From contig JAFDZP010000004.1 of assembly GCA_018266835.1 (NCBI GenBank), positions 310,001 through 374,000 of the forward strand: a stretch of DNA of 64,000 bases, read 5' to 3'. Origin of the DNA: Bacteroidota bacterium. Its GTDB lineage: Bacteria; Bacteroidota; Ignavibacteria; Tepidaquicellales; Tepidaquicellaceae. The stretch's first letter is position 1; every line of letters begins with the position of its first letter. The position numbers were made by a program, and so were the translations under genes. Below the pieces are notes generated by a model. It saw only the letters and a list, made by a program, of their open reading frames with translations. It ran no database searches and had not been told where the DNA came from. Below are positions 1-64,000 of the stretch, piece by piece.

Positions 1-934
1 CACCCATTCTGCCTGCGAGTAAATAATACTTGCTCCTGTTTGCAATATCAACCGGGTCATTATTTAGCGCAGTTAAGAACGGAGAATTTGGAACGATATC
101 CTGGGGTCCGTCTAAACCAAGCCAAGGAACAAAATTCTTAAGTTTAGCAAGTGGTGAACCGTAATGCGGAGTGCCGAACGTAACCAACTTTGTTATTGCT
201 CCGCCATTTTTAACATATGCTCTGCATACAAGTCCTCCCATGGAGTGACCAACGATAATAGGATTTACAAGTCCGCGGGCTAAAACTGAATCTCTTAATA
301 CTATTCCGTTTACTTCTATATGTTTTTGCCAGTCATATTGATAGCGATATACATTATGTCGTAATTTAAAGTCAGCAGGAAGCGATGCCATGGCAGAATC
401 CCATTCACGTATTGTGCCTCCCATTCCGTGTACAAAGATAACGGGCGGACCAGTTGGATTTGGAGTTGTAAAGACTGATTCGAACATGTAAGGATTTGGA
501 GGAATTGAAGTATCTACTGCAACTGTTTCTACAAATTCAACCGGAATAGGCTCGGCATCACCGGTAGAAAATACAAGATTACCTGAAATTTTCTTTGGTG
601 AAGTTGAAATTAATGAGCCGGTAAAAGTAAAATCATAATTAGTACCGGTAATATCTCCTGTTACTGAAACACTTGCTCCGTCAAATGTACCCGTAAGCAC
701 ACCTTTATGGGTATCAGAGGAATCATAAGACTGGACGTCGCCCGATAGAGTAGAACCTGAATGTTTTAAGTTAACTGAAAAGAAATGAGTTAGTGCTGTA
801 GTTGAACTTACTGGGCATTCATAAGAAGCTGTCAGATTTTCGGGATTTCCGCTTGTAACGGTGTTATCACTGCAGCTATTGAAAATAAAAGAACTTAAAA
901 ATATCAAAGATATTATTACAATTTTGCTGTTCAT
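1..934 (-). CDS. Lipoprotein alpha/beta hydrolase (lipase-like), 3' end cut by the window edge
   Basis: About 311 residues are visible from an ATG at 934 (complement) and the frame runs off the left edge, so this is the N-terminal part only. Residues 1-21 form a lipoprotein signal ending in FNSC, so Cys21 should be lipidated and the protein anchored in an envelope membrane. A Ser/Thr-rich beta region of about 130 residues follows. The hydrolase domain then begins with an HGMGG oxyanion motif (about 169-173) and a GHSMGG nucleophile elbow (about 229-234, predicted nucleophile Ser231). A FGTPHYGSP stretch about 20-30 residues later is typical of lipases and PGAP1-like acyl hydrolases. The substrate is not predictable, and the catalytic Asp/His may lie outside the window. 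It diverges from the M16 gene cluster at 1101. Confidence 0.85.
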   Translation of the reverse strand, partial: MNSKIVIISLIFLSSFIFNSCSDNTVTSGNPENLTASYECPVSSTTALTHFFSVNLKHSGSTLSGDVQSYDSSDTHKGVLTGTFDGASVSVTGDITGTNYDFTFTGSLISTSPKKISGNLVFSTGDAEPIPVEFVETVAVDTSIPPNPYMFESVFTTPNPTGPPVIFVHGMGGTIREWDSAMASLPADFKLRHNVYRYQYDWQKHIEVNGIVLRDSVLARGLVNPIIVGHSMGGLVCRAYVKNGGAITKLVTFGTPHYGSPLAKLKNFVPWLGLDGPQDIVPNSPFLTALNNDPVDIANRSKYYLLAGRMG

Positions 935-1100
935 TTGGGGTAGAATGAAATTAAATTTGAGCAGAATATAAATCAGAATGGAATAAATTTAAACTCTTAT
1001 TCTTATCTCTGATTTTAGGATTTTCCCACTCTTTTTACTTTGTAATTCACTGTTAAATAGAGTAATTTTATTGTTTACACATTCTATTCTTTGACAATAT

Positions 1101-2369
1101 TTGAACACGAAATTAATCTTTGAGGAATTCTCTCTCCCCAATAAATTACACTGCGTCCTTCACAAAAATACAAGTAATCCGCTGGTAAATGTTACACTCG
1201 GTTATAAAGTCGGTGCAAAGGACGAAGAGCCCGGACAGTTCGGCGTTGCTCATTTATTTGAGCATCTGATGTTTGAAGGCTCACAGCATATTCCTAAATC
1301 ACAACATCAGCAGATAGTAATGGATTGCGGCGGCAGAACAAATGCGTTCACAATGCAGGATGCAACAGTTTATTACGAAGATGTACCTGCGAATTTTCTG
1401 GAAACAGCATTGTGGCTGGAATCCGACAGAATGAATGCAATTGATTTGACTGAAGAAAATCTTGATAACCAGAAAAAAGTTGTGCTTGAAGAAAAGCTTC
1501 AGAGGTATGATAACGCACCATATGGAACGTTCCTTGCAATGACTATGAAGAATATATTCCCCGGTTCGCTTTATGAACATACTACAATCGGTGAAGCCGA
1601 ACATATCAGAAATTTTTCGAGACAGGATGCAATAGATTTTCATCATAAATTTTATTCACCTGCCAATGCAGAGCTTCTTATTTCAGGTGATATTGATATT
1701 GACCAGTCGAAGAAACTGATTGAAAAATACTTCGGAGATATTACGAAAGCTAATGGAATTATTAGAAAGGAAAATAAGTTCAAAGAACTAACGGAAGATG
1801 TAACGGAAACAATAGAAGATAATGTAATGCTTGAAAAGTTTTATATGTCTTTTAAAATTCCTAAAGCTGGCAGCGATGAAGAATTTGTAATGGAGTACTT
1901 TACAAAACTCTTGTTCAACAATAAAAGCAGCAGACTTTATAAAAAACTTGTATATGAAAAAATGCTCTTGAAGAATATTTCTTCATTCAAATTTTCAATA
2001 CAGGATGCGGGAGTTTTTATTATTATCGGTACAGTAAACCCAGGCAAAAGCAGGGAAGATGCACAGAAAATTATTCTTGACGAAATAAGAAATTTTGCGG
2101 AAGGTGAAGTGCACGATAACGATATGGCTAAAATAAAAAATGAGCTTGAGTTCGGACAGGTAAACAAGATGATTTCTCTTAACAGGATAAATGTTGCAAG
2201 TGTTTTCAACAGAATGTACTACAAAGATGTAAATAAAATCAACGAAGAACTTTCACGCTATAATTCCGTAACTAAGGAAGATCTTAAAAAAGTTACCAAA
2301 AAATATTTTGTCGATGCAAAGAAAGTAACACTGAACTACATTCCTAAAAAAAATAAGAACAACAATTAA
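1101..2369 (+). CDS. M16-family zinc metallopeptidase (active type)
   Basis: Predicted 422-residue M16B peptidase of the insulinase/processing-peptidase family. The inverted zinc motif HLFEH is present (His51, Glu54, His55), and Glu131 lies 76 residues after the second His, the usual place of the third metal ligand. The N-terminal catalytic and C-terminal M16 halves both appear present. The start is a TTG at 1101: an in-frame TGA lies just upstream and the next Met comes after conserved sequence. No clear Shine-Dalgarno sequence and no clear signal peptide are visible, so the location is uncertain. It is first in a run of three M16 genes (5-nt gap to the next) and probably works with the non-catalytic third member. 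Confidence 0.9.
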   Translation: MNTKLIFEEFSLPNKLHCVLHKNTSNPLVNVTLGYKVGAKDEEPGQFGVAHLFEHLMFEGSQHIPKSQHQQIVMDCGGRTNAFTMQDATVYYEDVPANFLETALWLESDRMNAIDLTEENLDNQKKVVLEEKLQRYDNAPYGTFLAMTMKNIFPGSLYEHTTIGEAEHIRNFSRQDAIDFHHKFYSPANAELLISGDIDIDQSKKLIEKYFGDITKANGIIRKENKFKELTEDVTETIEDNVMLEKFYMSFKIPKAGSDEEFVMEYFTKLLFNNKSSRLYKKLVYEKMLLKNISSFKFSIQDAGVFIIIGTVNPGKSREDAQKIILDEIRNFAEGEVHDNDMAKIKNELEFGQVNKMISLNRINVASVFNRMYYKDVNKINEELSRYNSVTKEDLKKVTKKYFVDAKKVTLNYIPKKNKNNN

Positions 2370-2374
2370 ATTTA

Positions 2375-3676
2375 TTGAGAAATAATCCTAACATAATACG
2401 ATACAAATCAGAAGATTTTCCCGGTATAGTGCAGAAGGCATTGGATATCGAAGAAATGACATTGGCAAACGGCTTGAGAGCTGTATTTTACAAAACAGAT
2501 AAAATCCCAAGCGTTTGTGTGAACATGACTTATCATGTAGGCTCAAAAGATGACGGCGAGAAATCAGGTATTGCGCATTTATTCGAGCACCTTATGTTTG
2601 AAGGTTCTCCGAATGTTCCTCATGGAGAATTTGATGCAATATTGCATGACCTTGGCGGTGATAGCAATGCTTTTACAAGTTGGGATGTGACATCATATTA
2701 CATTACTATTCCTTCCAACGCGCTGGAAGTTGCATTGTGGCTGGACTCAGACAGGCTTGCAGGATTTGCAGTAACAAAAGAAATGCTGGAAATTCAGCAG
2801 GATGTTGTTGCAGAAGAAAGAAAGTATGTCTTTGATAACACACCTTATGGAAGTGTTGAAGAAGAAAGCAACCTTAGATTGTTTAAAACTTCCGGCTATA
2901 GAAATTCCATTCTCGGCAATATGGCTATTTTGAAAAAGCTGAAGATTGAAGATATAAAAAATCACTTTGAAAAATACTACGCTCCTAATAATGCAGTGAT
3001 TGCATTAGCAGGAAGCTTCGATATGGAAGAAGCTAAAGCGCTTGTTGAAAAATATTACGGTAATATTCCGGTAGGAAAGCCTTTTACAAGGCAGGAATTT
3101 AAAGAATACGATATAGTTGAAGAGATAAAAGATACTATCTACGATAACATTCAATTACCGGCAAAATTTATTTATTACAGAGTTCCTGAGCAGGGTACTA
3201 AAGATTATTATGCGCTGCAAATTTTAAGCAGCATACTTTCAAAAGGTGAAAGTTCTTTACTTTATAAAAAACTCGTATATGACTTAACTCTTGCAAATGA
3301 CGTTGACACTTCGGTCACAGGAATGGAGCAGACCAGCATTTTCGGTATCAATGCAATCTCATTAAAAGGGAGAAATTTAGATATCATCGGTGCGGCAATT
3401 GATGAGACGTTGGAAGAAATACGAAACGGAAATATTAAAGACGAAGAAATTCAGAAAGTCAAAAATAAAATTGAAACAAGAACTGCTTTGAGAAAATCTT
3501 CTATAGTTTCTTTAGCAGAAAATCTTTCCAATGATAAACTGCTTTTTGATGACGCGAATAGAATTAATACGGAGATCTATAATTTCCTTTCCATAACAAA
3601 ACAAGATATAATTGATGCTGCGAATAAATATCTGAAGAAAAATCAGAGAGTCGTGCTTGATTATTTACCAAAATAA
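2375..3676 (+). CDS. M16-family zinc metallopeptidase (active type), second copy
   Basis: 433-residue M16B peptidase, a paralogue of the preceding gene. It has HLFEH at His68-Glu71-His72 and a downstream Glu148 at the expected 76-residue spacing, followed by a conserved YDN/FDN-TPYG stretch. The TTG start at 2375 lies 5 nt after the previous stop, suggesting translational coupling. Family members degrade peptides or process protein presequences. Two active copies side by side suggest either different substrate preferences or alternative pairing with the inactive partner encoded next. No signal peptide is evident. Confidence 0.9.
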   Translation: MRNNPNIIRYKSEDFPGIVQKALDIEEMTLANGLRAVFYKTDKIPSVCVNMTYHVGSKDDGEKSGIAHLFEHLMFEGSPNVPHGEFDAILHDLGGDSNAFTSWDVTSYYITIPSNALEVALWLDSDRLAGFAVTKEMLEIQQDVVAEERKYVFDNTPYGSVEEESNLRLFKTSGYRNSILGNMAILKKLKIEDIKNHFEKYYAPNNAVIALAGSFDMEEAKALVEKYYGNIPVGKPFTRQEFKEYDIVEEIKDTIYDNIQLPAKFIYYRVPEQGTKDYYALQILSSILSKGESSLLYKKLVYDLTLANDVDTSVTGMEQTSIFGINAISLKGRNLDIIGAAIDETLEEIRNGNIKDEEIQKVKNKIETRTALRKSSIVSLAENLSNDKLLFDDANRINTEIYNFLSITKQDIIDAANKYLKKNQRVVLDYLPK

Positions 3677-3701
3677 ATTTTAGAAAGTTTGTACATATAA
3701 A

Positions 3702-5060
3702 ATGATTACAGAAAAATTAGACAGAAGCAAAAAACCAATTCCCGGTGCGCCGAAAGATGTAAAATTTCCCGGGTACTTTGAGACAACCCTCCCGAACGGA
3801 ATAAACGTTATCGTTATAAAAGATGAAAAGTTTCCTATAGTATCAGCAAGATTTGTTTTTAAAGCAGGTTCATTTTTTGACGGAGAGCAATATGGTATTT
3901 CTTCTTTCACATCTGAGATGCTTACTAAAGGCACACAGTCAAAAAGCGCATTGGAAATTGCTGAGTTAGTTGATTTTCATGGTGCATTTTTATCATCGGG
4001 CTGTGACTTTGATGCAACGTTTGTAAGCTGCTACTCTCTCAAAAAGTATTTTGAAAAGATATTTGATGTAACAACTGAAGTTTTGTTACAGCCGGCATTT
4101 TCAGAGGACGAGATTAACAGACTCCGCGAGCAAAAGATAAATTCAATTATCTCCTATAAAGATGAAGGTGATTATCTCGCTTCAAGAATTTACAAGAAAA
4201 ATATTTATCATAAACTTCCGTATTCAAAACCTTTAGAAGGAACTGAGACAACTCTCAATTCTTTTCAAAGAAATGATATGCTGAGTTTTTATAACAATTA
4301 TTACAAACCGAACAATCTTATAATTGCATTCGTTGGAGATATAGATGAAGCTAGAGCTGTTCAATTAGTTGAAGAAAAATTCAGTAATTTTACCGGTGAA
4401 TTTGTGAATAATACAAAGATTGAAGATGAAAGCGTAAACAACGGAAAAAAAGTTTACATAGTTAAGAAACCCGGTGCAGTACAGTCATCATTGAAAGTAG
4501 GACATCTTGCATTCAAAAGAAACATTCCTGATTACATTCCTGCAAGCGTAATGAATACTCTGCTGGGCGGAAGTTTTACTTCACGTATCAACAAAAACCT
4601 CAGAGAAGTAAACGGCTTTACATATGGAGCCCGTTCATTCTTCGACTGGAAAAAATATTCCGGTGACTTTGCTGTTGAGACTGAAGTGGGGAACAGTTTC
4701 AGCGCTCCTGCAGTTAAAGAAATGATTTTCGAAATTGAAAAAATGAAGAACGAATTAGTATCAGATGAAGAACTCACAAGTGTAAAGAATTATTTGACCG
4801 GAAATTTCCCGCTTCAGCTTGAAACTCCAAATGCAATTGCATCGAAAGTTATAAGTCTGAAAATTTATGACATCGAAAAAGATTATTACAATACATACAT
4901 CTCTAAAGTTAATGAAGTAACTAAGCACGATATAAACGATGCAGCAAAAAAATATTTACATCCCGATAAACTGACCATAGCTGTTGGCGGTAATCCCGAT
5001 GAAATAAAAAATGATATGATGCAGTTTGGTGATGTTGAAGTATTCGATGAAGTTGAATAG
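3702..5060 (+). CDS. M16-family non-catalytic partner subunit
   Basis: 452 residues with an M16 fold but no zinc site. Where the two upstream paralogues have HLFEH, this protein has Ser68-Phe-Thr-Ser71-Glu72, so both His ligands and the general base are missing. The C-terminal half keeps the family's substrate-positioning pair in LREVNGFTYG (about Arg301 and Tyr308). This is the classic division of labour in heterodimeric M16B proteases such as mitochondrial processing peptidase and bacterial two-gene M16B pairs: one subunit holds zinc and the other supplies the Arg/Tyr pair. It starts at an ATG 25 nt after the second active gene. A role as the partner subunit is inferred from motif loss and linkage. 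Confidence 0.88.
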   Translation: MITEKLDRSKKPIPGAPKDVKFPGYFETTLPNGINVIVIKDEKFPIVSARFVFKAGSFFDGEQYGISSFTSEMLTKGTQSKSALEIAELVDFHGAFLSSGCDFDATFVSCYSLKKYFEKIFDVTTEVLLQPAFSEDEINRLREQKINSIISYKDEGDYLASRIYKKNIYHKLPYSKPLEGTETTLNSFQRNDMLSFYNNYYKPNNLIIAFVGDIDEARAVQLVEEKFSNFTGEFVNNTKIEDESVNNGKKVYIVKKPGAVQSSLKVGHLAFKRNIPDYIPASVMNTLLGGSFTSRINKNLREVNGFTYGARSFFDWKKYSGDFAVETEVGNSFSAPAVKEMIFEIEKMKNELVSDEELTSVKNYLTGNFPLQLETPNAIASKVISLKIYDIEKDYYNTYISKVNEVTKHDINDAAKKYLHPDKLTIAVGGNPDEIKNDMMQFGDVEVFDEVE

Positions 5061-5120
5061 TTGTCAGTTGCACGTTATTAGTTGTCCGTTAATTGTTAAT
5101 TACAAATTGTTAATTGAAAA

Positions 5121-6092
5121 ATGTCTGACGTAGAGCTTGTCAAAAAACTAAATACAAAATACCTCTCATTAAAAAGCGAAGTTGCAAAAGTTGTTGTTGG
5201 TCAGCAGGGAATAATTGAACAGATACTGGTTACAATTCTCTCTAATGGACACTGTTTACTTATCGGTGTACCCGGACTTGCAAAGACTCTTTTGATTAAA
5301 ACTCTCTCTGAAGTTCTGGATTTAGAATTTAACAGGATACAGTTTACTCCTGACCTTATGCCTTCTGATATTACAGGCGTTGAAATTCTTGAACCATCTG
5401 GCGACGGGAAGAATAATTTTAAATTTATTAAAGGACCGATTTTTACCAATATGCTTTTAGCGGATGAGATAAACAGAACTCCGCCTAAAACACAATCCGC
5501 TTTGCTTGAAGCGATGCAGGAGCATAAAGTTACAGCTGCCGGAATTACATATACACTCCGTGAGCCGTTCTTCGTGCTTGCTACACAAAATCCTATCGAG
5601 CAGGAAGGAACTTATCCATTGCCGGAAGCGCAGCAGGACAGATTTATGTTCAACTTATGGCTGGACTATACAAGTTTTGAAGATGAAATTGAAATTATAA
5701 AAAAGACAACCACCATGTATAAACCCACTCCTGAAAAAGTATTTTCCAGAGAGGATATAATTATGTTTCAGGAGCTTGTACGAAAAGTTCCTGTAGCAGA
5801 TGAAGTAATAAACTACGCAGTATCACTCGTCGGCAAAACGAGACCTAATAATAACAATGTTCCTAAATACATCAAGGATTACGTCCAGTGGGGCGCGGGC
5901 CCCAGAGCTTCGCAGTATCTTATACTCGGAGCAAAAGCTCAGTGTATTTTAAACGGACGTTATTCACCATCCATCGATGATGTAAAAGCAGTTGCAAAAC
6001 CTGTTCTGCGCCATCGTCTTATCTTAAACTTCAATGCAGAAGCAGATAATTTAACTGTTCTGGATCTGATTGATAAACTTATCAAAGAATAA
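5121..6092 (+). CDS. MoxR-type AAA+ ATPase
   Basis: 323 residues. Walker A GVPGLAKT (49-56), Walker B LLADEINR (112-119) followed by the characteristic PPKTQSALLEAMQE segment, sensor region ATQNPIEQEGTYPLPEAQQDRF, and the C-terminal AAA lid. These place it in the MoxR branch, cytoplasmic chaperone-like ATPases that usually act with von Willebrand A proteins and a DUF58 protein encoded next to them. Neither partner is present here: the next gene is on the opposite strand. The ATG start is 60 nt after the M16 cluster. It may be co-transcribed with the M16 genes, but a functional link is speculation. Confidence 0.93.
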   Translation: MSDVELVKKLNTKYLSLKSEVAKVVVGQQGIIEQILVTILSNGHCLLIGVPGLAKTLLIKTLSEVLDLEFNRIQFTPDLMPSDITGVEILEPSGDGKNNFKFIKGPIFTNMLLADEINRTPPKTQSALLEAMQEHKVTAAGITYTLREPFFVLATQNPIEQEGTYPLPEAQQDRFMFNLWLDYTSFEDEIEIIKKTTTMYKPTPEKVFSREDIIMFQELVRKVPVADEVINYAVSLVGKTRPNNNNVPKYIKDYVQWGAGPRASQYLILGAKAQCILNGRYSPSIDDVKAVAKPVLRHRLILNFNAEADNLTVLDLIDKLIKE

Positions 6093-6097
6093 AAATC

Positions 6098-7795
6098 TTA
6101 CTGAGATTTTTTCAGATAATTTATATAATCATATACTGCATTCATAGCAGGGTCAATGTTGTTTTTATAATCTGAAAAATTCAGCGGAGTATATATCTCC
6201 GGATATACCCATTTCCTTCTATCTTCTGAAACAGACTTTTGCCAGTTTCTGCTTGATGCGCTGACTTTAATGCCGCTATAGGGCAGTTCAATAAAGTTTA
6301 TTTCTCCGATGAAATTTGGCTTTGAACCCGTTGGTTCACCAATGAAAATTGTCTGGGTATTGTTTTCCAGATCGCTTGTTAAATTCATTGCAGCAGAAAA
6401 TGTGTTGCGGCCTATTATTGTAAATACTTTCCCCCTCTGATTTATTTTCGGATTCCTTATAAAATTATTTATTAAATATTTGTTGTTGTTGTTATCTCCG
6501 CCGCTGTTCAGGCGTAAATCTATTATAATTCCTTTAACATTATTTGAGTCTATAAATCTGAAAACTCTGTCATAAAAATCCTTCAGCTTTTCTTCTTTTT
6601 TATTCTGAATTGCATTCACCTGCATATAAACAAAATTTATGTCGGGAAGTAATTCAAACCAGTAACGGTCAGAGGCATTCTTTAAATATAAAGGCAGAGG
6701 ATTAGCGGATTTTTCATTGGCGTAAACGAATCCATCGTTACTTCCCGAATGAAATGATTTGAAGAAATCCGTTTCTGTTTTTTTAATCGCTGCGTTTACT
6801 TTCTTTCCATTATCATCCTGCAGCTCGAGTTTTAAAACATCTTTAGAATCACTTATTCCCAAACCGTATAAGCAATAATTGTAGGTAAGGTAATTAATGC
6901 ACTGCCAGTCTATACCGAATTCATTATCATGCGGCACAACTTCAGCTATTTTTTTCAGCGCGTCCTCAGTAGTCATCGTTCCGATTTTTGTAGCCTTCAT
7001 ACCTGTGTACTGAGAGTATTCAGATGAAATTCCTTTTATATATAATCCGTCTTTGAATTTATAAAATTTAACCGGATAGCTTTGAAATTTTGATATAGAT
7101 TTATCGGCAGGAAACATTATTGTGTGACCGTCACCTACGCTTGCAACAATCTTTGCAATTTCAGTCATAACATGTTCATCATCCATATCGTCAATTTTAG
7201 TTAAGAGCTCAGAGTATTTATTATCCCACTGAGATTTTGTCACCACATCAAAAATTCTATAGTGTGTTTCTTCCATTCTTTCCTTCAGATAAGTTATGTC
7301 CGCTTTCCATCTTTCTGTCCTTTTACTCTCGGGGAGATTCCCCGGATAAATAAAATCTTTAAACTTTTCATTGTTCCGAATATTATCGAAGTCAGAGTCT
7401 TTCCTTATTGCATCTTCTAAGTTGCTATATTTATATTTTGCAGCAGTCTTTATCCAGCTGATTGCATTATCAGCGTCACCCATTAAAGAATAGCAGCATG
7501 CTATATTATATGCTGCAGAGTTAGAAGCATATCCCACATCAATTCCCTTTATATAATTCTCTATCGATTTTTTATATTCCTTTTTATTGTAATATGATTC
7601 AGCAAGACTCATATAAAATTGACCATTGTATTTATCTTTGGCAATGAGGTCTGTAAATGCTACGATTGCTTTATCCCAGTCTTTATTGGCTACATATTGA
7701 TTAGCTGTTTTCACATCTGTTACATTGGTCTGAGCCGAAGCAGAAAAAGTACAAGATAAAAAATAAGTCAGGATTAAAAAGTAGATTTTATTCAT
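6098..7795 (-). CDS. Secreted TPR protein with C-terminal S41-peptidase-like domain
   Basis: 565 residues. Residues 1-22 are a Sec signal peptide ending in SASAQ. Residues about 30-125 contain TPR-like helical pairs with alternating aromatic and Ala/Gly positions. The C-terminal third has the S41 (C-terminal processing / tricorn protease) core: GIIIDLRLNSGGD, then a strand and the NTFSAAMN segment where the nucleophilic Ser is expected, then IFIGEPTGSKPN. A classical PDZ domain is not obvious. It is probably a periplasmic or surface peptidase of the S41 group. The catalytic Lys cannot be assigned by eye, so activity is uncertain. It converges with the MoxR gene, with only 5 nt between the stops. 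Confidence 0.8.
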   Translation of the reverse strand: MNKIYFLILTYFLSCTFSASAQTNVTDVKTANQYVANKDWDKAIVAFTDLIAKDKYNGQFYMSLAESYYNKKEYKKSIENYIKGIDVGYASNSAAYNIACCYSLMGDADNAISWIKTAAKYKYSNLEDAIRKDSDFDNIRNNEKFKDFIYPGNLPESKRTERWKADITYLKERMEETHYRIFDVVTKSQWDNKYSELLTKIDDMDDEHVMTEIAKIVASVGDGHTIMFPADKSISKFQSYPVKFYKFKDGLYIKGISSEYSQYTGMKATKIGTMTTEDALKKIAEVVPHDNEFGIDWQCINYLTYNYCLYGLGISDSKDVLKLELQDDNGKKVNAAIKKTETDFFKSFHSGSNDGFVYANEKSANPLPLYLKNASDRYWFELLPDINFVYMQVNAIQNKKEEKLKDFYDRVFRFIDSNNVKGIIIDLRLNSGGDNNNNKYLINNFIRNPKINQRGKVFTIIGRNTFSAAMNLTSDLENNTQTIFIGEPTGSKPNFIGEINFIELPYSGIKVSASSRNWQKSVSEDRRKWVYPEIYTPLNFSDYKNNIDPAMNAVYDYINYLKKSQ

Positions 7796-7982
7796 TTGCA
7801 GATTCTTAAAGGTTTACAGGAAAAGAATTTAGCGAGGGTATATGGTTAGACGGTTTAATTATGTAAAAGGTTTCTTGGTTTAAATTCAGAATTTTCCTGA
7901 TTTTAGATTTGTTTATTTAGAATTAACAATTGTATATATTAGTTTTATTTCATAATTTGAAAGTATAATAAAGTTCTCTCTT

Positions 7983-9476
7983 ATGAAAACTATATACGCA
8001 TTTTTATTTTTCGTACCCCTCGTTTTATTTTCTTCGTGCTCTAAAGAGCCGGACCAGTTAGTTTCTTCGACACCTCAGTCATATCAAAAAGCAATTTTTA
8101 TAGATCCTGCTCATGGCAGTGATGATAACAATGGAAGAGAAATTACCTCCCCCGTAAAAACACTTTTCAAAGCGAGCGCTTATTGCGCAAGCGGAGATAC
8201 TCTTTTTATGAAAGGCGGTATATATCAGGCGTTCAAAGATGAAATTATAAAAACTCCCACTGAATTCGGTTATATTTTTATAAGACCATATCCCGGAGAA
8301 AGTGTTATACTCGATGGTACCGGCGGAGTATATACAAACACAGATGCAATCTTAACTATTAAAAGTTCTACCTACATTGATATTGCAGGATTTGAAATAA
8401 GGAATAACACAAACGGCAGAGGACTGAATATCTTAAGCGAAACCAAGTACTGTAATTTTATAAAGATCAGAAATTGTTCTATTCATGATGTAGGCTCCAG
8501 CGCAATTTACATGGGAAGCTCAAACACATCAATTGAAAATTGTGAAATATATAACTCATCGCTGACTAATAAAAACAGAGCGCTTGGTGATAACGGTCAT
8601 TGGGATGCTGCGATACAATCGTATTTCAAATACAGTGCTGCGCCATTTTATAATGCAGAGTATACATGGGATAGCGGAATCATATCCGGCAACAATATTC
8701 ACGATAACTGGGGTGAGGGAATTAATATTACCCGCTCAAGTAATTTCAGAATAGCCAATAACAAAATTTATAACTGCTACAATGCTGCTGCTATGATTGA
8801 TAACTCACGGGACGGTTTTATTTTCAATAATTTTATTTATTCTACAGGTGATGAATTCAACCGCATAAGTTCAACGGGATATAACAGGCCGATGCAGGGA
8901 TTTCTTTTCACCAATCAGAAGAATAATTTCACTGCAAGCCCTATGACAGAGAACATGATTGTTTATAATAACCTCCTGCTAAGAACAAGCACTGCGTTTG
9001 AGTGGAGATACGATGCAACAAATCCTATTCCCGCAAATTCATACTACAACATGAAAATTATTTTCAATACGTGTTACAATACAATAGGTTATGATTTGTT
9101 TGCTTTAGATGTCAATTATTTCTCGGGCAGATACATCACTACCACCAATGAATTCCGTAACAACATTTTTTATAAGCCGGTTTACAGCTCTGTTAACCGG
9201 AATTATTTTACAGCGAGCGGGGACTATTCACAGTACTGGACTATCACAAACAATTGCTTTGTTTCGGGAGATATACCTTCTTACATAGCAACAGTAAACA
9301 TTGCCGGCAATCCGTCTTTTGTAAATCCTGCTTCGCAAACGCCGGAAGGATTTAAAATTTCTGATGCTTCAATCTGCAAACGTACGGGAGTTGTGATTCC
9401 CGCAGTCGCGCAGGACTACTTTATGAATATCAGGTCAAGTACTCCTTCGATAGGATTTTTCGAACTGCTTCAGTAA
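7983..9476 (+). CDS. Lipoprotein with right-handed parallel beta-helix
   Basis: 497 residues. The signal peptide ends in LFSSC, so Cys20 is the predicted lipidation site. Residues about 37-75 (FIDPAHGSDDNNGRE, SPVKTLFKASAYCASGDTLFMKGGIY) match the DUF1565-type entry to pectate-lyase-like beta helices. The rest is a long series of Asn-rich coils (NNTNGRG, IENCEIYNSS, IANNKIYNCYNAA, IFNNFIYSTG), which is the ladder expected of parallel beta-helix repeats. Such proteins are usually surface polysaccharide lyases or hydrolases, or adhesins. No catalytic residues can be assigned, so the substrate is unknown. A terminator hairpin follows directly. Confidence 0.85.
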   Translation: MKTIYAFLFFVPLVLFSSCSKEPDQLVSSTPQSYQKAIFIDPAHGSDDNNGREITSPVKTLFKASAYCASGDTLFMKGGIYQAFKDEIIKTPTEFGYIFIRPYPGESVILDGTGGVYTNTDAILTIKSSTYIDIAGFEIRNNTNGRGLNILSETKYCNFIKIRNCSIHDVGSSAIYMGSSNTSIENCEIYNSSLTNKNRALGDNGHWDAAIQSYFKYSAAPFYNAEYTWDSGIISGNNIHDNWGEGINITRSSNFRIANNKIYNCYNAAAMIDNSRDGFIFNNFIYSTGDEFNRISSTGYNRPMQGFLFTNQKNNFTASPMTENMIVYNNLLLRTSTAFEWRYDATNPIPANSYYNMKIIFNTCYNTIGYDLFALDVNYFSGRYITTTNEFRNNIFYKPVYSSVNRNYFTASGDYSQYWTITNNCFVSGDIPSYIATVNIAGNPSFVNPASQTPEGFKISDASICKRTGVVIPAVAQDYFMNIRSSTPSIGFFELLQ

Positions 9477-9501
9477 TTCCCGGTTACACTTCAAATTTAG
9501 A

Positions 9502-9536
9502 GACCTGATTCTTTTTATAAGAGTCAGGTTTTTTTT
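9502..9536 (+). terminator. Intrinsic terminator of the beta-helix gene
   Basis: A 10-bp stem (acctgattct with agagtcaggt, one G-T wobble) and a short A/T loop, followed by a run of T. It lies 26 nt after the stop codon at 9476. Confidence 0.85.
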
Positions 9537-9540
9537 ATCC

Positions 9541-9920
9541 CATTTCACCTAATATTTAAAAACAGGATTCAAAATTCTTTTTGAATTGATGGATTTTTGA
9601 CGGATTTTCCGAAAATCAATATTGTTTTTACAATACTTGAGCTTTTCTAAACTCGTCATTCCAAAATTGCTGCATAATTGTCACATTTATAGAGTATGCT
9701 ATTCTGTTTTATATTATTTCAAATATAGTCACATTATTGTCGCATTCTGAGTGAAGCTCAGTCCCGTCTTTAGCGGGAATGTAACACGGATATTATGATT
9801 CTCTATGATGCCCAAGATAGTCGCATTATTGTCGCATTTTACTTCAGTAGAGACGCATGTAAGCGTTTCGTTCTATTCCAAGCCAATATAATAAGTTTAA
9901 AAATTTATTCAAAGAAGTTT
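9541..9920. repeat. Degenerate dispersed repeat, copy A (non-coding)
   Basis: No gene is visible between 9477 and 10098. The stretch contains recurring motifs: 'gtcacattattgtcgcatt' forms around 9680, 9727 and 9820, a 'gaattgatgg-tttttgacgga' block near 9582, and 'cagtcccgtctttagcggga' near 9760. The same motifs occur in inverted orientation and a different order at 63420-63780, so this is a decayed or mosaic repeat element rather than unique sequence. The remainder (9920-10098) is AT-rich with no recognisable feature. Confidence 0.6.
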
Positions 9921-10098
9921 TGCCCTATTAGCAGTTATAGGGATTTTAATTATGAATTATGAATGTAAAATTATGAATTACAATAATAACCCCTACTTTG
10001 GGCTGGCGACAGATATTTTTTGTTAGGCACAGGGAACTAGTTTCAACTCCATGAGTTAAATTCTCAACTGTTCTTTGCTGTTTAATTTAAACTTATTT

Positions 10099-10467
10099 AT
10101 GTCACCCCAAAAAGTCTCGTCGAAAGTAGTATCAAAAATCTCTAAACTAATATTTATAATTCCTGTACTTTTAATCTCAACCATAATATTTTCTTCCTGC
10201 ACAACTGCGCAGAGCGAGCTTAAAGAAGATGTCACTGCAGCTGTTAATGACAGTCTTTATATTTCATTGCAGAAAAAAGATACCACTAAATTTACAAAAA
10301 CTGAAGCATCTTACTTTCACAAACTGAAAGAGAAAAGTAAGGATGAATTAACTCAAGCACAGGTGAAAGATGGTGTCGGAACTGCCTTTGTGATATTGGG
10401 AGCTATCGGTACGTTAGTCGGCGGGTTTTTATTATTTGTCGGGGGAATGATGGGGCATGGGTGCTAA
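10099..10467 (+). CDS. Small lipoprotein with C-terminal membrane segment
   Basis: 122 residues from the ATG at 10099. A TTG eight codons upstream (10075) is possible, but it only adds residues before the basic start of the signal. The hydrophobic segment ends in FSSC, a lipobox. The middle contains LYISLQKKDTTKFTKTEASYFHKLKEK, and the C-terminus is a Gly-rich hydrophobic helix (GTAFVILGAIGTLVGGFLLFVGG) that should insert in the membrane. The family is unknown. The protein at 10705-11046 has the same architecture and shared residues, so the two are paralogues. Both sit among dispersed repeats. Confidence 0.65.
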   Translation: MSPQKVSSKVVSKISKLIFIIPVLLISTIIFSSCTTAQSELKEDVTAAVNDSLYISLQKKDTTKFTKTEASYFHKLKEKSKDELTQAQVKDGVGTAFVILGAIGTLVGGFLLFVGGMMGHGC

Positions 10468-10502
10468 GGAGCTTGAGTTATAAGTTATGAATTATGAGTT
10501 AA

Positions 10503-10675
10503 CTTTGTGGACAGTTTTGCCCTCCCCTGCGAAGGGGAGGTGGAGGTTTCTTTCAAATACCTCACCCCTAACCCCTCCCGATAAATCTGGACAAATCTCC
10601 TTCGTAAGGAGAGGAAAACTTACGCGTGGCTTCCCCCTCCTTTTTGAAGGAGGGGGACCGAGGGGGCGGTATCAA
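10503..10675. repeat. Composite GC-rich palindromic repeat, copy 1
   Basis: Contains three modules: a cctcccctgcgaaggggagg hairpin, a 'cacccctaacccctcccgataaatctggac' block with a ctccttcgtaaggag hairpin, and a cccctcctttttgaaggagggg hairpin ending in 'gagggggcggtatc'. The same modules in the same order occur at 11046-11205, and related modules at 13634-13850. It is much more GC-rich than its surroundings. Open reading frames across it are artefacts. Confidence 0.85.
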
Positions 10676-10704
10676 ATTTTTTCATCAAAACTACAATCTT
10701 CATC

Positions 10705-11046
10705 TTGAAAAATTTCAGAGTTTTAATTCCAGTGCTTTTCATTTTTGCCATAGGATTTTCTTCCTGTGAAAGCAGTAAAAATATTTCACAGGAGACTTCG
10801 CAAAACATATACTCGCCCTGCAATGATAAGCTCTATCTTGAACTGCAAAAAAGAGATTCATCCACTTACACAAATTTTGAAAAAGATTATTTCCATAAGA
10901 AGAAAGATGAGTGCAGTAAATTTACCTATAAGACTGAGCATGATACGAAGCAGAAAGTCGGGGAAGATATTGTAAAGTATGTTTTAATTGCAGGCGCAAT
11001 TTTAGGGGCAGCTTTTTTATTAATCTTCAGCGGATTTAAGCAATAG
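10705..11046 (+). CDS. Small lipoprotein with C-terminal membrane segment, paralogue of the gene at 10099
   Basis: 113 residues from a TTG start at 10705. The signal peptide ends in FSSC (lipobox, Cys21). The central LYLELQKRDSSTYTNFEKDYFHKKKDE aligns with the LYISLQKKD...SYFHKLKEK segment of the gene at 10099, and a hydrophobic helix (YVLIAGAILGAAFLLIFSG) closes the protein. The family is unknown and no enzymatic motif is seen. The shared lipobox, Y-F-H-K motif and C-terminal helix point to tandem duplication, with a GC-rich repeat now lying between the copies. Confidence 0.65.
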   Translation: MKNFRVLIPVLFIFAIGFSSCESSKNISQETSQNIYSPCNDKLYLELQKRDSSTYTNFEKDYFHKKKDECSKFTYKTEHDTKQKVGEDIVKYVLIAGAILGAAFLLIFSGFKQ

Positions 11047-11205
11047 GTTTTCCCCCTCCTGCGAAGGAGGGGGGAGGGGGAGGTTTCTTTCAAATAACTC
11101 ACCCCTAACCCCTCCCGATAAATCTGGATAAGTCTCCTTCGTAAGGAGAGGGGAACTTACACCTGGCTTCCCCCTCCTTTAGAAGGATGGGAAAGGCTTC
11201 GTTGT
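11046..11205. repeat. Composite GC-rich palindromic repeat, copy 2
   Basis: Same module order as copy 1: a ccccctcctgcgaaggaggggg hairpin, the 'cacccctaacccctcccgataaatctgga' block with a ctccttcgtaaggag hairpin, and a third degenerate hairpin (ccccctcctttagaagg). The following stretch, 11206-11538, is AT-rich and holds no gene or structure that I can recognise. Confidence 0.85.
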
Positions 11206-11538
11206 GAAAATAAAAAAATAGCGAAATATTCCAATTGTTTTGAAAAACTAACAATGTTGGATTTGCATAGAAGCATAGTACGAAATCTTTACCTATGATA
11301 GACTATATTGCAATTCACTATTCTGCCATTTCACTATTTCCAATAATATAATAAGAATGTATTTTCTTCAAGAAAAAGCTCACTATATTTAGGCATAGGT
11401 AAAAAAAATTTAGCAGGTTTTGCCGGATAAATCCATTCAAGTTCAGATTTCAAAAAGTCTGCAACTAAATATTTATTTCAACGGTTACAGCAGTATCATC
11501 AAATTTTATCAAACTAAATTTAAACTAATCCCAAAACC

Positions 11539-12174
11539 ATGAGATTTACAAAAATGTTTATTTTTTTATTCATGCTTAGTTTTATTTCCGGCGCTTCGCT
11601 AAGCAATCTGTTCTGCCAGGTTTCAGGCAGCGCAGCCGATGTAAAGCCGATTGCGGTCGGCCAAAAAATTCCTGATGTTACTTTAAAAAATGTAAAGGGC
11701 GAGCCTGTCAATCTCACCACTTTAGCTGGGGAGAAGCAGACTATTCTTGTTTTTTTCCGCGGAGGATGGTGCCCGTACTGCAATAAGCAGTTGATGGGGC
11801 TTCAGAAAATCGAATCTGATTTAACTGCGCTCGGCTACCAGATTGTTGCTATCAGCGCTGATAAGCCCGAGAAAATATCTGAAATGATGACTAATGACGA
11901 GCTTAAATACACAATTCTTTCAGATAATAATTCCGATGCCTCAACTGCATTCGGAATTGCATTCAAGGTTGATGATGCCACTGTTGAAAAATACAAAGGA
12001 TATAATATTGATTTAGATGCTGCCTCGGGAAACTCAAACCACATTCTGCCCGTGCCATCGGTTTTCATTCTGGATACTCAGGGAAAAATAAAATATGAAT
12101 ATGTAAACCCGGATTACAAAGTAAGGCTTGATGCAGATAAGCTGCTTGAGGAAGCAAAAAATAATAAGCAGTAA
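11539..12174 (+). CDS. Secreted peroxiredoxin-like (AhpC/TSA, thioredoxin-fold) protein
   Basis: 211 residues. Residues 1-27 form a Sec signal peptide (hydrophobic core, LSNLFCQ). A thioredoxin fold follows, with GQKIPDVTLKNVKGEPVNL as the AhpC/TSA entry and FFRGGWCPYC holding a CxxC active site (Cys78, Cys81). The later VPSVFILDTQGKIKYEYVN is the cis-Pro strand region. This is the peroxiredoxin-like seleno/AhpC group, which reduces peroxides or disulfides in the periplasm. A terminator follows. The convergent neighbour is an outer-membrane barrel with two closely spaced Cys near its mature N-terminus, a possible redox client (speculative). Confidence 0.88.
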   Translation: MRFTKMFIFLFMLSFISGASLSNLFCQVSGSAADVKPIAVGQKIPDVTLKNVKGEPVNLTTLAGEKQTILVFFRGGWCPYCNKQLMGLQKIESDLTALGYQIVAISADKPEKISEMMTNDELKYTILSDNNSDASTAFGIAFKVDDATVEKYKGYNIDLDAASGNSNHILPVPSVFILDTQGKIKYEYVNPDYKVRLDADKLLEEAKNNKQ

Positions 12175-12208
12175 GTTTATTATTTTATTAAGCAGGTTAT
12201 ATATAAAA

Positions 12209-12250
12209 AGGGCGGAGATGAATTTCAAAAAATCATCTCCGCCTTTTTTT
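12209..12250. terminator. Terminator between convergent genes
   Basis: A 12-bp stem (ggcggagatgaa region pairing with tcatctccgcc) followed by seven T on the + strand. The complementary side has an A-run upstream (aaaaag), so it could also serve the convergent gene on the - strand. Confidence 0.85.
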
Positions 12251-12274
12251 ATAATCTTTTACTGAGTAAAAAAA

Positions 12275-13201
12275 TTAAAAGCTTGCTTTATATTCTAAAC
12301 TTACGGCAAACTTTCTTGTTAAGCCGTCGGGGCGGGAAGTTCTGGATTTCACCGGGGCGCCAAAGCTCAGCTCAACTGCATTCTTTCTATCTATTGAGTA
12401 AACTAAAAATAAATTCCCGTTAAGGGTAAGACCCTGTGAGCCTTCAATGCTGTACTCTATGCCCGTTCTATCAGTAAACTTATCGTCCGATAAATGATAG
12501 ATCGGAAGAATGGCGGGAATGATTTTAAAACTCCCATTTCCCGCACTGAATGTATAGGATGCGCGCACCAATACATCTCCGCTTCTTTTATAATTATTTG
12601 TTGTCTGATAATTTTTTGCATCAGAGCCTGCGGGGTAAAGGTCTGTAAAAAATTGATTTTTATTTTGGCTCAAGGGCTGCTGAAAAGCTGCCATGAATTG
12701 AAAATTTTCATGGGAGTGATTTATGCCTGCAATAATATCTAGCGTACCCAGGCTTACCTGATATGCCATAGGAAGCGGAATACTGTTTATCGTTGAGTTT
12801 CCGTCGGTAAAAGGAATTTTCAATCCAAGTGTTAAGCCTGTGCCTGCGCCAATTGAATTATTTACGCTGATAAATCCGTCTGCAGCCCCGCTTACGCTGC
12901 CTATATCTCCTTTTACAGCGCTGTATAAAAATTTACCTGTAATACTAAAGTTTTTGTTTATGTTTCGGGTATATTCCAAATAAGGGGAAACAACGTTTAT
13001 TCCATTCTCTCCCTTGCCGTATGATATTCCTGCTGATAAATTATTCTGCAGAAGGTCCCCGTTCTGCTCATCGGGCTTTAATGAATGTATTGTGCAGAAG
13101 CCTGCATCGCTGCATCCCTGCGCCTTCGCTTTATCAGCAGATGTAAGAAATGAGAATGCAAAAAAAATGAAAAATAAAAACAGGATTGTTTGTGATTTCA
13201 T
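12275..13201 (-). CDS. Outer-membrane beta-barrel protein
   Basis: 308 residues. The signal peptide ends in AKAQ, giving a mature N-terminus with a GCSDAGFC motif (two Cys six residues apart). The rest alternates hydrophobic and polar residues in beta-hairpin fashion and ends in EYKASF, with the C-terminal Phe expected of a BAM-inserted outer-membrane protein. It is probably a transporter or channel of a Bacteroidetes-type family. The specific substrate is unknown. The gene is convergent with the peroxiredoxin-like gene. Confidence 0.75.
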   Translation of the reverse strand: MKSQTILFLFFIFFAFSFLTSADKAKAQGCSDAGFCTIHSLKPDEQNGDLLQNNLSAGISYGKGENGINVVSPYLEYTRNINKNFSITGKFLYSAVKGDIGSVSGAADGFISVNNSIGAGTGLTLGLKIPFTDGNSTINSIPLPMAYQVSLGTLDIIAGINHSHENFQFMAAFQQPLSQNKNQFFTDLYPAGSDAKNYQTTNNYKRSGDVLVRASYTFSAGNGSFKIIPAILPIYHLSDDKFTDRTGIEYSIEGSQGLTLNGNLFLVYSIDRKNAVELSFGAPVKSRTSRPDGLTRKFAVSLEYKASF

Positions 13202-13343
13202 GAGAAGAGTTTTTTTAAAGCCTTAACTTTAAAAATACAAAATTAGTTCGCAAGTTGCATGTTAAGATTCATGTTAAAATGCAGGTGTTGATAAGGGCTT
13301 GAGCATGGAGGGAATTAGTTTACAAATAGTGAGATAGTGTTAC

Positions 13344-13390
13344 AGACCTGACAGGATTAAATCCTACACGGCGGACTGTCAGGTCTTTTT
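13344..13390 (+). terminator. agacctgacag hairpin with T-run
   Basis: An 11-bp perfect stem, agacctgacag (13344-13354) with ctgtcaggtct (13376-13386), followed by ttttt. No + strand gene precedes it directly. The same hairpin sequence recurs at 56552-56581 and 56667-56696, so it is part of a dispersed family used as terminators. Confidence 0.55.
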
Positions 13391-13505
13391 GTTAACCACC
13401 CTCCCGCAACAAGTGCGGGACAGGCTCTTCCCCCTCCTTAGAAAACTAGCAGTTATCAAGTCCCGCTTTAGCGGGAAGGAGGGGGGATTAGCCGTTAATG
13501 ATTGG
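13390..13505. repeat. GC-rich palindromic repeats with a nested cccgctttagcggg element
   Basis: Contains a ccctcccgcaacaagtgcggga hairpin, 'ttccccctcctta' paired with 'aaggagggggga' further on, and between them 'gttatcaagtcccgctttagcggga' (hairpin at 13461-13476). The latter matches the element at 63308-63334. It appears to be one palindromic element inserted into another. Confidence 0.7.
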
Positions 13506-13633
13506 GGAAAAAATAAATTTCTCACAATATAATTTTCTCATTTTATTCCGTTTCAATTCGTATCATTTCGTTTCATTTTATTTCATTTATCGGATAAAGT
13601 TAAACAAAAATTTCTTGTAAGCATTCTTATCAA

Positions 13634-13850
13634 GCCCCCTCCTCTTTTTGAGGAGGGGGGAAGGGGGCGGTATCATTAAAATACCTCACCCCTAACCCCT
13701 CCAGATAAATCTGGACAAGTCTCCTTCGTAAGGAGAGGGGAATAAGTAGGTTCATGTGTTAACCCCACCCTTAAGGGTGGGGTTACGGTAGCTCGCGTGT
13801 GGCATCCCCCTCCTTTTTGAAGGAGGGGGACTGAGGGGGCGGTATCATTC
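13634..13850. repeat. Composite GC-rich palindromic repeat, copy 3
   Basis: Carries the ccccctcc...ggagggggg hairpin, the 'cacccctaacccctcc' block with a ctccttcgtaaggag hairpin, an extra ccccacccttaagggtgggg hairpin (about 13765-13785) and the final 'cccctcctttttgaaggagggg...gagggggcggtatc' module. The region 13202-13911 holds no gene apart from these repeats. Confidence 0.8.
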
Positions 13851-13911
13851 TTCCCCTCTTTCCCATTTATTTTTATAAAATTTTAGGGCAAATTATGGAA
13901 TAAATAAAATT

Positions 13912-14262
13912 ATGGAAACAGATATTAAGCCAACTCCCCAGAAGTTAGCAGAGTATTATCATACGAACAGGCAATATTTTGATGAGCTTGCAAAATATTA
14001 TTTTGAGCATGATAAAGAATTTTATCAGATAAATATTTATCCTCTCTATTCAACCTTATCTCAAGGTCAAATTACATGTCCCTTTTGTAAGCAAAATGTT
14101 TTTCCTTTACGCTGGAGTAAAACTTCTACCTCGGGAATAATAATGATAGTAGTAGGTCTAATATTCACTCCCGTATTAATCGGAATTTTATTTATTTATT
14201 TGGGTACTACTATGAAAGACTATACTAGTGTTTGCCCTAACTGTAAATGTAAACTGGGATAA
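13912..14262 (+). CDS. LITAF-like zinc-ribbon membrane protein
   Basis: 116 residues. A CPFC knuckle (Cys56, Cys59) is followed by a hydrophobic stretch (about 74-98, GIIMIVVGLIFTPVLIGILFIYLG) and then a CPNC knuckle (Cys108, Cys111). A zinc ribbon split by a membrane-embedded hydrophobic segment is the layout of LITAF-like zinc-ribbon domains. The N-terminal 50 residues are helical and rich in Tyr/Asp/Glu. It is probably membrane-attached with the zinc site at the cytoplasmic face; its role is unknown. It starts a small AT-rich gene island that ends just before rplB. Confidence 0.65.
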   Translation: METDIKPTPQKLAEYYHTNRQYFDELAKYYFEHDKEFYQINIYPLYSTLSQGQITCPFCKQNVFPLRWSKTSTSGIIMIVVGLIFTPVLIGILFIYLGTTMKDYTSVCPNCKCKLG

Positions 14263-14338
14263 TCGTGTCTGAATTGTTCTTAAAGGCAACTACATTAGAG
14301 TACGATTTTTAAGAACTTAAAAACAGTAAAAACTGAAT

Positions 14339-15226
14339 ATGATCGAATCTTTTATAAAAAGCTTACTAAATAAATCTGAAGAACTTAGCAAAGAAATTTG
14401 TTACTTACTCACTAAGTATTCGCAAATAGACATTCATTTTAATTCAAACTCTTTTCTTATATATCTTGGACCAGAGAACAAATGGAAAAAATTAAATTCT
14501 GAAGGGATAAAGATTCAGAATATTATTTACAAAGAATATAATAACTTTAAAAATTTATTGTTGTTTCTATTTGAGGACTTACCTGAAAATTATCTTAGAG
14601 AATTTAAAGAAGTTGATGAACAAATTTTAGAAATTATTTCACAGAGTAACAATACTTATTTTAAAACTATTGATGAGACAGCAGTATCTGTAATAAAATA
14701 TTTTAACGTCATAATATCATTACTTACTCCATTAGAAAGCGCTCAATCAAAAAGCTATCTATTAATTCCAGATACAAATGCTTTTTTAATTAATCCAGAC
14801 ATTGAGAATTGGAAATTTGAAGCTTTTAAAAATTTTACAATAATACTTGTTCCAACCTTACTAAAGGAATTAGATAAGCATAAGATGTCTCATAATCGAC
14901 AGGAAGTAAGGGACAAAGCTACAAAAATTATAAACAAGATTAAGGAATACAGAAGAAGGGGTAAATTAATAGAAGGAGTTATTTTTGTAAAAAATAAAAT
15001 CGATTTAATTGGAATTGCTACAGAACCAGATTTCAATAAAACTTTAATGTGGTTGGATCAAAAAAATGATGACGATGTTTTTTTGGCATCTACATTGGAG
15101 ATTATTAAGCACTATTTACACTCAATAGTTATAGTTGTTACAAATGATTTAAATTTACAATCAAAATGTGAACTTGCAAATGTGCCGTATTTAGAAACTC
15201 CTATAGATTTAAAAATTACAAAATAG
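14339..15226 (+). CDS. PIN-domain protein (putative ribonuclease)
   Basis: 295 residues. The C-terminal half is a PIN domain: LLIPDTNAFL (Asp145), LLKELDKHK (Glu177), NDDDVFLAS (Asp244-246) and VVTNDLNLQ (Asp270) supply the acidic metal-binding residues in the correct order for a PIN nuclease, closest in style to stand-alone PIN_4/PhoH-linked proteins. The N-terminal 130 residues are helical and unrecognised. At this length, and with no small partner gene directly upstream, it is not a typical VapC toxin. The gene lies 36 nt before the next one, so the two may be one operon. Confidence 0.75.
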   Translation: MIESFIKSLLNKSEELSKEICYLLTKYSQIDIHFNSNSFLIYLGPENKWKKLNSEGIKIQNIIYKEYNNFKNLLLFLFEDLPENYLREFKEVDEQILEIISQSNNTYFKTIDETAVSVIKYFNVIISLLTPLESAQSKSYLLIPDTNAFLINPDIENWKFEAFKNFTIILVPTLLKELDKHKMSHNRQEVRDKATKIINKIKEYRRRGKLIEGVIFVKNKIDLIGIATEPDFNKTLMWLDQKNDDDVFLASTLEIIKHYLHSIVIVVTNDLNLQSKCELANVPYLETPIDLKITK

Positions 15227-15262
15227 TTTTAAAATTAATATTAAATTATAAAATTTTAACAG

Positions 15263-16249
15263 ATGAGAATTGCTTTTGTTGGCTTAAGTTCACCAAGCGG
15301 TTATTTCTACGATCATAAAAAAAAGCTTTTTAAAAATTCTGAGTGGAAATGGAACCCAGTTTTAGAATCTCCAATAGGTATTTCAACACTATATGATGAA
15401 ATATGGTTCTTTCATGAGGCTTTGTGTCCATACTCTATGAGAAAAGAAAATTATGTGAAATTTCTTAACTACGAGAGCGATTTTTGTGATAAGATTAAAG
15501 AAATTCAACCTTATTTTACATTTAATACTTCCTTTGAATCACAATTAACAGAAAATTTATTAAATATAAATTACAACTCTAACAACTCGCTAAGGGAAGT
15601 CATAACAAATATTACTGGATTAGATTTAAGTAAATATCCTTTTGATAATCATAGCCACACAATCAAATTCCCCAATGGAATTGAGGCATATGGAGATTGT
15701 TGGAGATTATCTAACGTAGGTATTGATTTGTTAGTAAAAGAGAAGTTAATTCAGTTAAATCCTTCCCACAGTATAGAATTAATTACAAATTCGTACACAA
15801 CCCAGTGCTTTTCAAATGTCCAGTTGAGATATAATAATGAAATAGAGATAAAAACCTCGCATAAAATTTTAATTAAAAGAATTCCAGAAATTCACAGAAT
15901 CGAAGGCCCCATTCTTAATAGAATAGATATACTAAGGGAAAACAAATATGTGGGAGACTTTAGAGATAAAGTTTCTAACTCTAAGTATGATTACAATACT
16001 GAAGAAGTCGATCAAATTGTAAGTAAAATAGAAATAGAATTTGAAAATTATAGAAATGAAATATTATTAAACAAGCATAGAGAGGCAAGCGTATTTAGTT
16101 CAATATCGTCCACTGTCATGTGGTTGGCAGAAAAACTAACTTCTAAAGTTCCAATTAAAAAAATAGCTGATTTTGTGGGTACTTTTGAAACTCGAAGAAT
16201 GAATTGGGCTGCATTTATGGCGGAATTAGAACAAAGTAAAAACAAATAA
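15263..16249 (+). CDS. Hypothetical protein of the PIN island
   Basis: 328 residues, family not recognised. The N-terminus MRIAFVGLSSPSGYFYD resembles a first beta strand and loop of a nucleotide- or sugar-binding fold, but no Walker or Rossmann motif is complete. It is rich in Asn, Ile, Lys and Tyr, with five Cys scattered. No signal peptide or membrane segment is visible. The C-terminus (about 245-328) is helical. It follows the PIN gene by 36 nt and shares its low GC content. A joint function with the PIN protein, perhaps in defence or RNA turnover, is only an inference from linkage. Confidence 0.6.
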   Translation: MRIAFVGLSSPSGYFYDHKKKLFKNSEWKWNPVLESPIGISTLYDEIWFFHEALCPYSMRKENYVKFLNYESDFCDKIKEIQPYFTFNTSFESQLTENLLNINYNSNNSLREVITNITGLDLSKYPFDNHSHTIKFPNGIEAYGDCWRLSNVGIDLLVKEKLIQLNPSHSIELITNSYTTQCFSNVQLRYNNEIEIKTSHKILIKRIPEIHRIEGPILNRIDILRENKYVGDFRDKVSNSKYDYNTEEVDQIVSKIEIEFENYRNEILLNKHREASVFSSISSTVMWLAEKLTSKVPIKKIADFVGTFETRRMNWAAFMAELEQSKNK

Positions 16250-16293
16250 ATTAGAATACGTAGGAATTCCGTCCTCCCCCACAACTCCTTACC

Positions 16294-16322
16294 TTGACTT
16301 TTTAAAGCATTATGCGTAATTT
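16294..16322 (+). promoter_or_regulatory. Candidate promoter of the rplB ribosomal cluster
   Basis: TTGACT (16294-16299), a 17-nt spacer, and TAATTT (16317-16322), 58 nt before the rplB ATG. It would allow the ribosomal cluster to be transcribed independently of the PIN island. Similar TTGA-N16/17-TAATTT pairs precede gap and the tandem-repeat peptide gene. Confidence 0.4.
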
Positions 16323-16380
16323 GTAGCTTGCCCAAAAAAGCATCAATTTATTAGTTTAAACGATATAATTTTCGACTATA

Positions 16381-17202
16381 ATGGCACTACGTAAATTAAA
16401 ACCGACAACACCGGCGACGAGATACTACAGTATTTCATCATTTGACGAAATCACGAAATCAACTCCTGAGAAGTCACTTTTAGCTCCTTTGAAAAAATCG
16501 GGCGGAAGAAACAATTTAGGACGCGTTACTTCAAGATTCAGAGGCGGCGGTCACAAAAGAATGTACCGTATCATCGATTTCAAGAGAAACGTTGAGGGAA
16601 CATCAGAAGTTATGTCTATCGAGTACGACCCGAACAGAACAGCTAGAATAGCATTAATAAAGAACGAAGACGGCTCAAAATGTTATATAATTTCACCTGA
16701 CGGCTTAAAAGTCGGTGATAAATTAGAGTGTTCGGCAGATGCTGACCCGAGAATGGGCAATACAATGCCGGTTGTAAACATTCCTTTGGGCTCATTTATC
16801 CACAACATCGAGTTAAAGCCCGGAAAAGGCGCGCAAATCGCAAGAAGCGCAGGAACTTCCGGTCAAATCATAGCTAAAGACGAAGCATACACACAGGTAA
16901 AGATGCCATCAGGCGAAGTAAGATTAATAAAGAACGAATGTAAAGCCACTATCGGCACAGTCAGCAATCCTGAGCATTTCAATATCAGCTGGGGTAAAGC
17001 AGGCAGAAGCAGATGGAAAGGCAGAAGACCACACGTAAGAGGTGTTGCAATGAATCCGGTAGATCACCCGATGGGCGGCGGTGAAGGTAAAACTTCAGGC
17101 GGCGGACATCCTGTATCTCCATGGGGATTACCAGCAAAAGGCTACAAAACAAGAAAGAAGAAGAATCCTTCTAATAAATTCATCGTTAAGAAAAGAAAGT
17201 AA
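16381..17202 (+). CDS. rplB: 50S ribosomal protein L2
   Basis: 273 residues, full length. Binds 23S rRNA near the peptidyl-transferase centre. The conserved [14 protein letters not shown] and the C-terminal [13 protein letters not shown]-type loop (here [16 protein letters not shown]) are present. In the usual S10 operon rplB is preceded by rpsJ, rplC, rplD and rplW. None of these are here, and the gene upstream is the unknown PIN-island gene. Confidence 0.98.
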
Positions 17203-17222
17203 TTTTTATAATTTTTTAGATA

Positions 17223-17507
17223 ATGTCAAGATCACTCAAAAAAGGACCGTTTATTGATTTTAATCTCGCTGATAAAGTTGAGAAATTGAATCAAGGCAAT
17301 CAGAAGAAAGTACTAAAAACCTGGGCAAGGTCATGCACAATCTCGCCGGATTTCGTAGGTCATACTTTCGCAGTGCATAACGGAAATAAGTTCATTCCTG
17401 TATATGTAACCGAAAACATGGTAGGTCACAAGCTTGGAGAATTCTCACACACGAGAACATTCAGAGCTCACTCAGGCCAGAAAAAAGACGAAAAGGGAGG
17501 CAGATAA
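17223..17507 (+). CDS. rpsS: 30S ribosomal protein S19
   Basis: 94 residues, usual length. [12 protein letters not shown] start, and the conserved [17 protein letters not shown] segment that contacts S13 and 16S rRNA in the small-subunit head. It lies 20 nt after rplB. A GGGAGG within its last codons serves as the Shine-Dalgarno sequence of rplV. Confidence 0.98.
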
Positions 17508-17511
17508 TATA

Positions 17512-17859
17512 ATGGAAGCAAGAGCAATTAAAAGATATATCGGCTCATCACCGAGAAAAATGAGATTAGTTGTTGATTTAGTAAGAGGCAAGAATGTTGA
17601 AGAAGCAAACTCAATCTTAAAATTTTCCACAAAGCACGCTGCAGTAGTAGTTAACGCTACATTGAACTCAGCTTACTCCAATTTAGTAAATAAAATGGAT
17701 ACAGGAAGATTAAGCAAGAATGAAGTTGTTGTAAAGGAAGCGTTTGTGAATGAAGGACCGAGAATGAAAAGAGTTTTACCTGCTCCTCAGGGAAGAGCGT
17801 ACAGAATCCAGAAAAGATCTGCTCATCTCACATTAGTAGTTGAAGAAGTTACAAAATAA
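17512..17859 (+). CDS. rplV: 50S ribosomal protein L22
   Basis: 115 residues from ATG 17512. A longer frame opens inside rpsS, but conserved L22 sequence begins at EARAIKRYIGSSPRKMRLV, and GGGAGG at 17495-17500 is well placed for this ATG. The extended beta hairpin (about GPRMKRVLPAPQGRAYRIQKR), which lines the exit tunnel, is intact. Confidence 0.97.
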   Translation: MEARAIKRYIGSSPRKMRLVVDLVRGKNVEEANSILKFSTKHAAVVVNATLNSAYSNLVNKMDTGRLSKNEVVVKEAFVNEGPRMKRVLPAPQGRAYRIQKRSAHLTLVVEEVTK

Positions 17860-17974
17860 CCATTAATGTTAATTGGACCGTCTCATCCGCGTTCACAGTG
17901 ACATTAAAAATAATTACAGAGAAAAAAGTTTTACAAATAGTTTTATAGTTGTTAAAAGAGGGCGTTGATTTTTT

Positions 17975-18060
17975 CACGTTCTCGTTGAGATGTTGAAAAT
18001 CCCGATTTATCGGGACGAAGCGTCGCAACGAAAAGGTCCTCACGCAGAAGCGTAGGAACC
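17975..18060. repeat. Palindromic repeat between rplV and rpsC
   Basis: Hairpin cccgatttatcggg (18001-18014) with flanking gacgaagcgtc and outer arms cgttctcgttgaga / gtcgcaacgaa, followed by 'cctcacgcagaagcgtaggaacc'. It matches in layout the element at 63297-63350 (cgttccgatg...cccgctttagcggg...cgtcggaacg). It occupies most of a 249-nt gap inside the ribosomal cluster. Confidence 0.65.
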
Positions 18061-18108
18061 AGAAAAAAAGGTTTAGTTATTTTAAAAAATTAATTTTTAG
18101 GAGTAAAT

Positions 18109-18753
18109 TTGGGTCAGAAGACACACCCCGTTGGATTTAGGCTTGGAGTTATCAATACCTGGGATTCAAACTGGTATGATGAAAAAGGCACCTTTGCTGC
18201 CAAGTTAAAGGAAGATTCAGTTATCCGTAACTATCTTAAGAAGAGACTTGAAAAGGCAGGTATTGCCAACATAATGATTGAGAGAACCCTGAAAAAAATA
18301 ACTCTTAACATCCACACATCACGTCCGGGATTCGTTATCGGCAAAAGCGGTAAGGAAATAACCCAGCTTGAAAGTGAAGTTAAGAAAGTTACCAACAAAG
18401 AGGTAAAGATTAACGTTGTTGAAATTAAGAAGCCTGAGCTTAGCGCAGTGCTTGTTGCAGAGAATATTGCTCAGCAGCTTGCAAACAGAGTTTCTTTCAG
18501 AAGAGCTATGAAAGGCGCAATCACTTCTACTATGAGAATGGGCGCTGAAGGTATTAAAGTTATGTGCGGCGGACGTTTAGGCGGCGCTGAAATCGCAAGA
18601 AGCGAGCAGTACAAAGAGGGTAGAATTCCTCTTCAGACTCTCAGAGCTGATATTGATTACGCTTCAGTGACTTCACATACAATTTACGGTGCTATCGGTG
18701 TGAAAGTATGGATTTGCAAAGGCGAGAAGCTTACAAAGAACCAACAGATCTAA
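18109..18753 (+). CDS. rpsC: 30S ribosomal protein S3
   Basis: 214 residues with a TTG start at 18109 and an AGGAG five nt before it. [12 protein letters not shown] at the N-terminus and the KH domain motif [13 protein letters not shown] are intact, as is the C-terminal [14 protein letters not shown]3 lies at the mRNA entry site. The 249-nt gap upstream contains a palindromic repeat. Confidence 0.98.
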
Positions 18754-18812
18754 TTTTTACTTTATACAACAACAATAGAATAATTACAATATAACCACAG
18801 GAGATTTTTTAT

Positions 18813-19223
18813 ATGTTAATGCCAAAAAGAGTTAAGTTTAGAAAAGCGCACAGAGGGAACAGACGCGGTATGGCAGGCAGAGGCAATCAGGTTGCATTTG
18901 GCGAATTCGGTTTGAAGAGCATGGAAGCAATCTGGATTACTGACAGACAGATAGAAGCAGCGAGAATTGCAATGACAAGACACATGAAAAGAGACGGAAA
19001 AGTATGGATAAGAATATTTCCGGATAAACCTGTAACAAAGAAACCCGCAGAAACACGTATGGGTAAGGGTAAAGGTGCTCCAGAATTCTGGGTAGCAGTA
19101 GTTCAGCCCGGAAAGATAATGTTTGAGATTGGCGGCGTATCAAGAACAATTGCTGAAGAGGCATTAAGACTTGCAGCTCATAAATTACCGAGCAAAACAA
19201 AATTTGTAACAAGAATAGACTAA
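18813..19223 (+). CDS. rplP: 50S ribosomal protein L16
   Basis: 136 residues, usual length. [19 protein letters not shown] start; the first ATG is preferred because CAGGAG lies just upstream. Conserved [24 protein letters not shown] is present. Binds 23S rRNA and organises the tRNA A-site region. Confidence 0.98.
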
Positions 19224-19242
19224 AAGTTTAATAATAATCACA

Positions 19243-19455
19243 ATGAAAACATTTCAGTTAAGAGAATTATCGGAGAAGGATTTACAGATTACTTTGAAGA
19301 ATAATGTAGATGCGCTTGAGAATTACAGATTCCAGCATGCAACAGGACAGCTTGAAAATTACAAGGCAGTGGCTAATGCAAAAAAGACAATTGCCAAAGT
19401 AAAAACTCTTTTAAGAGAGAAAGAATTAAACATTAACAACAAAAAGAAGAAATAA
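19243..19455 (+). CDS. rpmC: 50S ribosomal protein L29
   Basis: 70 residues. Two-helix protein near the exit tunnel. ELRELSEKDL-type start (QLRELSEKDLQ), central ENYRFQHATGQLEN, and a basic Asn/Lys-rich tail. It lies 19 nt after rplP and 6 nt before rpsQ. Confidence 0.96.
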   Translation: MKTFQLRELSEKDLQITLKNNVDALENYRFQHATGQLENYKAVANAKKTIAKVKTLLREKELNINNKKKK

Positions 19456-19461
19456 TAGAAT

Positions 19462-19755
19462 ATGAGCGAAGAAGTCAAAAACTCAGCAGAGGTAACTGCA
19501 TCTAAAAGAGGTTCAAGAAAGACACGTATCGGTAAAGTAACAAGCAATAAAGCCGATAAGACAATTACCGTTGCATTTGAGATTAAAGTGAAGCATCCGA
19601 TATACAAAAAGTTCTTTAAGAAGACAACAAAGTTTGCTGCTCATGATGAAAAGAACGAATGCTCTATTGGCGATACAGTGAAAATAATGGAAACCAGACC
19701 TTTGAGCAAATCGAAGAGATGGAGACTTGTTGAAATAGTCGAAAAAGTGAAATAG
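19462..19755 (+). CDS. rpsQ: 30S ribosomal protein S17
   Basis: 97 residues. OB-fold with [18 protein letters not shown] and the conserved [22 protein letters not shown]. It has about 15 extra N-terminal residues ([17 protein letters not shown]) compared with short S17 proteins. Confidence 0.97.
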
Positions 19756-19809
19756 GTTTTTAACTGAAAAAATTTAACACGAAAATTTACTACTTAATAC
19801 CTTAATACA

Positions 19810-20178
19810 ATGATACAAGAAGAATCAAATTTAGTTGTTGCCGATAATTCCGGAGCGAAAAGTGTAAGATGCATCAGAGTACTTGGCGGTTCCGACAGAA
19901 GATATGCCGGAGTAGGCGATATAGTCGTTGTATCCGTTAAATCAGCTATACCGGGCGGTACTGTAAAAAAGGGCGAAGTTTCCAGAGCTGTAATAGTAAG
20001 AACAGCAAAAGAAACAAGAAGACAAGACGGTTCATTCATTAAGTTCGATGAAAATGCAGCAGTACTTATCAATGCCAACAACGAGCCAAAAGGTACACGT
20101 ATCTTCGGACCTGTTGCAAGAGAGCTCAGAGATAAGGCATTCATGAAAATTATTTCATTAGCCCCTGAAGTGATTTAA
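19810..20178 (+). CDS. rplN: 50S ribosomal protein L14
   Basis: 122 residues, canonical length. [27 protein letters not shown] and the C-terminal [25 protein letters not shown] are diagnostic. It sits at the subunit interface. Confidence 0.98.
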
Positions 20179-20211
20179 GTAATTCTAATAAAGATTTTAA
20201 AACAAAAAATT

Positions 20212-20550
20212 ATGGCTTTCAAGACAAAGTTAAAGAAAAACGATATGGTTAAGGTTGTTGCCGGCAATGGACGCGGAACGACCGGTAAGATTTTATTTAT
20301 TAACAGGGAAAAAGGAAGAGTTATTGTTGAAGGTGTAAACATTATGCATCGTCATACAAAAGCTTCACAAAAAAATCCTCAAGGCGGAATTGTAAGAAGA
20401 GAAGCACCGATAAATATTTCTAATGTAATGTTGTTAGATAAGTCGGGTGAAACAACAAGAGTAGGAACAGAATTGATAAAGGATGAGAAGACAGGTAAAG
20501 TAAGAAGAATGAGAAAAAGCGTTAAATCAGGCGAAATTTTAATTAGTTAA
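20212..20550 (+). CDS. rplX: 50S ribosomal protein L24
   Basis: 112 residues. KOW motif [35 protein letters not shown] near the N-terminus, then [20 protein letters not shown]. An assembly-initiator protein of the large subunit. Four nt separate it from rplE. Confidence 0.97.
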
Positions 20551-20554
20551 AAAA

Positions 20555-21223
20555 ATGGCAAAGACAAAACAAGATAGAAAAAAAGACGACGCAGCTCCTA
20601 AAAAAGGAAAAGGCGGTGATCAGGGAAATAAAGCTGATGCAAATTTTGTTGAGGAAAAAGTCCCTGTAAGAATGAAAAAATCTTACGAGGAAAAAGTTAT
20701 TCCTGAGCTTGTTAAAAAGTTTGGTTACAAAAATAAGATGCAGGCTCCGAGATTAGAAAAGATCTGTTTGAACATGGGTGTTGGTGATGCAGTAAGTGAT
20801 TCAAAGTTAATCGATGTTGCAGCTAAAGATATGGAAGCAATCATCGGACAAAAACCTTCAATAGTTAAAGCAAGAAAATCAGTTTCTAACTTCAAGCTTA
20901 GAGAAGGCATGCCAATCGGTGTAAGAGCTACTTTAAGAAATGCTAGAATGTATGAATTCTTAGACAGATTCATAAACATTTCTGTTCCGAGAATCAGAGA
21001 CTTCAAAGGCTTAGGCGATAAAAGCTTTGACGGAAGAGGAAACTACACATTAGGTATTAAAGAACAGGTTATATTCCCTGAAATAAATGTTGATAACGTT
21101 ACAAAAATATTAGGTATGGACCTTACATTTGTAACAAGCGCAAAGACAGACGAAGAAGCACTGGAATTATTGAAACAGTTAGGAATGCCGTTTGTAAAAA
21201 GAGAAACAGCAGCTAAACAATAA
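20555..21223 (+). CDS. rplE: 50S ribosomal protein L5 with Lys-rich N-terminal extension
   Basis: 222 residues, against about 180 for the family. The L5 core begins near residue 42 ([20 protein letters not shown]) with [14 protein letters not shown] and [11 protein letters not shown]. The first 40 residues are extra, low-complexity and charged ([21 protein letters not shown]). The ATG at 20555 is used because the frame is open and continuous and the 4-nt gap to rplX is normal here. No alternative in-frame start is better placed, although Met39 in VPVRMKK is possible. Binds 5S rRNA. Confidence 0.95.
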
Positions 21224-21242
21224 AGTTTAATTATATTTTTTT

Positions 21243-21512
21243 ATGGCAAGAAAAGCATTAATTGCAAAACAAAACAGAAGACTGGAAATCGTTGCGAAAT
21301 ACGCAGCCAAGAGAAAAGAGCTTAAGGAAAAAGGTGATTATGCAGCCTTAGCAAAACTGCCGAGAGACAGCAGCGCTACAAGACTTCATAGCAGATGCAA
21401 CGTTACAGGAAGAAGCAGAGCTTACTACAGAAAGTTCGGCGTTTCCAGATTAGTACTAAGAGAGCTGGCTCTTCAAGGGAAGATTCCCGGAGTAACAAAA
21501 GCAAGCTGGTAG
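21243..21512 (+). CDS. rpsN: 30S ribosomal protein S14 (zinc-free long form)
   Basis: 89 residues. It lacks the two CxxC pairs of the short zinc form and has the longer N-terminal half ([22 protein letters not shown]), so it is the zinc-independent type. Ends [11 protein letters not shown], as expected. Confidence 0.97.
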
Positions 21513-21560
21513 TTTATTATATTTTAAAAATTTTTCGTAAGGTATACAGGAGATATTAAT

Positions 21561-21959
21561 ATGTCAATGTCTGACCCAATCGCAGACTATCTAACAAGAG
21601 TAAGAAACGCGATAAAAGCAAGAAAAAGAACCGTGGAAATCCCGGCTTCAAAATTCAAGAAAGCAATTTCAGATATTTTGAAGAATTCTTACTTGATAAC
21701 AGATTACAATGAAGGCGAAGCTGAAGCAAACAGAAGCGTGCTTACTATTCAGTTGAAATATGCTGACGGTGAAAGCGTTATCCAGGGCTTGAGAAGAATC
21801 TCAAAACCCGGCATCAGAAAATATGTAAGCGCTGAAAATCTGCCAAGAGTAAGAAACGGTTTAGGTATAGCAATTATATCTACATCAAAGGGTTTAATGA
21901 CTGATAAGAAGGCAAGAGAATTGAAAGTCGGCGGCGAAGTAGTTTGCGAAATCTGGTAA
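21561..21959 (+). CDS. rpsH: 30S ribosomal protein S8
   Basis: 132 residues. [15 protein letters not shown], and the C-terminal [33 protein letters not shown], which contains the conserved STSKG rRNA-binding signature. CAGGAG upstream of the ATG. Confidence 0.98.
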
Positions 21960-21988
21960 TCTTTAAAGTTTAAAAAAAGAATTTTTAC

Positions 21989-22528
21989 ATGAGCAGAATA
22001 GGAAAAAAACCGGTAACAATCTTAAATGGAGTTAAGATTAACCATACCGATAATAAATTGGAAGTTTCCGGACCAAAAGGAAATCTTTCAATGGAAATGG
22101 ATAGCAATATTTCCGTTGCAATAGAAAACAACGAAGTTACATTCACAAGAAAAGATAACGTTGGAAAGAACAGAGCTCTTCACGGATTATACAGAGCTTT
22201 GATGCAGAACATGGTAACAGGCGTAACCGAAGGCTTCAACAGAAAGCTTGACTTAGTCGGTATCGGTTACAGAGCTGAGTTAAAAGGAGAAACACTCGTA
22301 ATGATGCTCGGATATTCACATCCGATAGTATTCAATGCGCCTCCCGGAATTAAACTAGAACTTCCTACACCTACATCTGTAGTTGTATCAGGAGTTGATA
22401 AACAGATGGTAGGACAAGTTGCAGCGAAGATAAGATCATTCAGAGAGCCGGAGCCTTACAAAGGAAAAGGAATAAAGTACAGCGATGAAGTTGTAAGAAG
22501 AAAAGCAGGAAAAACTGCATCTAAATAA
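21989..22528 (+). CDS. rplF: 50S ribosomal protein L6
   Basis: 179 residues, canonical. MSRIGKKPV start, GPKGNLS, and the C-terminal KIRSFREPEPYKGKGIKYSDEVVRRKAGK signature. Confidence 0.98.
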   Translation: MSRIGKKPVTILNGVKINHTDNKLEVSGPKGNLSMEMDSNISVAIENNEVTFTRKDNVGKNRALHGLYRALMQNMVTGVTEGFNRKLDLVGIGYRAELKGETLVMMLGYSHPIVFNAPPGIKLELPTPTSVVVSGVDKQMVGQVAAKIRSFREPEPYKGKGIKYSDEVVRRKAGKTASK

Positions 22529-22558
22529 TTAAAATTTTAGAGTTAATAACTAATATAT

Positions 22559-22930
22559 ATGAACAGTTTAGTAGCAGCAAAAAAAAGAAGAGCAAGGGTA
22601 AAAGCCCAGATTAGAAAGAAGATTTCCGGCACTGCCGAGAAACCAAGACTTGTTGTTTACAGAAGCCTGAACGGAGTTTCAGCACAGTTAATCGATGATT
22701 TAACAGGAAACACTCTCACATCAATTTCTTCAACAGCGAAAGATGTTGCAGCAAAATTGGATGGTGTTAAAGGAAAAGTTGGTAAAAGTAAAGAAGTTGG
22801 AAAAGCGCTTGCAGAAGCAGCTAAATCAAAGAATATTTCTAACGTAGTTTTTGACAGAAACGGCTATTTGTATCACGGAAGAGTGAAAGCATTTGCCGAT
22901 GGAGCCCGCGAAGGGGGTTTAATTTTTTAA
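22559..22930 (+). CDS. rplR: 50S ribosomal protein L18
   Basis: 123 residues. Basic N-terminus ([32 protein letters not shown]) and C-terminal [28 protein letters not shown], the 5S rRNA-binding L18 signature. A tRNA gene follows in the 162-nt gap to rpsE. Confidence 0.98.
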
Positions 22931-22978
22931 TTAATTTTTGTATTTTTAAAGGATTATTTAGAATTAGCCTTTTTTTCC

Positions 22979-23049
22979 TCTCGGGTCGTCTAATGGCAGG
23001 ACAACGCCCTTTGGAGGCGCATGTGGAGGTTCGACTCCTCCCCTGAGAA
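22979..23049 (+). tRNA. tRNA-Gln (anticodon TTG)
   Basis: 71 nt without encoded CCA. Acceptor stem tctcggg/cctgaga, D stem gtct/ggac, anticodon arm cgcc-ctttgga-ggcg (anticodon TTG after U33), and T arm ggagg-ttcgact-cctcc. The anticodon stem has an A-C mismatch at its outermost pair. It lies inside the ribosomal cluster between rplR and rpsE on the same strand, so it is probably processed from the same transcript. Confidence 0.85.
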
Positions 23050-23092
23050 CAAACGATAACAAGAACAAAGAATTTTTAATACTTAATTTTTA

Positions 23093-23608
23093 ATGGCAAA
23101 ACCTAGAAAACAATACAAAGCAGGTGAATCCGAACTAAAAGAAAAGTTAGTTAACATCGGAAGAGTTGCGAAAGTAGTAAAAGGCGGAAGAAGATTCAGT
23201 TTTTCTGCTGTAACAGTAGTTGGTGACGGTAAAGGCACAGTTGGTATCGGTCTTGGAAAAGCAAACGAAGTAACAGATTCTATCAAGAAGAGTGTTGAAG
23301 ATGCAAGAAAGAACGTAGTACAGGTTCCGGTAAGCAGAGGCACAATTCCTCATGATATCATTGGTAAATACGGCGCAGCAAAAGTGCTTCTTAAACCAGC
23401 AGCACCCGGTACAGGAATTATCGCCGGCGGTGGTGTAAGAGCAGTATTGGAATCAGCCGGAATACAGGATGTTTTGACAAAGCTTCAGGGCTCATCAAAT
23501 CCTCACAACGTAGTAAAAGCTACTATGAATGCACTCATTTCATTGAAGGATGCAAAGGCAGTTGCGAACTTAAGAGGAATTACATTAAGCGAACTTTTTG
23601 CTAACTAA
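23093..23608 (+). CDS. rpsE: 30S ribosomal protein S5
   Basis: 171 residues. Double-stranded RNA-binding N-domain with [20 protein letters not shown], then [15 protein letters not shown] and [19 protein letters not shown]. Usual length; it contributes to decoding fidelity. Confidence 0.98.
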
Positions 23609-23628
23609 AACGTAAAAATTACACAGCG

Positions 23629-23811
23629 ATGTCGACATTAAAAATAACACAGATAAAAAGCACGATAGACAGAATAGAGAATCAGAAGAGAACGATGGAA
23701 GCGTTAGGTCTTGGAAAAATAAACAGAACAGTCATTAAAAATGATACACCCCAAATAAGAGGTATGCTTACAAAAGTAAACCATCTTGTTAGAGTAGAAG
23801 AGGTGAAATAA
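23629..23811 (+). CDS. rpmD: 50S ribosomal protein L30
   Basis: 60 residues, bacterial short form: LKITQIKSTIDRIENQKRTMEALGL, GKINRTV. In most bacteria rplO follows at once, but here an outer-membrane protein gene intervenes. Confidence 0.97.
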   Translation: MSTLKITQIKSTIDRIENQKRTMEALGLGKINRTVIKNDTPQIRGMLTKVNHLVRVEEVK

Positions 23812-23900
23812 TACGAGTGTAGTCCACCGTTGACGGACTATTATTTAAGAAGTAATATTCCTTGTGTCAAAGCAGGGAGTAAAAATCGAAAGGAGAAAAA

Positions 23901-24590
23901 ATGTCAACTTTTAAAAAAATTTCTTTACTATTTGTAGCATTGTTCTTTGTAGCTTCAACCACATTCGGTCAAGCTAACAAAGGATGGGACGGAACCAAAC
24001 CAGAAGTATGGAAAGGTTCAAAGTCATGGCAGTTCACATACACACCATTCCAATCAGATCTTGGCCAGGTTTATGCCGGTACAGCTGATGGAGTAAGAAT
24101 GGGTGGCGTTGGCTTCAGATATTTCGTAAGCAACGACTGGTCTTTAACATTCGGTGTTGGTTTTGGAACTTCCAGTTCAACAACAAACGATACAACAAAA
24201 ACTTCTGCAACTAACTTCGGTGGTTCAGTAGATTTTGATTATCACATGAAATCTATGTACAGCGTTGCTCCATACATTGGCTTAAACGTTAATGTTGGAT
24301 CAAGAAGCACAACAGATGACAGAACAGCAGGTCAAGGTGCAGCTTTCCAAAGAAAGTTCTCTACATTGACATTCGGCGCTGGTGTTAACGTTGGTTTTGA
24401 CTGGTACTTCACACCTGGTATGTCTTTAGGTGGAAAGTATACATTATCTTTCAACACAACAGGCGCTCCGGAAACAACAGTAACACCATATGCTAATGGT
24501 GGAGCAGGAACTTCAGTAATTACAAAAGGTCCTTCTACAACAGGCTTTGGTACAGGTATTATGAGTGTGATCTTAAACGTACACTTCTAA
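23901..24590 (+). CDS. Outer-membrane beta-barrel protein inserted in the ribosomal cluster
   Basis: 229 residues. Signal peptide of about 23 residues ending in TTFGQ. The mature part is an 8-strand-style barrel with short amphipathic strands (GGVGFRYFVSNDWSLTFGVGFG, YIGLNVNVG, GAGVNVGFDWYFTPGMSLGGKY) and a C-terminal LNVHF ending in Phe. A strong AAAGGAG precedes the ATG, and an intrinsic terminator follows at 24615, so it appears to be an independently terminated, probably abundant protein. It separates rpmD from rplO. Its closest general class is OmpA/OmpW-like small barrels; its function is unknown. Confidence 0.8.
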   Translation: MSTFKKISLLFVALFFVASTTFGQANKGWDGTKPEVWKGSKSWQFTYTPFQSDLGQVYAGTADGVRMGGVGFRYFVSNDWSLTFGVGFGTSSSTTNDTTKTSATNFGGSVDFDYHMKSMYSVAPYIGLNVNVGSRSTTDDRTAGQGAAFQRKFSTLTFGAGVNVGFDWYFTPGMSLGGKYTLSFNTTGAPETTVTPYANGGAGTSVITKGPSTTGFGTGIMSVILNVHF

Positions 24591-24614
24591 TATTTAGAAA
24601 ATTAGATTTATAAA

Positions 24615-24651
24615 ATTCCTCTGTGATGAAGAATCACGGAGGAATTTTTTT
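24615..24651 (+). terminator. Intrinsic terminator after the inserted barrel gene
   Basis: A 13-bp stem, attcctctgtgat (24615-24627) with atcacggaggaat (24633-24645), one wobble, followed by seven T. It lies within the ribosomal cluster, 66 nt before rplO, so downstream genes need read-through or a promoter in 24652-24716. Confidence 0.85.
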
Positions 24652-24716
24652 GATTTTATATAGTTTAGTAAATATTTCTCGAAAATTTCAATCATCATAA
24701 TAAATTCGCAAGATTA

Positions 24717-25214
24717 ATGGATATTCTAAGTAACTTAAAATACGCTGAAGGTTCAAGAAAAAACAAAAAAAGAGTCGGACGAGGACAAGGTTCAGGTCAC
24801 GGTGGCACCTCAACAAGAGGTCATAAAGGTCAAATGTCAAGAGCCGGTGCAAAGCACAGAGATTGGTTCGAAGGCGGACAGATGCCTTTATTAAGAAGAG
24901 TTCCTAAAAGAGGTTTTAAAAACCATAACAGAACTGAATACTTAACAATAAATTTAGGTGAATTACAAAAACATATCGATAAGGGTAACTTCTCTTACGA
25001 TAAAATTGACCTTGCTTTATTGTTAGAAAACAGAGTTATCAGCGGAAGAAATAAGCCGCTAAAGGTTTTAGGCAACGGAGAGTTGAAAGCAAAAATTGAA
25101 ATCACTGCTAATTCCTTCAGTAAATCAGCTATTGAAAAAATTGAAAAGAATGGCGGTAAAGCTATTGTGATTGAATCAGAAAAGAATACTGTAAAGACGG
25201 AGGCAAAGCAATAA
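24717..25214 (+). CDS. rplO: 50S ribosomal protein L15
   Basis: 165 residues. KKRVGRGQGSGHGGTSTRGHKGQ Gly-rich N-terminus and the GGQMPLLRRVPKRGFKN motif. The C-terminus is slightly extended with a Lys/Glu tail. Four nt before secY. Confidence 0.97.
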   Translation: MDILSNLKYAEGSRKNKKRVGRGQGSGHGGTSTRGHKGQMSRAGAKHRDWFEGGQMPLLRRVPKRGFKNHNRTEYLTINLGELQKHIDKGNFSYDKIDLALLLENRVISGRNKPLKVLGNGELKAKIEITANSFSKSAIEKIEKNGGKAIVIESEKNTVKTEAKQ

Positions 25215-25218
25215 CAGT

Positions 25219-26556
25219 ATGAGCGGATTTGTCGAGAATATAAGAAATATATTTAAAATCGAAGAGTTAAGAACCCGCATTCTTTTTACTATTGGTATTT
25301 TAATAGTGGTCAGAATCGGCGCTCACATTACTCTTCCGGGTATCGATGTTGCTGCCTTAACGGAAGCATCAAAGAACCAATCAGATAATACATTATTCGC
25401 ACTTTATGATATGTTTGTGGGCGGCGCTTTCAATAAGGCTGCTATCTTTGCTTTAGGTATTATGCCTTACATCAGCGCATCGATTATCATTCAGCTCCTT
25501 GGAGCAGTTTTCCCTTACTTCCAGAAGTTACAAAAAGAAGGTGAAGACGGAAGAAAGAAAATAAATCAGTTAACAAGAATCGGAACTATTCCTGTAGCTA
25601 TGCTTCAGGCATGGGGAGTATCGGTTCAGCTTGCAAGCAGACACGTAGGCGATAAGTCAATTATAAGTCCGGATATAACTCCGTTTATATTCACTATGTC
25701 TACTGTTATTCTTTTAACTGCAGGTACTGTATTTATGATGTGGCTTGGTGAGCAGATAACTGAGCGCGGTATCGGAAACGGTATTTCACTTATTATCTTC
25801 GTCGGTATTATCGACAGATTCCCTTACGCATTGTTTAATGAAATCGGTTTAGTTGCTTCAGGCACTAAAAACATATTAGTTGAGTTGTTATATATAGCAG
25901 GATTTGTGTTGATAATCATGGGTGTAATTGCAGTCACGGTTGCTACAAGAAAGATTCCTGTGCAGTACGCAAAGAGAGTTGTCGGGCGAAAAGTTTTCGG
26001 CGGAGTTACACAGTATATTCCAATGAAAGTGAATCAGGCAGGTGTTATGCCGATTATCTTCGCGCAGTCAATCATGTTCGTTCCTAATACATTCTTATCG
26101 TTCTTCCCGAACAATGAAGCAATGCAGAACTTAGGAAAATACTTTGATCACACAGCTTGGACATATTCAGGAATTTATGCTTTATTAATTATTTTCTTCA
26201 CATATTTCTATACAGCTATTGCTTTCAATCCGAAAGACGTATCTGATAATATGAAGAAGCAGGGCGGATTTATCCCTGGTGTAAGACCGGGTAAACCAAC
26301 CTCGGATTACATTGATAACATTTTAACAAAAATTACACTGCCGGGTTCAATTTTCTTAGCAATCATTGCTATCATCCCGACATTATTATACAAAGTAGGA
26401 TTAGACCAGGGCTTAGCTTCATTTTACGGTGGAACAAGCTTGTTGATTATCGTTGGTGTTGCGCTTGATACATTACAGCAGATTGAATCTCATTTATTAA
26501 TGAGACATTATGACGGATTTATGAAAACCGGCAAATTAAAAGCCAGAAGATACTAA
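25219..26556 (+). CDS. secY: Preprotein translocase subunit SecY
   Basis: 445 residues with about ten transmembrane helices. MFVGGAFNKAAIFALGIMPYISASIIIQLL is the conserved plug/TM2 region, and GERGIGNGISLIIF-type (TERGIGNGISLIIF) and the C5-C6 loops are intact. Forms the Sec channel in the inner membrane with SecE/SecG, which are not encoded here. Confidence 0.98.
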   Translation: MSGFVENIRNIFKIEELRTRILFTIGILIVVRIGAHITLPGIDVAALTEASKNQSDNTLFALYDMFVGGAFNKAAIFALGIMPYISASIIIQLLGAVFPYFQKLQKEGEDGRKKINQLTRIGTIPVAMLQAWGVSVQLASRHVGDKSIISPDITPFIFTMSTVILLTAGTVFMMWLGEQITERGIGNGISLIIFVGIIDRFPYALFNEIGLVASGTKNILVELLYIAGFVLIIMGVIAVTVATRKIPVQYAKRVVGRKVFGGVTQYIPMKVNQAGVMPIIFAQSIMFVPNTFLSFFPNNEAMQNLGKYFDHTAWTYSGIYALLIIFFTYFYTAIAFNPKDVSDNMKKQGGFIPGVRPGKPTSDYIDNILTKITLPGSIFLAIIAIIPTLLYKVGLDQGLASFYGGTSLLIIVGVALDTLQQIESHLLMRHYDGFMKTGKLKARRY

Positions 26557-26562
26557 GAGAAT

Positions 26563-27324
26563 ATGTCTTTGATAAAGACGGAGAAAGAAATAGATCTTAT
26601 CCGTGAAGCTTGCGATGTTATTTCAAATACCTTCAGATTAATAAAGCCGTTCATAGTTGAAGGTGTTACAACAAGAGAGCTTGATATAAAAATAGAAGAG
26701 TTTATAATTTCCCAGGCAGCGTATCCGGCATTTAAGGGATATATGGTTAAAGGGAAAAGATTTCCGGGAAGCGCATGCATCTCGGTGAACGATGAAGTAG
26801 TACACGGAATACCAGGTGACAGAGTTTTGAAGAACGGTGATATAATTTCAGTAGATTTAGGCAGTAAGAAAAACGGTTACCACGGAGATTCGGCTTATAC
26901 ATATGAAGTCGGCGAGGTTAGCCCGAAGATAAAAAAACTTCTTAAGGTAACAAAAGAGTCGCTCTTTAAAGGTATCGAACAAGCTGTAGAAGGAAATTTT
27001 GTGAACGACATTTCCGTTGCAATTCAGAACTACGTTGAAGGAAACGGTTATGGAGTAGTAAGAGAATTGGTTGGCCACGGAATAGGAAGAAATTTACATG
27101 AAGACCCTTCAGTCCCTAATTATTATAACCCTGATAACAAGGTAAGATTAGTAGAAGGAATGGTTCTGGCAATTGAACCCATGGTAAATTACGGCAGCTT
27201 TGAAGTTTTTGTAAAGAAGGATGCCTGGACAATTGCAACACGAGACGGTCAGCCTTCAGCTCACTTTGAGCATACGATTGCAGTAAGAAAAGGTAAAGCA
27301 GAAATTTTAACACAATGGGATTAA
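26563..27324 (+). CDS. map: Methionine aminopeptidase type I
   Basis: 253 residues, M24 family. Removes the initiator Met. Metal ligands are Asp98, Asp109, His172, Glu205 and a Glu in the HFEHT segment; His81 of the VVHGIPG motif is present. Directly after secY, as in many FCB-group ribosomal clusters. Confidence 0.97.
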   Translation: MSLIKTEKEIDLIREACDVISNTFRLIKPFIVEGVTTRELDIKIEEFIISQAAYPAFKGYMVKGKRFPGSACISVNDEVVHGIPGDRVLKNGDIISVDLGSKKNGYHGDSAYTYEVGEVSPKIKKLLKVTKESLFKGIEQAVEGNFVNDISVAIQNYVEGNGYGVVRELVGHGIGRNLHEDPSVPNYYNPDNKVRLVEGMVLAIEPMVNYGSFEVFVKKDAWTIATRDGQPSAHFEHTIAVRKGKAEILTQWD

Positions 27325-27345
27325 TTAAAATCCTTATATAAAAAA

Positions 27346-27564
27346 ATGTCAAAACAAGACGCGATAAAAGTTGATGGAGTAATAACGGAAATTCTTCCGA
27401 ACACCGCATTCAAGGTAAAGCTTGAGAACGGTCACGAAATACTTGCACATATTTCCGGTAAGATGAGAATGAATTACATAAGAATTCTACAGGGAGACAA
27501 AGTTACTGTCGAGCTCTCTCCGTACGATTTAACCAAAGGCAGAATAACTTACAGATATAAATAA
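27346..27564 (+). CDS. infA: Translation initiation factor IF-1
   Basis: 72 residues, OB fold: [40 protein letters not shown], ending in KGRITYRYK. Standard length. Confidence 0.98.
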
Positions 27565-27572
27565 TAACCATT

Positions 27573-27686
27573 ATGAAAGTACGAAGTTCAGTAAAAAAAA
27601 TGTGTGACAAGTGCAAAATCATAAAGCGAAAAGGCGTTGTACGTGTTATTTGCACAAACCCTAAGCACAAACAAAGACAAGGGTAA
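27573..27686 (+). CDS. rpmJ: 50S ribosomal protein L36
   Basis: 37 residues: [15 protein letters not shown] start and [10 protein letters not shown] end. Cys11, Cys14, Cys27 and His32 form the zinc site, so it is the zinc-containing form. Located as expected between infA and rpsM. Confidence 0.97.
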
Positions 27687-27720
27687 ACAATAAAATTTTT
27701 AAACCAAAGGAGTAATAGAT

Positions 27721-28101
27721 TTGGCAAGATTAGCCGGTGTAGATTTACCTAAGAACAAAAGAATCCTTATCGGATTACAATCCATCTATGGAATAGGTAA
27801 TTCTTATTCAAAGCAAATTCTGAAAGAAGCAGGTATTGATGAAAACAAAAAAGTTTCTTCACTTACCGATGATGAAGTAAATCAGATCAGAGCAATCATT
27901 TCAACTGTAAAGCTTGAAGGCGCTCTTCGTTCAGAAGTACAGCAGAACATAAAGAGATTGATGGATATCGGAACCTTCAGAGGAAAAAGACACAGAAGAG
28001 GTCTTCCTGTAAGAGGTCAAAGAACCAAAACAAATGCAAGAACAAGAAAAGGTAAGAGAAAAACTGTCGCAGGTAAAAAGAAAGCCGCAGCTAAGAAATA
28101 A
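27721..28101 (+). CDS. rpsM: 30S ribosomal protein S13
   Basis: 126 residues from a TTG start (27721) with a strong AAAGGAG eight nt upstream. [13 protein letters not shown] and the C-terminal [25 protein letters not shown] are diagnostic. Confidence 0.97.
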
Positions 28102-28145
28102 TCTTTACCTAATTACTTTATAAACTTTATAAACAAAAAATAATT

Positions 28146-28532
28146 TTGGCTAAGAATTTTAAAAAAGCAAAGAAGAAAGTTCACGTTGATGCACATGGTG
28201 TTGCGCACATTCAGGCAACATTCAATAATGTTATTGTAACGCTTACCGATATGGCAGGCCACACAATTTCATGGGCTTCATCAGGCAAAATGGGATTCAA
28301 AGGTTCTAAGAAGAACACACCATTCGCCGCTCAGGTTACAGCCGATTCAGCTGCTAAAACAGCTTATGATGCAGGCTTGAGAAAAGTTGAAGTATTGATA
28401 AAAGGCGTAGGCTCAGGAAGAGATGCAGCAGTACGTTCGCTTAACACTGCAGGTCTTGAAGTGACTTATATCAAAGACATTACTCCGCTTCCGCACAACG
28501 GTTGCAGACCTCCGAAGAGAAGACGTGTATAA
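28146..28532 (+). CDS. rpsK: 30S ribosomal protein S11
   Basis: 128 residues from TTG 28146; no earlier start is plausible since conserved [21 protein letters not shown] begins there. Ends in [15 protein letters not shown], the S11 signature. Part of the platform near the E site. Confidence 0.97.
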
Positions 28533-28607
28533 GAAGAAGAGTTTAAGAGATATACAAGAAAGACTATAATTTTTTAATAATAATATATACAAAAAATCAT
28601 TTTATAA

Positions 28608-29237
28608 ATGGCAAGATATACTGACGCAAGTTGTAAGCTTTGTCGTAGAGAAAGACAAAAACTGTTCTTAAAAGGAACAAAGTGCTTTAGTGACAAATGT
28701 CCAATCGAAATAAGAAACTATCCTCCGGGACAGCATGGCGCAACCAAAAAGTTCAAACTTTCTGATTACGCTGTTCAGTTAAGAGAAAAACAGAAAGTCC
28801 GTAAGACTTATGGAGTTCTTGAAAAACAATTCAGAACTTACTTTGCTGAAGCTGCGAGACAAAAGGGTGTTAAGGGCGATAACCTTGTTAAACTTCTTGA
28901 AAGAAGATTTGACAATACTCTTTACAGACTCGGTGTTGCTCCTTCAAGAAAATCAGCAAGACAGCTTATCTCACATAAGCATTTCACAATTAACGGAAAG
29001 ATGGTGAACATCCCTTCGTATTTGCTGAAAGCAGGTGACGTTATTCAGGTTAGAGAGAAGAGCAGAAAGATGGAAATGATTCATGATGCAATGAAGAGAA
29101 TGAAAGATACGCTCATGCCGGAATGGTTATCTTTAGATAAAGCAAATATGTCAGGTACTTTCTTAAAGGTTCCTGAAAGAAGCGAAGTACAGTTCATAGG
29201 CAACGAGCAGTTGATTGTCGAGTTGTATTCAAAATAA
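28608..29237 (+). CDS. rpsD: 30S ribosomal protein S4 (zinc-binding type)
   Basis: 209 residues. Four N-terminal Cys (9, 12, 26, 31) form the zinc knuckle of the Cys-containing S4 form. The S4 RNA-binding domain (LERRFDNTLYRLGVAPSRKSARQLISHKHF) is intact. 16S assembly initiator. Confidence 0.98.
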   Translation: MARYTDASCKLCRRERQKLFLKGTKCFSDKCPIEIRNYPPGQHGATKKFKLSDYAVQLREKQKVRKTYGVLEKQFRTYFAEAARQKGVKGDNLVKLLERRFDNTLYRLGVAPSRKSARQLISHKHFTINGKMVNIPSYLLKAGDVIQVREKSRKMEMIHDAMKRMKDTLMPEWLSLDKANMSGTFLKVPERSEVQFIGNEQLIVELYSK

Positions 29238-29259
29238 AAATTAAATACCTATAACATAC

Positions 29260-30261
29260 ATGAGCAATAGTTATATTCAAATGCCGGAGCATATCAACAA
29301 AGACGAAGCATCTTTCAGCGATACTTACGGCAGATTCTTTATCCAGCCGCTAGAAAGAGGCTATGGAGTTACTCTCGGAAATTCATTGAGAAGAGTGCTT
29401 CTATCCTCCTTGCACGGAACAGCCATTATTGCTATCAGAATTAATGACGCGCAGCACGAATTTACGACTATCAAAGGAGTAATTGAAGATCTTTCTGAGA
29501 TTATCTTAAACCTTAAAGAAATTCGTTTTAAAGATTTAACAGGTAAATCAAACAAGATTGAATTCAAGCTGAAAGGACCTTATACGTTCACAGCAAAAGA
29601 TATTCAAAATCATACTGCAGATTTCAAAATTCTTAATCCTGAGAAGCACATTGCAACTTTAAACAAAGATGCAAACCTTGATATAGAATTGAGAATCGGT
29701 CAGGGAATCGGATACGTTCCATCAGATGAAAATAAAAATGCATCATTGCCGTTAGGCTTTATTGCAACTGATTCATTATTTTCACCTGTGAACAATGTTA
29801 CCTTCCTTGTAGAAAATACAAGAGTAGGAAAGATAACAGATTTCGAAAAATTAGTTCTTGATATTAATACAGACGGTTCAATCAATCCTGAAGAAGCTTT
29901 AACTTCAGCTGCAAGAATATTGCAGGACTTACTTACAATGGTTTCAAACCTGAACCCGAAGATAGAAGTAAAAGAGATTGTGAAGAAAGAAGAGAAGGAT
30001 GAAGAATTCGAAGTTATCAAAAAAATATTATTAACACCTGTAGATGAGTTAGATTTATCTGTACGTTCACAGAACTGCTTACGTTCAGCTAATATCAGAT
30101 ACATTCATGACTTAGTAAGAAAAGATGAATCCGAAATGCTGCACTACAGAAACTTCGGAAGAAAATCTTTAGCAGAGCTTGGTGAATTAGTTGAAGGATT
30201 CGGATATGGAATTAAATTCGGAATGGATGTAGATAAATACATCAAAGAAGAAAAAAAATAA
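29260..30261 (+). CDS. rpoA: DNA-directed RNA polymerase alpha subunit
   Basis: 333 residues. N-terminal dimerisation domain (GYGVTLGNSLRRVLLSSLHGTAI) and C-terminal alphaCTD with two helix-hairpin-helix motifs (DELDLSVRSQNCLRSANIRYIHDLV, MLHYRNFGRKSLAELGE). Normal length and position. Confidence 0.98.
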   Translation: MSNSYIQMPEHINKDEASFSDTYGRFFIQPLERGYGVTLGNSLRRVLLSSLHGTAIIAIRINDAQHEFTTIKGVIEDLSEIILNLKEIRFKDLTGKSNKIEFKLKGPYTFTAKDIQNHTADFKILNPEKHIATLNKDANLDIELRIGQGIGYVPSDENKNASLPLGFIATDSLFSPVNNVTFLVENTRVGKITDFEKLVLDINTDGSINPEEALTSAARILQDLLTMVSNLNPKIEVKEIVKKEEKDEEFEVIKKILLTPVDELDLSVRSQNCLRSANIRYIHDLVRKDESEMLHYRNFGRKSLAELGELVEGFGYGIKFGMDVDKYIKEEKK

Positions 30262-30292
30262 TTTTTAACAACAGAAAATTTTAATTGATAAT

Positions 30293-30889
30293 ATGAAACA
30301 CGGCGTAAAAGGAAGAAAATTAGGAAGAACAGCAAGCCACAGAAGAGCCACGCTAGCTAATTTATCCTGCTCACTTATAAAGCATAAAAGAATTCATACA
30401 ACTCTTGCTAAAGCAAAAGAACTCAGAACCGTTATTGAGCCGCTTGTAACAAAAGCAAAAAGAGCATTGGCATTTGTTGATGCTAATCAGGAAAAAGGCG
30501 TTCACTTAAGAAGGGTTGCAAAAGCATTCCTTAAAGATCAGGAATCAATTACAATTCTGTTCGGTGAAATAGCAGCTAAAGTTGCTGAAAGAAACGGCGG
30601 ATATACAAGAGTTCTTAAAACAGGAACAAGACCGGGTGACGGCGGTGAAACTGCAATCATCGAGTTTGTAGATTTTGATGTAGTATCTATTCAGAAAGAA
30701 CACTTAGCAGCTAAGGAAGAGAAAAAAGGCGGAAAGACATCAGCAAAAGATGAAGCTCCTGCAGAAACAAAAGAAGAGAAGAAACCAAAGGCAAAGAAGT
30801 CAGCAGCACCTAAAGCTCCTAAGACAGAAAAGAAAGCTCCTAAGGAAAAGAAAGTAGCAAATAAAGTTCAAAGCAAACAAAAAGTCTAA
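30293..30889 (+). CDS. rplQ: 50S ribosomal protein L17 with long Lys/Ala/Glu-rich tail
   Basis: 198 residues. The L17 core is about residues 1-128 (MKHGVKGRKLGRTASHRRATLANL, ARPGDGGETAIIEFVD-type motif). The last 60-70 residues are a low-complexity basic/acidic tail (KKGGKTSAKDEAPAETKEEKKPKAKK) not needed for the fold. Last gene of the cluster; a terminator follows at 30984. Confidence 0.97.
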   Translation: MKHGVKGRKLGRTASHRRATLANLSCSLIKHKRIHTTLAKAKELRTVIEPLVTKAKRALAFVDANQEKGVHLRRVAKAFLKDQESITILFGEIAAKVAERNGGYTRVLKTGTRPGDGGETAIIEFVDFDVVSIQKEHLAAKEEKKGGKTSAKDEAPAETKEEKKPKAKKSAAPKAPKTEKKAPKEKKVANKVQSKQKV

Positions 30890-30983
30890 AGCTCTTTGTA
30901 ATAATAATTACGTTGTTCGGATGTTTTTAGTCCCCGGATGAAAATCTGATTTCTAAAACTAAATCTGAAAACCATAAAAATTT

Positions 30984-31043
30984 TCCTTAACTTTTAATAT
31001 TGAATTCTCAAAAGATTTTTTTAAAAGTTAGGGATTTTTTTTT
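30984..31043 (+). terminator. Terminator of the ribosomal cluster
   Basis: A 14-bp stem, tccttaacttttaa (30984-30997) with ttaaaagttaggga (31021-31034), one wobble and a 23-nt loop, followed by nine T. Confidence 0.75.
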
Positions 31044-31062
31044 ATAGAAAGAAAACAAAAAT

Positions 31063-31662
31063 ATGAAAATTACTTCCGCTGAATTTATAAACAGTATTTA
31101 CGACTTACGGACTCTCCCGAAATCCGTACTCTCTGAATTTGTTTTTGTCGGAAGATCTAACGTAGGTAAATCGTCCTTAGTAAATAAGATTTGCAATAAA
31201 AAGAAACTTGCAAAAATAGGTTCAGTCCCCGGCAAGACACGCCAATTGAATTATTTTTTGATAAATGAAAAATTTTATTTAGTGGATTTACCCGGTTACG
31301 GTTACGCTAAAGTTCCGGAACAGATAAGAGCAGGATGGAGAAAGCTTGTTGAAGATTATATCAGCGAGAGACAGAATGTGAAAATGGTTTTTGTACTGAT
31401 TGACTCAAGGCACGAGCCAACTTATCTTGATGAGCTTATGGTAAGCTGGTTGGAATATTACGAAATTCCTTTCGCAATCATTCTGACAAAGTCCGATAAA
31501 ATTTCTGCAAACAAAATGCAGAAGCAGATTTACAGAGCATCTAAGATAGTAAAGAACGAAGACCTCTGCAGAGATTACATTCCTTTCTCTATCATTAGCG
31601 GAGAAGGAAAGAATGAAATCACAATGCTGATAAGCGAAGCTCTGGAAAAACCAAGAGACTAA
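31063..31662 (+). CDS. engB: Ribosome biogenesis GTPase EngB (YihA/YsxC)
   Basis: 199 residues. G1 GRSNVGKSS (30-38), G2 around GKTRQLNYF, G3 DLPGYGYAKV, G4 TKSDK, G5 SII-SGEG. Single-domain TrmE-Era class GTPase needed for large-subunit assembly. It follows the ribosomal cluster after a terminator, so it is probably transcribed separately. Confidence 0.97.
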   Translation: MKITSAEFINSIYDLRTLPKSVLSEFVFVGRSNVGKSSLVNKICNKKKLAKIGSVPGKTRQLNYFLINEKFYLVDLPGYGYAKVPEQIRAGWRKLVEDYISERQNVKMVFVLIDSRHEPTYLDELMVSWLEYYEIPFAIILTKSDKISANKMQKQIYRASKIVKNEDLCRDYIPFSIISGEGKNEITMLISEALEKPRD

Positions 31663-31698
31663 ACAGAAGCAGAGATTTAAATTTAATTTTTAAAAATG

Positions 31699-31732
31699 AA
31701 AGGCGGTATCATTTATTGATGCCGCCTTTTTT
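31699..31732 (+). terminator. Intrinsic terminator after engB
   Basis: A 12-bp stem, aaaggcggtatc with gatgccgccttt (one wobble), then T-run. Confidence 0.85.
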
Positions 31733-31735
31733 GTT

Positions 31736-31857
31736 TTGCGCACGCAAAGTTTAAACGCAAAGAAGCGCAAAGTTTCACGCGAAGATCGCAAAGAAATTGT
31801 AAGATTATTTTTAATATATTTGCGCACTTTGCGAATGCTTTGCGTCCTTTGCGCTTA
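31736..31857. repeat. GCAAAG/CTTTGC inverted repeat cluster
   Basis: Five spaced copies of 'gcaaag' with 'cgc' context (acgcaaag, gcgcaaag, atcgcaaag) on one side, then a short AT gap, then three copies of the complement (tgcgcactttgcg, gctttgcg, tcctttgcgc). A long imperfect palindrome that can form a cruciform or RNA hairpin, placed between engB and the dehydrogenase gene. Confidence 0.65.
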
Positions 31858-31920
31858 AATGAATATATCTGTGGTTTATTTTTCGCTCTTAATAAAATAT
31901 TAATTTTTCTATTTTTCATC

Positions 31921-32844
31921 ATGCAGAAATTGAAGGAAAAAATAAAAGTAGTAATAGTAGATAAAATAAATCTTGACTCAATAAATTTATTTAATAAAAA
32001 TAAATTTGAAGTAGTTACTGACTTTGGAATTACCAATGAAAGTATATTAAAAAAATACTCTGACTTCGATGCGCTAGTAATAAGAAGTGTAAGAACCATT
32101 GATAAAAAATTTATATCAAAATGTAATTTCAAAATTATTGCCACATGTTCAAAAGGATTTGATAATATTGATGTAACTGCTGCGAAGAAAAAGAAAATTA
32201 CTGTGATGAATATCGAGAAGGGGAATGCAATATCTGCTGCTGAGCATACGATGGGATTGATTTTAACTGCGATGAAAAATATTCTGCTGAGTGATAAACT
32301 GGTACGCGAAAATAAATTTCTTACCTATGACTACAGGAGAAATGAACTGCTAAATAAAAAAATAGGAATAATCGGTTACGGTCATGTAGGAAGTTACGTA
32401 GGTAAATTGTGCAAAGCATTCGGAATGAAAGTATATGCAAATGATACAGATAGAAAGGTTATTACAAAATACCCCCATGTAGAATTTAAAAATTTAAATT
32501 TTATATTAGAGAATTGCGATATCATTACAGTGCATATTCCACTGAGTGAAAAAAATTATCACTTCATAGATCAACAAAAATTTGATAAGATAAGAAGGGA
32601 TTCTATATTTATAAATACTTCCCGCGGTAGTGTGATAGATGAAAAAGCTTTATTAAGGAAACTAAAAAGAAATGAGCTGCGTTATGTTTGTTTAGATGTA
32701 TTCAGCAATGAACCCTCGCCAAATACTGAGTTTTTCAGTTACAGCAATACCACCCTCACGAATCATATAGCCGGAAAGACAGAAGAAAGTGCCGTCAAGA
32801 TGGCTAAAGAAATTTTCTCTAAGATTGTAAATTTTTACAAATAA
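31921..32844 (+). CDS. D-isomer 2-hydroxyacid dehydrogenase (SerA/PdxB-like)
   Basis: 307 residues from ATG 31921. A longer frame would start in the CTTTGC repeat and is rejected. The NAD-binding Rossmann motif IGIIGYGHVGSYVGK is followed by an acidic residue after the second strand (YANDTD). Catalytic elements: Arg in NTSRGSVIDE, Glu in DVFSNEP, His in TNHIAGKT. The family oxidises or reduces 2-hydroxyacids such as 3-phosphoglycerate or erythronate-4-phosphate. It lacks a C-terminal ACT or regulatory domain, so the substrate is uncertain. The preceding hairpins suggest an independent transcript. Confidence 0.88.
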   Translation: MQKLKEKIKVVIVDKINLDSINLFNKNKFEVVTDFGITNESILKKYSDFDALVIRSVRTIDKKFISKCNFKIIATCSKGFDNIDVTAAKKKKITVMNIEKGNAISAAEHTMGLILTAMKNILLSDKLVRENKFLTYDYRRNELLNKKIGIIGYGHVGSYVGKLCKAFGMKVYANDTDRKVITKYPHVEFKNLNFILENCDIITVHIPLSEKNYHFIDQQKFDKIRRDSIFINTSRGSVIDEKALLRKLKRNELRYVCLDVFSNEPSPNTEFFSYSNTTLTNHIAGKTEESAVKMAKEIFSKIVNFYK

Positions 32845-33021
32845 CAAAACACGCAGTAAATTTATTTTAAGAGACGTAAATTTAGTGCGTTATATATAAA
32901 TTGACTTTAACGGAAATAATCAATAATATTTGGTTAAAATGTCATAGGCAGTAAATATAATCGCATAAGAATTCTTAAAATTTTACAAAAAATTAAAGAT
33001 TCTTTAACAACAAAATTTACA

Positions 33022-33050
33022 TTGACATAATAAGCCCCTCATTGTATATT
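33022..33050 (+). promoter_or_regulatory. Candidate sigma-70-like promoter of the T9SS cargo gene
   Basis: TTGACA (33022-33027), 17-nt spacer, TATATT (33045-33050), 42 nt before the ATG at 33092, followed by a good AAAGGAGA ribosome-binding site. The best match to a textbook promoter that I see in the window. Confidence 0.6.
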
Positions 33051-33091
33051 CGTAACAATTGTTAGTAAATAAAAATCAAAAAGGAGATAAA

Positions 33092-34903
33092 ATGTTAAGA
33101 AGATTATTCCTTCTTTCTTTATTCGTATTTTTGGTGGGAAATGTTTCATTCGGAAACTCTATCTACACCAAGGAACAAATTGACAGATTTTCAAGAGTTC
33201 AATACAAAATCGTTCAAGACGGCGATGGATTTAAAGGCGTTAACAACGGTCTTGTATCGGATTACAAAGTTGCCAATACATACAGCGCACCGGTTGAAGA
33301 CTGGTACAACAGTGTAACAACAACATTAATCGGTACTTTAAGAAATTATTACGACTTAGAAGGTAACGGAGCTCCATTGCAAATTTGGCAGGACCCTGCT
33401 ACACCTGATAATATTCACGTTTGCTACACTTTCTCAGCTCAGGAAACAGGCTGGTCAGATAGAACCATCCAGTATTTCTTCAGTTCAGACAGAGGTGCTA
33501 CATGGAGTGCTATCAGTAACGTTCCAGCATCAGGCAGATCAGGTTTCGGTACAATCACAGGTTTAAGCACAGGAGCTGCATTAATTGCATGTCATACAGC
33601 AATCGGTGCTAATACCTCAGTTCGTACAATTATGTTCGCAGATGCTTTCCCTGGTTTAGGGTCATTCAACTCATTGGATCCTAACCTAGCTGATGCAAAC
33701 AAATACATCTGGCCGAGAATTGCTGCCACAGATAACGTTAGTAATACTATTAAATATGTATTTTGTACATCAACTAACGGAGCTGATTCAGCATTCTACC
33801 AAACAGGTTTATCTTTAACTTCAGGTTCATTTGGTGCACCAAAGCCAATGAATGCAAGTCCTGCTGAGTGTTACACAGTTTCAAACGGCACAGGTAACAG
33901 AATCGGTATTGCTTATATTAATGATGGTACAAACGATCCTGCAAACTATGGTGACATTTACGCTATGGAATCAACAGATAACGGTGCTACATTTGGAGCT
34001 CCTACAAAAATATTTGATGCAAACTTCGCTTCTGACTCTTTAGGCGGTTTAAGAGGTATTTCATCATGCTACAAGGGTTCAACTTTCTGTGTTACGTTTG
34101 AAACAATTAAACAAACAACAGCAGGTAACTTCTTCCCTGGTGCACCTAGCAAAATCAGATTCTGGTCATCAGGTGCAGCAAGCAGCGTTGTAGTTGCTGA
34201 CTCAAGCAACGTACCTTATGCTCCTTATCAGGGAACAAACGACGTTCTTGGTTCAATTGCAAGACCTTCTATCGGTGTATCAAGCGATGGAAATACATTA
34301 TTCATATCTATGATGGTAGCAAGTGCATCTACAGGAAGCACAGATACAACATCATTTGGTGATATCTATTTAACATCATCAGGTAATGGTGGTTCTTCAT
34401 GGAAAAGACCAAAAATGGTAAACGGAACTTCACCAAGAATGGACTGGAGATACGCAAGTATTTCTCCTAAAAACGATGTATCCGGTACAAACGGTTATGT
34501 TAACATGATGGTGCAAAGAGACGTAGTTCCTGGTTCAAACGTAAACTTAGCTAACACAGCAACAGATGCACATCCTGTATTCTGGAGAGTTGCTTATACA
34601 GCTCCTGTTGGCGTAAATACAATTTCAAGTGTTGCAGATAATTTCAGCTTATCACAAAATTATCCTAATCCGTTCAACCCTTCAACAACAATCAGATTCA
34701 GCTTACCACAAGCATCTAATGTAATGTTAAAGGTTTATAGCTTAAACGGACAAGAAGTTGCAACAGTTGTAAATAACCAATTAGTTTCTTCAGGTGTATC
34801 AGAAGTATCATTCAATGCTTCTAACTTAGCAAGTGGATTATATTTCTATACAATTACCGCAGGTAATTACAAAGAAACAAAGAAAATGATGTTAATAAAA
34901 TAA
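33092..34903 (+). CDS. Secreted T9SS cargo protein with BNR/sialidase-like repeats
   Basis: 603 residues from ATG 33092 (AAGGAGAT seven nt upstream; an earlier frame start is rejected). Signal peptide of about 20 residues ending in NVSFGN. The body carries several Asp-box-like repeats, SSDRGATWS, STDNGATFG and SGNGGSSWK, suggesting a beta-propeller of the sialidase/BNR type. The last ~85 residues are a type-A T9SS sorting domain: DNFSLSQNYPNPFNPSTTIRFSLP, then VYSLNGQEV, ending KKMMLIK. It should cross the outer membrane by the type IX system and be anchored or released. The catalytic residues of true sialidases cannot be assigned. Confidence 0.88.
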   Translation: MLRRLFLLSLFVFLVGNVSFGNSIYTKEQIDRFSRVQYKIVQDGDGFKGVNNGLVSDYKVANTYSAPVEDWYNSVTTTLIGTLRNYYDLEGNGAPLQIWQDPATPDNIHVCYTFSAQETGWSDRTIQYFFSSDRGATWSAISNVPASGRSGFGTITGLSTGAALIACHTAIGANTSVRTIMFADAFPGLGSFNSLDPNLADANKYIWPRIAATDNVSNTIKYVFCTSTNGADSAFYQTGLSLTSGSFGAPKPMNASPAECYTVSNGTGNRIGIAYINDGTNDPANYGDIYAMESTDNGATFGAPTKIFDANFASDSLGGLRGISSCYKGSTFCVTFETIKQTTAGNFFPGAPSKIRFWSSGAASSVVVADSSNVPYAPYQGTNDVLGSIARPSIGVSSDGNTLFISMMVASASTGSTDTTSFGDIYLTSSGNGGSSWKRPKMVNGTSPRMDWRYASISPKNDVSGTNGYVNMMVQRDVVPGSNVNLANTATDAHPVFWRVAYTAPVGVNTISSVADNFSLSQNYPNPFNPSTTIRFSLPQASNVMLKVYSLNGQEVATVVNNQLVSSGVSEVSFNASNLASGLYFYTITAGNYKETKKMMLIK

Positions 34904-34961
34904 TCTTAAAATTCCTCAACCTTGATTTTAAGATTTAAACAAATTTATAAAATATGATTTC

Positions 34962-35002
34962 AACCCTCATAGTAGCAAATATGTTTATTATGAGGGTTTT
35001 TT
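34962..35002 (+). terminator. Intrinsic terminator after the T9SS cargo gene
   Basis: A 10-bp stem, aaccctcata with tatgagggtt, followed by T-run. Confidence 0.85.
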
Positions 35003-35047
35003 AACTTAAATTAATTTTTTTTATTAAACTTTACTACGGAGGGAAAA

Positions 35048-37915
35048 ATGAGGGTAAATACAATTTTGAAATTTGTTACCCTTTCTGTTTTTTTTACTTT
35101 GTTCTTATCCGTCACAGCTTACTCTCAAACCACAGGCTCTATAAGTGGAACAGTTGTGGATGAAAAGAATCAACCATTGGTCGGCGCTATTGTTAGAGTA
35201 GTCGAAAAAACAGGACTTGGCGCAGAAACTGACGCTAATGGAGACTTTATTATTTTAAACGTTGACGTAGGTACTTATACTGTTAAAATATCTTATACAG
35301 GATATGCAGATAAAGTAGTCAGCGATGTAAAAGTATCTGTTGACCTTAAAAATAAAATGGGTGTTATCCAAATGTCTCAAACTGAATTTACTACTGAAGT
35401 TATCGGTATAAATGCAGAGAGACAAGGTATCCCTGTTGAACAAAGCGGTAAACTTATTACAACTGAACAGATTGAAAACTCAGGTATCAGAGGTATTACA
35501 AATCTGGTATCAAAAACAGCAGGTGTTGTTCAGGATGAAAGAGGCGGCCAGATAAATATTCGCGGCGGTCGTACTTCAGAAAATCTTATTATTGTTGACG
35601 GTGTTGCCACAACTAATCCGGTTGATGGTTCCTCCACCGCTTCAGTCCCTAATTCTTTACTACAAGAAATTTCAGTATTAACCGGAGGTTTCGGAGCTGA
35701 ATACGGTAATGCTCTTTCTGGTGTTATTAACGTAACAACAAAAAGCGGTTCTGATATATACACAGGCTCTTTAGAAGCGCAAACTGACGCTCTTGCAGGA
35801 AAGTGGCTTAAAACTACTTCACAAGGATATAATTTATATAATATTTCCTTTGGTGGTCCGCTTATTCCAAGCAAAGGATTATCAAAAATAATTAATTTTT
35901 ACAGTTCGGTTGAAAGACAGTATTTACAAGTCGCTAACCCAAGCTGGATTGCAGACCAATTATTCCCGGGCGGAATTATTCCTAATTTCTCCAAAAAATT
36001 ATGGTCTTATTCAGGAAGGTTAAGCATCAATTTAACTGACCTTAAAAAATCGGTTCCAATCAATTTCAGATTCGGAGCTTCTGTCACTAATACACAGCAG
36101 CAAAGAGTTGCAATGTCTTATTGGAAAGAAAATTCAGAGAGAAATCCTCTTGAAAAAATTGATGACCAACAGTTTTATGGCAGAATAACTCACAATGTTT
36201 CAAATAAGTTCTTCTATGAGCTTCAGGCTAATTACTACAGTACTGTAGATGTATTATCAGATGCTATTTTCCAGGATGATTGGTTTAAATATGGTGATAC
36301 AAATTACGTTCCCGGTTTAGGCGGAACAGGTCCGGGTCAGGGTCAAGTATTACAGCCGGATCCATTAACTGAAAATGTTTTCAGAAGACCTAATACAGTT
36401 TATAATAATTACGATAAAAAAGAAATCAGTTATATCGGTGCAAAACTTGATGCAACATATGCTCTTCAGACAAAAAAATCAGGAGACCATGAATTTAAAT
36501 TTGGAGGTGAGTACAGATATCACACACTTCGCAAAGTAAACTTCGGTCCTGTTGCAACAGCTTTTAACCCTATTGATACATCAACAGGTTTACCGACATT
36601 CAGTCCGCAGAATTTGTGGTTCGGAAGAGACGTATTGTTAAATTCATACGGTTATGATATTAGAGACCAGTATGGAAATCAAATCGTTTCTGCTGAAGAT
36701 ATTGAAGCAAAACATCCAATCGTTGCTGCTGCATACTTAAGAGATAAAATTGACTTCGGTGATTTTACTGTTAATGCAGGGGTAAGAATGGATTATCTTG
36801 ATGTTGCTACAGATGTATTAAAAAATCCAAAAGATTTATTAGGAGCAGACGGAGAATTGCTTACAGCAGATGACTACAAAAAATCTGAAGCAGATATTAC
36901 TTTCAGCCCAAGATTAGGTTTCTCATTCCCTGTTACAAATAATACAATATTTACCGCTCAGTATGGTAAATTTATTCAAATTCCACCACTTGATTATTTA
37001 TATATCAATAAATTAGCATTTAAATATTTCTTTACAAACTCTGTCCAAAACGTTGCTGAAAACTCCTCATTGAAGCCGGAAAAATTGACTTCATATGAAG
37101 TAGGTATTAAGCAGCAAATTGGCGATTATGTAAACTTAAGTGTTTCTGCATACTATAAAGAAACAGTTGATCAAATAGGTGCAGCAAGAATTTCAGGATC
37201 ATCCACAGTTCCATCAGGATATGCATTATACTTTAATTCAGATTTCAGCACATCAAGAGGTCTTGACTTCTATCTTTCAATGAGAAGAACAAACAGACTT
37301 GCGGTTGATATTTCCTATACATTATTGTATGCTTCCGGAATTGGTTCTGATCCAAATAGTAAGTTCTCTTTAGCTACAAATCCTAGTGGAGAATTACCAA
37401 ATGTAGTATTCCCATTAGATTACGATCAACGTCATACAGGTTCTATTAATTTAGATTACCGATTTGGCGGAGAATCAGATGTACCTAAAGGATTTGCAGG
37501 TAAAATACTTCAAAATCTGGGAATGAATGTTTTACTAAGCTTCAACAGCGGAAGACCATATACAATAAGACAACTTCCTGCTACAGCTTTTGCCGATGAT
37601 GGTCTTGCAACTTCCACAAAAAATGGAATTTACAGAGGCTGGAATTTAAAATTGGATGCACGTCTTGATAAGACTGTGCCAATTTGGAAAACTAACTGGA
37701 ATTTTTACGTTTATTGCACAAATCTGCTCAATACAGAAATCGTTAACAATGTTTTCGGCGCAACCGGATTACCTGATGACAACGGATGGCTCAATACTCC
37801 AACCGGAAATGGTACAAATGAAAATTATAAAGCAAACTGGTACGATAGAATTAGAAATATTTCTAACTGGGGAGCTCCAAGACAAGTGCAATTTGGTGTA
37901 AAGGTTAATTTCTAA
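35048..37915 (+). CDS. TonB-dependent outer-membrane receptor with carboxypeptidase-regulatory-like N-domain
   Basis: 955 residues. Signal peptide of about 27 residues ending in AYSQ. Residues about 30-115 are a CarboxypepD_reg-like beta-sandwich (GSISGTVVDEKNQPLVGAIVRV). A TonB plug follows (ISNLVSKTAGVVQDERGGQINIRGGR, with VDGV and GFGAEYGNALSGVINVTTKSG). A 22-strand barrel with TonB-receptor C-terminal features ends in QFGVKVNF (Phe). No SusD-like partner follows; instead a 1187-residue secreted protein and a PorV-like barrel do, so the substrate may be a peptide or export cargo rather than a glycan. A strong GGAGG lies upstream. Confidence 0.92.
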   Translation: MRVNTILKFVTLSVFFTLFLSVTAYSQTTGSISGTVVDEKNQPLVGAIVRVVEKTGLGAETDANGDFIILNVDVGTYTVKISYTGYADKVVSDVKVSVDLKNKMGVIQMSQTEFTTEVIGINAERQGIPVEQSGKLITTEQIENSGIRGITNLVSKTAGVVQDERGGQINIRGGRTSENLIIVDGVATTNPVDGSSTASVPNSLLQEISVLTGGFGAEYGNALSGVINVTTKSGSDIYTGSLEAQTDALAGKWLKTTSQGYNLYNISFGGPLIPSKGLSKIINFYSSVERQYLQVANPSWIADQLFPGGIIPNFSKKLWSYSGRLSINLTDLKKSVPINFRFGASVTNTQQQRVAMSYWKENSERNPLEKIDDQQFYGRITHNVSNKFFYELQANYYSTVDVLSDAIFQDDWFKYGDTNYVPGLGGTGPGQGQVLQPDPLTENVFRRPNTVYNNYDKKEISYIGAKLDATYALQTKKSGDHEFKFGGEYRYHTLRKVNFGPVATAFNPIDTSTGLPTFSPQNLWFGRDVLLNSYGYDIRDQYGNQIVSAEDIEAKHPIVAAAYLRDKIDFGDFTVNAGVRMDYLDVATDVLKNPKDLLGADGELLTADDYKKSEADITFSPRLGFSFPVTNNTIFTAQYGKFIQIPPLDYLYINKLAFKYFFTNSVQNVAENSSLKPEKLTSYEVGIKQQIGDYVNLSVSAYYKETVDQIGAARISGSSTVPSGYALYFNSDFSTSRGLDFYLSMRRTNRLAVDISYTLLYASGIGSDPNSKFSLATNPSGELPNVVFPLDYDQRHTGSINLDYRFGGESDVPKGFAGKILQNLGMNVLLSFNSGRPYTIRQLPATAFADDGLATSTKNGIYRGWNLKLDARLDKTVPIWKTNWNFYVYCTNLLNTEIVNNVFGATGLPDDNGWLNTPTGNGTNENYKANWYDRIRNISNWGAPRQVQFGVKVNF

Positions 37916-37964
37916 TAGATTTTAAATTAATCGTTGAATTTTTATAAATCAGAAAATTTTAGAA

Positions 37965-40900
37965 ATGAAAAATAAATTATTATTAATACTATTTTTTCTG
38001 GGATTCATAATCTCTGGCATTGGAGCAAAGCCTAATGTCAGGATTATTACCGGAAATCCTTACGATTTCCGTCCTTCAAGTACAGATGCTGTAATTAAAT
38101 TACAGGTCGCCTTGAATCCCAATAATGTTGGCACCTGGGTATGGAATACCGGTGTTCTTAATCAGGATTTAAGGACAACCAACACTCCGGGTTTTGAATG
38201 GCCGAAAGGAACAGGCAAATTTGCCATATTTACAACGGGTCTTTCTATTGGAACTTACATCAATGGAAATCTGAGAATGGGTAACGCTTCATACAATGGG
38301 GAATATGCCCCTGGTTATGTTGACCAAACCGTTCCGACAGATCCGAAATACAAGACAAATTCAAATTTCAAAATATACAAAGTAACTTCCGGAGATAACG
38401 CCAATACAAACCCTGATTATGCTAACTGGGGTGTAATGGTTCCTTACGGTGCACCTTATGTAGATATCGACGGAAATGGTCAATATAACCCTTCAATTGA
38501 CCGTCCCGGTATTAAAGATGCTTCACAGACAGTCTTTGTATGTCTTACAGATGCAGATCCTTCAAATCACACAACTTCAGAAGGTTTCTCAGGTGGTACA
38601 CTTCCAATTTTTGCGGAAACCCACCTTACAGTATGGGCATACACAACTCCGGGTCTTGAAGATTTACAGTTTGTAAACTGGGTAGTTATTAACAGATCCG
38701 GAAAAAACTGGGATTCCACACACTTTGGAGTAGTTGTTGATCCTGATTTAGGTTACCCTAAAGATGACTATATTGGCTGCGATACATCAAAGAACATGGG
38801 ATATGTTTATAATGCAACTAACACAGACGGTACAGGAGCTCCAGGTCAATATGGTACTGCTCCTCCTGCTTCAGGAATGGACTTTTTCCATAGTCCTATA
38901 AGACCTACAGGAAATCTTGCAGATGCAGATACAACATATTTCCCTCCCGGCTCTGAGAACAAAGTAATTAAGAGAGGCTATAAACAATTAGGTCTTACAT
39001 CATTTGTATATTTTTCAAATACAGATGCGGGCGGACCATTATGCGAGCAGGATCCAAGCTCCGCACCTTCACAAGCTTACAATTATTTAACAGGTGTAAA
39101 GAAAGATGGAACTCCATGGATTAATGCACAAACAAGCCAATTAACTAAATTCTGTTATCCAGGCGATCCTGAAACAGGCGGATGGACGGAATTCTTTGGT
39201 TATGTTAAAAATTGCGGCGGTGTAACTTCAGGTCAGGTAGAAGCAAGTCCTCCCGGAGACAGAAGATTTATTTTCAATTCAGGAGCAAAATCTTTTACAG
39301 TAGCACCTGGTGATACACAAAATATCACTGTTGCACAGTTTGTTGCAAAAGGAAGTAACAATAAAAACTCAGTTACAAAGTTAAAAGGAAATGACATTAT
39401 TGCTCAAAAAGTTTTTGATTTGAACTTTAAAGTTATTCCTCCTCCTCCTCCTCCGGTTGTAAACGTTGCTTACAGACCAAACAGCACTATCGGAACTGTA
39501 GACGTAAGTTTTTCATGGGGAGATGTTTCTGAGCAATATAATTATAAAGACCAGTTGTTTAATCAGGGTACATACAGATTCCAAGGATATGAGATATATG
39601 AAATTAAAAAATCTGCTACTCAGTTACCTGATTTCAGCAGACCTGAAACAATCAATAACGATGTAGTTCTTATCGATGCTTTTGATTTAAGAGATACAAT
39701 AGGAATTGTTTTGGATAACTTTAGAACAGGCGTAACCATTCATGATACTGAACAGGTTGCTCCATTCCCGATAGTACCGCCATATAAAATGCCGTTACCA
39801 GCAGGGTTCCCAAATAAAGGTATTCAAAGAAACATTACTTTAAATAAAACTCAATATGCCTCTGAATATAACGGAAACGATAAATTCATAGTTGGCAATG
39901 AATATAAATTTGCAATAGTAGCTTATGGAGTATGTGATCCTAGAATTGACTCAACCGGCCACAGTGCAGTTCTAAACGGTGGAAAGGTGATAAGAAATTC
40001 ATTATCAACACAGCTCATAACTATTAGACCAGAAGCTCCTACAGCAGGTACAAATTATTATCTTTCAAACGGAGATACTATTACTACCAACAGAAGAGAT
40101 TTAGGTGTTATTCCAATTGTTGTCGATCAGACTCAGCTATTAAATGCAAAGTACAGAATTTCATTCAAAGCTGATACAACCTACAATATCTTACGTCAAT
40201 TAAGCGGTTCAACTGCTTTTGATACTTTGAAAAAAGTAAGAGATAAAGACAGTAAGTTTATAACAGGTTATGATTCAACAGCGACTGTATTAAATCTTAA
40301 ATTTACAAGAAACAGATCAGGCGGAACAGATTCAGCCAGAGTTGTTGACGGTATTTTAATGAACGTCGTAAGAATAAGATCAAATGATCCTCAGTCAGGA
40401 AATCCTAATAATTTGGGTGTATTAAAAGATGTTACCTCAACTATGAAACCTGATAGTATTCAGACAAGATTACGCGGCTGGGAATATTTCCCATCCAATA
40501 ATAACTGGCTGACTGGTTCTAATTTCAAAATTGCTGATGATAAAGGATGGCAGTCCACGTCAATGTCTCTCACTTATCCTACTGTGTTTACATACACGGG
40601 GTTAGGTTCAGCTTATAAAGCTGACTCTTTAAAACGTGTGAGAATTGCATTTGTTGCTGATACAAATTCAGGTCAATCAGCATACAGATTTGTCTCTAAC
40701 AGACAGACAGCAGGTTATTTAGCTGATCCTTCTTACGCACCGTATATTTCAAACGGCGCTGTTGGTTTTATCTATCAGGATAGAAGAAAGGTTCCATTCA
40801 AAGTATTTGAAGTGGATCCTCTTACCGGTGCTGATGTAAGACAGTTAAACTGCGCATTCCTCGAAAACAATGATACAATGCCGCGTGGTCGTGTAGACGG

Positions 40901-41528
40901 AAAATGGAATCCAACATCTGATGAATATGGTTCAGGTGAAAGATTATATATTTTCGGCTCAACCTATCAGGAGGCTGATATCGCCCCATATAATACTTAC
41001 ACTACTGCCGGTAATAATTTATTTGTAAGACAGCAGACAAGTGCAGATATTATGTATGTATGGTCGCCAAGAGCAATTAACGCCAGTGCAAAATGGAATG
41101 CAGGGGATTCATTTGTAATCTATCCTTATACTGTCACACGCCCTGGAGTTGTTTATGAATTTGATTCTCAGCAACCACAAATTGGTAATACTTCCGTGGC
41201 GTCTGAAAGAGGTGCTTTAAATGACATTAGAGTTGTTCCAAATCCGTATTATGGATTCAATGTCAATGAAAAATCTTCCACAAATAGATTTGTAACGTTT
41301 AGAAAACTACCAATAAATTGCACAATCAGAATTTATACATTGAACGGAGATCTTGTTAAGAAACTTGTTAAGAACGATCAAAATTCAACTATGAACTGGG
41401 ATCTGACAAACTTAGATGCTATTCCGATTGCATCTGGTTTATACTTAGCATTAATTGATGCTCCGGGTATAGGACAGAAAACCATGAAGCTGGCTATATT
41501 TACACCTGAAGAAAGGGTAGATTTCTAA
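37965..41528 (+). CDS. Very large secreted protein with T9SS-like C-terminal domain
   Basis: 1187 residues. Signal peptide ending in ISGIGA. The body is beta-rich with Asn/Thr/Gly-rich segments and a PPPPPP linker (about 493) dividing it into an N-terminal half and a half with fibronectin-like strands. The C-terminal ~100 residues (NDIRVVPNPYYGFN, FVTFRKLPINCTIRIYTLNGDLVKKL, then ASGLYLALID) match the layout of a Por-secretion sorting domain, although the end (FTPEERVDF) is not the usual Lys-rich tail. The gene sits 49 nt after the TonB receptor and before a PorV-like barrel. Function unknown; surface display is likely. Confidence 0.8.
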   Translation: MKNKLLLILFFLGFIISGIGAKPNVRIITGNPYDFRPSSTDAVIKLQVALNPNNVGTWVWNTGVLNQDLRTTNTPGFEWPKGTGKFAIFTTGLSIGTYINGNLRMGNASYNGEYAPGYVDQTVPTDPKYKTNSNFKIYKVTSGDNANTNPDYANWGVMVPYGAPYVDIDGNGQYNPSIDRPGIKDASQTVFVCLTDADPSNHTTSEGFSGGTLPIFAETHLTVWAYTTPGLEDLQFVNWVVINRSGKNWDSTHFGVVVDPDLGYPKDDYIGCDTSKNMGYVYNATNTDGTGAPGQYGTAPPASGMDFFHSPIRPTGNLADADTTYFPPGSENKVIKRGYKQLGLTSFVYFSNTDAGGPLCEQDPSSAPSQAYNYLTGVKKDGTPWINAQTSQLTKFCYPGDPETGGWTEFFGYVKNCGGVTSGQVEASPPGDRRFIFNSGAKSFTVAPGDTQNITVAQFVAKGSNNKNSVTKLKGNDIIAQKVFDLNFKVIPPPPPPVVNVAYRPNSTIGTVDVSFSWGDVSEQYNYKDQLFNQGTYRFQGYEIYEIKKSATQLPDFSRPETINNDVVLIDAFDLRDTIGIVLDNFRTGVTIHDTEQVAPFPIVPPYKMPLPAGFPNKGIQRNITLNKTQYASEYNGNDKFIVGNEYKFAIVAYGVCDPRIDSTGHSAVLNGGKVIRNSLSTQLITIRPEAPTAGTNYYLSNGDTITTNRRDLGVIPIVVDQTQLLNAKYRISFKADTTYNILRQLSGSTAFDTLKKVRDKDSKFITGYDSTATVLNLKFTRNRSGGTDSARVVDGILMNVVRIRSNDPQSGNPNNLGVLKDVTSTMKPDSIQTRLRGWEYFPSNNNWLTGSNFKIADDKGWQSTSMSLTYPTVFTYTGLGSAYKADSLKRVRIAFVADTNSGQSAYRFVSNRQTAGYLADPSYAPYISNGAVGFIYQDRRKVPFKVFEVDPLTGADVRQLNCAFLENNDTMPRGRVDGKWNPTSDEYGSGERLYIFGSTYQEADIAPYNTYTTAGNNLFVRQQTSADIMYVWSPRAINASAKWNAGDSFVIYPYTVTRPGVVYEFDSQQPQIGNTSVASERGALNDIRVVPNPYYGFNVNEKSSTNRFVTFRKLPINCTIRIYTLNGDLVKKLVKNDQNSTMNWDLTNLDAIPIASGLYLALIDAPGIGQKTMKLAIFTPEERVDF

Positions 41529-41541
41529 GTTATTTTAACTT

Positions 41542-41570
41542 CCTGCATCTCTCAATTCGAGAGATGCAGG
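41542..41570 (+). promoter_or_regulatory. Perfect 12-bp stem-loop between the large secreted protein and porV-like genes
   Basis: cctgcatctctc (41542-41553) pairs perfectly with gagagatgcagg (41559-41570) across a 5-nt loop. No T-run follows, so it is more likely an mRNA stability or processing element than a terminator. Confidence 0.55.
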
Positions 41571-41597
41571 TCAATCTTAAAAGGAGATTAATTAAAA

Positions 41598-42638
41598 ATG
41601 AAATTTTATATAAAAATAATAATAATTCTAATAGCAGTCAGTTTAGCCTATCAAAACGGCTACTCGGGCCCAAAGAAGAAATACGGTACTTTGGCTGCTC
41701 CTGAATTGCTAATCCCTATAGGTTCCTCAGGTACCTCGCTTGGAGGATCAAATTTAGCAACAGTAAGCGGTATAGATGCAATGTACTGGAACCCTGCGGG
41801 GCTTTCCGAGATAAATTCAAAGAGCGGAGAAGTAATGTTCTCTTCAATGAATTATCTTGCAGATATCAATATGAACTATTTTGCCGGTGCAGTTAAACTC
41901 GGCGGATTAGGAACCGTTGGCGGCTCTATAAGAGCTTTATCTTTCGGTGATGAAATAGTTACTACAGAATATGCACCTGATGGTACCGGTGCAACATTCT
42001 CACCAACTTATATAGTTGGTACATTAAGCTTCGCAAGAGCTATGACAGATAAAATCCATTTCGGTACATCTTTCAAGCTTATCAGCGAACAAATTGCTGA
42101 CGTTAGCGCCTCAGGTTTTGCATTTGACTTCGGTCTTCAATATATTGCAGGCGTAAGCGGACTCAGATTCGGTATTGCTCTTAAAAATCTCGGAAGCTCA
42201 ATGAAATTCAACGGGCCCGGATTAGACAGAACATTTATTGAAAATGGCATATCCACAGTGAGAAGAGTAACTCTGCAGGAATCTGATTTACCAACTAACT
42301 TGGAAATCGGTTTAGGATATGCAGCAACATTCTCAAAAAATAATAATATTATTCTTTCATCAACTTTCCAAAATTCAAGCTTTTCATCTGATGAATATAA
42401 ATTTGGTTTAGAATATAACTACAATCAAATGGTATTCTTAAGAGGTGCATTTACTGTCTATCCGGATAACTCCGAAATAGATGATGTAAATAAAAGTTTA
42501 TTCGGTCCTTCATTCGGTGCAGGACTTAAATATCCTTTTGGAAGCCTGACTTTGGGATTTGATTATGCATACAGAGTCATCAATGAAACAGGATTCAATT
42601 CTACAAATCAATACTTTACTTTGAATGTAGGATTCTAA
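41598..42638 (+). CDS. PorV/PorQ-family outer-membrane protein
   Basis: 346 residues. Signal peptide, then the family entry AAPELLIPIGSSGTSLGGSNLATVSGIDAMYWNPAGLSE, typical of PorV/PorQ (UPF0164) barrels, with amphipathic strands throughout and a C-terminal LNVGF. In type IX systems PorV shuttles cargo from the translocon to the attachment complex. This copy is linked to a cargo gene rather than to sov/porU, so it may be a dedicated or paralogous shuttle. RBS AAAGGAG upstream. Confidence 0.85.
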   Translation: MKFYIKIIIILIAVSLAYQNGYSGPKKKYGTLAAPELLIPIGSSGTSLGGSNLATVSGIDAMYWNPAGLSEINSKSGEVMFSSMNYLADINMNYFAGAVKLGGLGTVGGSIRALSFGDEIVTTEYAPDGTGATFSPTYIVGTLSFARAMTDKIHFGTSFKLISEQIADVSASGFAFDFGLQYIAGVSGLRFGIALKNLGSSMKFNGPGLDRTFIENGISTVRRVTLQESDLPTNLEIGLGYAATFSKNNNIILSSTFQNSSFSSDEYKFGLEYNYNQMVFLRGAFTVYPDNSEIDDVNKSLFGPSFGAGLKYPFGSLTLGFDYAYRVINETGFNSTNQYFTLNVGF

Positions 42639-42661
42639 TTATCCATTTTGTTTGTTATATT

Positions 42662-42698
42662 AAGGTAATCCTGTTCAGACAGGATTACCTTTTTTTTT
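42662..42698 (+). terminator. Strong intrinsic terminator after the PorV-like gene
   Basis: A 13-bp perfect stem, aaggtaatcctgt with acaggattacctt, 4-nt loop, then nine T. Confidence 0.92.
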
Positions 42699-42711
42699 AA
42701 AAAAATATTCT

Positions 42712-44091
42712 ATGAAACCATTATTAATAATAATTTTTTCCCTCTTTTTTATTCAAAATATTTTTTCCGCACCTCCGGAAAAATTTTATTTTGACTGCTC
42801 TGCATCAGTGTTCAGAGGTTCTGATGGAAAAAATATTGTAGAGTTTTACTATGCTGTTTATCAAAAATTTTTGAAATATTCACCAAGCGGTTCCGGTTTT
42901 TCTGCTGATGCCAAGTTAGATGTTACAATTTATCAAAAAAATGTTGATAAACCGATGGCAGTCAATACTTATAAAATTCCCTCTGAAGTAAGTGATACCA
43001 CCGGAAATAATATTAAAAACAAAATAGTCGGGCAGATAAATTATGAAATGAAATTCGGTGAATATAAAGTTGTTGTTACTGCTTCTGATTTTAATAATCC
43101 TTTAATGGTTGACAGCTCTGAGTTTGATTTACTTGTTGAAGATTTCAGCGGCGGTGTAAAGTTAAGTGATATTGAACTTGCTACATCTATAACTAAGTCC
43201 ACTGATACTAAAAATCTTTTCTACAAAAATACTTTAGAAGTGACTCCTAATGCGGGTGGTTTATATGGTAAAAACGTTTCTGAATTATATTATTATTGCG
43301 AACTTTATAATCTTTCTTCTGCTAATATGTCGGAAGAAGCAACTATTAAAAGAAGAATATTATCATTGAATAATGAAGAGTTAGTTTCTTCAGAGAAAAA
43401 AATTAAACAAGGTGTAGAATCAAGAGTAGAGTTCGGCATGTTCAAAATTGATACTCTGAAAACAGGCGGCTATATTTTTGAGCTCAGCTTTGTGGATACT
43501 CAGAAAAATCTCAATATTGTTAAAACTAAAAAATTCTTCCTTTTTACAGTTACAGATGACAGGCAAAGTTCCGATAAAGGACAAGGCGATTATTTAAAAT
43601 CGGAATATGTAATTTTAAATGAGAAAGATTTAGATGACCTTTTCGATAAAACTATTTACATCAGAGATGATAATGAAACAAAAACATACAGGAACCTGAA
43701 TACTTTGGAAGAAAAAAGAAAGTTCATGTATGCATTCTGGAAAAAGAGAGACGATTCACCTATGACACCTCAGAACGAATTTAAGATAAATTATTTCAAA
43801 AGGATGAACGAAGCTAATAACAGATTTAAAGAAGATTATAATCCGGGTTGGAAAACTGACAGAGGCAGAATATATGTACAGTATGGACCCCCGGACCAGA
43901 TTAATCATTATCCTTTTGAAAGCGATACGAAAGCCTATGAAGAATGGAAGTATGATGTGCTGCAGGGCGGTGTAGAAGCAGATTTTATTGAGAAAGAACA
44001 AGGAACAGGAGTTTATAGACTTGTAAATTCAAACATAAGAGGTGAATTTAAAGATTCCAACTGGAGAGCATTACTTAAACAGTTTCATTAA
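42712..44091 (+). CDS. GWxTD-domain protein
   Basis: 459 residues. Signal peptide of about 21 residues. The N-terminal 280 residues are beta-rich. The C-terminal part holds the FMYAFWKKRDDSP...NEFKINYFKRMNEANNRF segment and the family's GWKTD motif (379-383) followed by RGRIYVQYGPPDQI. GWxTD proteins are common in Bacteroidetes, Chlorobi and Acidobacteria, and their function is unknown. It is first in a tight run with ybbR-like, CPBP and lptB genes (2 nt, 0 nt and 11 nt gaps), which points to envelope biogenesis. Confidence 0.88.
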   Translation: MKPLLIIIFSLFFIQNIFSAPPEKFYFDCSASVFRGSDGKNIVEFYYAVYQKFLKYSPSGSGFSADAKLDVTIYQKNVDKPMAVNTYKIPSEVSDTTGNNIKNKIVGQINYEMKFGEYKVVVTASDFNNPLMVDSSEFDLLVEDFSGGVKLSDIELATSITKSTDTKNLFYKNTLEVTPNAGGLYGKNVSELYYYCELYNLSSANMSEEATIKRRILSLNNEELVSSEKKIKQGVESRVEFGMFKIDTLKTGGYIFELSFVDTQKNLNIVKTKKFFLFTVTDDRQSSDKGQGDYLKSEYVILNEKDLDDLFDKTIYIRDDNETKTYRNLNTLEEKRKFMYAFWKKRDDSPMTPQNEFKINYFKRMNEANNRFKEDYNPGWKTDRGRIYVQYGPPDQINHYPFESDTKAYEEWKYDVLQGGVEADFIEKEQGTGVYRLVNSNIRGEFKDSNWRALLKQFH

Positions 44092-44093
44092 TT

Positions 44094-45008
44094 TTGTTTA
44101 AAAATCCTAAAATACTTTTTTTATCAATCTTCTTTGCCATCATACTTTGGATTTATTTAAATCTAAGCTATACTTACAGCATTGAAGTTGAAGTTCCTTT
44201 GGAGTTAACTTATTCTAAATCGGAGGCAGTTGCGGACCAGCTGCCTTCCAATTTAGATGTGACAGTTAACGGCAAGGGATGGGATTTATTAAACATTCTT
44301 GTTTTTAAAAAATTACACTATAAGTTAGATTTATCTAAGTACAAGCAGGAATCAAAAATTGTAACGAATCAATCCATTCAGGAAAGATTAAACCTTCCAT
44401 CTAATATTACTCTTACAAAAATAGAACCGGGAGAGATAGACATTAATATAGATAAATATTCGGAAAAATACGTAAGACTGCGAAGTAACTTAATAGTTAA
44501 GACTAAAGAAAATTATAAATTAGTTGGCTCAATTAAGTTAAGTCCCGATTCAGTTAAAATTATCGGAGCTAATTCTGTCATAAATAAAATTAAATTTGTC
44601 CCTACAGAAGTAAAAATTATTGATGATATAAATTCAAATATGTCTGGACTAATTAATATTAAGGATACTTTGGGTAACTTAATAAGAATTGAACCAAAGT
44701 CAGTCAGATACAGCTTTAACGTTGAGCTTGCCGCAGATAAAAATTTTGAGGGTCTTGATATAGCTATTAATAATGTTCCGGATAATAAAGAAGTTTTATT
44801 AATTCCACCAAAGGCTGAAATTTCTTTAAAGGGCGGTGTAGAGCAGCTTTCAAAAATCAATCCCTCGGATATAAAATTATTTATTGATTTCAAAAAACTT
44901 GAAGATGATACTCTCGGATATTTCGTACCGGAAGTGCAGTTACCTGTTGAAGCGAACTTAATAAATATAAATCCCCCCAAGTTCCAGTATATAATTAAAA
45001 TGAAATAG
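44094..45008 (+). CDS. YbbR-domain (CdaR-like) membrane protein
   Basis: 304 residues from TTG 44094 (2 nt after the previous stop). One N-terminal transmembrane helix (ILFLSIFFAIILWIYLNLSY) and then about three YbbR beta domains (VEVPLELTYS, VRLRSNLIV...NYKLVGSIKLSPDSVKIIG, GLDIAINNVPDN). In Firmicutes such proteins regulate the diadenylate cyclase CdaA, but no cyclase gene is adjacent here. It is probably extracytoplasmic. Confidence 0.82.
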   Translation: MFKNPKILFLSIFFAIILWIYLNLSYTYSIEVEVPLELTYSKSEAVADQLPSNLDVTVNGKGWDLLNILVFKKLHYKLDLSKYKQESKIVTNQSIQERLNLPSNITLTKIEPGEIDINIDKYSEKYVRLRSNLIVKTKENYKLVGSIKLSPDSVKIIGANSVINKIKFVPTEVKIIDDINSNMSGLINIKDTLGNLIRIEPKSVRYSFNVELAADKNFEGLDIAINNVPDNKEVLLIPPKAEISLKGGVEQLSKINPSDIKLFIDFKKLEDDTLGYFVPEVQLPVEANLININPPKFQYIIKMK

Positions 45009-45779
45009 ATGTCTATTATCGGTAAAGAGTTTAAAGAGATTCGCGAAAATTTTAAGCAGTTGGATTTTAAAGTAACGTACATTTTCCTTTCCATTGCAAT
45101 AATTACTTTCATCTCAATTGCATTTGCATCGACAAATTTTTATTACAATAATATAGGAAGCGACAGGTTCGATTCCCGTGTATATTGGTTTTGTATGGAT
45201 GGCGCATTGATGTTTATTCTCCCTATTCTTTCTATCAAATTTGTATTCAAGCAAAAACTTTCTGATTACGGGCTGCAGCTTGGCAACTGGAAATACGGCT
45301 TAATAACAACAGTCATATTTTTTATTTTCATGATTATTACCGTTTGGATTGTCTCCGGCTCTGAATCATTTGCAAGTACATATCCGCAAGGCGGTCCAAA
45401 AGTTAAAGAAAGCCTGATGATTTTCTTTCTTTATGAATTGAGCATAGCTTTCTATATGCTTGGCTGGGAATTTTTCTGGCGGGGATATATGCTCTTTGGT
45501 TTATTCCCTAAGTTCGGATGGTATGCAATTTTTATTCAGATGATTCCGTTTTTTATTCTGCATAAGGGGAAACCGGAACTGGAATTATTCGGTTCTATAT
45601 TAGCAGGCATTATACTGGGTGTGCAGGCAATACGCGCGCGCTCATTCATCTACGCATGGATTATACATGCATTAGTAATGATAAGTGTGGATGGAATATC
45701 GGTACTTCGTTCTAAATCTGGAATTTACGGAATTAATATTTCGGATTTTTTTAAAGTAATAACATCTATCTTTAGATAA
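45009..45779 (+). CDS. CPBP-family intramembrane metalloprotease
   Basis: 256 residues with several transmembrane helices. The ATG abuts the previous stop. CPBP/Abi motifs: motif 1 is WEFFWRGYM (single Glu before Arg, where many have EExxxR), motif 2 includes FFILHKGKPE, and motif 3 contains HALVM. Family members cleave proteins within membranes (Rce1-like) and are sometimes linked to bacteriocin immunity. Here the link is to YbbR and LptB. Confidence 0.82.
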   Translation: MSIIGKEFKEIRENFKQLDFKVTYIFLSIAIITFISIAFASTNFYYNNIGSDRFDSRVYWFCMDGALMFILPILSIKFVFKQKLSDYGLQLGNWKYGLITTVIFFIFMIITVWIVSGSESFASTYPQGGPKVKESLMIFFLYELSIAFYMLGWEFFWRGYMLFGLFPKFGWYAIFIQMIPFFILHKGKPELELFGSILAGIILGVQAIRARSFIYAWIIHALVMISVDGISVLRSKSGIYGINISDFFKVITSIFR

Positions 45780-45790
45780 TATTATATCAA

Positions 45791-46552
45791 ATGACAGCAA
45801 TTGAATTATCAGGAAAGAATTTAACTAAAGAATATAAAAAAAGAGTTGTTGTAAACAATGTTTCTTTGAATATTAAGCAGGGAGAAATTGTCGGCTTGCT
45901 CGGTCCAAACGGAGCAGGAAAGACAACTTCGTTTTATATGATTTGCGGAATGGTAAAACCCGACAGCGGGGAAGTAGAACTTGAAAAAGAAACAATTACA
46001 AAATTCCCTATGTACAAACGCGCAAGACTGGGAATAGGTTACTTGCCTCAGGAGCCTTCAATATTCAGAAAACTTTCTGTTCGTAATAATATACTTGCAG
46101 TATTACAGTTTATGAAAATGGATAAGTTTGATATGGAAAAAAAATGCGACCAGCTTTTAAAAGATTTTAATATCACTCACATACAGGATTCATACGGCTA
46201 CCAGCTTTCAGGCGGTGAAAGACGCAGAACAGAAATTGCCAGAGCCCTTGCAACCGATCCGAAGTTCATTTTGCTTGATGAACCATTCGCAGGAATTGAT
46301 CCGATTGCATCGGAAGAAATTATGAAAATTATTTCAAAGCTGAAGGGTAAAGGTATCGGAGTTTTAATAACTGACCATAATGTTCACGAAACACTTTCAA
46401 TTGTGGATAGAGCTTATATATTGATTGAAGGAAAAATATTCAGGCAGGGAACTGCAAACGAGCTCGCCAATGACGAACTCGTTAGAAAATTATATTTGGG
46501 TGAAAGTTTTGATGTAAGCAGATATGCAGCTACAGCAGCTGCATTAAAATAA
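45791..46552 (+). CDS. lptB: LPS export ABC transporter ATPase LptB
   Basis: 253 residues. Walker A GPNGAGKTT (38-46), Q-loop GYLPQEPSIF, signature LSGGERRRTEIARAL, Walker B FILLDEPFAGIDP, switch His in ITDHNVHE. YLPQEPSIFRKLSV and the FAGIDPIA segment identify LptB rather than another importer ATPase. It powers LPS extraction by LptFG, which are not encoded here. It ends back to back with the convergent fmdB-like gene, with no base between. Confidence 0.95.
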   Translation: MTAIELSGKNLTKEYKKRVVVNNVSLNIKQGEIVGLLGPNGAGKTTSFYMICGMVKPDSGEVELEKETITKFPMYKRARLGIGYLPQEPSIFRKLSVRNNILAVLQFMKMDKFDMEKKCDQLLKDFNITHIQDSYGYQLSGGERRRTEIARALATDPKFILLDEPFAGIDPIASEEIMKIISKLKGKGIGVLITDHNVHETLSIVDRAYILIEGKIFRQGTANELANDELVRKLYLGESFDVSRYAATAAALK

Positions 46553-46837
46553 TTACTTCGAAGTTGTGTCTTTTGATGCAGCAGGTTTTGCTTCTGTTTT
46601 GCTTTCAGTTTTTGTTTCTGATTTTTTTGATGTAGACGCTTCCGATGTACTTGATTTCTTATAATCAGTCAGATAAAATCCGCTTCCTTTAAATATTAAT
46701 CCCGCTCCTCCGCTAACCATTTTTTTCAGCTTATCTTTTCCGCACTTAGGGCACTTCGTTAACGGTGCATCTTTCATTGACTGCATTACTTCAATTTCAT
46801 TCCCGCAGTTCTCGCATCTGTATTCGTATGTTGGCAT
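46553..46837 (-). CDS. FmdB/CxxC_CxxC zinc-ribbon regulatory-type protein
   Basis: 94 residues. MPTYEYRCENCG start with CENC and CPKC knuckles, the FmdB-type zinc ribbon, followed by MVSGGAGLIFKGSGFYLTDYK and a low-complexity Ser/Thr/Lys tail. Function unknown; often called a putative regulatory protein. It lies 1 nt after the tubulin-like gene, so the two are likely one transcript, although this small gene is common in many genomes. Confidence 0.9.
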   Translation of the reverse strand: MPTYEYRCENCGNEIEVMQSMKDAPLTKCPKCGKDKLKKMVSGGAGLIFKGSGFYLTDYKKSSTSEASTSKKSETKTESKTEAKPAASKDTTSK

Positions 46838-46838
46838 A

Positions 46839-49800
46839 TTATATTTTTAGAAATTGATTTTTTACTTTATTATATTCTTCTTCGGAAATAAGTCCTTCTT
46901 CCAAAGCTGTTTTGTATTTCTTTAAATCATCTAAAGATAATTTCTCTGTAATTTCGTGTTCAGCTCCGTTTGTTTTCACTTCAGGTTTCTTTTCGTCTTT
47001 AACAAAATCCTTTACTAAAAGATTTGTCTTAAGTTTTCTTTTCTTTCCGTCACCGATTAGTTCGGTAAAATTTGCAAATTCTCTCTTCTGTTTATGCACA
47101 GCATCTATGAATGAAGGGCGTTCTGATTCCTGTATTGAATCCTCTATTTCTTTCGCAAGCTCACGCGCAATTCTGTATTGGTAAGATTCCAGTTTTCTTT
47201 TTTCTTCACCGGCGGATTCTATTTCCATCGGCTTATAAACTTCATCATAATAATATTCGTATATCAAAAGCATTTCAGGAAGCTTGCCTGCCTTCATCAA
47301 TTCTTCTTTAATTTTCTCGGCGTCTTTAAGAATTTTATATCTGAGTGAATCCTTACCCTGTTCTTCAAATAATCTATTCACTAAGCGTGATTCAATTCCG
47401 AGCTGTTCAATTCTTTTTACTGTAATACCTTCCTGCTTAGTGTATTTATAAATCGCTTTGGAATTTTCATTCTCAGGAATTACATCAAACACTCCGAAGA
47501 TCATTCCCATTAAATATGCTCTGTATGCTTCATTAAGTCTCTTCTTCTCTTCTTCATTCAGCGGAATAATATCATTATAGATAAATGCATTTTTTGAAAT
47601 ATGCATATCTACGTTGTGATTATTGCTTAGATGTTTGTAATATCCCTTTAGCTCTTCTGCAATTGTATAAGAATAAAACAACGGCAGTCCTGCCCACTCG
47701 CTGTAGAATGTAATCGAAGAATTATCCCCTGAATCTTTAAACTCAACATTCGAGCCGATGATAGCGGTTATTAAGCTCTGGAATTTCTTGAACGAGTCCG
47801 TATTTGTTTTTATACCCACATAAAATTTCTTTGCAGATTCATCGAGCTTAAAGCTTCCCGGTATCTCTCTTGTTCTCAGCCATGGAAATGCCTGTAAGAA
47901 CATTCCTTTTATCTTCGATTCGCTTCGAGTCGCATCTTTCTCGAACAACATCTCCGTTATATTGTAATCTTCTCTTATTTTTTCAAACTGCTTTTTGCAG
48001 AACTCAACCATCTTATGCTCAATGGCAGATGCATCACTCTCTCTTAATATGTTTACGATGTCAGTTATATCAGATGCTCCCATTTCTTTGAGCAATTGAT
48101 AAGATAATTCCTTCAGCTTATCAGTTGCATTAGAGCCGGTACCGATGTAGCGTATATAATACTCATTCTTCACATCGTCCGGTTCATAAACCATCAGGTT
48201 AAAGCTTGTCTCCTGCTTCTGCTTATAGAATTCGTACTTACGGGTAAAGTTGTCTTTTAAAAGTCCTAAGTTGCCTGTTAATTTCTTTAGATCTGCAATA
48301 AGTCCGTATGCAATTACTTTACCTTTATCAGTCTTTTCAGTTTTTTCAATCAGTTCAAGAATTTTGCTCGCAATCTCTCGCGCATAAACTCTTGCCCGTA
48401 ATTTTATTAATGTGTTATAATATTCTTCTAATAACTTTATCAGTTTTTCAAGATTGCCCGTCATTGCTGATTTTCTCAGCGGATTTAATTTCGAGCGTGA
48501 CTCATCTTCCCTCAGTTCCTGGAATTTTCTCTTTATCTCTCCGTCATATCGTGAAATTATAGTCTGTAAATCTTTTATTTCTTTATCGTATTTCGGAATG
48601 TAATCAAAGTTGCCGTTCGTTAAAATAAATTGAAGCCTGTGCAGCAGATTTACCGAGTAAAACACTCCTCTTGTTGAATCATTTACAAGCGAATTTATCT
48701 TCTTCTCGAGTGTTCCTATATAATTATTTTCTCTGTCGCCGATTACATCTCTGATTATTCTGTTTCTGTTAGTAAAAATTTGTGAGTAATATATTCCCTG
48801 ACGCGTTACATCGTAATCATCTTTGAAATTTGTATCGAACTTCTGCTTCTCTGTTAAAATAAATCCTGTCCAGCTGTCGCCGCGTTTACCGCTTATTAAA
48901 TCGTTCTGTAAATTATTTAAAAATCTTTTTATTTCATTTTGAATGGATGTCTTCTCGCCGCTCTTATATAAGCTATCAAGTAACTGATATCTGTTCGTAG
49001 TCTCAAGTAATCCAAGCTCAGGTAAAAACTCCTGCATTAAATAATTATCTATTTCACTCTGCGAACCTTCTGCATAGGTTAAATAATAATTCACAATGTC
49101 TTCGCATAATTTATATGCGCATGCTGCTATAATTCTATCAGCAGGATATGAAATCGTCGCCTGTCCTAACGTGGAATATTTTCTTGAAAATGTATTATCT
49201 GCTACTGAGTTATCTTCGGGATAAAATCTTTGCTTATACTGAACTAAATTTACTCTTACACCTCTTTTGTAATTCGCAAAATCCGAATTTGAAAAATCTT
49301 GGAATATCGTATCTGCCAGCATTTTATAAATATCTTTATTGCTGATATCCGATAGCGATAAATTCTTAGCATTCTCACCGTCTATTAAATACACATCGTC
49401 ATAAACACCGGGCTGAAAAGTATGCTGCTCATTTTTCTTCCACGATACATTAAAAGTGTTTTTGAGATTGTAATACTCAAGCTCTTTTAATGCAGCATAG
49501 CCGTTTGCAAAAACTCTTTCCTTGCCGTATGATTTAAATATATGCGGAAGCATTAAGTAGCACGAAGAGACGGCCTGATTCTTAAAAATATTCCTGATAA
49601 GAAATCCCATATCGAGAAACATTCCTGAACCTGTGCCGCCGCTGACCGATGAGATAACATATATGTTGATCTTATCTGTGTTGACGTTCCGAATCTTATG
49701 CTTATCTTTTACAATATTTATTGAACGTGAGTCAGTAATTCTTGACTTCGCTGCGGAGAGCTTTGAAACGATTTCATCATAGTTATGAAAAAAAGCAAGT

Positions 49801-50267
49801 CGCGCTGCCGGGCGAATCTGCCCTGCGCCTGTATTCATCGTACCTAGCTTGGCAATTTCACCTGTAGTGCTGAGCCATTCCTTTATATGAGGAACGTCCT
49901 GTATTCTGTAAATGTAATCTGAAGGATTTACTGACTGGAAAACTTTTTCCGACGGGAGAAAATCAATTTCATTAATTAAAAAATCCCTTTCGCGCGCAAG
50001 TCCGCTTTCTTCGGAAGGAGCGTTATCCGTATCGATATATAAATATGAAATGATAGGGAAGTCATTCAGCGAGCCGTACTTCTCAACAAACTGTCTGCGT
50101 AATCTTAATAATACTTCTTTACCTGTTCCGCCTAAGCCGATTAATATGGTGGGCATAAGCTCCTGAGTTTTTAACTCAAGGGACTTATCTTCCTGATTGT
50201 TGGTTACTGTCTTTTTACCTGATAAATCTGCAAATGAAAACGGGTCTTTATTTTCGTTAGCTGCCAT
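46839..50267 (-). CDS. Giant tubulin/FtsZ-like protein (Tubulin_2 type) with C-terminal SHOCT-like motif
   Basis: 1142 residues, far larger than FtsZ (about 400). The N-terminal quarter has tubulin/FtsZ GTP-binding elements in order: T1-like IGLGGTGK (43-50), a YIDTD strand end (77-81) in the place of the FtsZ NTD segment, a T3-like GAGQIRPAAR (147-155), and the T4 signature SVSGGTGSGM (207-216). The middle (about 300-1000) is long, helical and charged with coiled-coil character. The C-terminal 33 residues (LSLDDLKKYKTALEEGLIS, then EEEYNKVKNQFLKI) match a SHOCT oligomerisation motif. No signal peptide. It resembles 'tubulin-like' proteins of unknown function found in scattered bacteria. GTP binding and polymerisation are inferred, not shown. 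Confidence 0.8.
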   Translation of the reverse strand: MAANENKDPFSFADLSGKKTVTNNQEDKSLELKTQELMPTILIGLGGTGKEVLLRLRRQFVEKYGSLNDFPIISYLYIDTDNAPSEESGLARERDFLINEIDFLPSEKVFQSVNPSDYIYRIQDVPHIKEWLSTTGEIAKLGTMNTGAGQIRPAARLAFFHNYDEIVSKLSAAKSRITDSRSINIVKDKHKIRNVNTDKINIYVISSVSGGTGSGMFLDMGFLIRNIFKNQAVSSCYLMLPHIFKSYGKERVFANGYAALKELEYYNLKNTFNVSWKKNEQHTFQPGVYDDVYLIDGENAKNLSLSDISNKDIYKMLADTIFQDFSNSDFANYKRGVRVNLVQYKQRFYPEDNSVADNTFSRKYSTLGQATISYPADRIIAACAYKLCEDIVNYYLTYAEGSQSEIDNYLMQEFLPELGLLETTNRYQLLDSLYKSGEKTSIQNEIKRFLNNLQNDLISGKRGDSWTGFILTEKQKFDTNFKDDYDVTRQGIYYSQIFTNRNRIIRDVIGDRENNYIGTLEKKINSLVNDSTRGVFYSVNLLHRLQFILTNGNFDYIPKYDKEIKDLQTIISRYDGEIKRKFQELREDESRSKLNPLRKSAMTGNLEKLIKLLEEYYNTLIKLRARVYAREIASKILELIEKTEKTDKGKVIAYGLIADLKKLTGNLGLLKDNFTRKYEFYKQKQETSFNLMVYEPDDVKNEYYIRYIGTGSNATDKLKELSYQLLKEMGASDITDIVNILRESDASAIEHKMVEFCKKQFEKIREDYNITEMLFEKDATRSESKIKGMFLQAFPWLRTREIPGSFKLDESAKKFYVGIKTNTDSFKKFQSLITAIIGSNVEFKDSGDNSSITFYSEWAGLPLFYSYTIAEELKGYYKHLSNNHNVDMHISKNAFIYNDIIPLNEEEKKRLNEAYRAYLMGMIFGVFDVIPENENSKAIYKYTKQEGITVKRIEQLGIESRLVNRLFEEQGKDSLRYKILKDAEKIKEELMKAGKLPEMLLIYEYYYDEVYKPMEIESAGEEKRKLESYQYRIARELAKEIEDSIQESERPSFIDAVHKQKREFANFTELIGDGKKRKLKTNLLVKDFVKDEKKPEVKTNGAEHEITEKLSLDDLKKYKTALEEGLISEEEYNKVKNQFLKI

Positions 50268-50372
50268 AAATTTTCATAAATTTAAATGAGGCCTGTTAAT
50301 TTTAAATATTAACGTTTTATCTGTACTAAATGTTCCGTTTTTTAAATCTGATTAAAATCTAATAAAACCTTA

Positions 50373-51164
50373 TTAAAGCTCTACGATACTTTCGCCGCCT
50401 GCTAACTGAATTGTATTACCTGTAAGCCAGGCCGAATCCGATTTATAATTATCAACTATGAACTGTGCGATATCTTCAGGAGTAGTTAATCTCTTCGAAG
50501 GATTTCTTTGTAATGCATTTGCAATGATTGCATCCGCTCCCGGAATTTTATTTAATGCCGGAGTAGAAGTAACGCCTGCGCAGATTGCATTCACTGCTAT
50601 TCCTTTTCCGCCAAGCTCCATAGCAAGCTGTCGTGTATATGATTCAAGACATGCCTTAGCTGCGGAGACAACTCCGTAGTAAGCAATTTGTCTTGTTCCG
50701 CCGGATGAAGTCATGCTGTATATTTTACCTCCTTTAGTCATTAAACCTCTTCTCATCATTCCCTGTGTCCAGTACACAAAGCTGCTTGCCATAACATCTA
50801 AAGTCATTTCAAGCTGCTTTCTGTTTACTTCGTTGTTCGGGTCGTCATCAATAAATTTTTTGAGCGAGCCGAATGCAAGCGAGTGAACCATTACTCTTAT
50901 TGTAGAATCTGAATCGCCGAATTTTTCTTTAATCTTATCAAGAATTTCATTTCTCTTTCCGTCATCAGCAGCATTAACATTGTAAAAATCTGCTTCAACA
51001 CCCATGCCCTTTATATCAGCGATCTGCTGATTTACATCATCCATAGTTGAAGCTCTGTCTAAATGAACGCCGATTATATTCACGCCGTCCTTAGCAAGTG
51101 CCAGTGAAATTGCTTTTCCGAATCCGCTTGATGCGCCGAGTATTAATGCATAATATTTAGTCAT
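50373..51164 (-). CDS. SDR-family enoyl-ACP reductase-like protein (FabL/FabI-like)
   Basis: 263 residues. N-terminal nucleotide motif GASSGFGKA (10-18). The catalytic Tyr163 and Lys170 are separated by six residues (YxxxxxxK), as in enoyl-ACP reductases FabI/FabL, rather than the YxxxK of ordinary SDRs. SAAKACLESYTRQLAMELGGKGIAVNAICAG and WLTGNTIQLAGG resemble FabL. It would catalyse the last step of each fatty-acid elongation cycle, consistent with nearby accB and accC. Confidence 0.85.
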   Translation of the reverse strand: MTKYYALILGASSGFGKAISLALAKDGVNIIGVHLDRASTMDDVNQQIADIKGMGVEADFYNVNAADDGKRNEILDKIKEKFGDSDSTIRVMVHSLAFGSLKKFIDDDPNNEVNRKQLEMTLDVMASSFVYWTQGMMRRGLMTKGGKIYSMTSSGGTRQIAYYGVVSAAKACLESYTRQLAMELGGKGIAVNAICAGVTSTPALNKIPGADAIIANALQRNPSKRLTTPEDIAQFIVDNYKSDSAWLTGNTIQLAGGESIVEL

Positions 51165-51175
51165 TAGAAGGGTAT

Positions 51176-51727
51176 TTATTTTGATTTAATAGCTATTATA
51201 GTCATAATGAGACTTATTATAAACAGAAAAATCATCACGACCATGAAGGCAGATGACGTCCAGAACCCTGCTACAAGTCCCCAGATTATAAAAATCCAAA
51301 TGATTGATACGACAAAGAATAAATTCCAGCTAAGCAGAAGTGACTGTCTGGTAGAACGTTTTTTGTGAAACGATTTGAAAAGCGTAAGCACAAATATGAA
51401 AAAGAAAAATCCGAGTCCGCCTGCTGAAAGTAAAATGTAAATGAAAAGCTTCGTATTAGTAAGAGTATTCTCCGATACGGGAGCAGTAAGAACAGAATCG
51501 ATTTTCTTTACCGTATCTATCGGTGTAACAGGTGGAGCTTGTTGTTGCGGAACAGTCTTATTCGTATCAATTGAAAGCGGATTTACTTTCGATGTATCAG
51601 TTTTCTGTCCTGCAGTTGTCTGCTTTTTAGTGGAATCAACTTTAGTCGGGAGATTTGGTTTCCCGATTGAAAGCTGAGTTAAACATAATAAAAAAATTAC
51701 TGCAAATATTTTAAGCATGGTTTTCAA
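51176..51727 (-). CDS. Hypothetical membrane protein with Pro/Thr-rich linker
   Basis: 183 residues. A signal peptide (about 1-22) is followed by a Lys/Thr/Pro/Gln-rich low-complexity linker (about 28-85) and three hydrophobic helices (about 93-115, 132-150, 155-180). No family recognised. The start could be Met4 instead of Met1. It sits between the FabL-like gene and accC, 11 nt from the former. Confidence 0.6.
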   Translation of the reverse strand: MKTMLKIFAVIFLLCLTQLSIGKPNLPTKVDSTKKQTTAGQKTDTSKVNPLSIDTNKTVPQQQAPPVTPIDTVKKIDSVLTAPVSENTLTNTKLFIYILLSAGGLGFFFFIFVLTLFKSFHKKRSTRQSLLLSWNLFFVVSIIWIFIIWGLVAGFWTSSAFMVVMIFLFIISLIMTIIAIKSK

Positions 51728-51759
51728 GTTTCTTGCAAATTTCTATTGTGTACGTAAAT

Positions 51760-53094
51760 TTATATTCCAAGTTTTTCAATAAAGCTTGTATCGTAATTAT
51801 TATTTATGAAGTCTTCGTTCTTCATAATTATCATGTGGAAAGGAATAGTAGTTTTAATTCCTTCAACAATAAATTCCTCAAGCGCACGTGACATTTTTTT
51901 TATCGCTTCTTCTCTTGTTCTTCCTTTTACTATTAATTTCCCGATCATCGAATCATAATAAGGCGGAATTCTGTATCCGTTATAACAATGTGTATCAACA
52001 CGTACGCCAAAACCGCCGGGCTGATTTAATGCTGTTATTAATCCCGGAGATGGTCTGAAGTTATGTTCGTAATCTTCTGCGTTAATTCTGCACTCCATTG
52101 CATGGCCTTCGAATTTTATTTCGCCGAGGTTAAGCTCTTCACCGTTTGCAACTCTTATTTGTTCTCGAATTAAATCTATTCCTGTAATCTCTTCCGTTAC
52201 GCAGTGCTCAACCTGAATTCGTGTGTTCATTTCCATGAAATAAAAATCTTTGTTTTTATCTACAAGGAATTCAATTGTACCTGCGCCGATGTAATTCACG
52301 GCTTTAGCTGCTTTAATTGCAGCCTCGCCCATCTTCTGACGGATTTCAGCATTGATAAAAGGAGAAGGGGACTCTTCAATTAATTTCTGATGTCTTCTCT
52401 GAACGGAGCAGTCTCTTTCACCGAGGTGAATGACATTCCCGTGTTTATCGCCTAAAACCTGTATCTCAACGTGTCTTGGATTTTCAACAAACTTCTCAAT
52501 ATAAACATCGTCATTACCGAAAGCATTCTCTGCTTCAAGTCTTGCCTGCATATAATTTTTTTCAACGTCTGCAAGATCTCGAACAATACGCATACCTTTT
52601 CCGCCGCCGCCTGCTGATGCTTTAATCATAAGAGGCACGCCGGTTTTCTGAGCGACTTCAAGCGCTTCTTCAACACTGTTTACAACTCCTGTGCTTCCCG
52701 GAACAACAGGTACTCCTGCTGCAATCATAGTATCTTTTGCAAAGGATTTGTTTCCCATTGCATTTATCATATCAGGAAGCGGTCCTATGAAATTTAATTT
52801 TGAGTCTATACATATCTCTGCAAAGTCAGCGTTTTCAGCTAAGAAGCCATAGCCCGGATGAATAGCGTCTGCATTGGTAATAGATGCTGCAGAAATTATT
52901 CTCGGAATATTTAAGTAGCTGTCCTTGCCCATTGCGCCGCCGATACAAACTGCTTCATCTGCAAACTTTACATGCAACGAATCCTTATCTGCATCTGAGT
53001 AAACGGCAACGGTTTTAATTCCCATCTCTTTCGCAGTTCTAATTATACGTAACGCTATCTCGCCGCGATTGGCAATGAGTATTTTTTTTATCAT
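51760..53094 (-). CDS. accC: Acetyl-CoA carboxylase biotin carboxylase subunit
   Basis: 444 residues. ATP-grasp enzyme: [18 protein letters not shown] start, ATP loop [14 protein letters not shown], HxE region [35 protein letters not shown] catalytic stretch. Carboxylates biotin on the BCCP encoded immediately upstream in transcription order. Confidence 0.97.
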
Positions 53095-53170
53095 TATAAA
53101 CTTTTCTGTTTGGTTGAAAGAATTAAAACTTAACTCTTAATCTAATTCTCTTAATCTAATTCTTTTTTGC

Positions 53171-53653
53171 TTAATTTTTTTCAATTAAGAATAACGGCTG
53201 ATTGTATTCAACCGGCTGACCATTTTCAACGAGAATCTTTATTATTTTTCCTGATACTTCAGATTCGATTTCATTCATTAATTTCATGGCTTCTATAATA
53301 CATAAAACACTTCCTTCACCGACTGAGCTTCCGACCTGTACGTATGCATCTGCATCAGGTGACGGCGCGCGGTAGAATGTTCCTACCATTGGTGAACGGA
53401 CTTCATATGAATTTTCTGATTTAGGCGCTTCAGCTGGTTTTGCATCTGATTTCTTCTCGATTGAAACCTGAGTTTCAGAAGAGGCAGGAGCTTGCATCAT
53501 TTGCATAGGAGCAGCGGACATCATTCCTGTTACTTTTGGTCTTGGCTTGGATAATCTTATTTTGCTTCCCTGTTCTTCTATTTCAAGCTCTGCAAGATTG
53601 CTTGAATCGAGCAGCTTTATTAACTTCTTTAAGTAGTTTAAATCAATTTCCAT
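53171..53653 (-). CDS. accB: Acetyl-CoA carboxylase biotin carboxyl carrier protein
   Basis: 160 residues. N-terminal helix, Ala/Pro/Met-rich linker (about 40-80), and biotinyl domain with the EAMKLMNE motif; Lys124 is the biotinylated residue. Together with accC it makes one half of acetyl-CoA carboxylase. The carboxyltransferase subunits accA/accD are not in the window. Confidence 0.97.
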
Positions 53654-53667
53654 ATTGGTTGTGGTTT

Positions 53668-53693
53668 GTCATTCCCGCGAAGGCGGGAATCCA
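53668..53693. repeat. Short palindromic repeat (gtcattcccgcgaaggcgggaatcca)
   Basis: A 26-nt element identical to the one at 55667-55692. A cccgc-gaag-gcggg hairpin with conserved flanks. It lies between efp and accB on the - strand transcript. Confidence 0.85.
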
Positions 53694-53765
53694 TTTATAA
53701 AAAATTTTTAAAAATGTCTAACTTTGTAATATTCCAAAACTCATTTTTGGAGTGGTTAATTTTTA

Positions 53766-54329
53766 TTAAACTTTTGCTCTTTCGATGTAATCTCCGGTAC
53801 GTGAATCAATCTTAAGGTAATCACCTTCATTGATAAAAAGCGGAGCGTTAACTGTTGCGCCGGTTTCAACTTCAACCTGCTTTGTTGCGCCTGTTGCAGT
53901 ATCACCTTTTATTCCCGGAGGAGCAGATATAACCTTTAATATAACGTGCGGAGCAAGCTCGGCAGAGATCGGCTTCATACCATGGAACATTATCTGCACG
54001 GCTTCGCCTTCTTTCATAAAGTCAGCTTGCTTACCCATTATTGCAGTAGGGATGTGAACCTGATCGTATGTTTCATTATCCATAAATATCAGCTCATCGC
54101 CTTGTTTGTATAAAAACTGAAAACTTTTCTGGTCAAGACGTTCAATCTGAATTTCTTCGCCTGAACGGAAGCGATTTTCAAATGTTTTGCCGTTCTTTAA
54201 ATTTCTTAATTTTACCTGATAAAATGCTCTTAAATTGCCTGGAGTTCTGTGTTCTACCGATAAAACGCTGCATAATTCGTTATTGAAATTAATCACAATG
54301 CCGTTTTTTAAGTCAGAAGTATTTGCCAT
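53766..54329 (-). CDS. efp: Translation elongation factor P
   Basis: 187 residues, three OB-like domains: VINFNNELCSVLSVEHRTPGNLRAF in domain I, and the C-terminal GDYLKIDSRTGDYIERAKV. It relieves ribosome stalling at polyproline. The tip of the domain I loop is normally Lys or Arg (PGKG/PGRG); here the residue is Asn32 (TPGNLRAF), so the Lys- and Arg-specific modification routes should not apply to this protein. Confidence 0.95.
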   Translation of the reverse strand: MANTSDLKNGIVINFNNELCSVLSVEHRTPGNLRAFYQVKLRNLKNGKTFENRFRSGEEIQIERLDQKSFQFLYKQGDELIFMDNETYDQVHIPTAIMGKQADFMKEGEAVQIMFHGMKPISAELAPHVILKVISAPPGIKGDTATGATKQVEVETGATVNAPLFINEGDYLKIDSRTGDYIERAKV

Positions 54330-54487
54330 TAATATATTGTATTTATTTGATTTATTAAAACTTTGTAAATATAAATATCTGCCAATTATAAAATAGGTTG
54401 GATTTCAAAAATAGGCATTTACGCACTTAAAATCAATTGAAGATTTTCAAAAACGGCTTATTTTTGATAAAAAACCCCTGTTTTTCA

Positions 54488-55558
<1,071 letters not shown>

Positions 55559-55616
55559 GATATTTGCTGTTAAAATTTGTCTTTCAGGATAATCTCCTGA
55601 ACATAAAAACAAAAAC

Positions 55617-55658
55617 GAAAAAAGGTTATTCTGAGTTTCAGAGTAACCTTTTCTTTTT
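55617..55658 (+). terminator. Intrinsic terminator after gap
   Basis: A 14-bp stem, aaaggttattctga with tcagagtaaccttt (one wobble), then T-rich run. Confidence 0.9.
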
Positions 55659-55666
55659 ATACTCTT

Positions 55667-55692
55667 GTCATTCCCGCGAAGGCGGGAATCCA
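55667..55692. repeat. Short palindromic repeat, second copy
   Basis: Identical over 26 nt to 53668-53693. It lies just after the gap terminator. Confidence 0.85.
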
Positions 55693-55749
55693 ATCATGTC
55701 CCAAAACGACCCTGAAAGGATATAAACATGTCAGGTCTAAATCCCTCAA

Positions 55750-56535
55750 TCAATAATATACCACACATCCTTTTTCTTTCAGTTCATCAATCCACTCAGG
55801 TAATTCAAGCTCTGCATTCCATCGTAAATCGAGCTTTTCAAGTCGTAATGTCTTTATGCTTTCAGGAAGGTAAGTCAGTTTATTATTTCTTAAATCAAGA
55901 TATTGTAATCCTATTAACTGAGAAAGACTTTTAGGAACCGAAATAAGATGATTATTTCTTAAATTCAGTTCGTTTAATTTCTTTAACTTGCCAATCGATT
56001 TTGGCAGGAACTGAATATTATTATCTTCAAGAATTAATTTGCGCAGACTTGTCATTTCTCCAATATCATTCGGCAGTTCTTTCAGATTATTTTTATTCGC
56101 ATGCAGCTCATGCAGATTTTTCAATTTACAGATTTCATCAGGCAAAACTTCCAGATAGTTATTATAAATGCGAAGCTCCAATAAATTATCCAGCTCTCTG
56201 ATTTTTTTAGTAAAAGAATTAATCTTGCTGAATGAAGTATTCAAATATAATAGTTTTTTCAGATTGCCAATGGAATCGGGAACTGAAGTAAGATTCAAAT
56301 GACTCAGATATAAAAATTTTAAGTTAACAAGATTACCTATCGAATCAGGTATTTTTGAAACCGGATTATTAGTAATATCCAGAATCTGAAGCGAAGTTAA
56401 GTCGCCTATATTTTCAGGAATAGAAGTCAGTCCGTTGCCGTCAAAATAAAGCAAATGTAAATCTTTAGCTGTGAAGACTTCGTTTGGAAATTCTTTTAAT
56501 TCTATGTGGCGGAATGAGAGCTTATTTTTTTGCAT
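55750..56535 (-). CDS. Leucine-rich-repeat protein
   Basis: 261 residues built almost wholly of about ten 23-residue leucine-rich repeats of the form LxxLxLxxNxLxxLPxxIGxLxx (for example LRKLILEDNNIQFLPKSIGK). No signal peptide, membrane segment or catalytic domain, so a cytoplasmic protein-binding scaffold is likely. It lies downstream of the tRNA pair on the same strand, separated from it by hairpins. Bacterial LRR proteins of this type resemble small Ras-suppressor-like proteins; the partner is unknown. Confidence 0.88.
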   Translation of the reverse strand: MQKNKLSFRHIELKEFPNEVFTAKDLHLLYFDGNGLTSIPENIGDLTSLQILDITNNPVSKIPDSIGNLVNLKFLYLSHLNLTSVPDSIGNLKKLLYLNTSFSKINSFTKKIRELDNLLELRIYNNYLEVLPDEICKLKNLHELHANKNNLKELPNDIGEMTSLRKLILEDNNIQFLPKSIGKLKKLNELNLRNNHLISVPKSLSQLIGLQYLDLRNNKLTYLPESIKTLRLEKLDLRWNAELELPEWIDELKEKGCVVYY

Positions 56536-56551
56536 AAAACATAGATAAATT

Positions 56552-56581
56552 GACCTGACAGGTTTTTAATCCTGTCAGGTC
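56552..56581. repeat. gacctgacagg hairpin, no T-run
   Basis: gacctgacagg (56552-56562) with cctgtcaggtc (56571-56581), loop tttttaat. The same hairpin occurs at 56667-56696 and, in shorter form, at 13344. Neither strand has a T-run here. Confidence 0.7.
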
Positions 56582-56660
56582 TAAATGGAGTTATAAAAAA
56601 GCTTTAATATAAACTTATAACAATTATAAATAAATTTACTTGTGAAGAACGTGCATAAAT

Positions 56661-56696
56661 AAAAAAGACCTGACAGGATTAAAAACCTGTCAGGTC
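56661..56696 (-). terminator. Terminator of the tRNA-Gly/tRNA-Cys transcript
   Basis: Read on the - strand: an 11-bp perfect stem (gacctgacagg/cctgtcaggtc), 8-nt loop, and six T directly after. It follows tRNA-Cys by about 12 nt. Confidence 0.85.
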
Positions 56697-56708
56697 TGGC
56701 TTATCTTG

Positions 56709-56782
56709 AGGTGTGGGTCAGATTCGAACTGACGAATGAGAGTTTTGCAGACTCTTCCCTTGAGCCACTTGGGTACCACACC
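56709..56782 (-). tRNA. tRNA-Cys (anticodon GCA)
   Basis: 74 nt. Acceptor ggtgtgg/ccacacc, discriminator U as required for Cys, anticodon stem agagt/actct with loop ctgcaaa (GCA), T arm gtcag-ttcgaat-ctgac. CCA is not encoded. It lies 68 nt after tRNA-Gly, so the two are probably one transcript. Confidence 0.95.
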
Positions 56783-56850
56783 AGAATTTATATAAACGAA
56801 AAAGCCGTTCAGGTGAACAGCTTTCCGAAAGAACTTATTTATGTCTGCTG

Positions 56851-56923
56851 AGCGGGAAACGGGACTCGAACCCGCGACCCCAACCTTGGCAAGGTTGTGC
56901 TCTACCAACTGAGCTATTCCCGC
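56851..56923 (-). tRNA. tRNA-Gly (anticodon GCC)
   Basis: 73 nt. Acceptor gcgggaa/ttcccgc with U discriminator, D arm agctcagttggtagagc, anticodon stem caacc/ggttg with loop ttgccaa (GCC), T arm gcggg-ttcgagt-cccgt (one G-T pair). CCA is not encoded. Confidence 0.96.
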
Positions 56924-57017
56924 ATAATTTATAAATATATTTTATTTGGATTTTTTATTCAAGTCTATATTTTGCCATTTTAACGAATTTATTAAGATTA
57001 ATTATAAATAATTGTAT

Positions 57018-57045
57018 TTGAAATTTGACTATTAATATTTAATTT
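57018..57045 (+). promoter_or_regulatory. Weak candidate promoter of the tandem-repeat peptide gene
   Basis: TTGAAA (57018-57023), 16-nt spacer, TAATTT (57040-57045), 36 nt before the ATG at 57082. The region is very AT-rich, so chance matches are likely. Confidence 0.25.
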
Positions 57046-57081
57046 TACCAAAGTTTTTAAAACCTCAAAATTCTGGTACAA

Positions 57082-57294
57082 ATGGACGAAGTAAAAACAT
57101 CTTCACACACAATTTTCCCACCGGCAGGTTCATGGGATAACTCAAGCGAGAAATCACATTCAATTTTCCCACCGGCAGGTTCATGGGATGCTGCAAGTGA
57201 AAAATCACATTCGATTTTTCCACCGGCAGGCTCATGGGATAATGCAAACGAAAAATCACATTCGATTTTTCCTCCTGCAGGCTCCTGGGAATAA
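57082..57294 (+). CDS. Tandem-repeat small protein, candidate multi-core RiPP precursor
   Basis: 70 residues: a 7-residue start (MDEVKTS) followed by four copies of a 17-residue unit, SH[T/S]IFPPAGSWD plus a variable linker (NSSEK, AASEK, NANEK), the last copy ending at SWE-stop. The core SIFPPAGSW is unchanged in all four units (one Thr for Ser before it), while the linker varies. Between units 2 and 3 the three base changes in the core are all synonymous, so the peptide sequence appears to be under selection. No signal peptide, Cys or known domain. It is followed by a strong terminator and then a radical-SAM-like gene, which is why I suggest a precursor cut into repeated modified peptides. 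A structural or metal-binding role is also possible. Confidence 0.7.
   Translation: MDEVKTSSHTIFPPAGSWDNSSEKSHSIFPPAGSWDAASEKSHSIFPPAGSWDNANEKSHSIFPPAGSWE
57103..57291 (+). repeat. Four in-frame 51-nt tandem repeats
   Basis: Units at 57103, 57154, 57205 and 57256 (last one 36 nt). Within the 36-nt core, units 1 and 2 differ at 2 positions, 2 and 3 at 3, and 3 and 4 at 4. The gradient suggests stepwise duplication. Confidence 0.95.
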
Positions 57295-57322
57295 TATTTC
57301 CTGAAAATACAATTTTTATCTG

Positions 57323-57357
57323 AGTCTTGAATCTGTATACAGGTTCAGGACTTTTTT
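57323..57357 (+). terminator. Intrinsic terminator between the repeat peptide and the radical-SAM-like gene
   Basis: A 13-bp stem, agtcttgaatctg (57323-57335) with caggttcaggact (57340-57352), two G-T wobbles, 4-nt loop tata, then six T. It would yield an abundant short mRNA for the peptide and limited read-through to the enzyme. Confidence 0.9.
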
Positions 57358-57384
57358 ATTTAACATACCTTCAATCAAAATATT

Positions 57385-58611
57385 TTGGATAGAAAAGAAT
57401 TAATAAAGCTTAAATGCGATCTGCTCATTAACGGATTACGCCTGAATGAGCTAAGAAAAGATTTAGTTGAAACCCAGGGATGGGATAAGGAACGGGCTCA
57501 GTGTTTTCTTCCCGCAGAATTAAAAATGCCGTCGGAAGTTTTCGTTCAAATAAGAGAGAACTCTGAAGCTAATTTTAGATTAAGAATATTTGAAGACAAG
57601 CTCTTCATTCAGGACAAGGCAAATAATAAAATTACTCCTGCTGACTTTGTATCGCTTCCTCCATTCTCAAAAAATTTCACAAACGATTTAACTCCGTTTG
57701 AAAAAATTGTTGTATATAACGGAACATGTAACCTGAACTTTACATGGAATTACTATTGCGATTACTTCCGCACAAAGCAAGAATGCAAATTCTGCAATCT
57801 TACTCCCGCGCAGGATTTTTATCCCGAAGAAAATATTTCCAACGCACGAAAGAATGCAGCGCAGGTTGCCGATGTAATTGCTGCGGCAAAACAATTTCAT
57901 CCTGATCCGAAATCTATTCTGACACGCGGCACTCCTGCGGAGAAGCAGGGACTTGGCGGCACGATTCAGATATTAGAAGAGCTTGCTACACGCTTCCCCT
58001 ATAAAAATGATAAAGAGAGAACAAAAGTTTTAATGACGATATCTCCAACTCAGGATATCAACGACGTAAAAACAATTTATGATTTAGGTCTTCACAGTAT
58101 ATCATATAACTTTGAAGTATTTGATAAAGGTTACTGGAAGGCAATTGTTCCCGGTAAAGATTCTTTCATAGGAAGAGACTTATGGGAAGAGTCATTGATT
58201 AAAGCAGTTGATTACTACGGACCGGGCAGAGTTTTTTCAGCAATGATTGCAGGGCTTGAGCCGAGAAAATCTTTACTTGAAGGAGTTGAGTGGTGCGCCA
58301 ATAGGGGAATCGTTCCTATAGTTGTTCCTTTCTCGCCCGAAACCGGCAGCGCATTCGAAGGCTTCCGTCCGCCCACATACAAATGGATGATGGATACTCA
58401 TTTAATGGCTGCAGATATTATGCTTAAAAAACTTCCGTTGCTTGGAACTGAAGAATACTGGAAAGAAGATGCGCCCATTTGCGCAGAGTGCTTTACAGGA
58501 GGATTTATCTATGACATCGTAAAAGAAAATGCAGGACTTACCGATTATCATTCATGCAATGTTTTGAGCAAAGAAAAGTTAGTTCCGGAATCAGCAGAAA
58601 AAACTGCTTAA
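57385..58611 (+). CDS. Radical-SAM-like protein 1 (C-x8-C-x2-C)
   Basis: 408 residues from TTG 57385. Cys125, Cys134 and Cys137 (CDYFRTKQECKFCN) form a C-x8-C-x2-C site in place of the usual CxxxCxxC, with Cys115 ten residues upstream also conserved in the paralogue at 62043. After it comes a TIM-barrel-like sequence: TISPTQDINDVKTIYDLGLHSISYNFEVFDKGYW, AMIAGLEPRKSLLEGVEWC, VPIVVPFSPETGSAFEG. This matches radical-SAM barrel strands, including the family's GLE and PETG turns. A C-terminal CAEC pair could bind a further cluster or zinc. The reaction is unknown. Proximity suggests the repeat peptide as substrate (inference). Confidence 0.75.
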   Translation: MDRKELIKLKCDLLINGLRLNELRKDLVETQGWDKERAQCFLPAELKMPSEVFVQIRENSEANFRLRIFEDKLFIQDKANNKITPADFVSLPPFSKNFTNDLTPFEKIVVYNGTCNLNFTWNYYCDYFRTKQECKFCNLTPAQDFYPEENISNARKNAAQVADVIAAAKQFHPDPKSILTRGTPAEKQGLGGTIQILEELATRFPYKNDKERTKVLMTISPTQDINDVKTIYDLGLHSISYNFEVFDKGYWKAIVPGKDSFIGRDLWEESLIKAVDYYGPGRVFSAMIAGLEPRKSLLEGVEWCANRGIVPIVVPFSPETGSAFEGFRPPTYKWMMDTHLMAADIMLKKLPLLGTEEYWKEDAPICAECFTGGFIYDIVKENAGLTDYHSCNVLSKEKLVPESAEKTA

Positions 58612-58632
58612 TATTTTTATAGTCGATAAACA

Positions 58633-59157
58633 TTGAGAATCGCAGTATCAGGAGCTCACAGAACAGGGAAGACAACACTGATTGAAAATTTACGTGAAGC
58701 TCTTCCTGATTACGAATTTAGGGAAGAAGCTTATTATGAATTAGAAGAAGAGGGATTTTCTTTTTCTGATGTCCCGCGTTATGAAGATTATTTAATGATG
58801 CTGGAATATTCAATTGAGCAGATTTCTTCTAGCGGGGATAATGTAATATTTGACAGGTGCCCAATTGATTACTTTGCTTATTTGCAATCTGTAAGCAAAA
58901 GCAATAATGATGAGATACATTCTATATATAACAGAGTTCATAATACAACGAATGAAATTGATCTTGTTGTGTTTCTTCCTATAGAAAAAAATGATTTGAT
59001 AGGATGCTCAGAATCAGAATTACCTGAATTAAGAACCGAAGTAGATGAAAGTATAAAAGAATTGATACGAGATTTTAACCTGAATATTATAGAAGTAACA
59101 GGTGCTCCGGACGTAAGAACTAATAAAGTAATCTCATCAATAAAAGCATGGAAGTAA
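58633..59157 (+). CDS. P-loop nucleoside-kinase-like ATPase
   Basis: 174 residues from TTG 58633, 21 nt after the radical-SAM-like gene. Walker A GAHRTGKTT (7-15) and the DRCPIDYFAY segment, the DRxPxDY motif of deoxynucleoside kinase and NadR-type ribosylnicotinamide-kinase folds (AAA_28). It probably phosphorylates a small molecule or nucleoside; the substrate is unknown. It overlaps the next gene by 10 nt. Confidence 0.78.
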   Translation: MRIAVSGAHRTGKTTLIENLREALPDYEFREEAYYELEEEGFSFSDVPRYEDYLMMLEYSIEQISSSGDNVIFDRCPIDYFAYLQSVSKSNNDEIHSIYNRVHNTTNEIDLVVFLPIEKNDLIGCSESELPELRTEVDESIKELIRDFNLNIIEVTGAPDVRTNKVISSIKAWK

Positions 59158-59579
59158 TTAACGAAAATTTCCAAATAGACATTTACGGATTTTCCGGAAC
59201 GGCTGCAAATAAAGATTACGTCGGGACTGCTTTTAAACTTATGGATAAAATGTGGAAGGTGGTTAAATCCAATAACATAAAAAATAAGGGACTGAATGTT
59301 ATAGTTTACGGTGAAAACAATGAAGTTTTTGCCGGTGTAGAGCTTGAAGAAATTCCTGCTCAAAGTACTGGACTTGAAAGAAAAAATATAACGCTTAATA
59401 AGTATGCTTATCATAAACATATTGGTCCTTATAATTTAATAAAGCATGCAGGGCAGAGCATGCGAGATGAAATTCATAGCAAAGGATTGGAAACATGTAT
59501 GCCTTACATTGAAATTTACGGACACTGGAACAGCGATGAATCAAAATTAGAGACTGAGCTTTTTATGTGCTTAAAATAA
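59148..59579 (+). CDS. GyrI-like small-molecule-binding protein
   Basis: 143 residues: the whole protein is a GyrI/AraC-effector-binding (BacT_R/SOUL-type) domain, with IDIYGFSGTAANKDYVGTAFKLMDKMWK, the YHKHIGPYNLI strand-turn and YIEIYGHW near the end. Such stand-alone domains bind or hydrolyse small aromatic compounds and drugs. The start overlaps the kinase gene. Confidence 0.78.
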   Translation: MEVINENFQIDIYGFSGTAANKDYVGTAFKLMDKMWKVVKSNNIKNKGLNVIVYGENNEVFAGVELEEIPAQSTGLERKNITLNKYAYHKHIGPYNLIKHAGQSMRDEIHSKGLETCMPYIEIYGHWNSDESKLETELFMCLK

Positions 59580-59606
59580 AAACACTTAATTTTTTATCAT
59601 ATTTAT

Positions 59607-60167
59607 ATGGCAAAAAAACAGTTAACACCAAAACTACAGGAAGATATTCTCAAAATATTGAAAGAACGTTTTGAGAAAAACATGAACCGCCATAAAGGAA
59701 TTGAATGGGAAAAAGTTCAGGCAAGACTTGAAGCTAAACCTGAAAAAATATGGTCACTTAATGAAATGGAAGTTACAGGTGGTGAGCCTGATGTTGTATC
59801 ATACGATAAAAAGACAGGTGATTATATTTTTTATGACTGCTCGGAAGAAAGTCCCAAAGGCAGAAGAAGTTTATGTTATGACCGCGCAGCATTGAATTCA
59901 AGAAAGGAACATAAGCCGAAAAATTCCGCTCTTGATATGGCAGCAGAAATGGGAATAGAAATTTTGGATGAAGAACAGTACCGTGAGCTGCAGAAGCTTG
60001 GAAAGTTTGATATGAAAACATCGAGCTGGATAAAGACTCCGGATGATATAAGAAAGCTCGGCGGTGCATTATTCTGTGATTACCGATATGCCACAGTGTT
60101 TGTATATCACAACGGCGCAGAATCTTATTATGCTGCAAGAGGATTCCGCGGATGTTTAAGAGTTTAA
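59607..60167 (+). CDS. DUF4256 protein
   Basis: 186 residues matching DUF4256 throughout: RFEKNMNRHKGIEWEKVQARLEAKPEKIWSLNEMEVTGGEPDVV, then SPKGRRSLCYDRAAL, GKFDMKTSSWIKTP and GAESYYAARGFRGCLRV. It is conserved across many bacteria with no known function, and all blocks are present, so it is probably full length. Cytoplasmic. Confidence 0.88.
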   Translation: MAKKQLTPKLQEDILKILKERFEKNMNRHKGIEWEKVQARLEAKPEKIWSLNEMEVTGGEPDVVSYDKKTGDYIFYDCSEESPKGRRSLCYDRAALNSRKEHKPKNSALDMAAEMGIEILDEEQYRELQKLGKFDMKTSSWIKTPDDIRKLGGALFCDYRYATVFVYHNGAESYYAARGFRGCLRV

Positions 60168-60199
60168 AAATGAATCTGAATTAAATTGTAAAATTTACT

Positions 60200-60856
60200 A
60201 TGTACGACTTACCATATCATAAAGAAAAAAATGAACAAGTAGTTAAAGAATTTATTGCAAAATATCCTTTTGCTTTTTTAACCGGAGTTGACTCAGAAAA
60301 CAAACCTGTTGCGACACAGATACCTGTTTTCATTGAAGAAAAGGCCGGCAGAAAAATATTGCGTGGCCATATCATGAAAAATACTGACCATCACAAAGCC
60401 TTTCTTCACAATGAAAATGTGCTGGTAGTTTTTACGGGGCATAGCACCTATATAAGCGGTACCTGGTACAGTAATCCTCACACCCCATCTACATGGAACT
60501 TTATGAGTGTGCATGCTAAAGGCAGTATAAAATTTCTGGATGATGAAGCATTAATAGATGCGCTTCGTATGGTGTCTCTTCATTTTGAAAATTACAATAA
60601 AGACTCAGCAACAATTTATGATAATCTTCCGGCGGAATATACAGCAAGATTAATGAAGGCAATCGTCGCATTTGAAATTGAAATAAAAGAGCTTGATACG
60701 GTTTTCAAATTAAGTCAGGACAGAGATGCTGAAAGTTATAAGAATATAATCGAACGTTTAAAGCAGCAGGATGAATCAGGACAGGTGATTGCGTCTGAGA
60801 TGGAAAAAAGATTTAATGAAGTATTTCCTGAAGAATCGAATTCAAACAAACAATAA
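60200..60856 (+). CDS. PaiB-family FMN-binding split-barrel protein
   Basis: 218 residues. PaiB/FMN-binding negative regulator family: YPFAFLTGVDSENKPVATQIPVFIEE, GHIMKNTDHHKAF, VVFTGHSTYISGTWYSNPHTPSTWNFMSVHAKG. These match the split-barrel flavin fold. In Bacillus PaiB takes part in sporulation and protease repression, but most members are uncharacterised. Eight nt before the next gene. Confidence 0.88.
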   Translation: MYDLPYHKEKNEQVVKEFIAKYPFAFLTGVDSENKPVATQIPVFIEEKAGRKILRGHIMKNTDHHKAFLHNENVLVVFTGHSTYISGTWYSNPHTPSTWNFMSVHAKGSIKFLDDEALIDALRMVSLHFENYNKDSATIYDNLPAEYTARLMKAIVAFEIEIKELDTVFKLSQDRDAESYKNIIERLKQQDESGQVIASEMEKRFNEVFPEESNSNKQ

Positions 60857-60864
60857 TTTTTTAT

Positions 60865-61344
60865 ATGGCTGAGAAAAAATCTAAGAAAGCTGAAATAAAA
60901 ACAAAAGAAAACTCTGCCAGCGTAGAGGATTTTATAAACAACGTTGACGGCGAGCAAAAACGAAAAGACAGTCTGGTAATTCTTGATATGATGAAAAAAG
61001 CAACGAAGGAAGAGCCGAAAATGTGGGGAGGTTCGATCATTGGTTTTTGTAAGGAAGTATATAAGAGTCCCGCTACAGGAAGGGAAGTTGACTGGTTCCG
61101 CATAGGATTTTCGCCCCGTAAAGCAAATCTCACTTTATATTTCATGGGCTTTGGTCAGCATGAAGAGTCTCTTAAAAAACTCGGCAAATATAAAACCGGC
61201 TCTGGATGTTTGTATATTAACAAACTTGAAGATATTGATATAAAGGTTTTGAAAAAAATGATAGACTCGACTGCAAAAACAAATTTAAGCGAGTCAATGA
61301 AGTCAATAAAAATCAAAGATGGAAAAAGCAAATCCAAAAGTTGA
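60865..61344 (+). CDS. DUF1801 protein
   Basis: 159 residues. DUF1801 (YdhG-like) core: VEDFINNVDGEQKRKDSLVILDMMKKATKEEPKMWGGSIIGF, FRIGFSPRKANLTLYF, KLGKYKTGSGCLYINKLEDID. The Lys-rich ends are low-complexity. Function unknown; its end overlaps the next gene by 26 nt, so the two are likely co-translated. Confidence 0.85.
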   Translation: MAEKKSKKAEIKTKENSASVEDFINNVDGEQKRKDSLVILDMMKKATKEEPKMWGGSIIGFCKEVYKSPATGREVDWFRIGFSPRKANLTLYFMGFGQHEESLKKLGKYKTGSGCLYINKLEDIDIKVLKKMIDSTAKTNLSESMKSIKIKDGKSKSKS

Positions 61345-61906
61345 CTGGTATTTCAATAAAGTCAGGAAGTGGCAGGAAGAATTAAAAGAACTAAGAACTA
61401 TTGTTCTTGACTGCGGACTTACTGAAGAATTGAAGTGGGGACATCCGTGTTATACGCTCGGGAAAAGCAACATTGTTCTAATTCATGAATTCAAAGAATA
61501 CTGCGCGCTGTTATTTATGAAAGGCGCTTTAATGAAAGACGCAAAAGATATTCTTGTTCAGCAGACTGAAAATGTTCAGGGAGCGAGACAGATACGCTTT
61601 ACAAATCTCAAAGAAATTGTTAAACTGAAATCCACTATCAAATCATATATAAAGGAAGCAGTTGCAATCGAAAAGGCAGGATTGAAAGTGGAAATGAAAA
61701 AGACTTCTGAATATAAGATCCCCGATGAATTTAAAAATGAACTGAAAGAAAACTCCGAACTTAAATCGGCATTTGAAGCATTGACACCGGGAAGACAAAG
61801 AGGATACCTTCTTTATTTTTCATCTGCCAAGCAATCAAAAACACGTGAAGCAAGAGTGAAAAAATATATTCCGCATATTATAAACGGTAAAGGATTGGAT
61901 GATTAA
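61319..61906 (+). CDS. YdeI/OmpD-associated family protein with DUF1801-like N-domain
   Basis: 195 residues. An N-terminal DUF1801-like half (KVRKWQEELKELRTIVLDCGLTEELKWGHPCYTLGKSNIVLIHEF) and the YdeI C-terminal helices (IPDEFKNELKENSELKSAFEALTPGRQRGYLLYFSSAKQSKTREARVKK). The E. coli member has been tied to polymyxin resistance and antibacterial peptide handling, though the mechanism is unclear. The neighbouring DUF1801 and PaiB genes are also small stress-type proteins. Confidence 0.85.
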   Translation: MEKANPKVDWYFNKVRKWQEELKELRTIVLDCGLTEELKWGHPCYTLGKSNIVLIHEFKEYCALLFMKGALMKDAKDILVQQTENVQGARQIRFTNLKEIVKLKSTIKSYIKEAVAIEKAGLKVEMKKTSEYKIPDEFKNELKENSELKSAFEALTPGRQRGYLLYFSSAKQSKTREARVKKYIPHIINGKGLDD

Positions 61907-62019
61907 TGAAAATGGAACAGACGACAAAAAATTCAACGTTGATAAATGTTTCTCACAATTTAAACGTAAATCAAATAAACAATTTTAATATTTTAATCAT
62001 AAGACCTGACTGCATTTAA
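61906..62019 (+). CDS. Possible 37-residue ORF before the second radical-SAM-like gene
   Basis: The ATG overlaps the stop of the YdeI-like gene (TAATG), and the frame encodes an Asn/Ile-rich 37-mer ending RPDCI. Its end lies in a gacctga/tcaggtc hairpin. No match to the FPPAGSW repeats, and no other support than position. Confidence 0.2.
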   Translation: MKMEQTTKNSTLINVSHNLNVNQINNFNILIIRPDCI

Positions 62020-62033
62020 AACAAATCAGGTCA
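62003..62033 (+). promoter_or_regulatory. Stem-loop gacctga/tcaggtc before the second radical-SAM-like gene
   Basis: A 7-bp stem with a long A-rich loop, in the 136-nt gap. It may be a weak terminator or processing site; no T-run follows on the + strand. Confidence 0.35.
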
Positions 62034-62042
62034 AAATAATTT

Positions 62043-63272
62043 ATGACATTAGACGAAGCAATAAGATTAAAAACAGAATTACTTATAGAGGGACTTACAC
62101 TTACCGATGAAGCAATGACTACAGTCGGGCAGGGCGGAATGGAAAAAGTTTTCTGGGTATTCGAAATGACTCAGGCAACACATAAAGGAACAGGTGACGG
62201 TTCACGTCCGCTTCCAAACGATATGCTTTTGCCGTATGATTTGTATGTCGATGTGCGATACAGCCCTAAGTCACCATTCAAGGTTCATAAGAGCGGTGAT
62301 GCAGTTGTTCTTATGAAGAATAATGTTGAGATCTGTGAAGTGCGTTGGCCGAACAGACCTCATTACTACGGGAAGAAAACCCGCAGCGGCGAGTGGATGA
62401 AAAAAGTTGCTTCAATGCGCGGCGACTGCGGACTACGTGTTTGCTTTGATAATGCCTGCACATACTTCGGTAAAAAAGAGCAGTGTAAATTCTGCAATAT
62501 CGTGCCTGCAAGACAGAGAAATAAAGACCACGTTGTAACAATAAAGGAAGCTGAAGATATTTATGATGTGGTGAAGGAAGCGATAATTGATAATCCTGTC
62601 TGCTCGCACCTTGCAATGACGGCAGGCGCAGCGAAAGATGACGGTCTTGGGAATCTTCCTGAGATATTGGAAAAATTAAAACCGCTCTTAGCGCAAAAAT
62701 ATTTCCCGATAGTAACTGCCATAACTGCAACAAGAAATATAGAGGAAACACAATATTTATGTTCCACAGGAATAAGTTCAGTCGCATTTAATCTTGAAAT
62801 ATGGGATGAGAAAATTTTTAGCGAGATTTGTCCCGGAAAGACAAGAAGGGTAGGAAGAGAAAGATGGATTCAGTCATTAAAAGAAGCCAGAGATTTATTA
62901 AAACCTGCAAGAGCATTAAGTTCATTCGTTGTGGGACTTGAACCGATGGAATCAGTTTTAGCAGGAATAAATTATTTATCTACGGAAGGAATTTTTCCTA
63001 TTATGAGTCCTTTCATCCCGATGGTAGGAACTGAATACGAAGGCAAGGAGCCGCCGAAAATTGACTGGGTATGGGATGTACATGAAAAGGCAACAGAGAT
63101 AATTTATAAAAATCTTCCTGATGCATTCTGCGATGAGATATGGGACGGCGATATCGGCATCTGCCCATCATGCACAACGACGAAATTATTTTTTGATTTC
63201 ATGAGAAGAATAGTTCCGAGAGATAATCCGAGAAGGATAATGTCGCCGGAAAGTGTAAGTGCAATAGCGTAA
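62043..63272 (+). CDS. Radical-SAM-like protein 2 (C-x8-C-x2-C), paralogue of the one at 57385
   Basis: 409 residues. The same layout as the protein at 57385: N-terminal 120 residues, Cys129, then Cys139, Cys148 and Cys151 (CTYFGKKEQCKFCN) giving C-x8-C-x2-C. Barrel motifs are TATRNIEETQYLCSTGISSVAFNLEIWDEKIFSEI, SFVVGLEPMESVLAGINYL and FPIMSPFIPMVGTEYEGKEPP. A C-terminal CPSC pair follows. The many shared motifs (QCKFCN, GLEPxxSVL/SLL) show duplication and divergence. Reaction unknown; placed 136 nt after the YdeI-like gene. Confidence 0.75.
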   Translation: MTLDEAIRLKTELLIEGLTLTDEAMTTVGQGGMEKVFWVFEMTQATHKGTGDGSRPLPNDMLLPYDLYVDVRYSPKSPFKVHKSGDAVVLMKNNVEICEVRWPNRPHYYGKKTRSGEWMKKVASMRGDCGLRVCFDNACTYFGKKEQCKFCNIVPARQRNKDHVVTIKEAEDIYDVVKEAIIDNPVCSHLAMTAGAAKDDGLGNLPEILEKLKPLLAQKYFPIVTAITATRNIEETQYLCSTGISSVAFNLEIWDEKIFSEICPGKTRRVGRERWIQSLKEARDLLKPARALSSFVVGLEPMESVLAGINYLSTEGIFPIMSPFIPMVGTEYEGKEPPKIDWVWDVHEKATEIIYKNLPDAFCDEIWDGDIGICPSCTTTKLFFDFMRRIVPRDNPRRIMSPESVSAIA

Positions 63273-63296
63273 AGTTTATAACCATAATCATCCTCG

Positions 63297-63350
63297 TTCC
63301 GATGTTATCAATTATCAAATCCCGCTTTAGCGGGACGTAAGCGTCGGAAC
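63297..63350. repeat. Palindromic cccgctttagcggg element
   Basis: Outer arms cgttccga/tcggaacg, inner hairpin cccgctttagcggg (63321-63334) and 'gacgtaagcgtc'. Related to 17975-18060 and to 13450-13476. It lies after the second radical-SAM-like gene and may act in transcript 3'-end protection. Confidence 0.75.
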
Positions 63351-63419
63351 GTTAAATACACAAACCATTCCAAAAAATAATTTTCATCCCTACTAATAGG
63401 TAGAATTCATTTTGTAAAA

Positions 63420-63780
63420 AATTTTCTTATATGTATTTTTACATTGTGAGAAATGTTCTTGCTATGTCATTCCCGTTCCGCAATATGTGGGGGATAAACT
63501 CCGGTGGAAATCCATCTAAAATATAATGTGACAATAATGTTACAATGTAATGTTGCGATGCGGGGCATGGAAACGAGAAAGCTTTTTTTATTTTGAAGTC
63601 CCGCCAAGTCGGGATGAAAACAAAATCCGTCAAAAACCCATCAATTCAGAAAAATAAAAATAACCGTTATTGTTTTTACAACATCGGGCAACATATCCCG
63701 CTGAAGACGGGACTGAGCTCCGATCAGAAATGCGACATTAATGCGACTTTATTAGTAAATTTTCAGTTGAATGAATTGAA
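63420..63780. repeat. Degenerate dispersed repeat, copy B (non-coding)
   Basis: The gap 63273-63813 holds no gene. This part contains, inverted relative to copy A at 9541, the blocks 'tccgtcaaaaacccatcaattc' (63627), 'acgggactgagct' (63708) and 'aatgcgacattaatgcgac' (63728), plus 'gtcattcccgtt' and 'ttgtgacaataatgttacaatg' motifs. Small frames across it are artefacts. Confidence 0.6.
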
Positions 63781-63813
63781 ACTTTTCTATAAGTTTTACT
63801 ATATAATAAAACT

Positions 63814-64000
63814 ATGAGACTATTTTTCAAAGCAAGAGGCGACGCCTCGTTTGGTTTATTGTTAATCCGTTTAACTCTCGGCAGCGTTTTTCTGATTGCC
63901 GGAGCTTCAAAGGTTTTACATCTTCAGGAATTTATAACGGCAGTCCAGAAAATGGGTGTGCTGCCCGAGAACGTTGCATTCATTTTCGGATTTATGCTTC
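63814..64000 (+). CDS. DoxX-like membrane protein, cut by the window edge
   Basis: First 62 residues from ATG 63814. Basic start MRLFFKARGDASFG, a first transmembrane helix containing LLLIRLTLGSVFLIAGASKVLH, then LQEFITAVQKMGVLPENVAFIFGFML. This is the DoxX/DoxD N-terminal pattern (RLxLGxxFxxAGxxKL). The function of the family is diverse; the rest is outside the window. Confidence 0.75.
   Translation, partial: MRLFFKARGDASFGLLLIRLTLGSVFLIAGASKVLHLQEFITAVQKMGVLPENVAFIFGFML

Follow-up and report, generated by a model that had tools for sequence, protein, structure and literature searches.

The FtsZl1 family of bacterial tubulin-like proteins was defined by Makarova and Koonin (2010; PMC2875224). 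Its members have an N-terminal FtsZ-like domain with the T1 and T4 loops, followed by an extended coiled coil and a helical C-terminal domain (PMC2875224). The genes usually share an operon with those of vWA, GTPase, kinase or OmpA proteins, and a role in membrane remodelling was predicted (PMC2875224). The T6-H7 region was not identifiable for the authors, who considered that filament formation may be absent (PMC2875224). In 2023, Tubulin_2 (PF13809) sequences served to root the FtsZ/tubulin tree (PMC9871819). In Synechocystis, disruption of the Tubulin_2 gene sll0445 impaired phototaxis, and Sll0445 co-fractionates with pilus proteins (PMC9880817). NCBI labels relatives on plasmids as 'tubulin-like doman-containing protein'. 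With a publication from 2010, a Pfam model, an NCBI name and one disrupted Synechocystis gene, the family is better known than the first-pass annotation held, which had called proteins of this kind poorly described.

The FtsZl1 protein of the window

The window, the whole stretch of 64,000 nucleotides that was analysed, contains a genuine open reading frame with an ATG start for a tubulin-like protein of 1142 amino acids, here called TUB (Table 1). The Tubulin_2 profile is covered almost completely (positions 1-355 of 356; E=3.3e-75, 254 bits with a cut-off of 27) and was matched by all ten scanned orthologues. A weaker match was obtained with the Tubulin/FtsZ model of Pfam (E=0.0039). NCBIfam had zero matches, and Pfam found neither an FtsZ_C nor a tubulin C-terminal domain. 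Judged by its sequence, TUB is a member of FtsZl1, that is, of Tubulin_2. A neighbouring vWA gene is usual but not defining for this family, so the membership stands without it. The closest relative outside the family of the host, an Ignavibacteria family referred to as f1, is an Azospirillum plasmid protein of 1214 amino acids (24% identity over 977 columns, E=4e-59). The next is a protein of 1208 amino acids from a genome of the same phylum, G438 (26% over 1073 columns, E=1e-54). The FtsZ encoded by the same genome has 404 amino acids. TUB is 2.8 times longer, as expected from the first-pass annotation (almost three times FtsZ size).

Table 1. Features of TUB and its gene cluster in the window.
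Feature	Position	Strand	Evidence or remark
TUB, FtsZl1/Tubulin_2 protein, 1142 aa	46839..50267	(-)	Pfam E=3.3e-75; orthologues in family
Tubulin_2 GTPase-like domain, residues 41-392	49092..50147	(-)	Pfam; low-confidence model matching tubulin superfamily
T1 loop GLGGTG, residues 44-49	50121..50138	(-)	Alignment
T4 loop GGTGSG, residues 210-215	49623..49640	(-)	Pfam, alignment
Putative T7-like loop NSDFAN, residues 327-332	49272..49289	(-)	Predicted strand and long helix precede, FtsZ order
Middle and C-terminal part with predicted helices, residues 393-1075, including His889	47043..49091	(-)	Alignment; model unreliable here
SHOCT-like tail, residues 1114-1138	46854..46928	(-)	Pfam, orthologue matches
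MP183, candidate membrane partner, 3 TM	51176..51727	(-)	Presence/absence with TUB; hydropathy; alignment
SDR/FabI-like reductase between MP183 and TUB	50373..51164	(-)	Stays when both are absent
FmdB-type zinc ribbon	46553..46837	(-)	Starts 1 base past TUB stop; stays when TUB is absent
accC, accB, efp, conserved upstream genes	51760..54329	(-)	Cluster conservation

The T1 and T4 loops are kept in nearly all of 15 aligned relatives. Of the three loops named in the first-pass annotation, these two hold. The third, called T3-like, is a loose assignment: the strand ahead of it, LYIDTD (residues 76-81), corresponds to the S2/T2 'AINTD' of FtsZ. From 10 close sequences, AlphaFold gave a weak model for residues 32-402 (mean pLDDT 45.3). 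The full-length prediction had long helices and was unusable (mean pLDDT 38.6). With the N-terminal model, the top three Foldseek matches were tubulins at E values of 0.012-0.022, which alone are not significant. In a structural comparison, CetZ and BtubA were among the 50 matches listed, all of which belonged to the tubulin superfamily. For this model, with its mean pLDDT of 45, Z was 8.3-9.6 and rmsd 3.7-7.1 across 151-219 residues. Because the PDB is rich in tubulins, these matches agree with Pfam and are not independent proof. A sequence search of the PDB found no solved relative. A profile-profile comparison with the FtsZ of the same genome aligned T1 and T4 at a weak score. The predicted fold of the N-terminus, which the first-pass annotation had set as the check that could refute its tubulin reading, thus came out tubulin-like in all listed matches of a weak model.

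Past T4, a strand (residues 291-296), a helix (309-325), the motif NSDFAN and a further helix (334-348) are predicted. This is the order S6-H7-T7-H8 of FtsZ. The T7 loop of FtsZ reads NVDFAD in this lineage. At the positions of NSDFAN, the Azospirillum relative has SSDFAQ and a cyanobacterial relative TSDFAP. Such a motif occurred a single time in 460,672 amino acids of unrelated open reading frames. NSDFAN is proposed as the putative T7 equivalent that the 2010 study could not place. The second aspartate of NxDFAD, the catalytic acid in FtsZ, is an asparagine in TUB. The missing acid predicts a slow or altered GTP hydrolysis. Together with the unplaced T6-H7 region of FtsZl1, it also suggests that polymerisation may be unusual or absent.

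The middle region of TUB is 64-72% identical across the family and, being conserved, is not filler. All 16 FtsZl1 proteins of the alignment have His889 (window 47601-47603), and Tyr876 is almost invariant. The SHOCT-like end described in the first-pass annotation is below the cut-off of PF09851 in the window protein itself (E=0.0026, 17.9 of 27 bits). It is probably a genuine family feature because nine of ten scanned orthologues match (best E=4.4e-6); the tenth is truncated. A SHOCT tail is suggestive of self-association. In the genomes G005 and G020, TUB is broken into two open reading frames (L036:7015-10439, L040:2072-5295) by a frameshift, a sequencing error or a real break.

These features bear on the question of filaments. 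TUB may be a nucleotide-switched scaffold or adaptor that forms no filaments, holds a signalling or repair complex with the membrane protein MP183 and a vWA protein (see below) at the membrane, and uses GTP only to set its conformation. The intact T1 and T4 loops in nearly all family members and the self-association suggested by the SHOCT tail argue against this reading, which is considered doubtful. It would account for the asparagine in place of the second T7 acid, for the FtsZ/tubulin C-terminal domain not found by Pfam and for the much larger size of the conserved non-GTPase part, and the 2010 authors allow for FtsZl1 proteins without filaments (PMC2875224).

Inheritance, gene cluster and the membrane protein MP183

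TUB is a single-copy gene in 23 of 29 genomes of f1. Among 59 relatives searched, these 23 were the only carriers (60-91% identity), and TUB was never found in the sister family f2. Tubulin_2 was present in 28 of 391 genomes of a class-wide sample, 22 of them from f1, and in 13 of 395 genomes of a phylum-wide sample. In the same 13 genomes, the mean identity to the window was 69.9% for TUB, 69.1% for efp, 73.1% for accC and 74.1% for LptB. TUB is as conserved as its core neighbours and is vertically inherited in f1. No relative was found in the viral contigs and phages searched.

An origin as a domesticated component of a defence or conflict system is highly unlikely. Other Tubulin_2 loci do lie on plasmids or near TIR, caspase-like or BREX genes, and a second, patchy Tubulin_2-like locus exists in the same genome. 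PADLOC had no match for TUB, however, phages had none either, and the gene is vertically inherited in one fixed cluster.

This cluster has the order efp-accB-accC-MP183-SDR-TUB-FmdB, faces LptB and is conserved across f1. No vWA gene lies beside TUB in the f1 loci. The conserved order could point to a regulation or organisation of fatty acid synthesis by TUB, with acetyl-CoA carboxylase and the FabI-like reductase as partners. Such a role is very unlikely: genomes that lack TUB and MP183 still have conserved accB, accC and SDR genes in place, and in genus g7 extra genes, including an MFS-type transporter, lie between SDR and TUB and part TUB from the cluster. In G019, a type I restriction-modification-like cluster (L034:12540-16394) separates TUB from the rest of the acc cluster. 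The gap between SDR and TUB may be an insertion-prone site. Further along the window, positions 57385-58611 and 62043-63272 encode two proteins of about 408 amino acids that look related by eye. Both have a cysteine-rich CKFCN motif recalling radical-SAM-like enzymes; the protein at 57385-58611 had no Pfam match.

According to hydropathy and alignment, MP183 has three transmembrane segments, a signal-like segment and a linker that varies apart from a conserved IDT. The loop between the first two transmembrane segments is conserved and charged (FHKxxSTRQ). Pfam had no match for MP183. The gene was found in 23 of the 59 genomes, 22 times with TUB; 35 genomes had neither and two only one of both. 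In G025 (one contig, closed), G023 and G015, TUB and MP183 are cleanly absent from an intact efp-accB-accC-SDR-FmdB-LptB cluster, despite the position of SDR between them. SDR is also present in f2 and is not part of the pair, since it is kept when both are absent. A tree of eight neighbouring genes places G023 and G025 as sisters of G016, a carrier of both genes, with G015 next to them (support 68). Two joint losses of TUB and MP183 are the simplest reading of this tree. Both genes are kept in G019, yet 15 kb apart after the restriction-modification insertion. Of the two unpaired cases, G001 has TUB without MP183 and its contig stops inside TUB. G026 has kept MP183 and TUB was not found in its assembly of 330 contigs (93% complete), in which homology to the sister G027 stops just before TUB. 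It could be a real exception to the pairing.

Small membrane proteins likewise adjoin the tubulin genes of other FtsZl1 loci. A homology of MP183 to them was rejected: hhalign scored no better than with unrelated membrane proteins.

A vWA protein at a second locus

In canonical operons of the class, a vWA gene adjoins the tubulin gene (G217, G312, G230 and G117). In the genome of the window (G000), a vWA protein of 549 amino acids is encoded at a separate locus (contig C2, about 979.3-980.9 kb). It has a signal peptide, a DNSGSM motif and one C-terminal transmembrane segment. A counterpart in G012 is 61% identical, and in both genomes a gene for a protein of about 420 amino acids precedes it. 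In a comparison with proteins from FtsZl1 loci, the 549-aa protein matched only the vWA protein of the tubulin operon of G438 (25% identity over 71% of the length, E=5e-21). There, the gene order is a 531-aa protein, vWA and tubulin. By this homology and gene order, the second f1 locus resembles the missing half of a G438-type operon, a link based on two f1 genomes and one operon. For the protein of about 420 amino acids, no homology was detected to the corresponding proteins, including the 531-aa protein of G438. A scan of 1.61 Mb (67%) of G025, a genome that lacks TUB, found neither gene; it included the sites beside a Sua5 gene and around an enolase homologue, which flank the vWA locus of G000. 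Another vWA protein, of 365 amino acids, was rejected as a partner of TUB: it occurs in f2 without TUB and is absent from several genomes with TUB.

Further Tubulin_2-like proteins were seen. In G217 and G312, a second protein of about 1050 amino acids is encoded directly after the tubulin gene (L091:4266-7481, L092:4502-7648). That of G312 has its own weak Tubulin_2 match and suggests a two-tubulin arrangement. The genome of the window encodes a second, divergent Tubulin_2-like protein of 545 amino acids (contig C6, about 205-214 kb; L175:8980-17616), barely above the cut-off at 29.5 bits. Its operon includes a 153-aa membrane protein with a lipoprotein-like signal, a 481-aa lipoprotein and proteins of 1205 and 474 amino acids. 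A matching operon was present in G172 (L097) and not found in the other 43 relatives searched.

Proposed function and comparison with known systems

With moderate confidence, TUB, MP183 and the 549-aa vWA protein are proposed to form a split FtsZl1/vWA envelope-scaffold system, GTP-dependent and membrane-anchored, within the standing gene set of f1. The tubulin-like domain most likely binds GTP, and TUB would self-assemble beneath the inner membrane, where its predicted long helices and the SHOCT-like tail would provide further contacts. MP183 would probably serve as the anchor or receptor in the membrane. Its linker is predicted to be periplasmic and its positively charged conserved loop cytoplasmic. 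The vWA protein is a likely sensor on the envelope side, a periplasmic module that may be coupled to TUB. The possible scaffold of the first-pass annotation agrees with this proposal, as a possibility; MP183 and the unlinked vWA protein had gone unnoticed there.

The more specific notion of a fixed chromosomal, membrane-anchored tubulin-like cytoskeleton other than FtsZ is tentative and rather less likely to hold. It would consist of a giant FtsZl1 polymer, the 3-TM anchor MP183 and the vWA sensor from the second locus, reaching across the envelope. TUB as a second division tubulin is extremely unlikely. Its superfamily membership would allow this, but each of the seven genomes checked had a normal FtsZ, whether it carried TUB or not, so TUB is not the division tubulin, and an FtsZ C-terminal domain was not found in it. 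A pilus link as in Synechocystis was rejected as well: none of 21 genomes searched had a PilT-family match, and the pilus function of Sll0445 thus does not transfer to TUB.

As far as the literature searched shows, an FtsZl1 variant that is chromosomally fixed, split from its vWA gene, embedded among housekeeping genes and tied to MP183, from an undescribed 3-TM family, has not been described. A family known since 2010 comes down here to one vertically maintained gene per genome and a single membrane protein that is inherited with it. The natural double losses in close relatives turn the prediction of membrane remodelling into a named, testable interaction of two proteins.

With FtsZ, TubZ, CetZ and tubulin, TUB has the N-terminal superfamily fold, T1, T4 and possibly a T7-like loop in common. 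It differs by a roughly threefold size, by an FtsZ/tubulin C-terminal domain that was not found and by the missing second T7 acid. Sll0445 belongs to the same Pfam family; its co-fractionation with pilus proteins is not carried over. The protein of plasmid p2 of Azospirillum sp. TSA2s (WP_136701486.1) and the chromosomal protein of G438 (L137) align with TUB over nearly the full length at 24-26% identity. The Azospirillum gene also neighbours a 3-TM protein, but its locus is compact and has OmpA and caspase-like genes, unlike the TUB locus. In the likewise compact G438 locus, the neighbour is the vWA protein homologous to that of the TUB genome, and a GYF_2 tail takes the place of SHOCT. With the FtsZl1 family as a whole, TUB shares the tubulin-like N-terminus with T1 and T4, a length of about 1000 amino acids or more and a middle and C-terminal part predicted to form long helices. 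The typical operon with vWA, GTPase, kinase or OmpA genes is replaced by a housekeeping acc/efp cluster, and TUB is set apart by its SHOCT-like tail, a new candidate 3-TM partner and a vWA protein at a separate locus.
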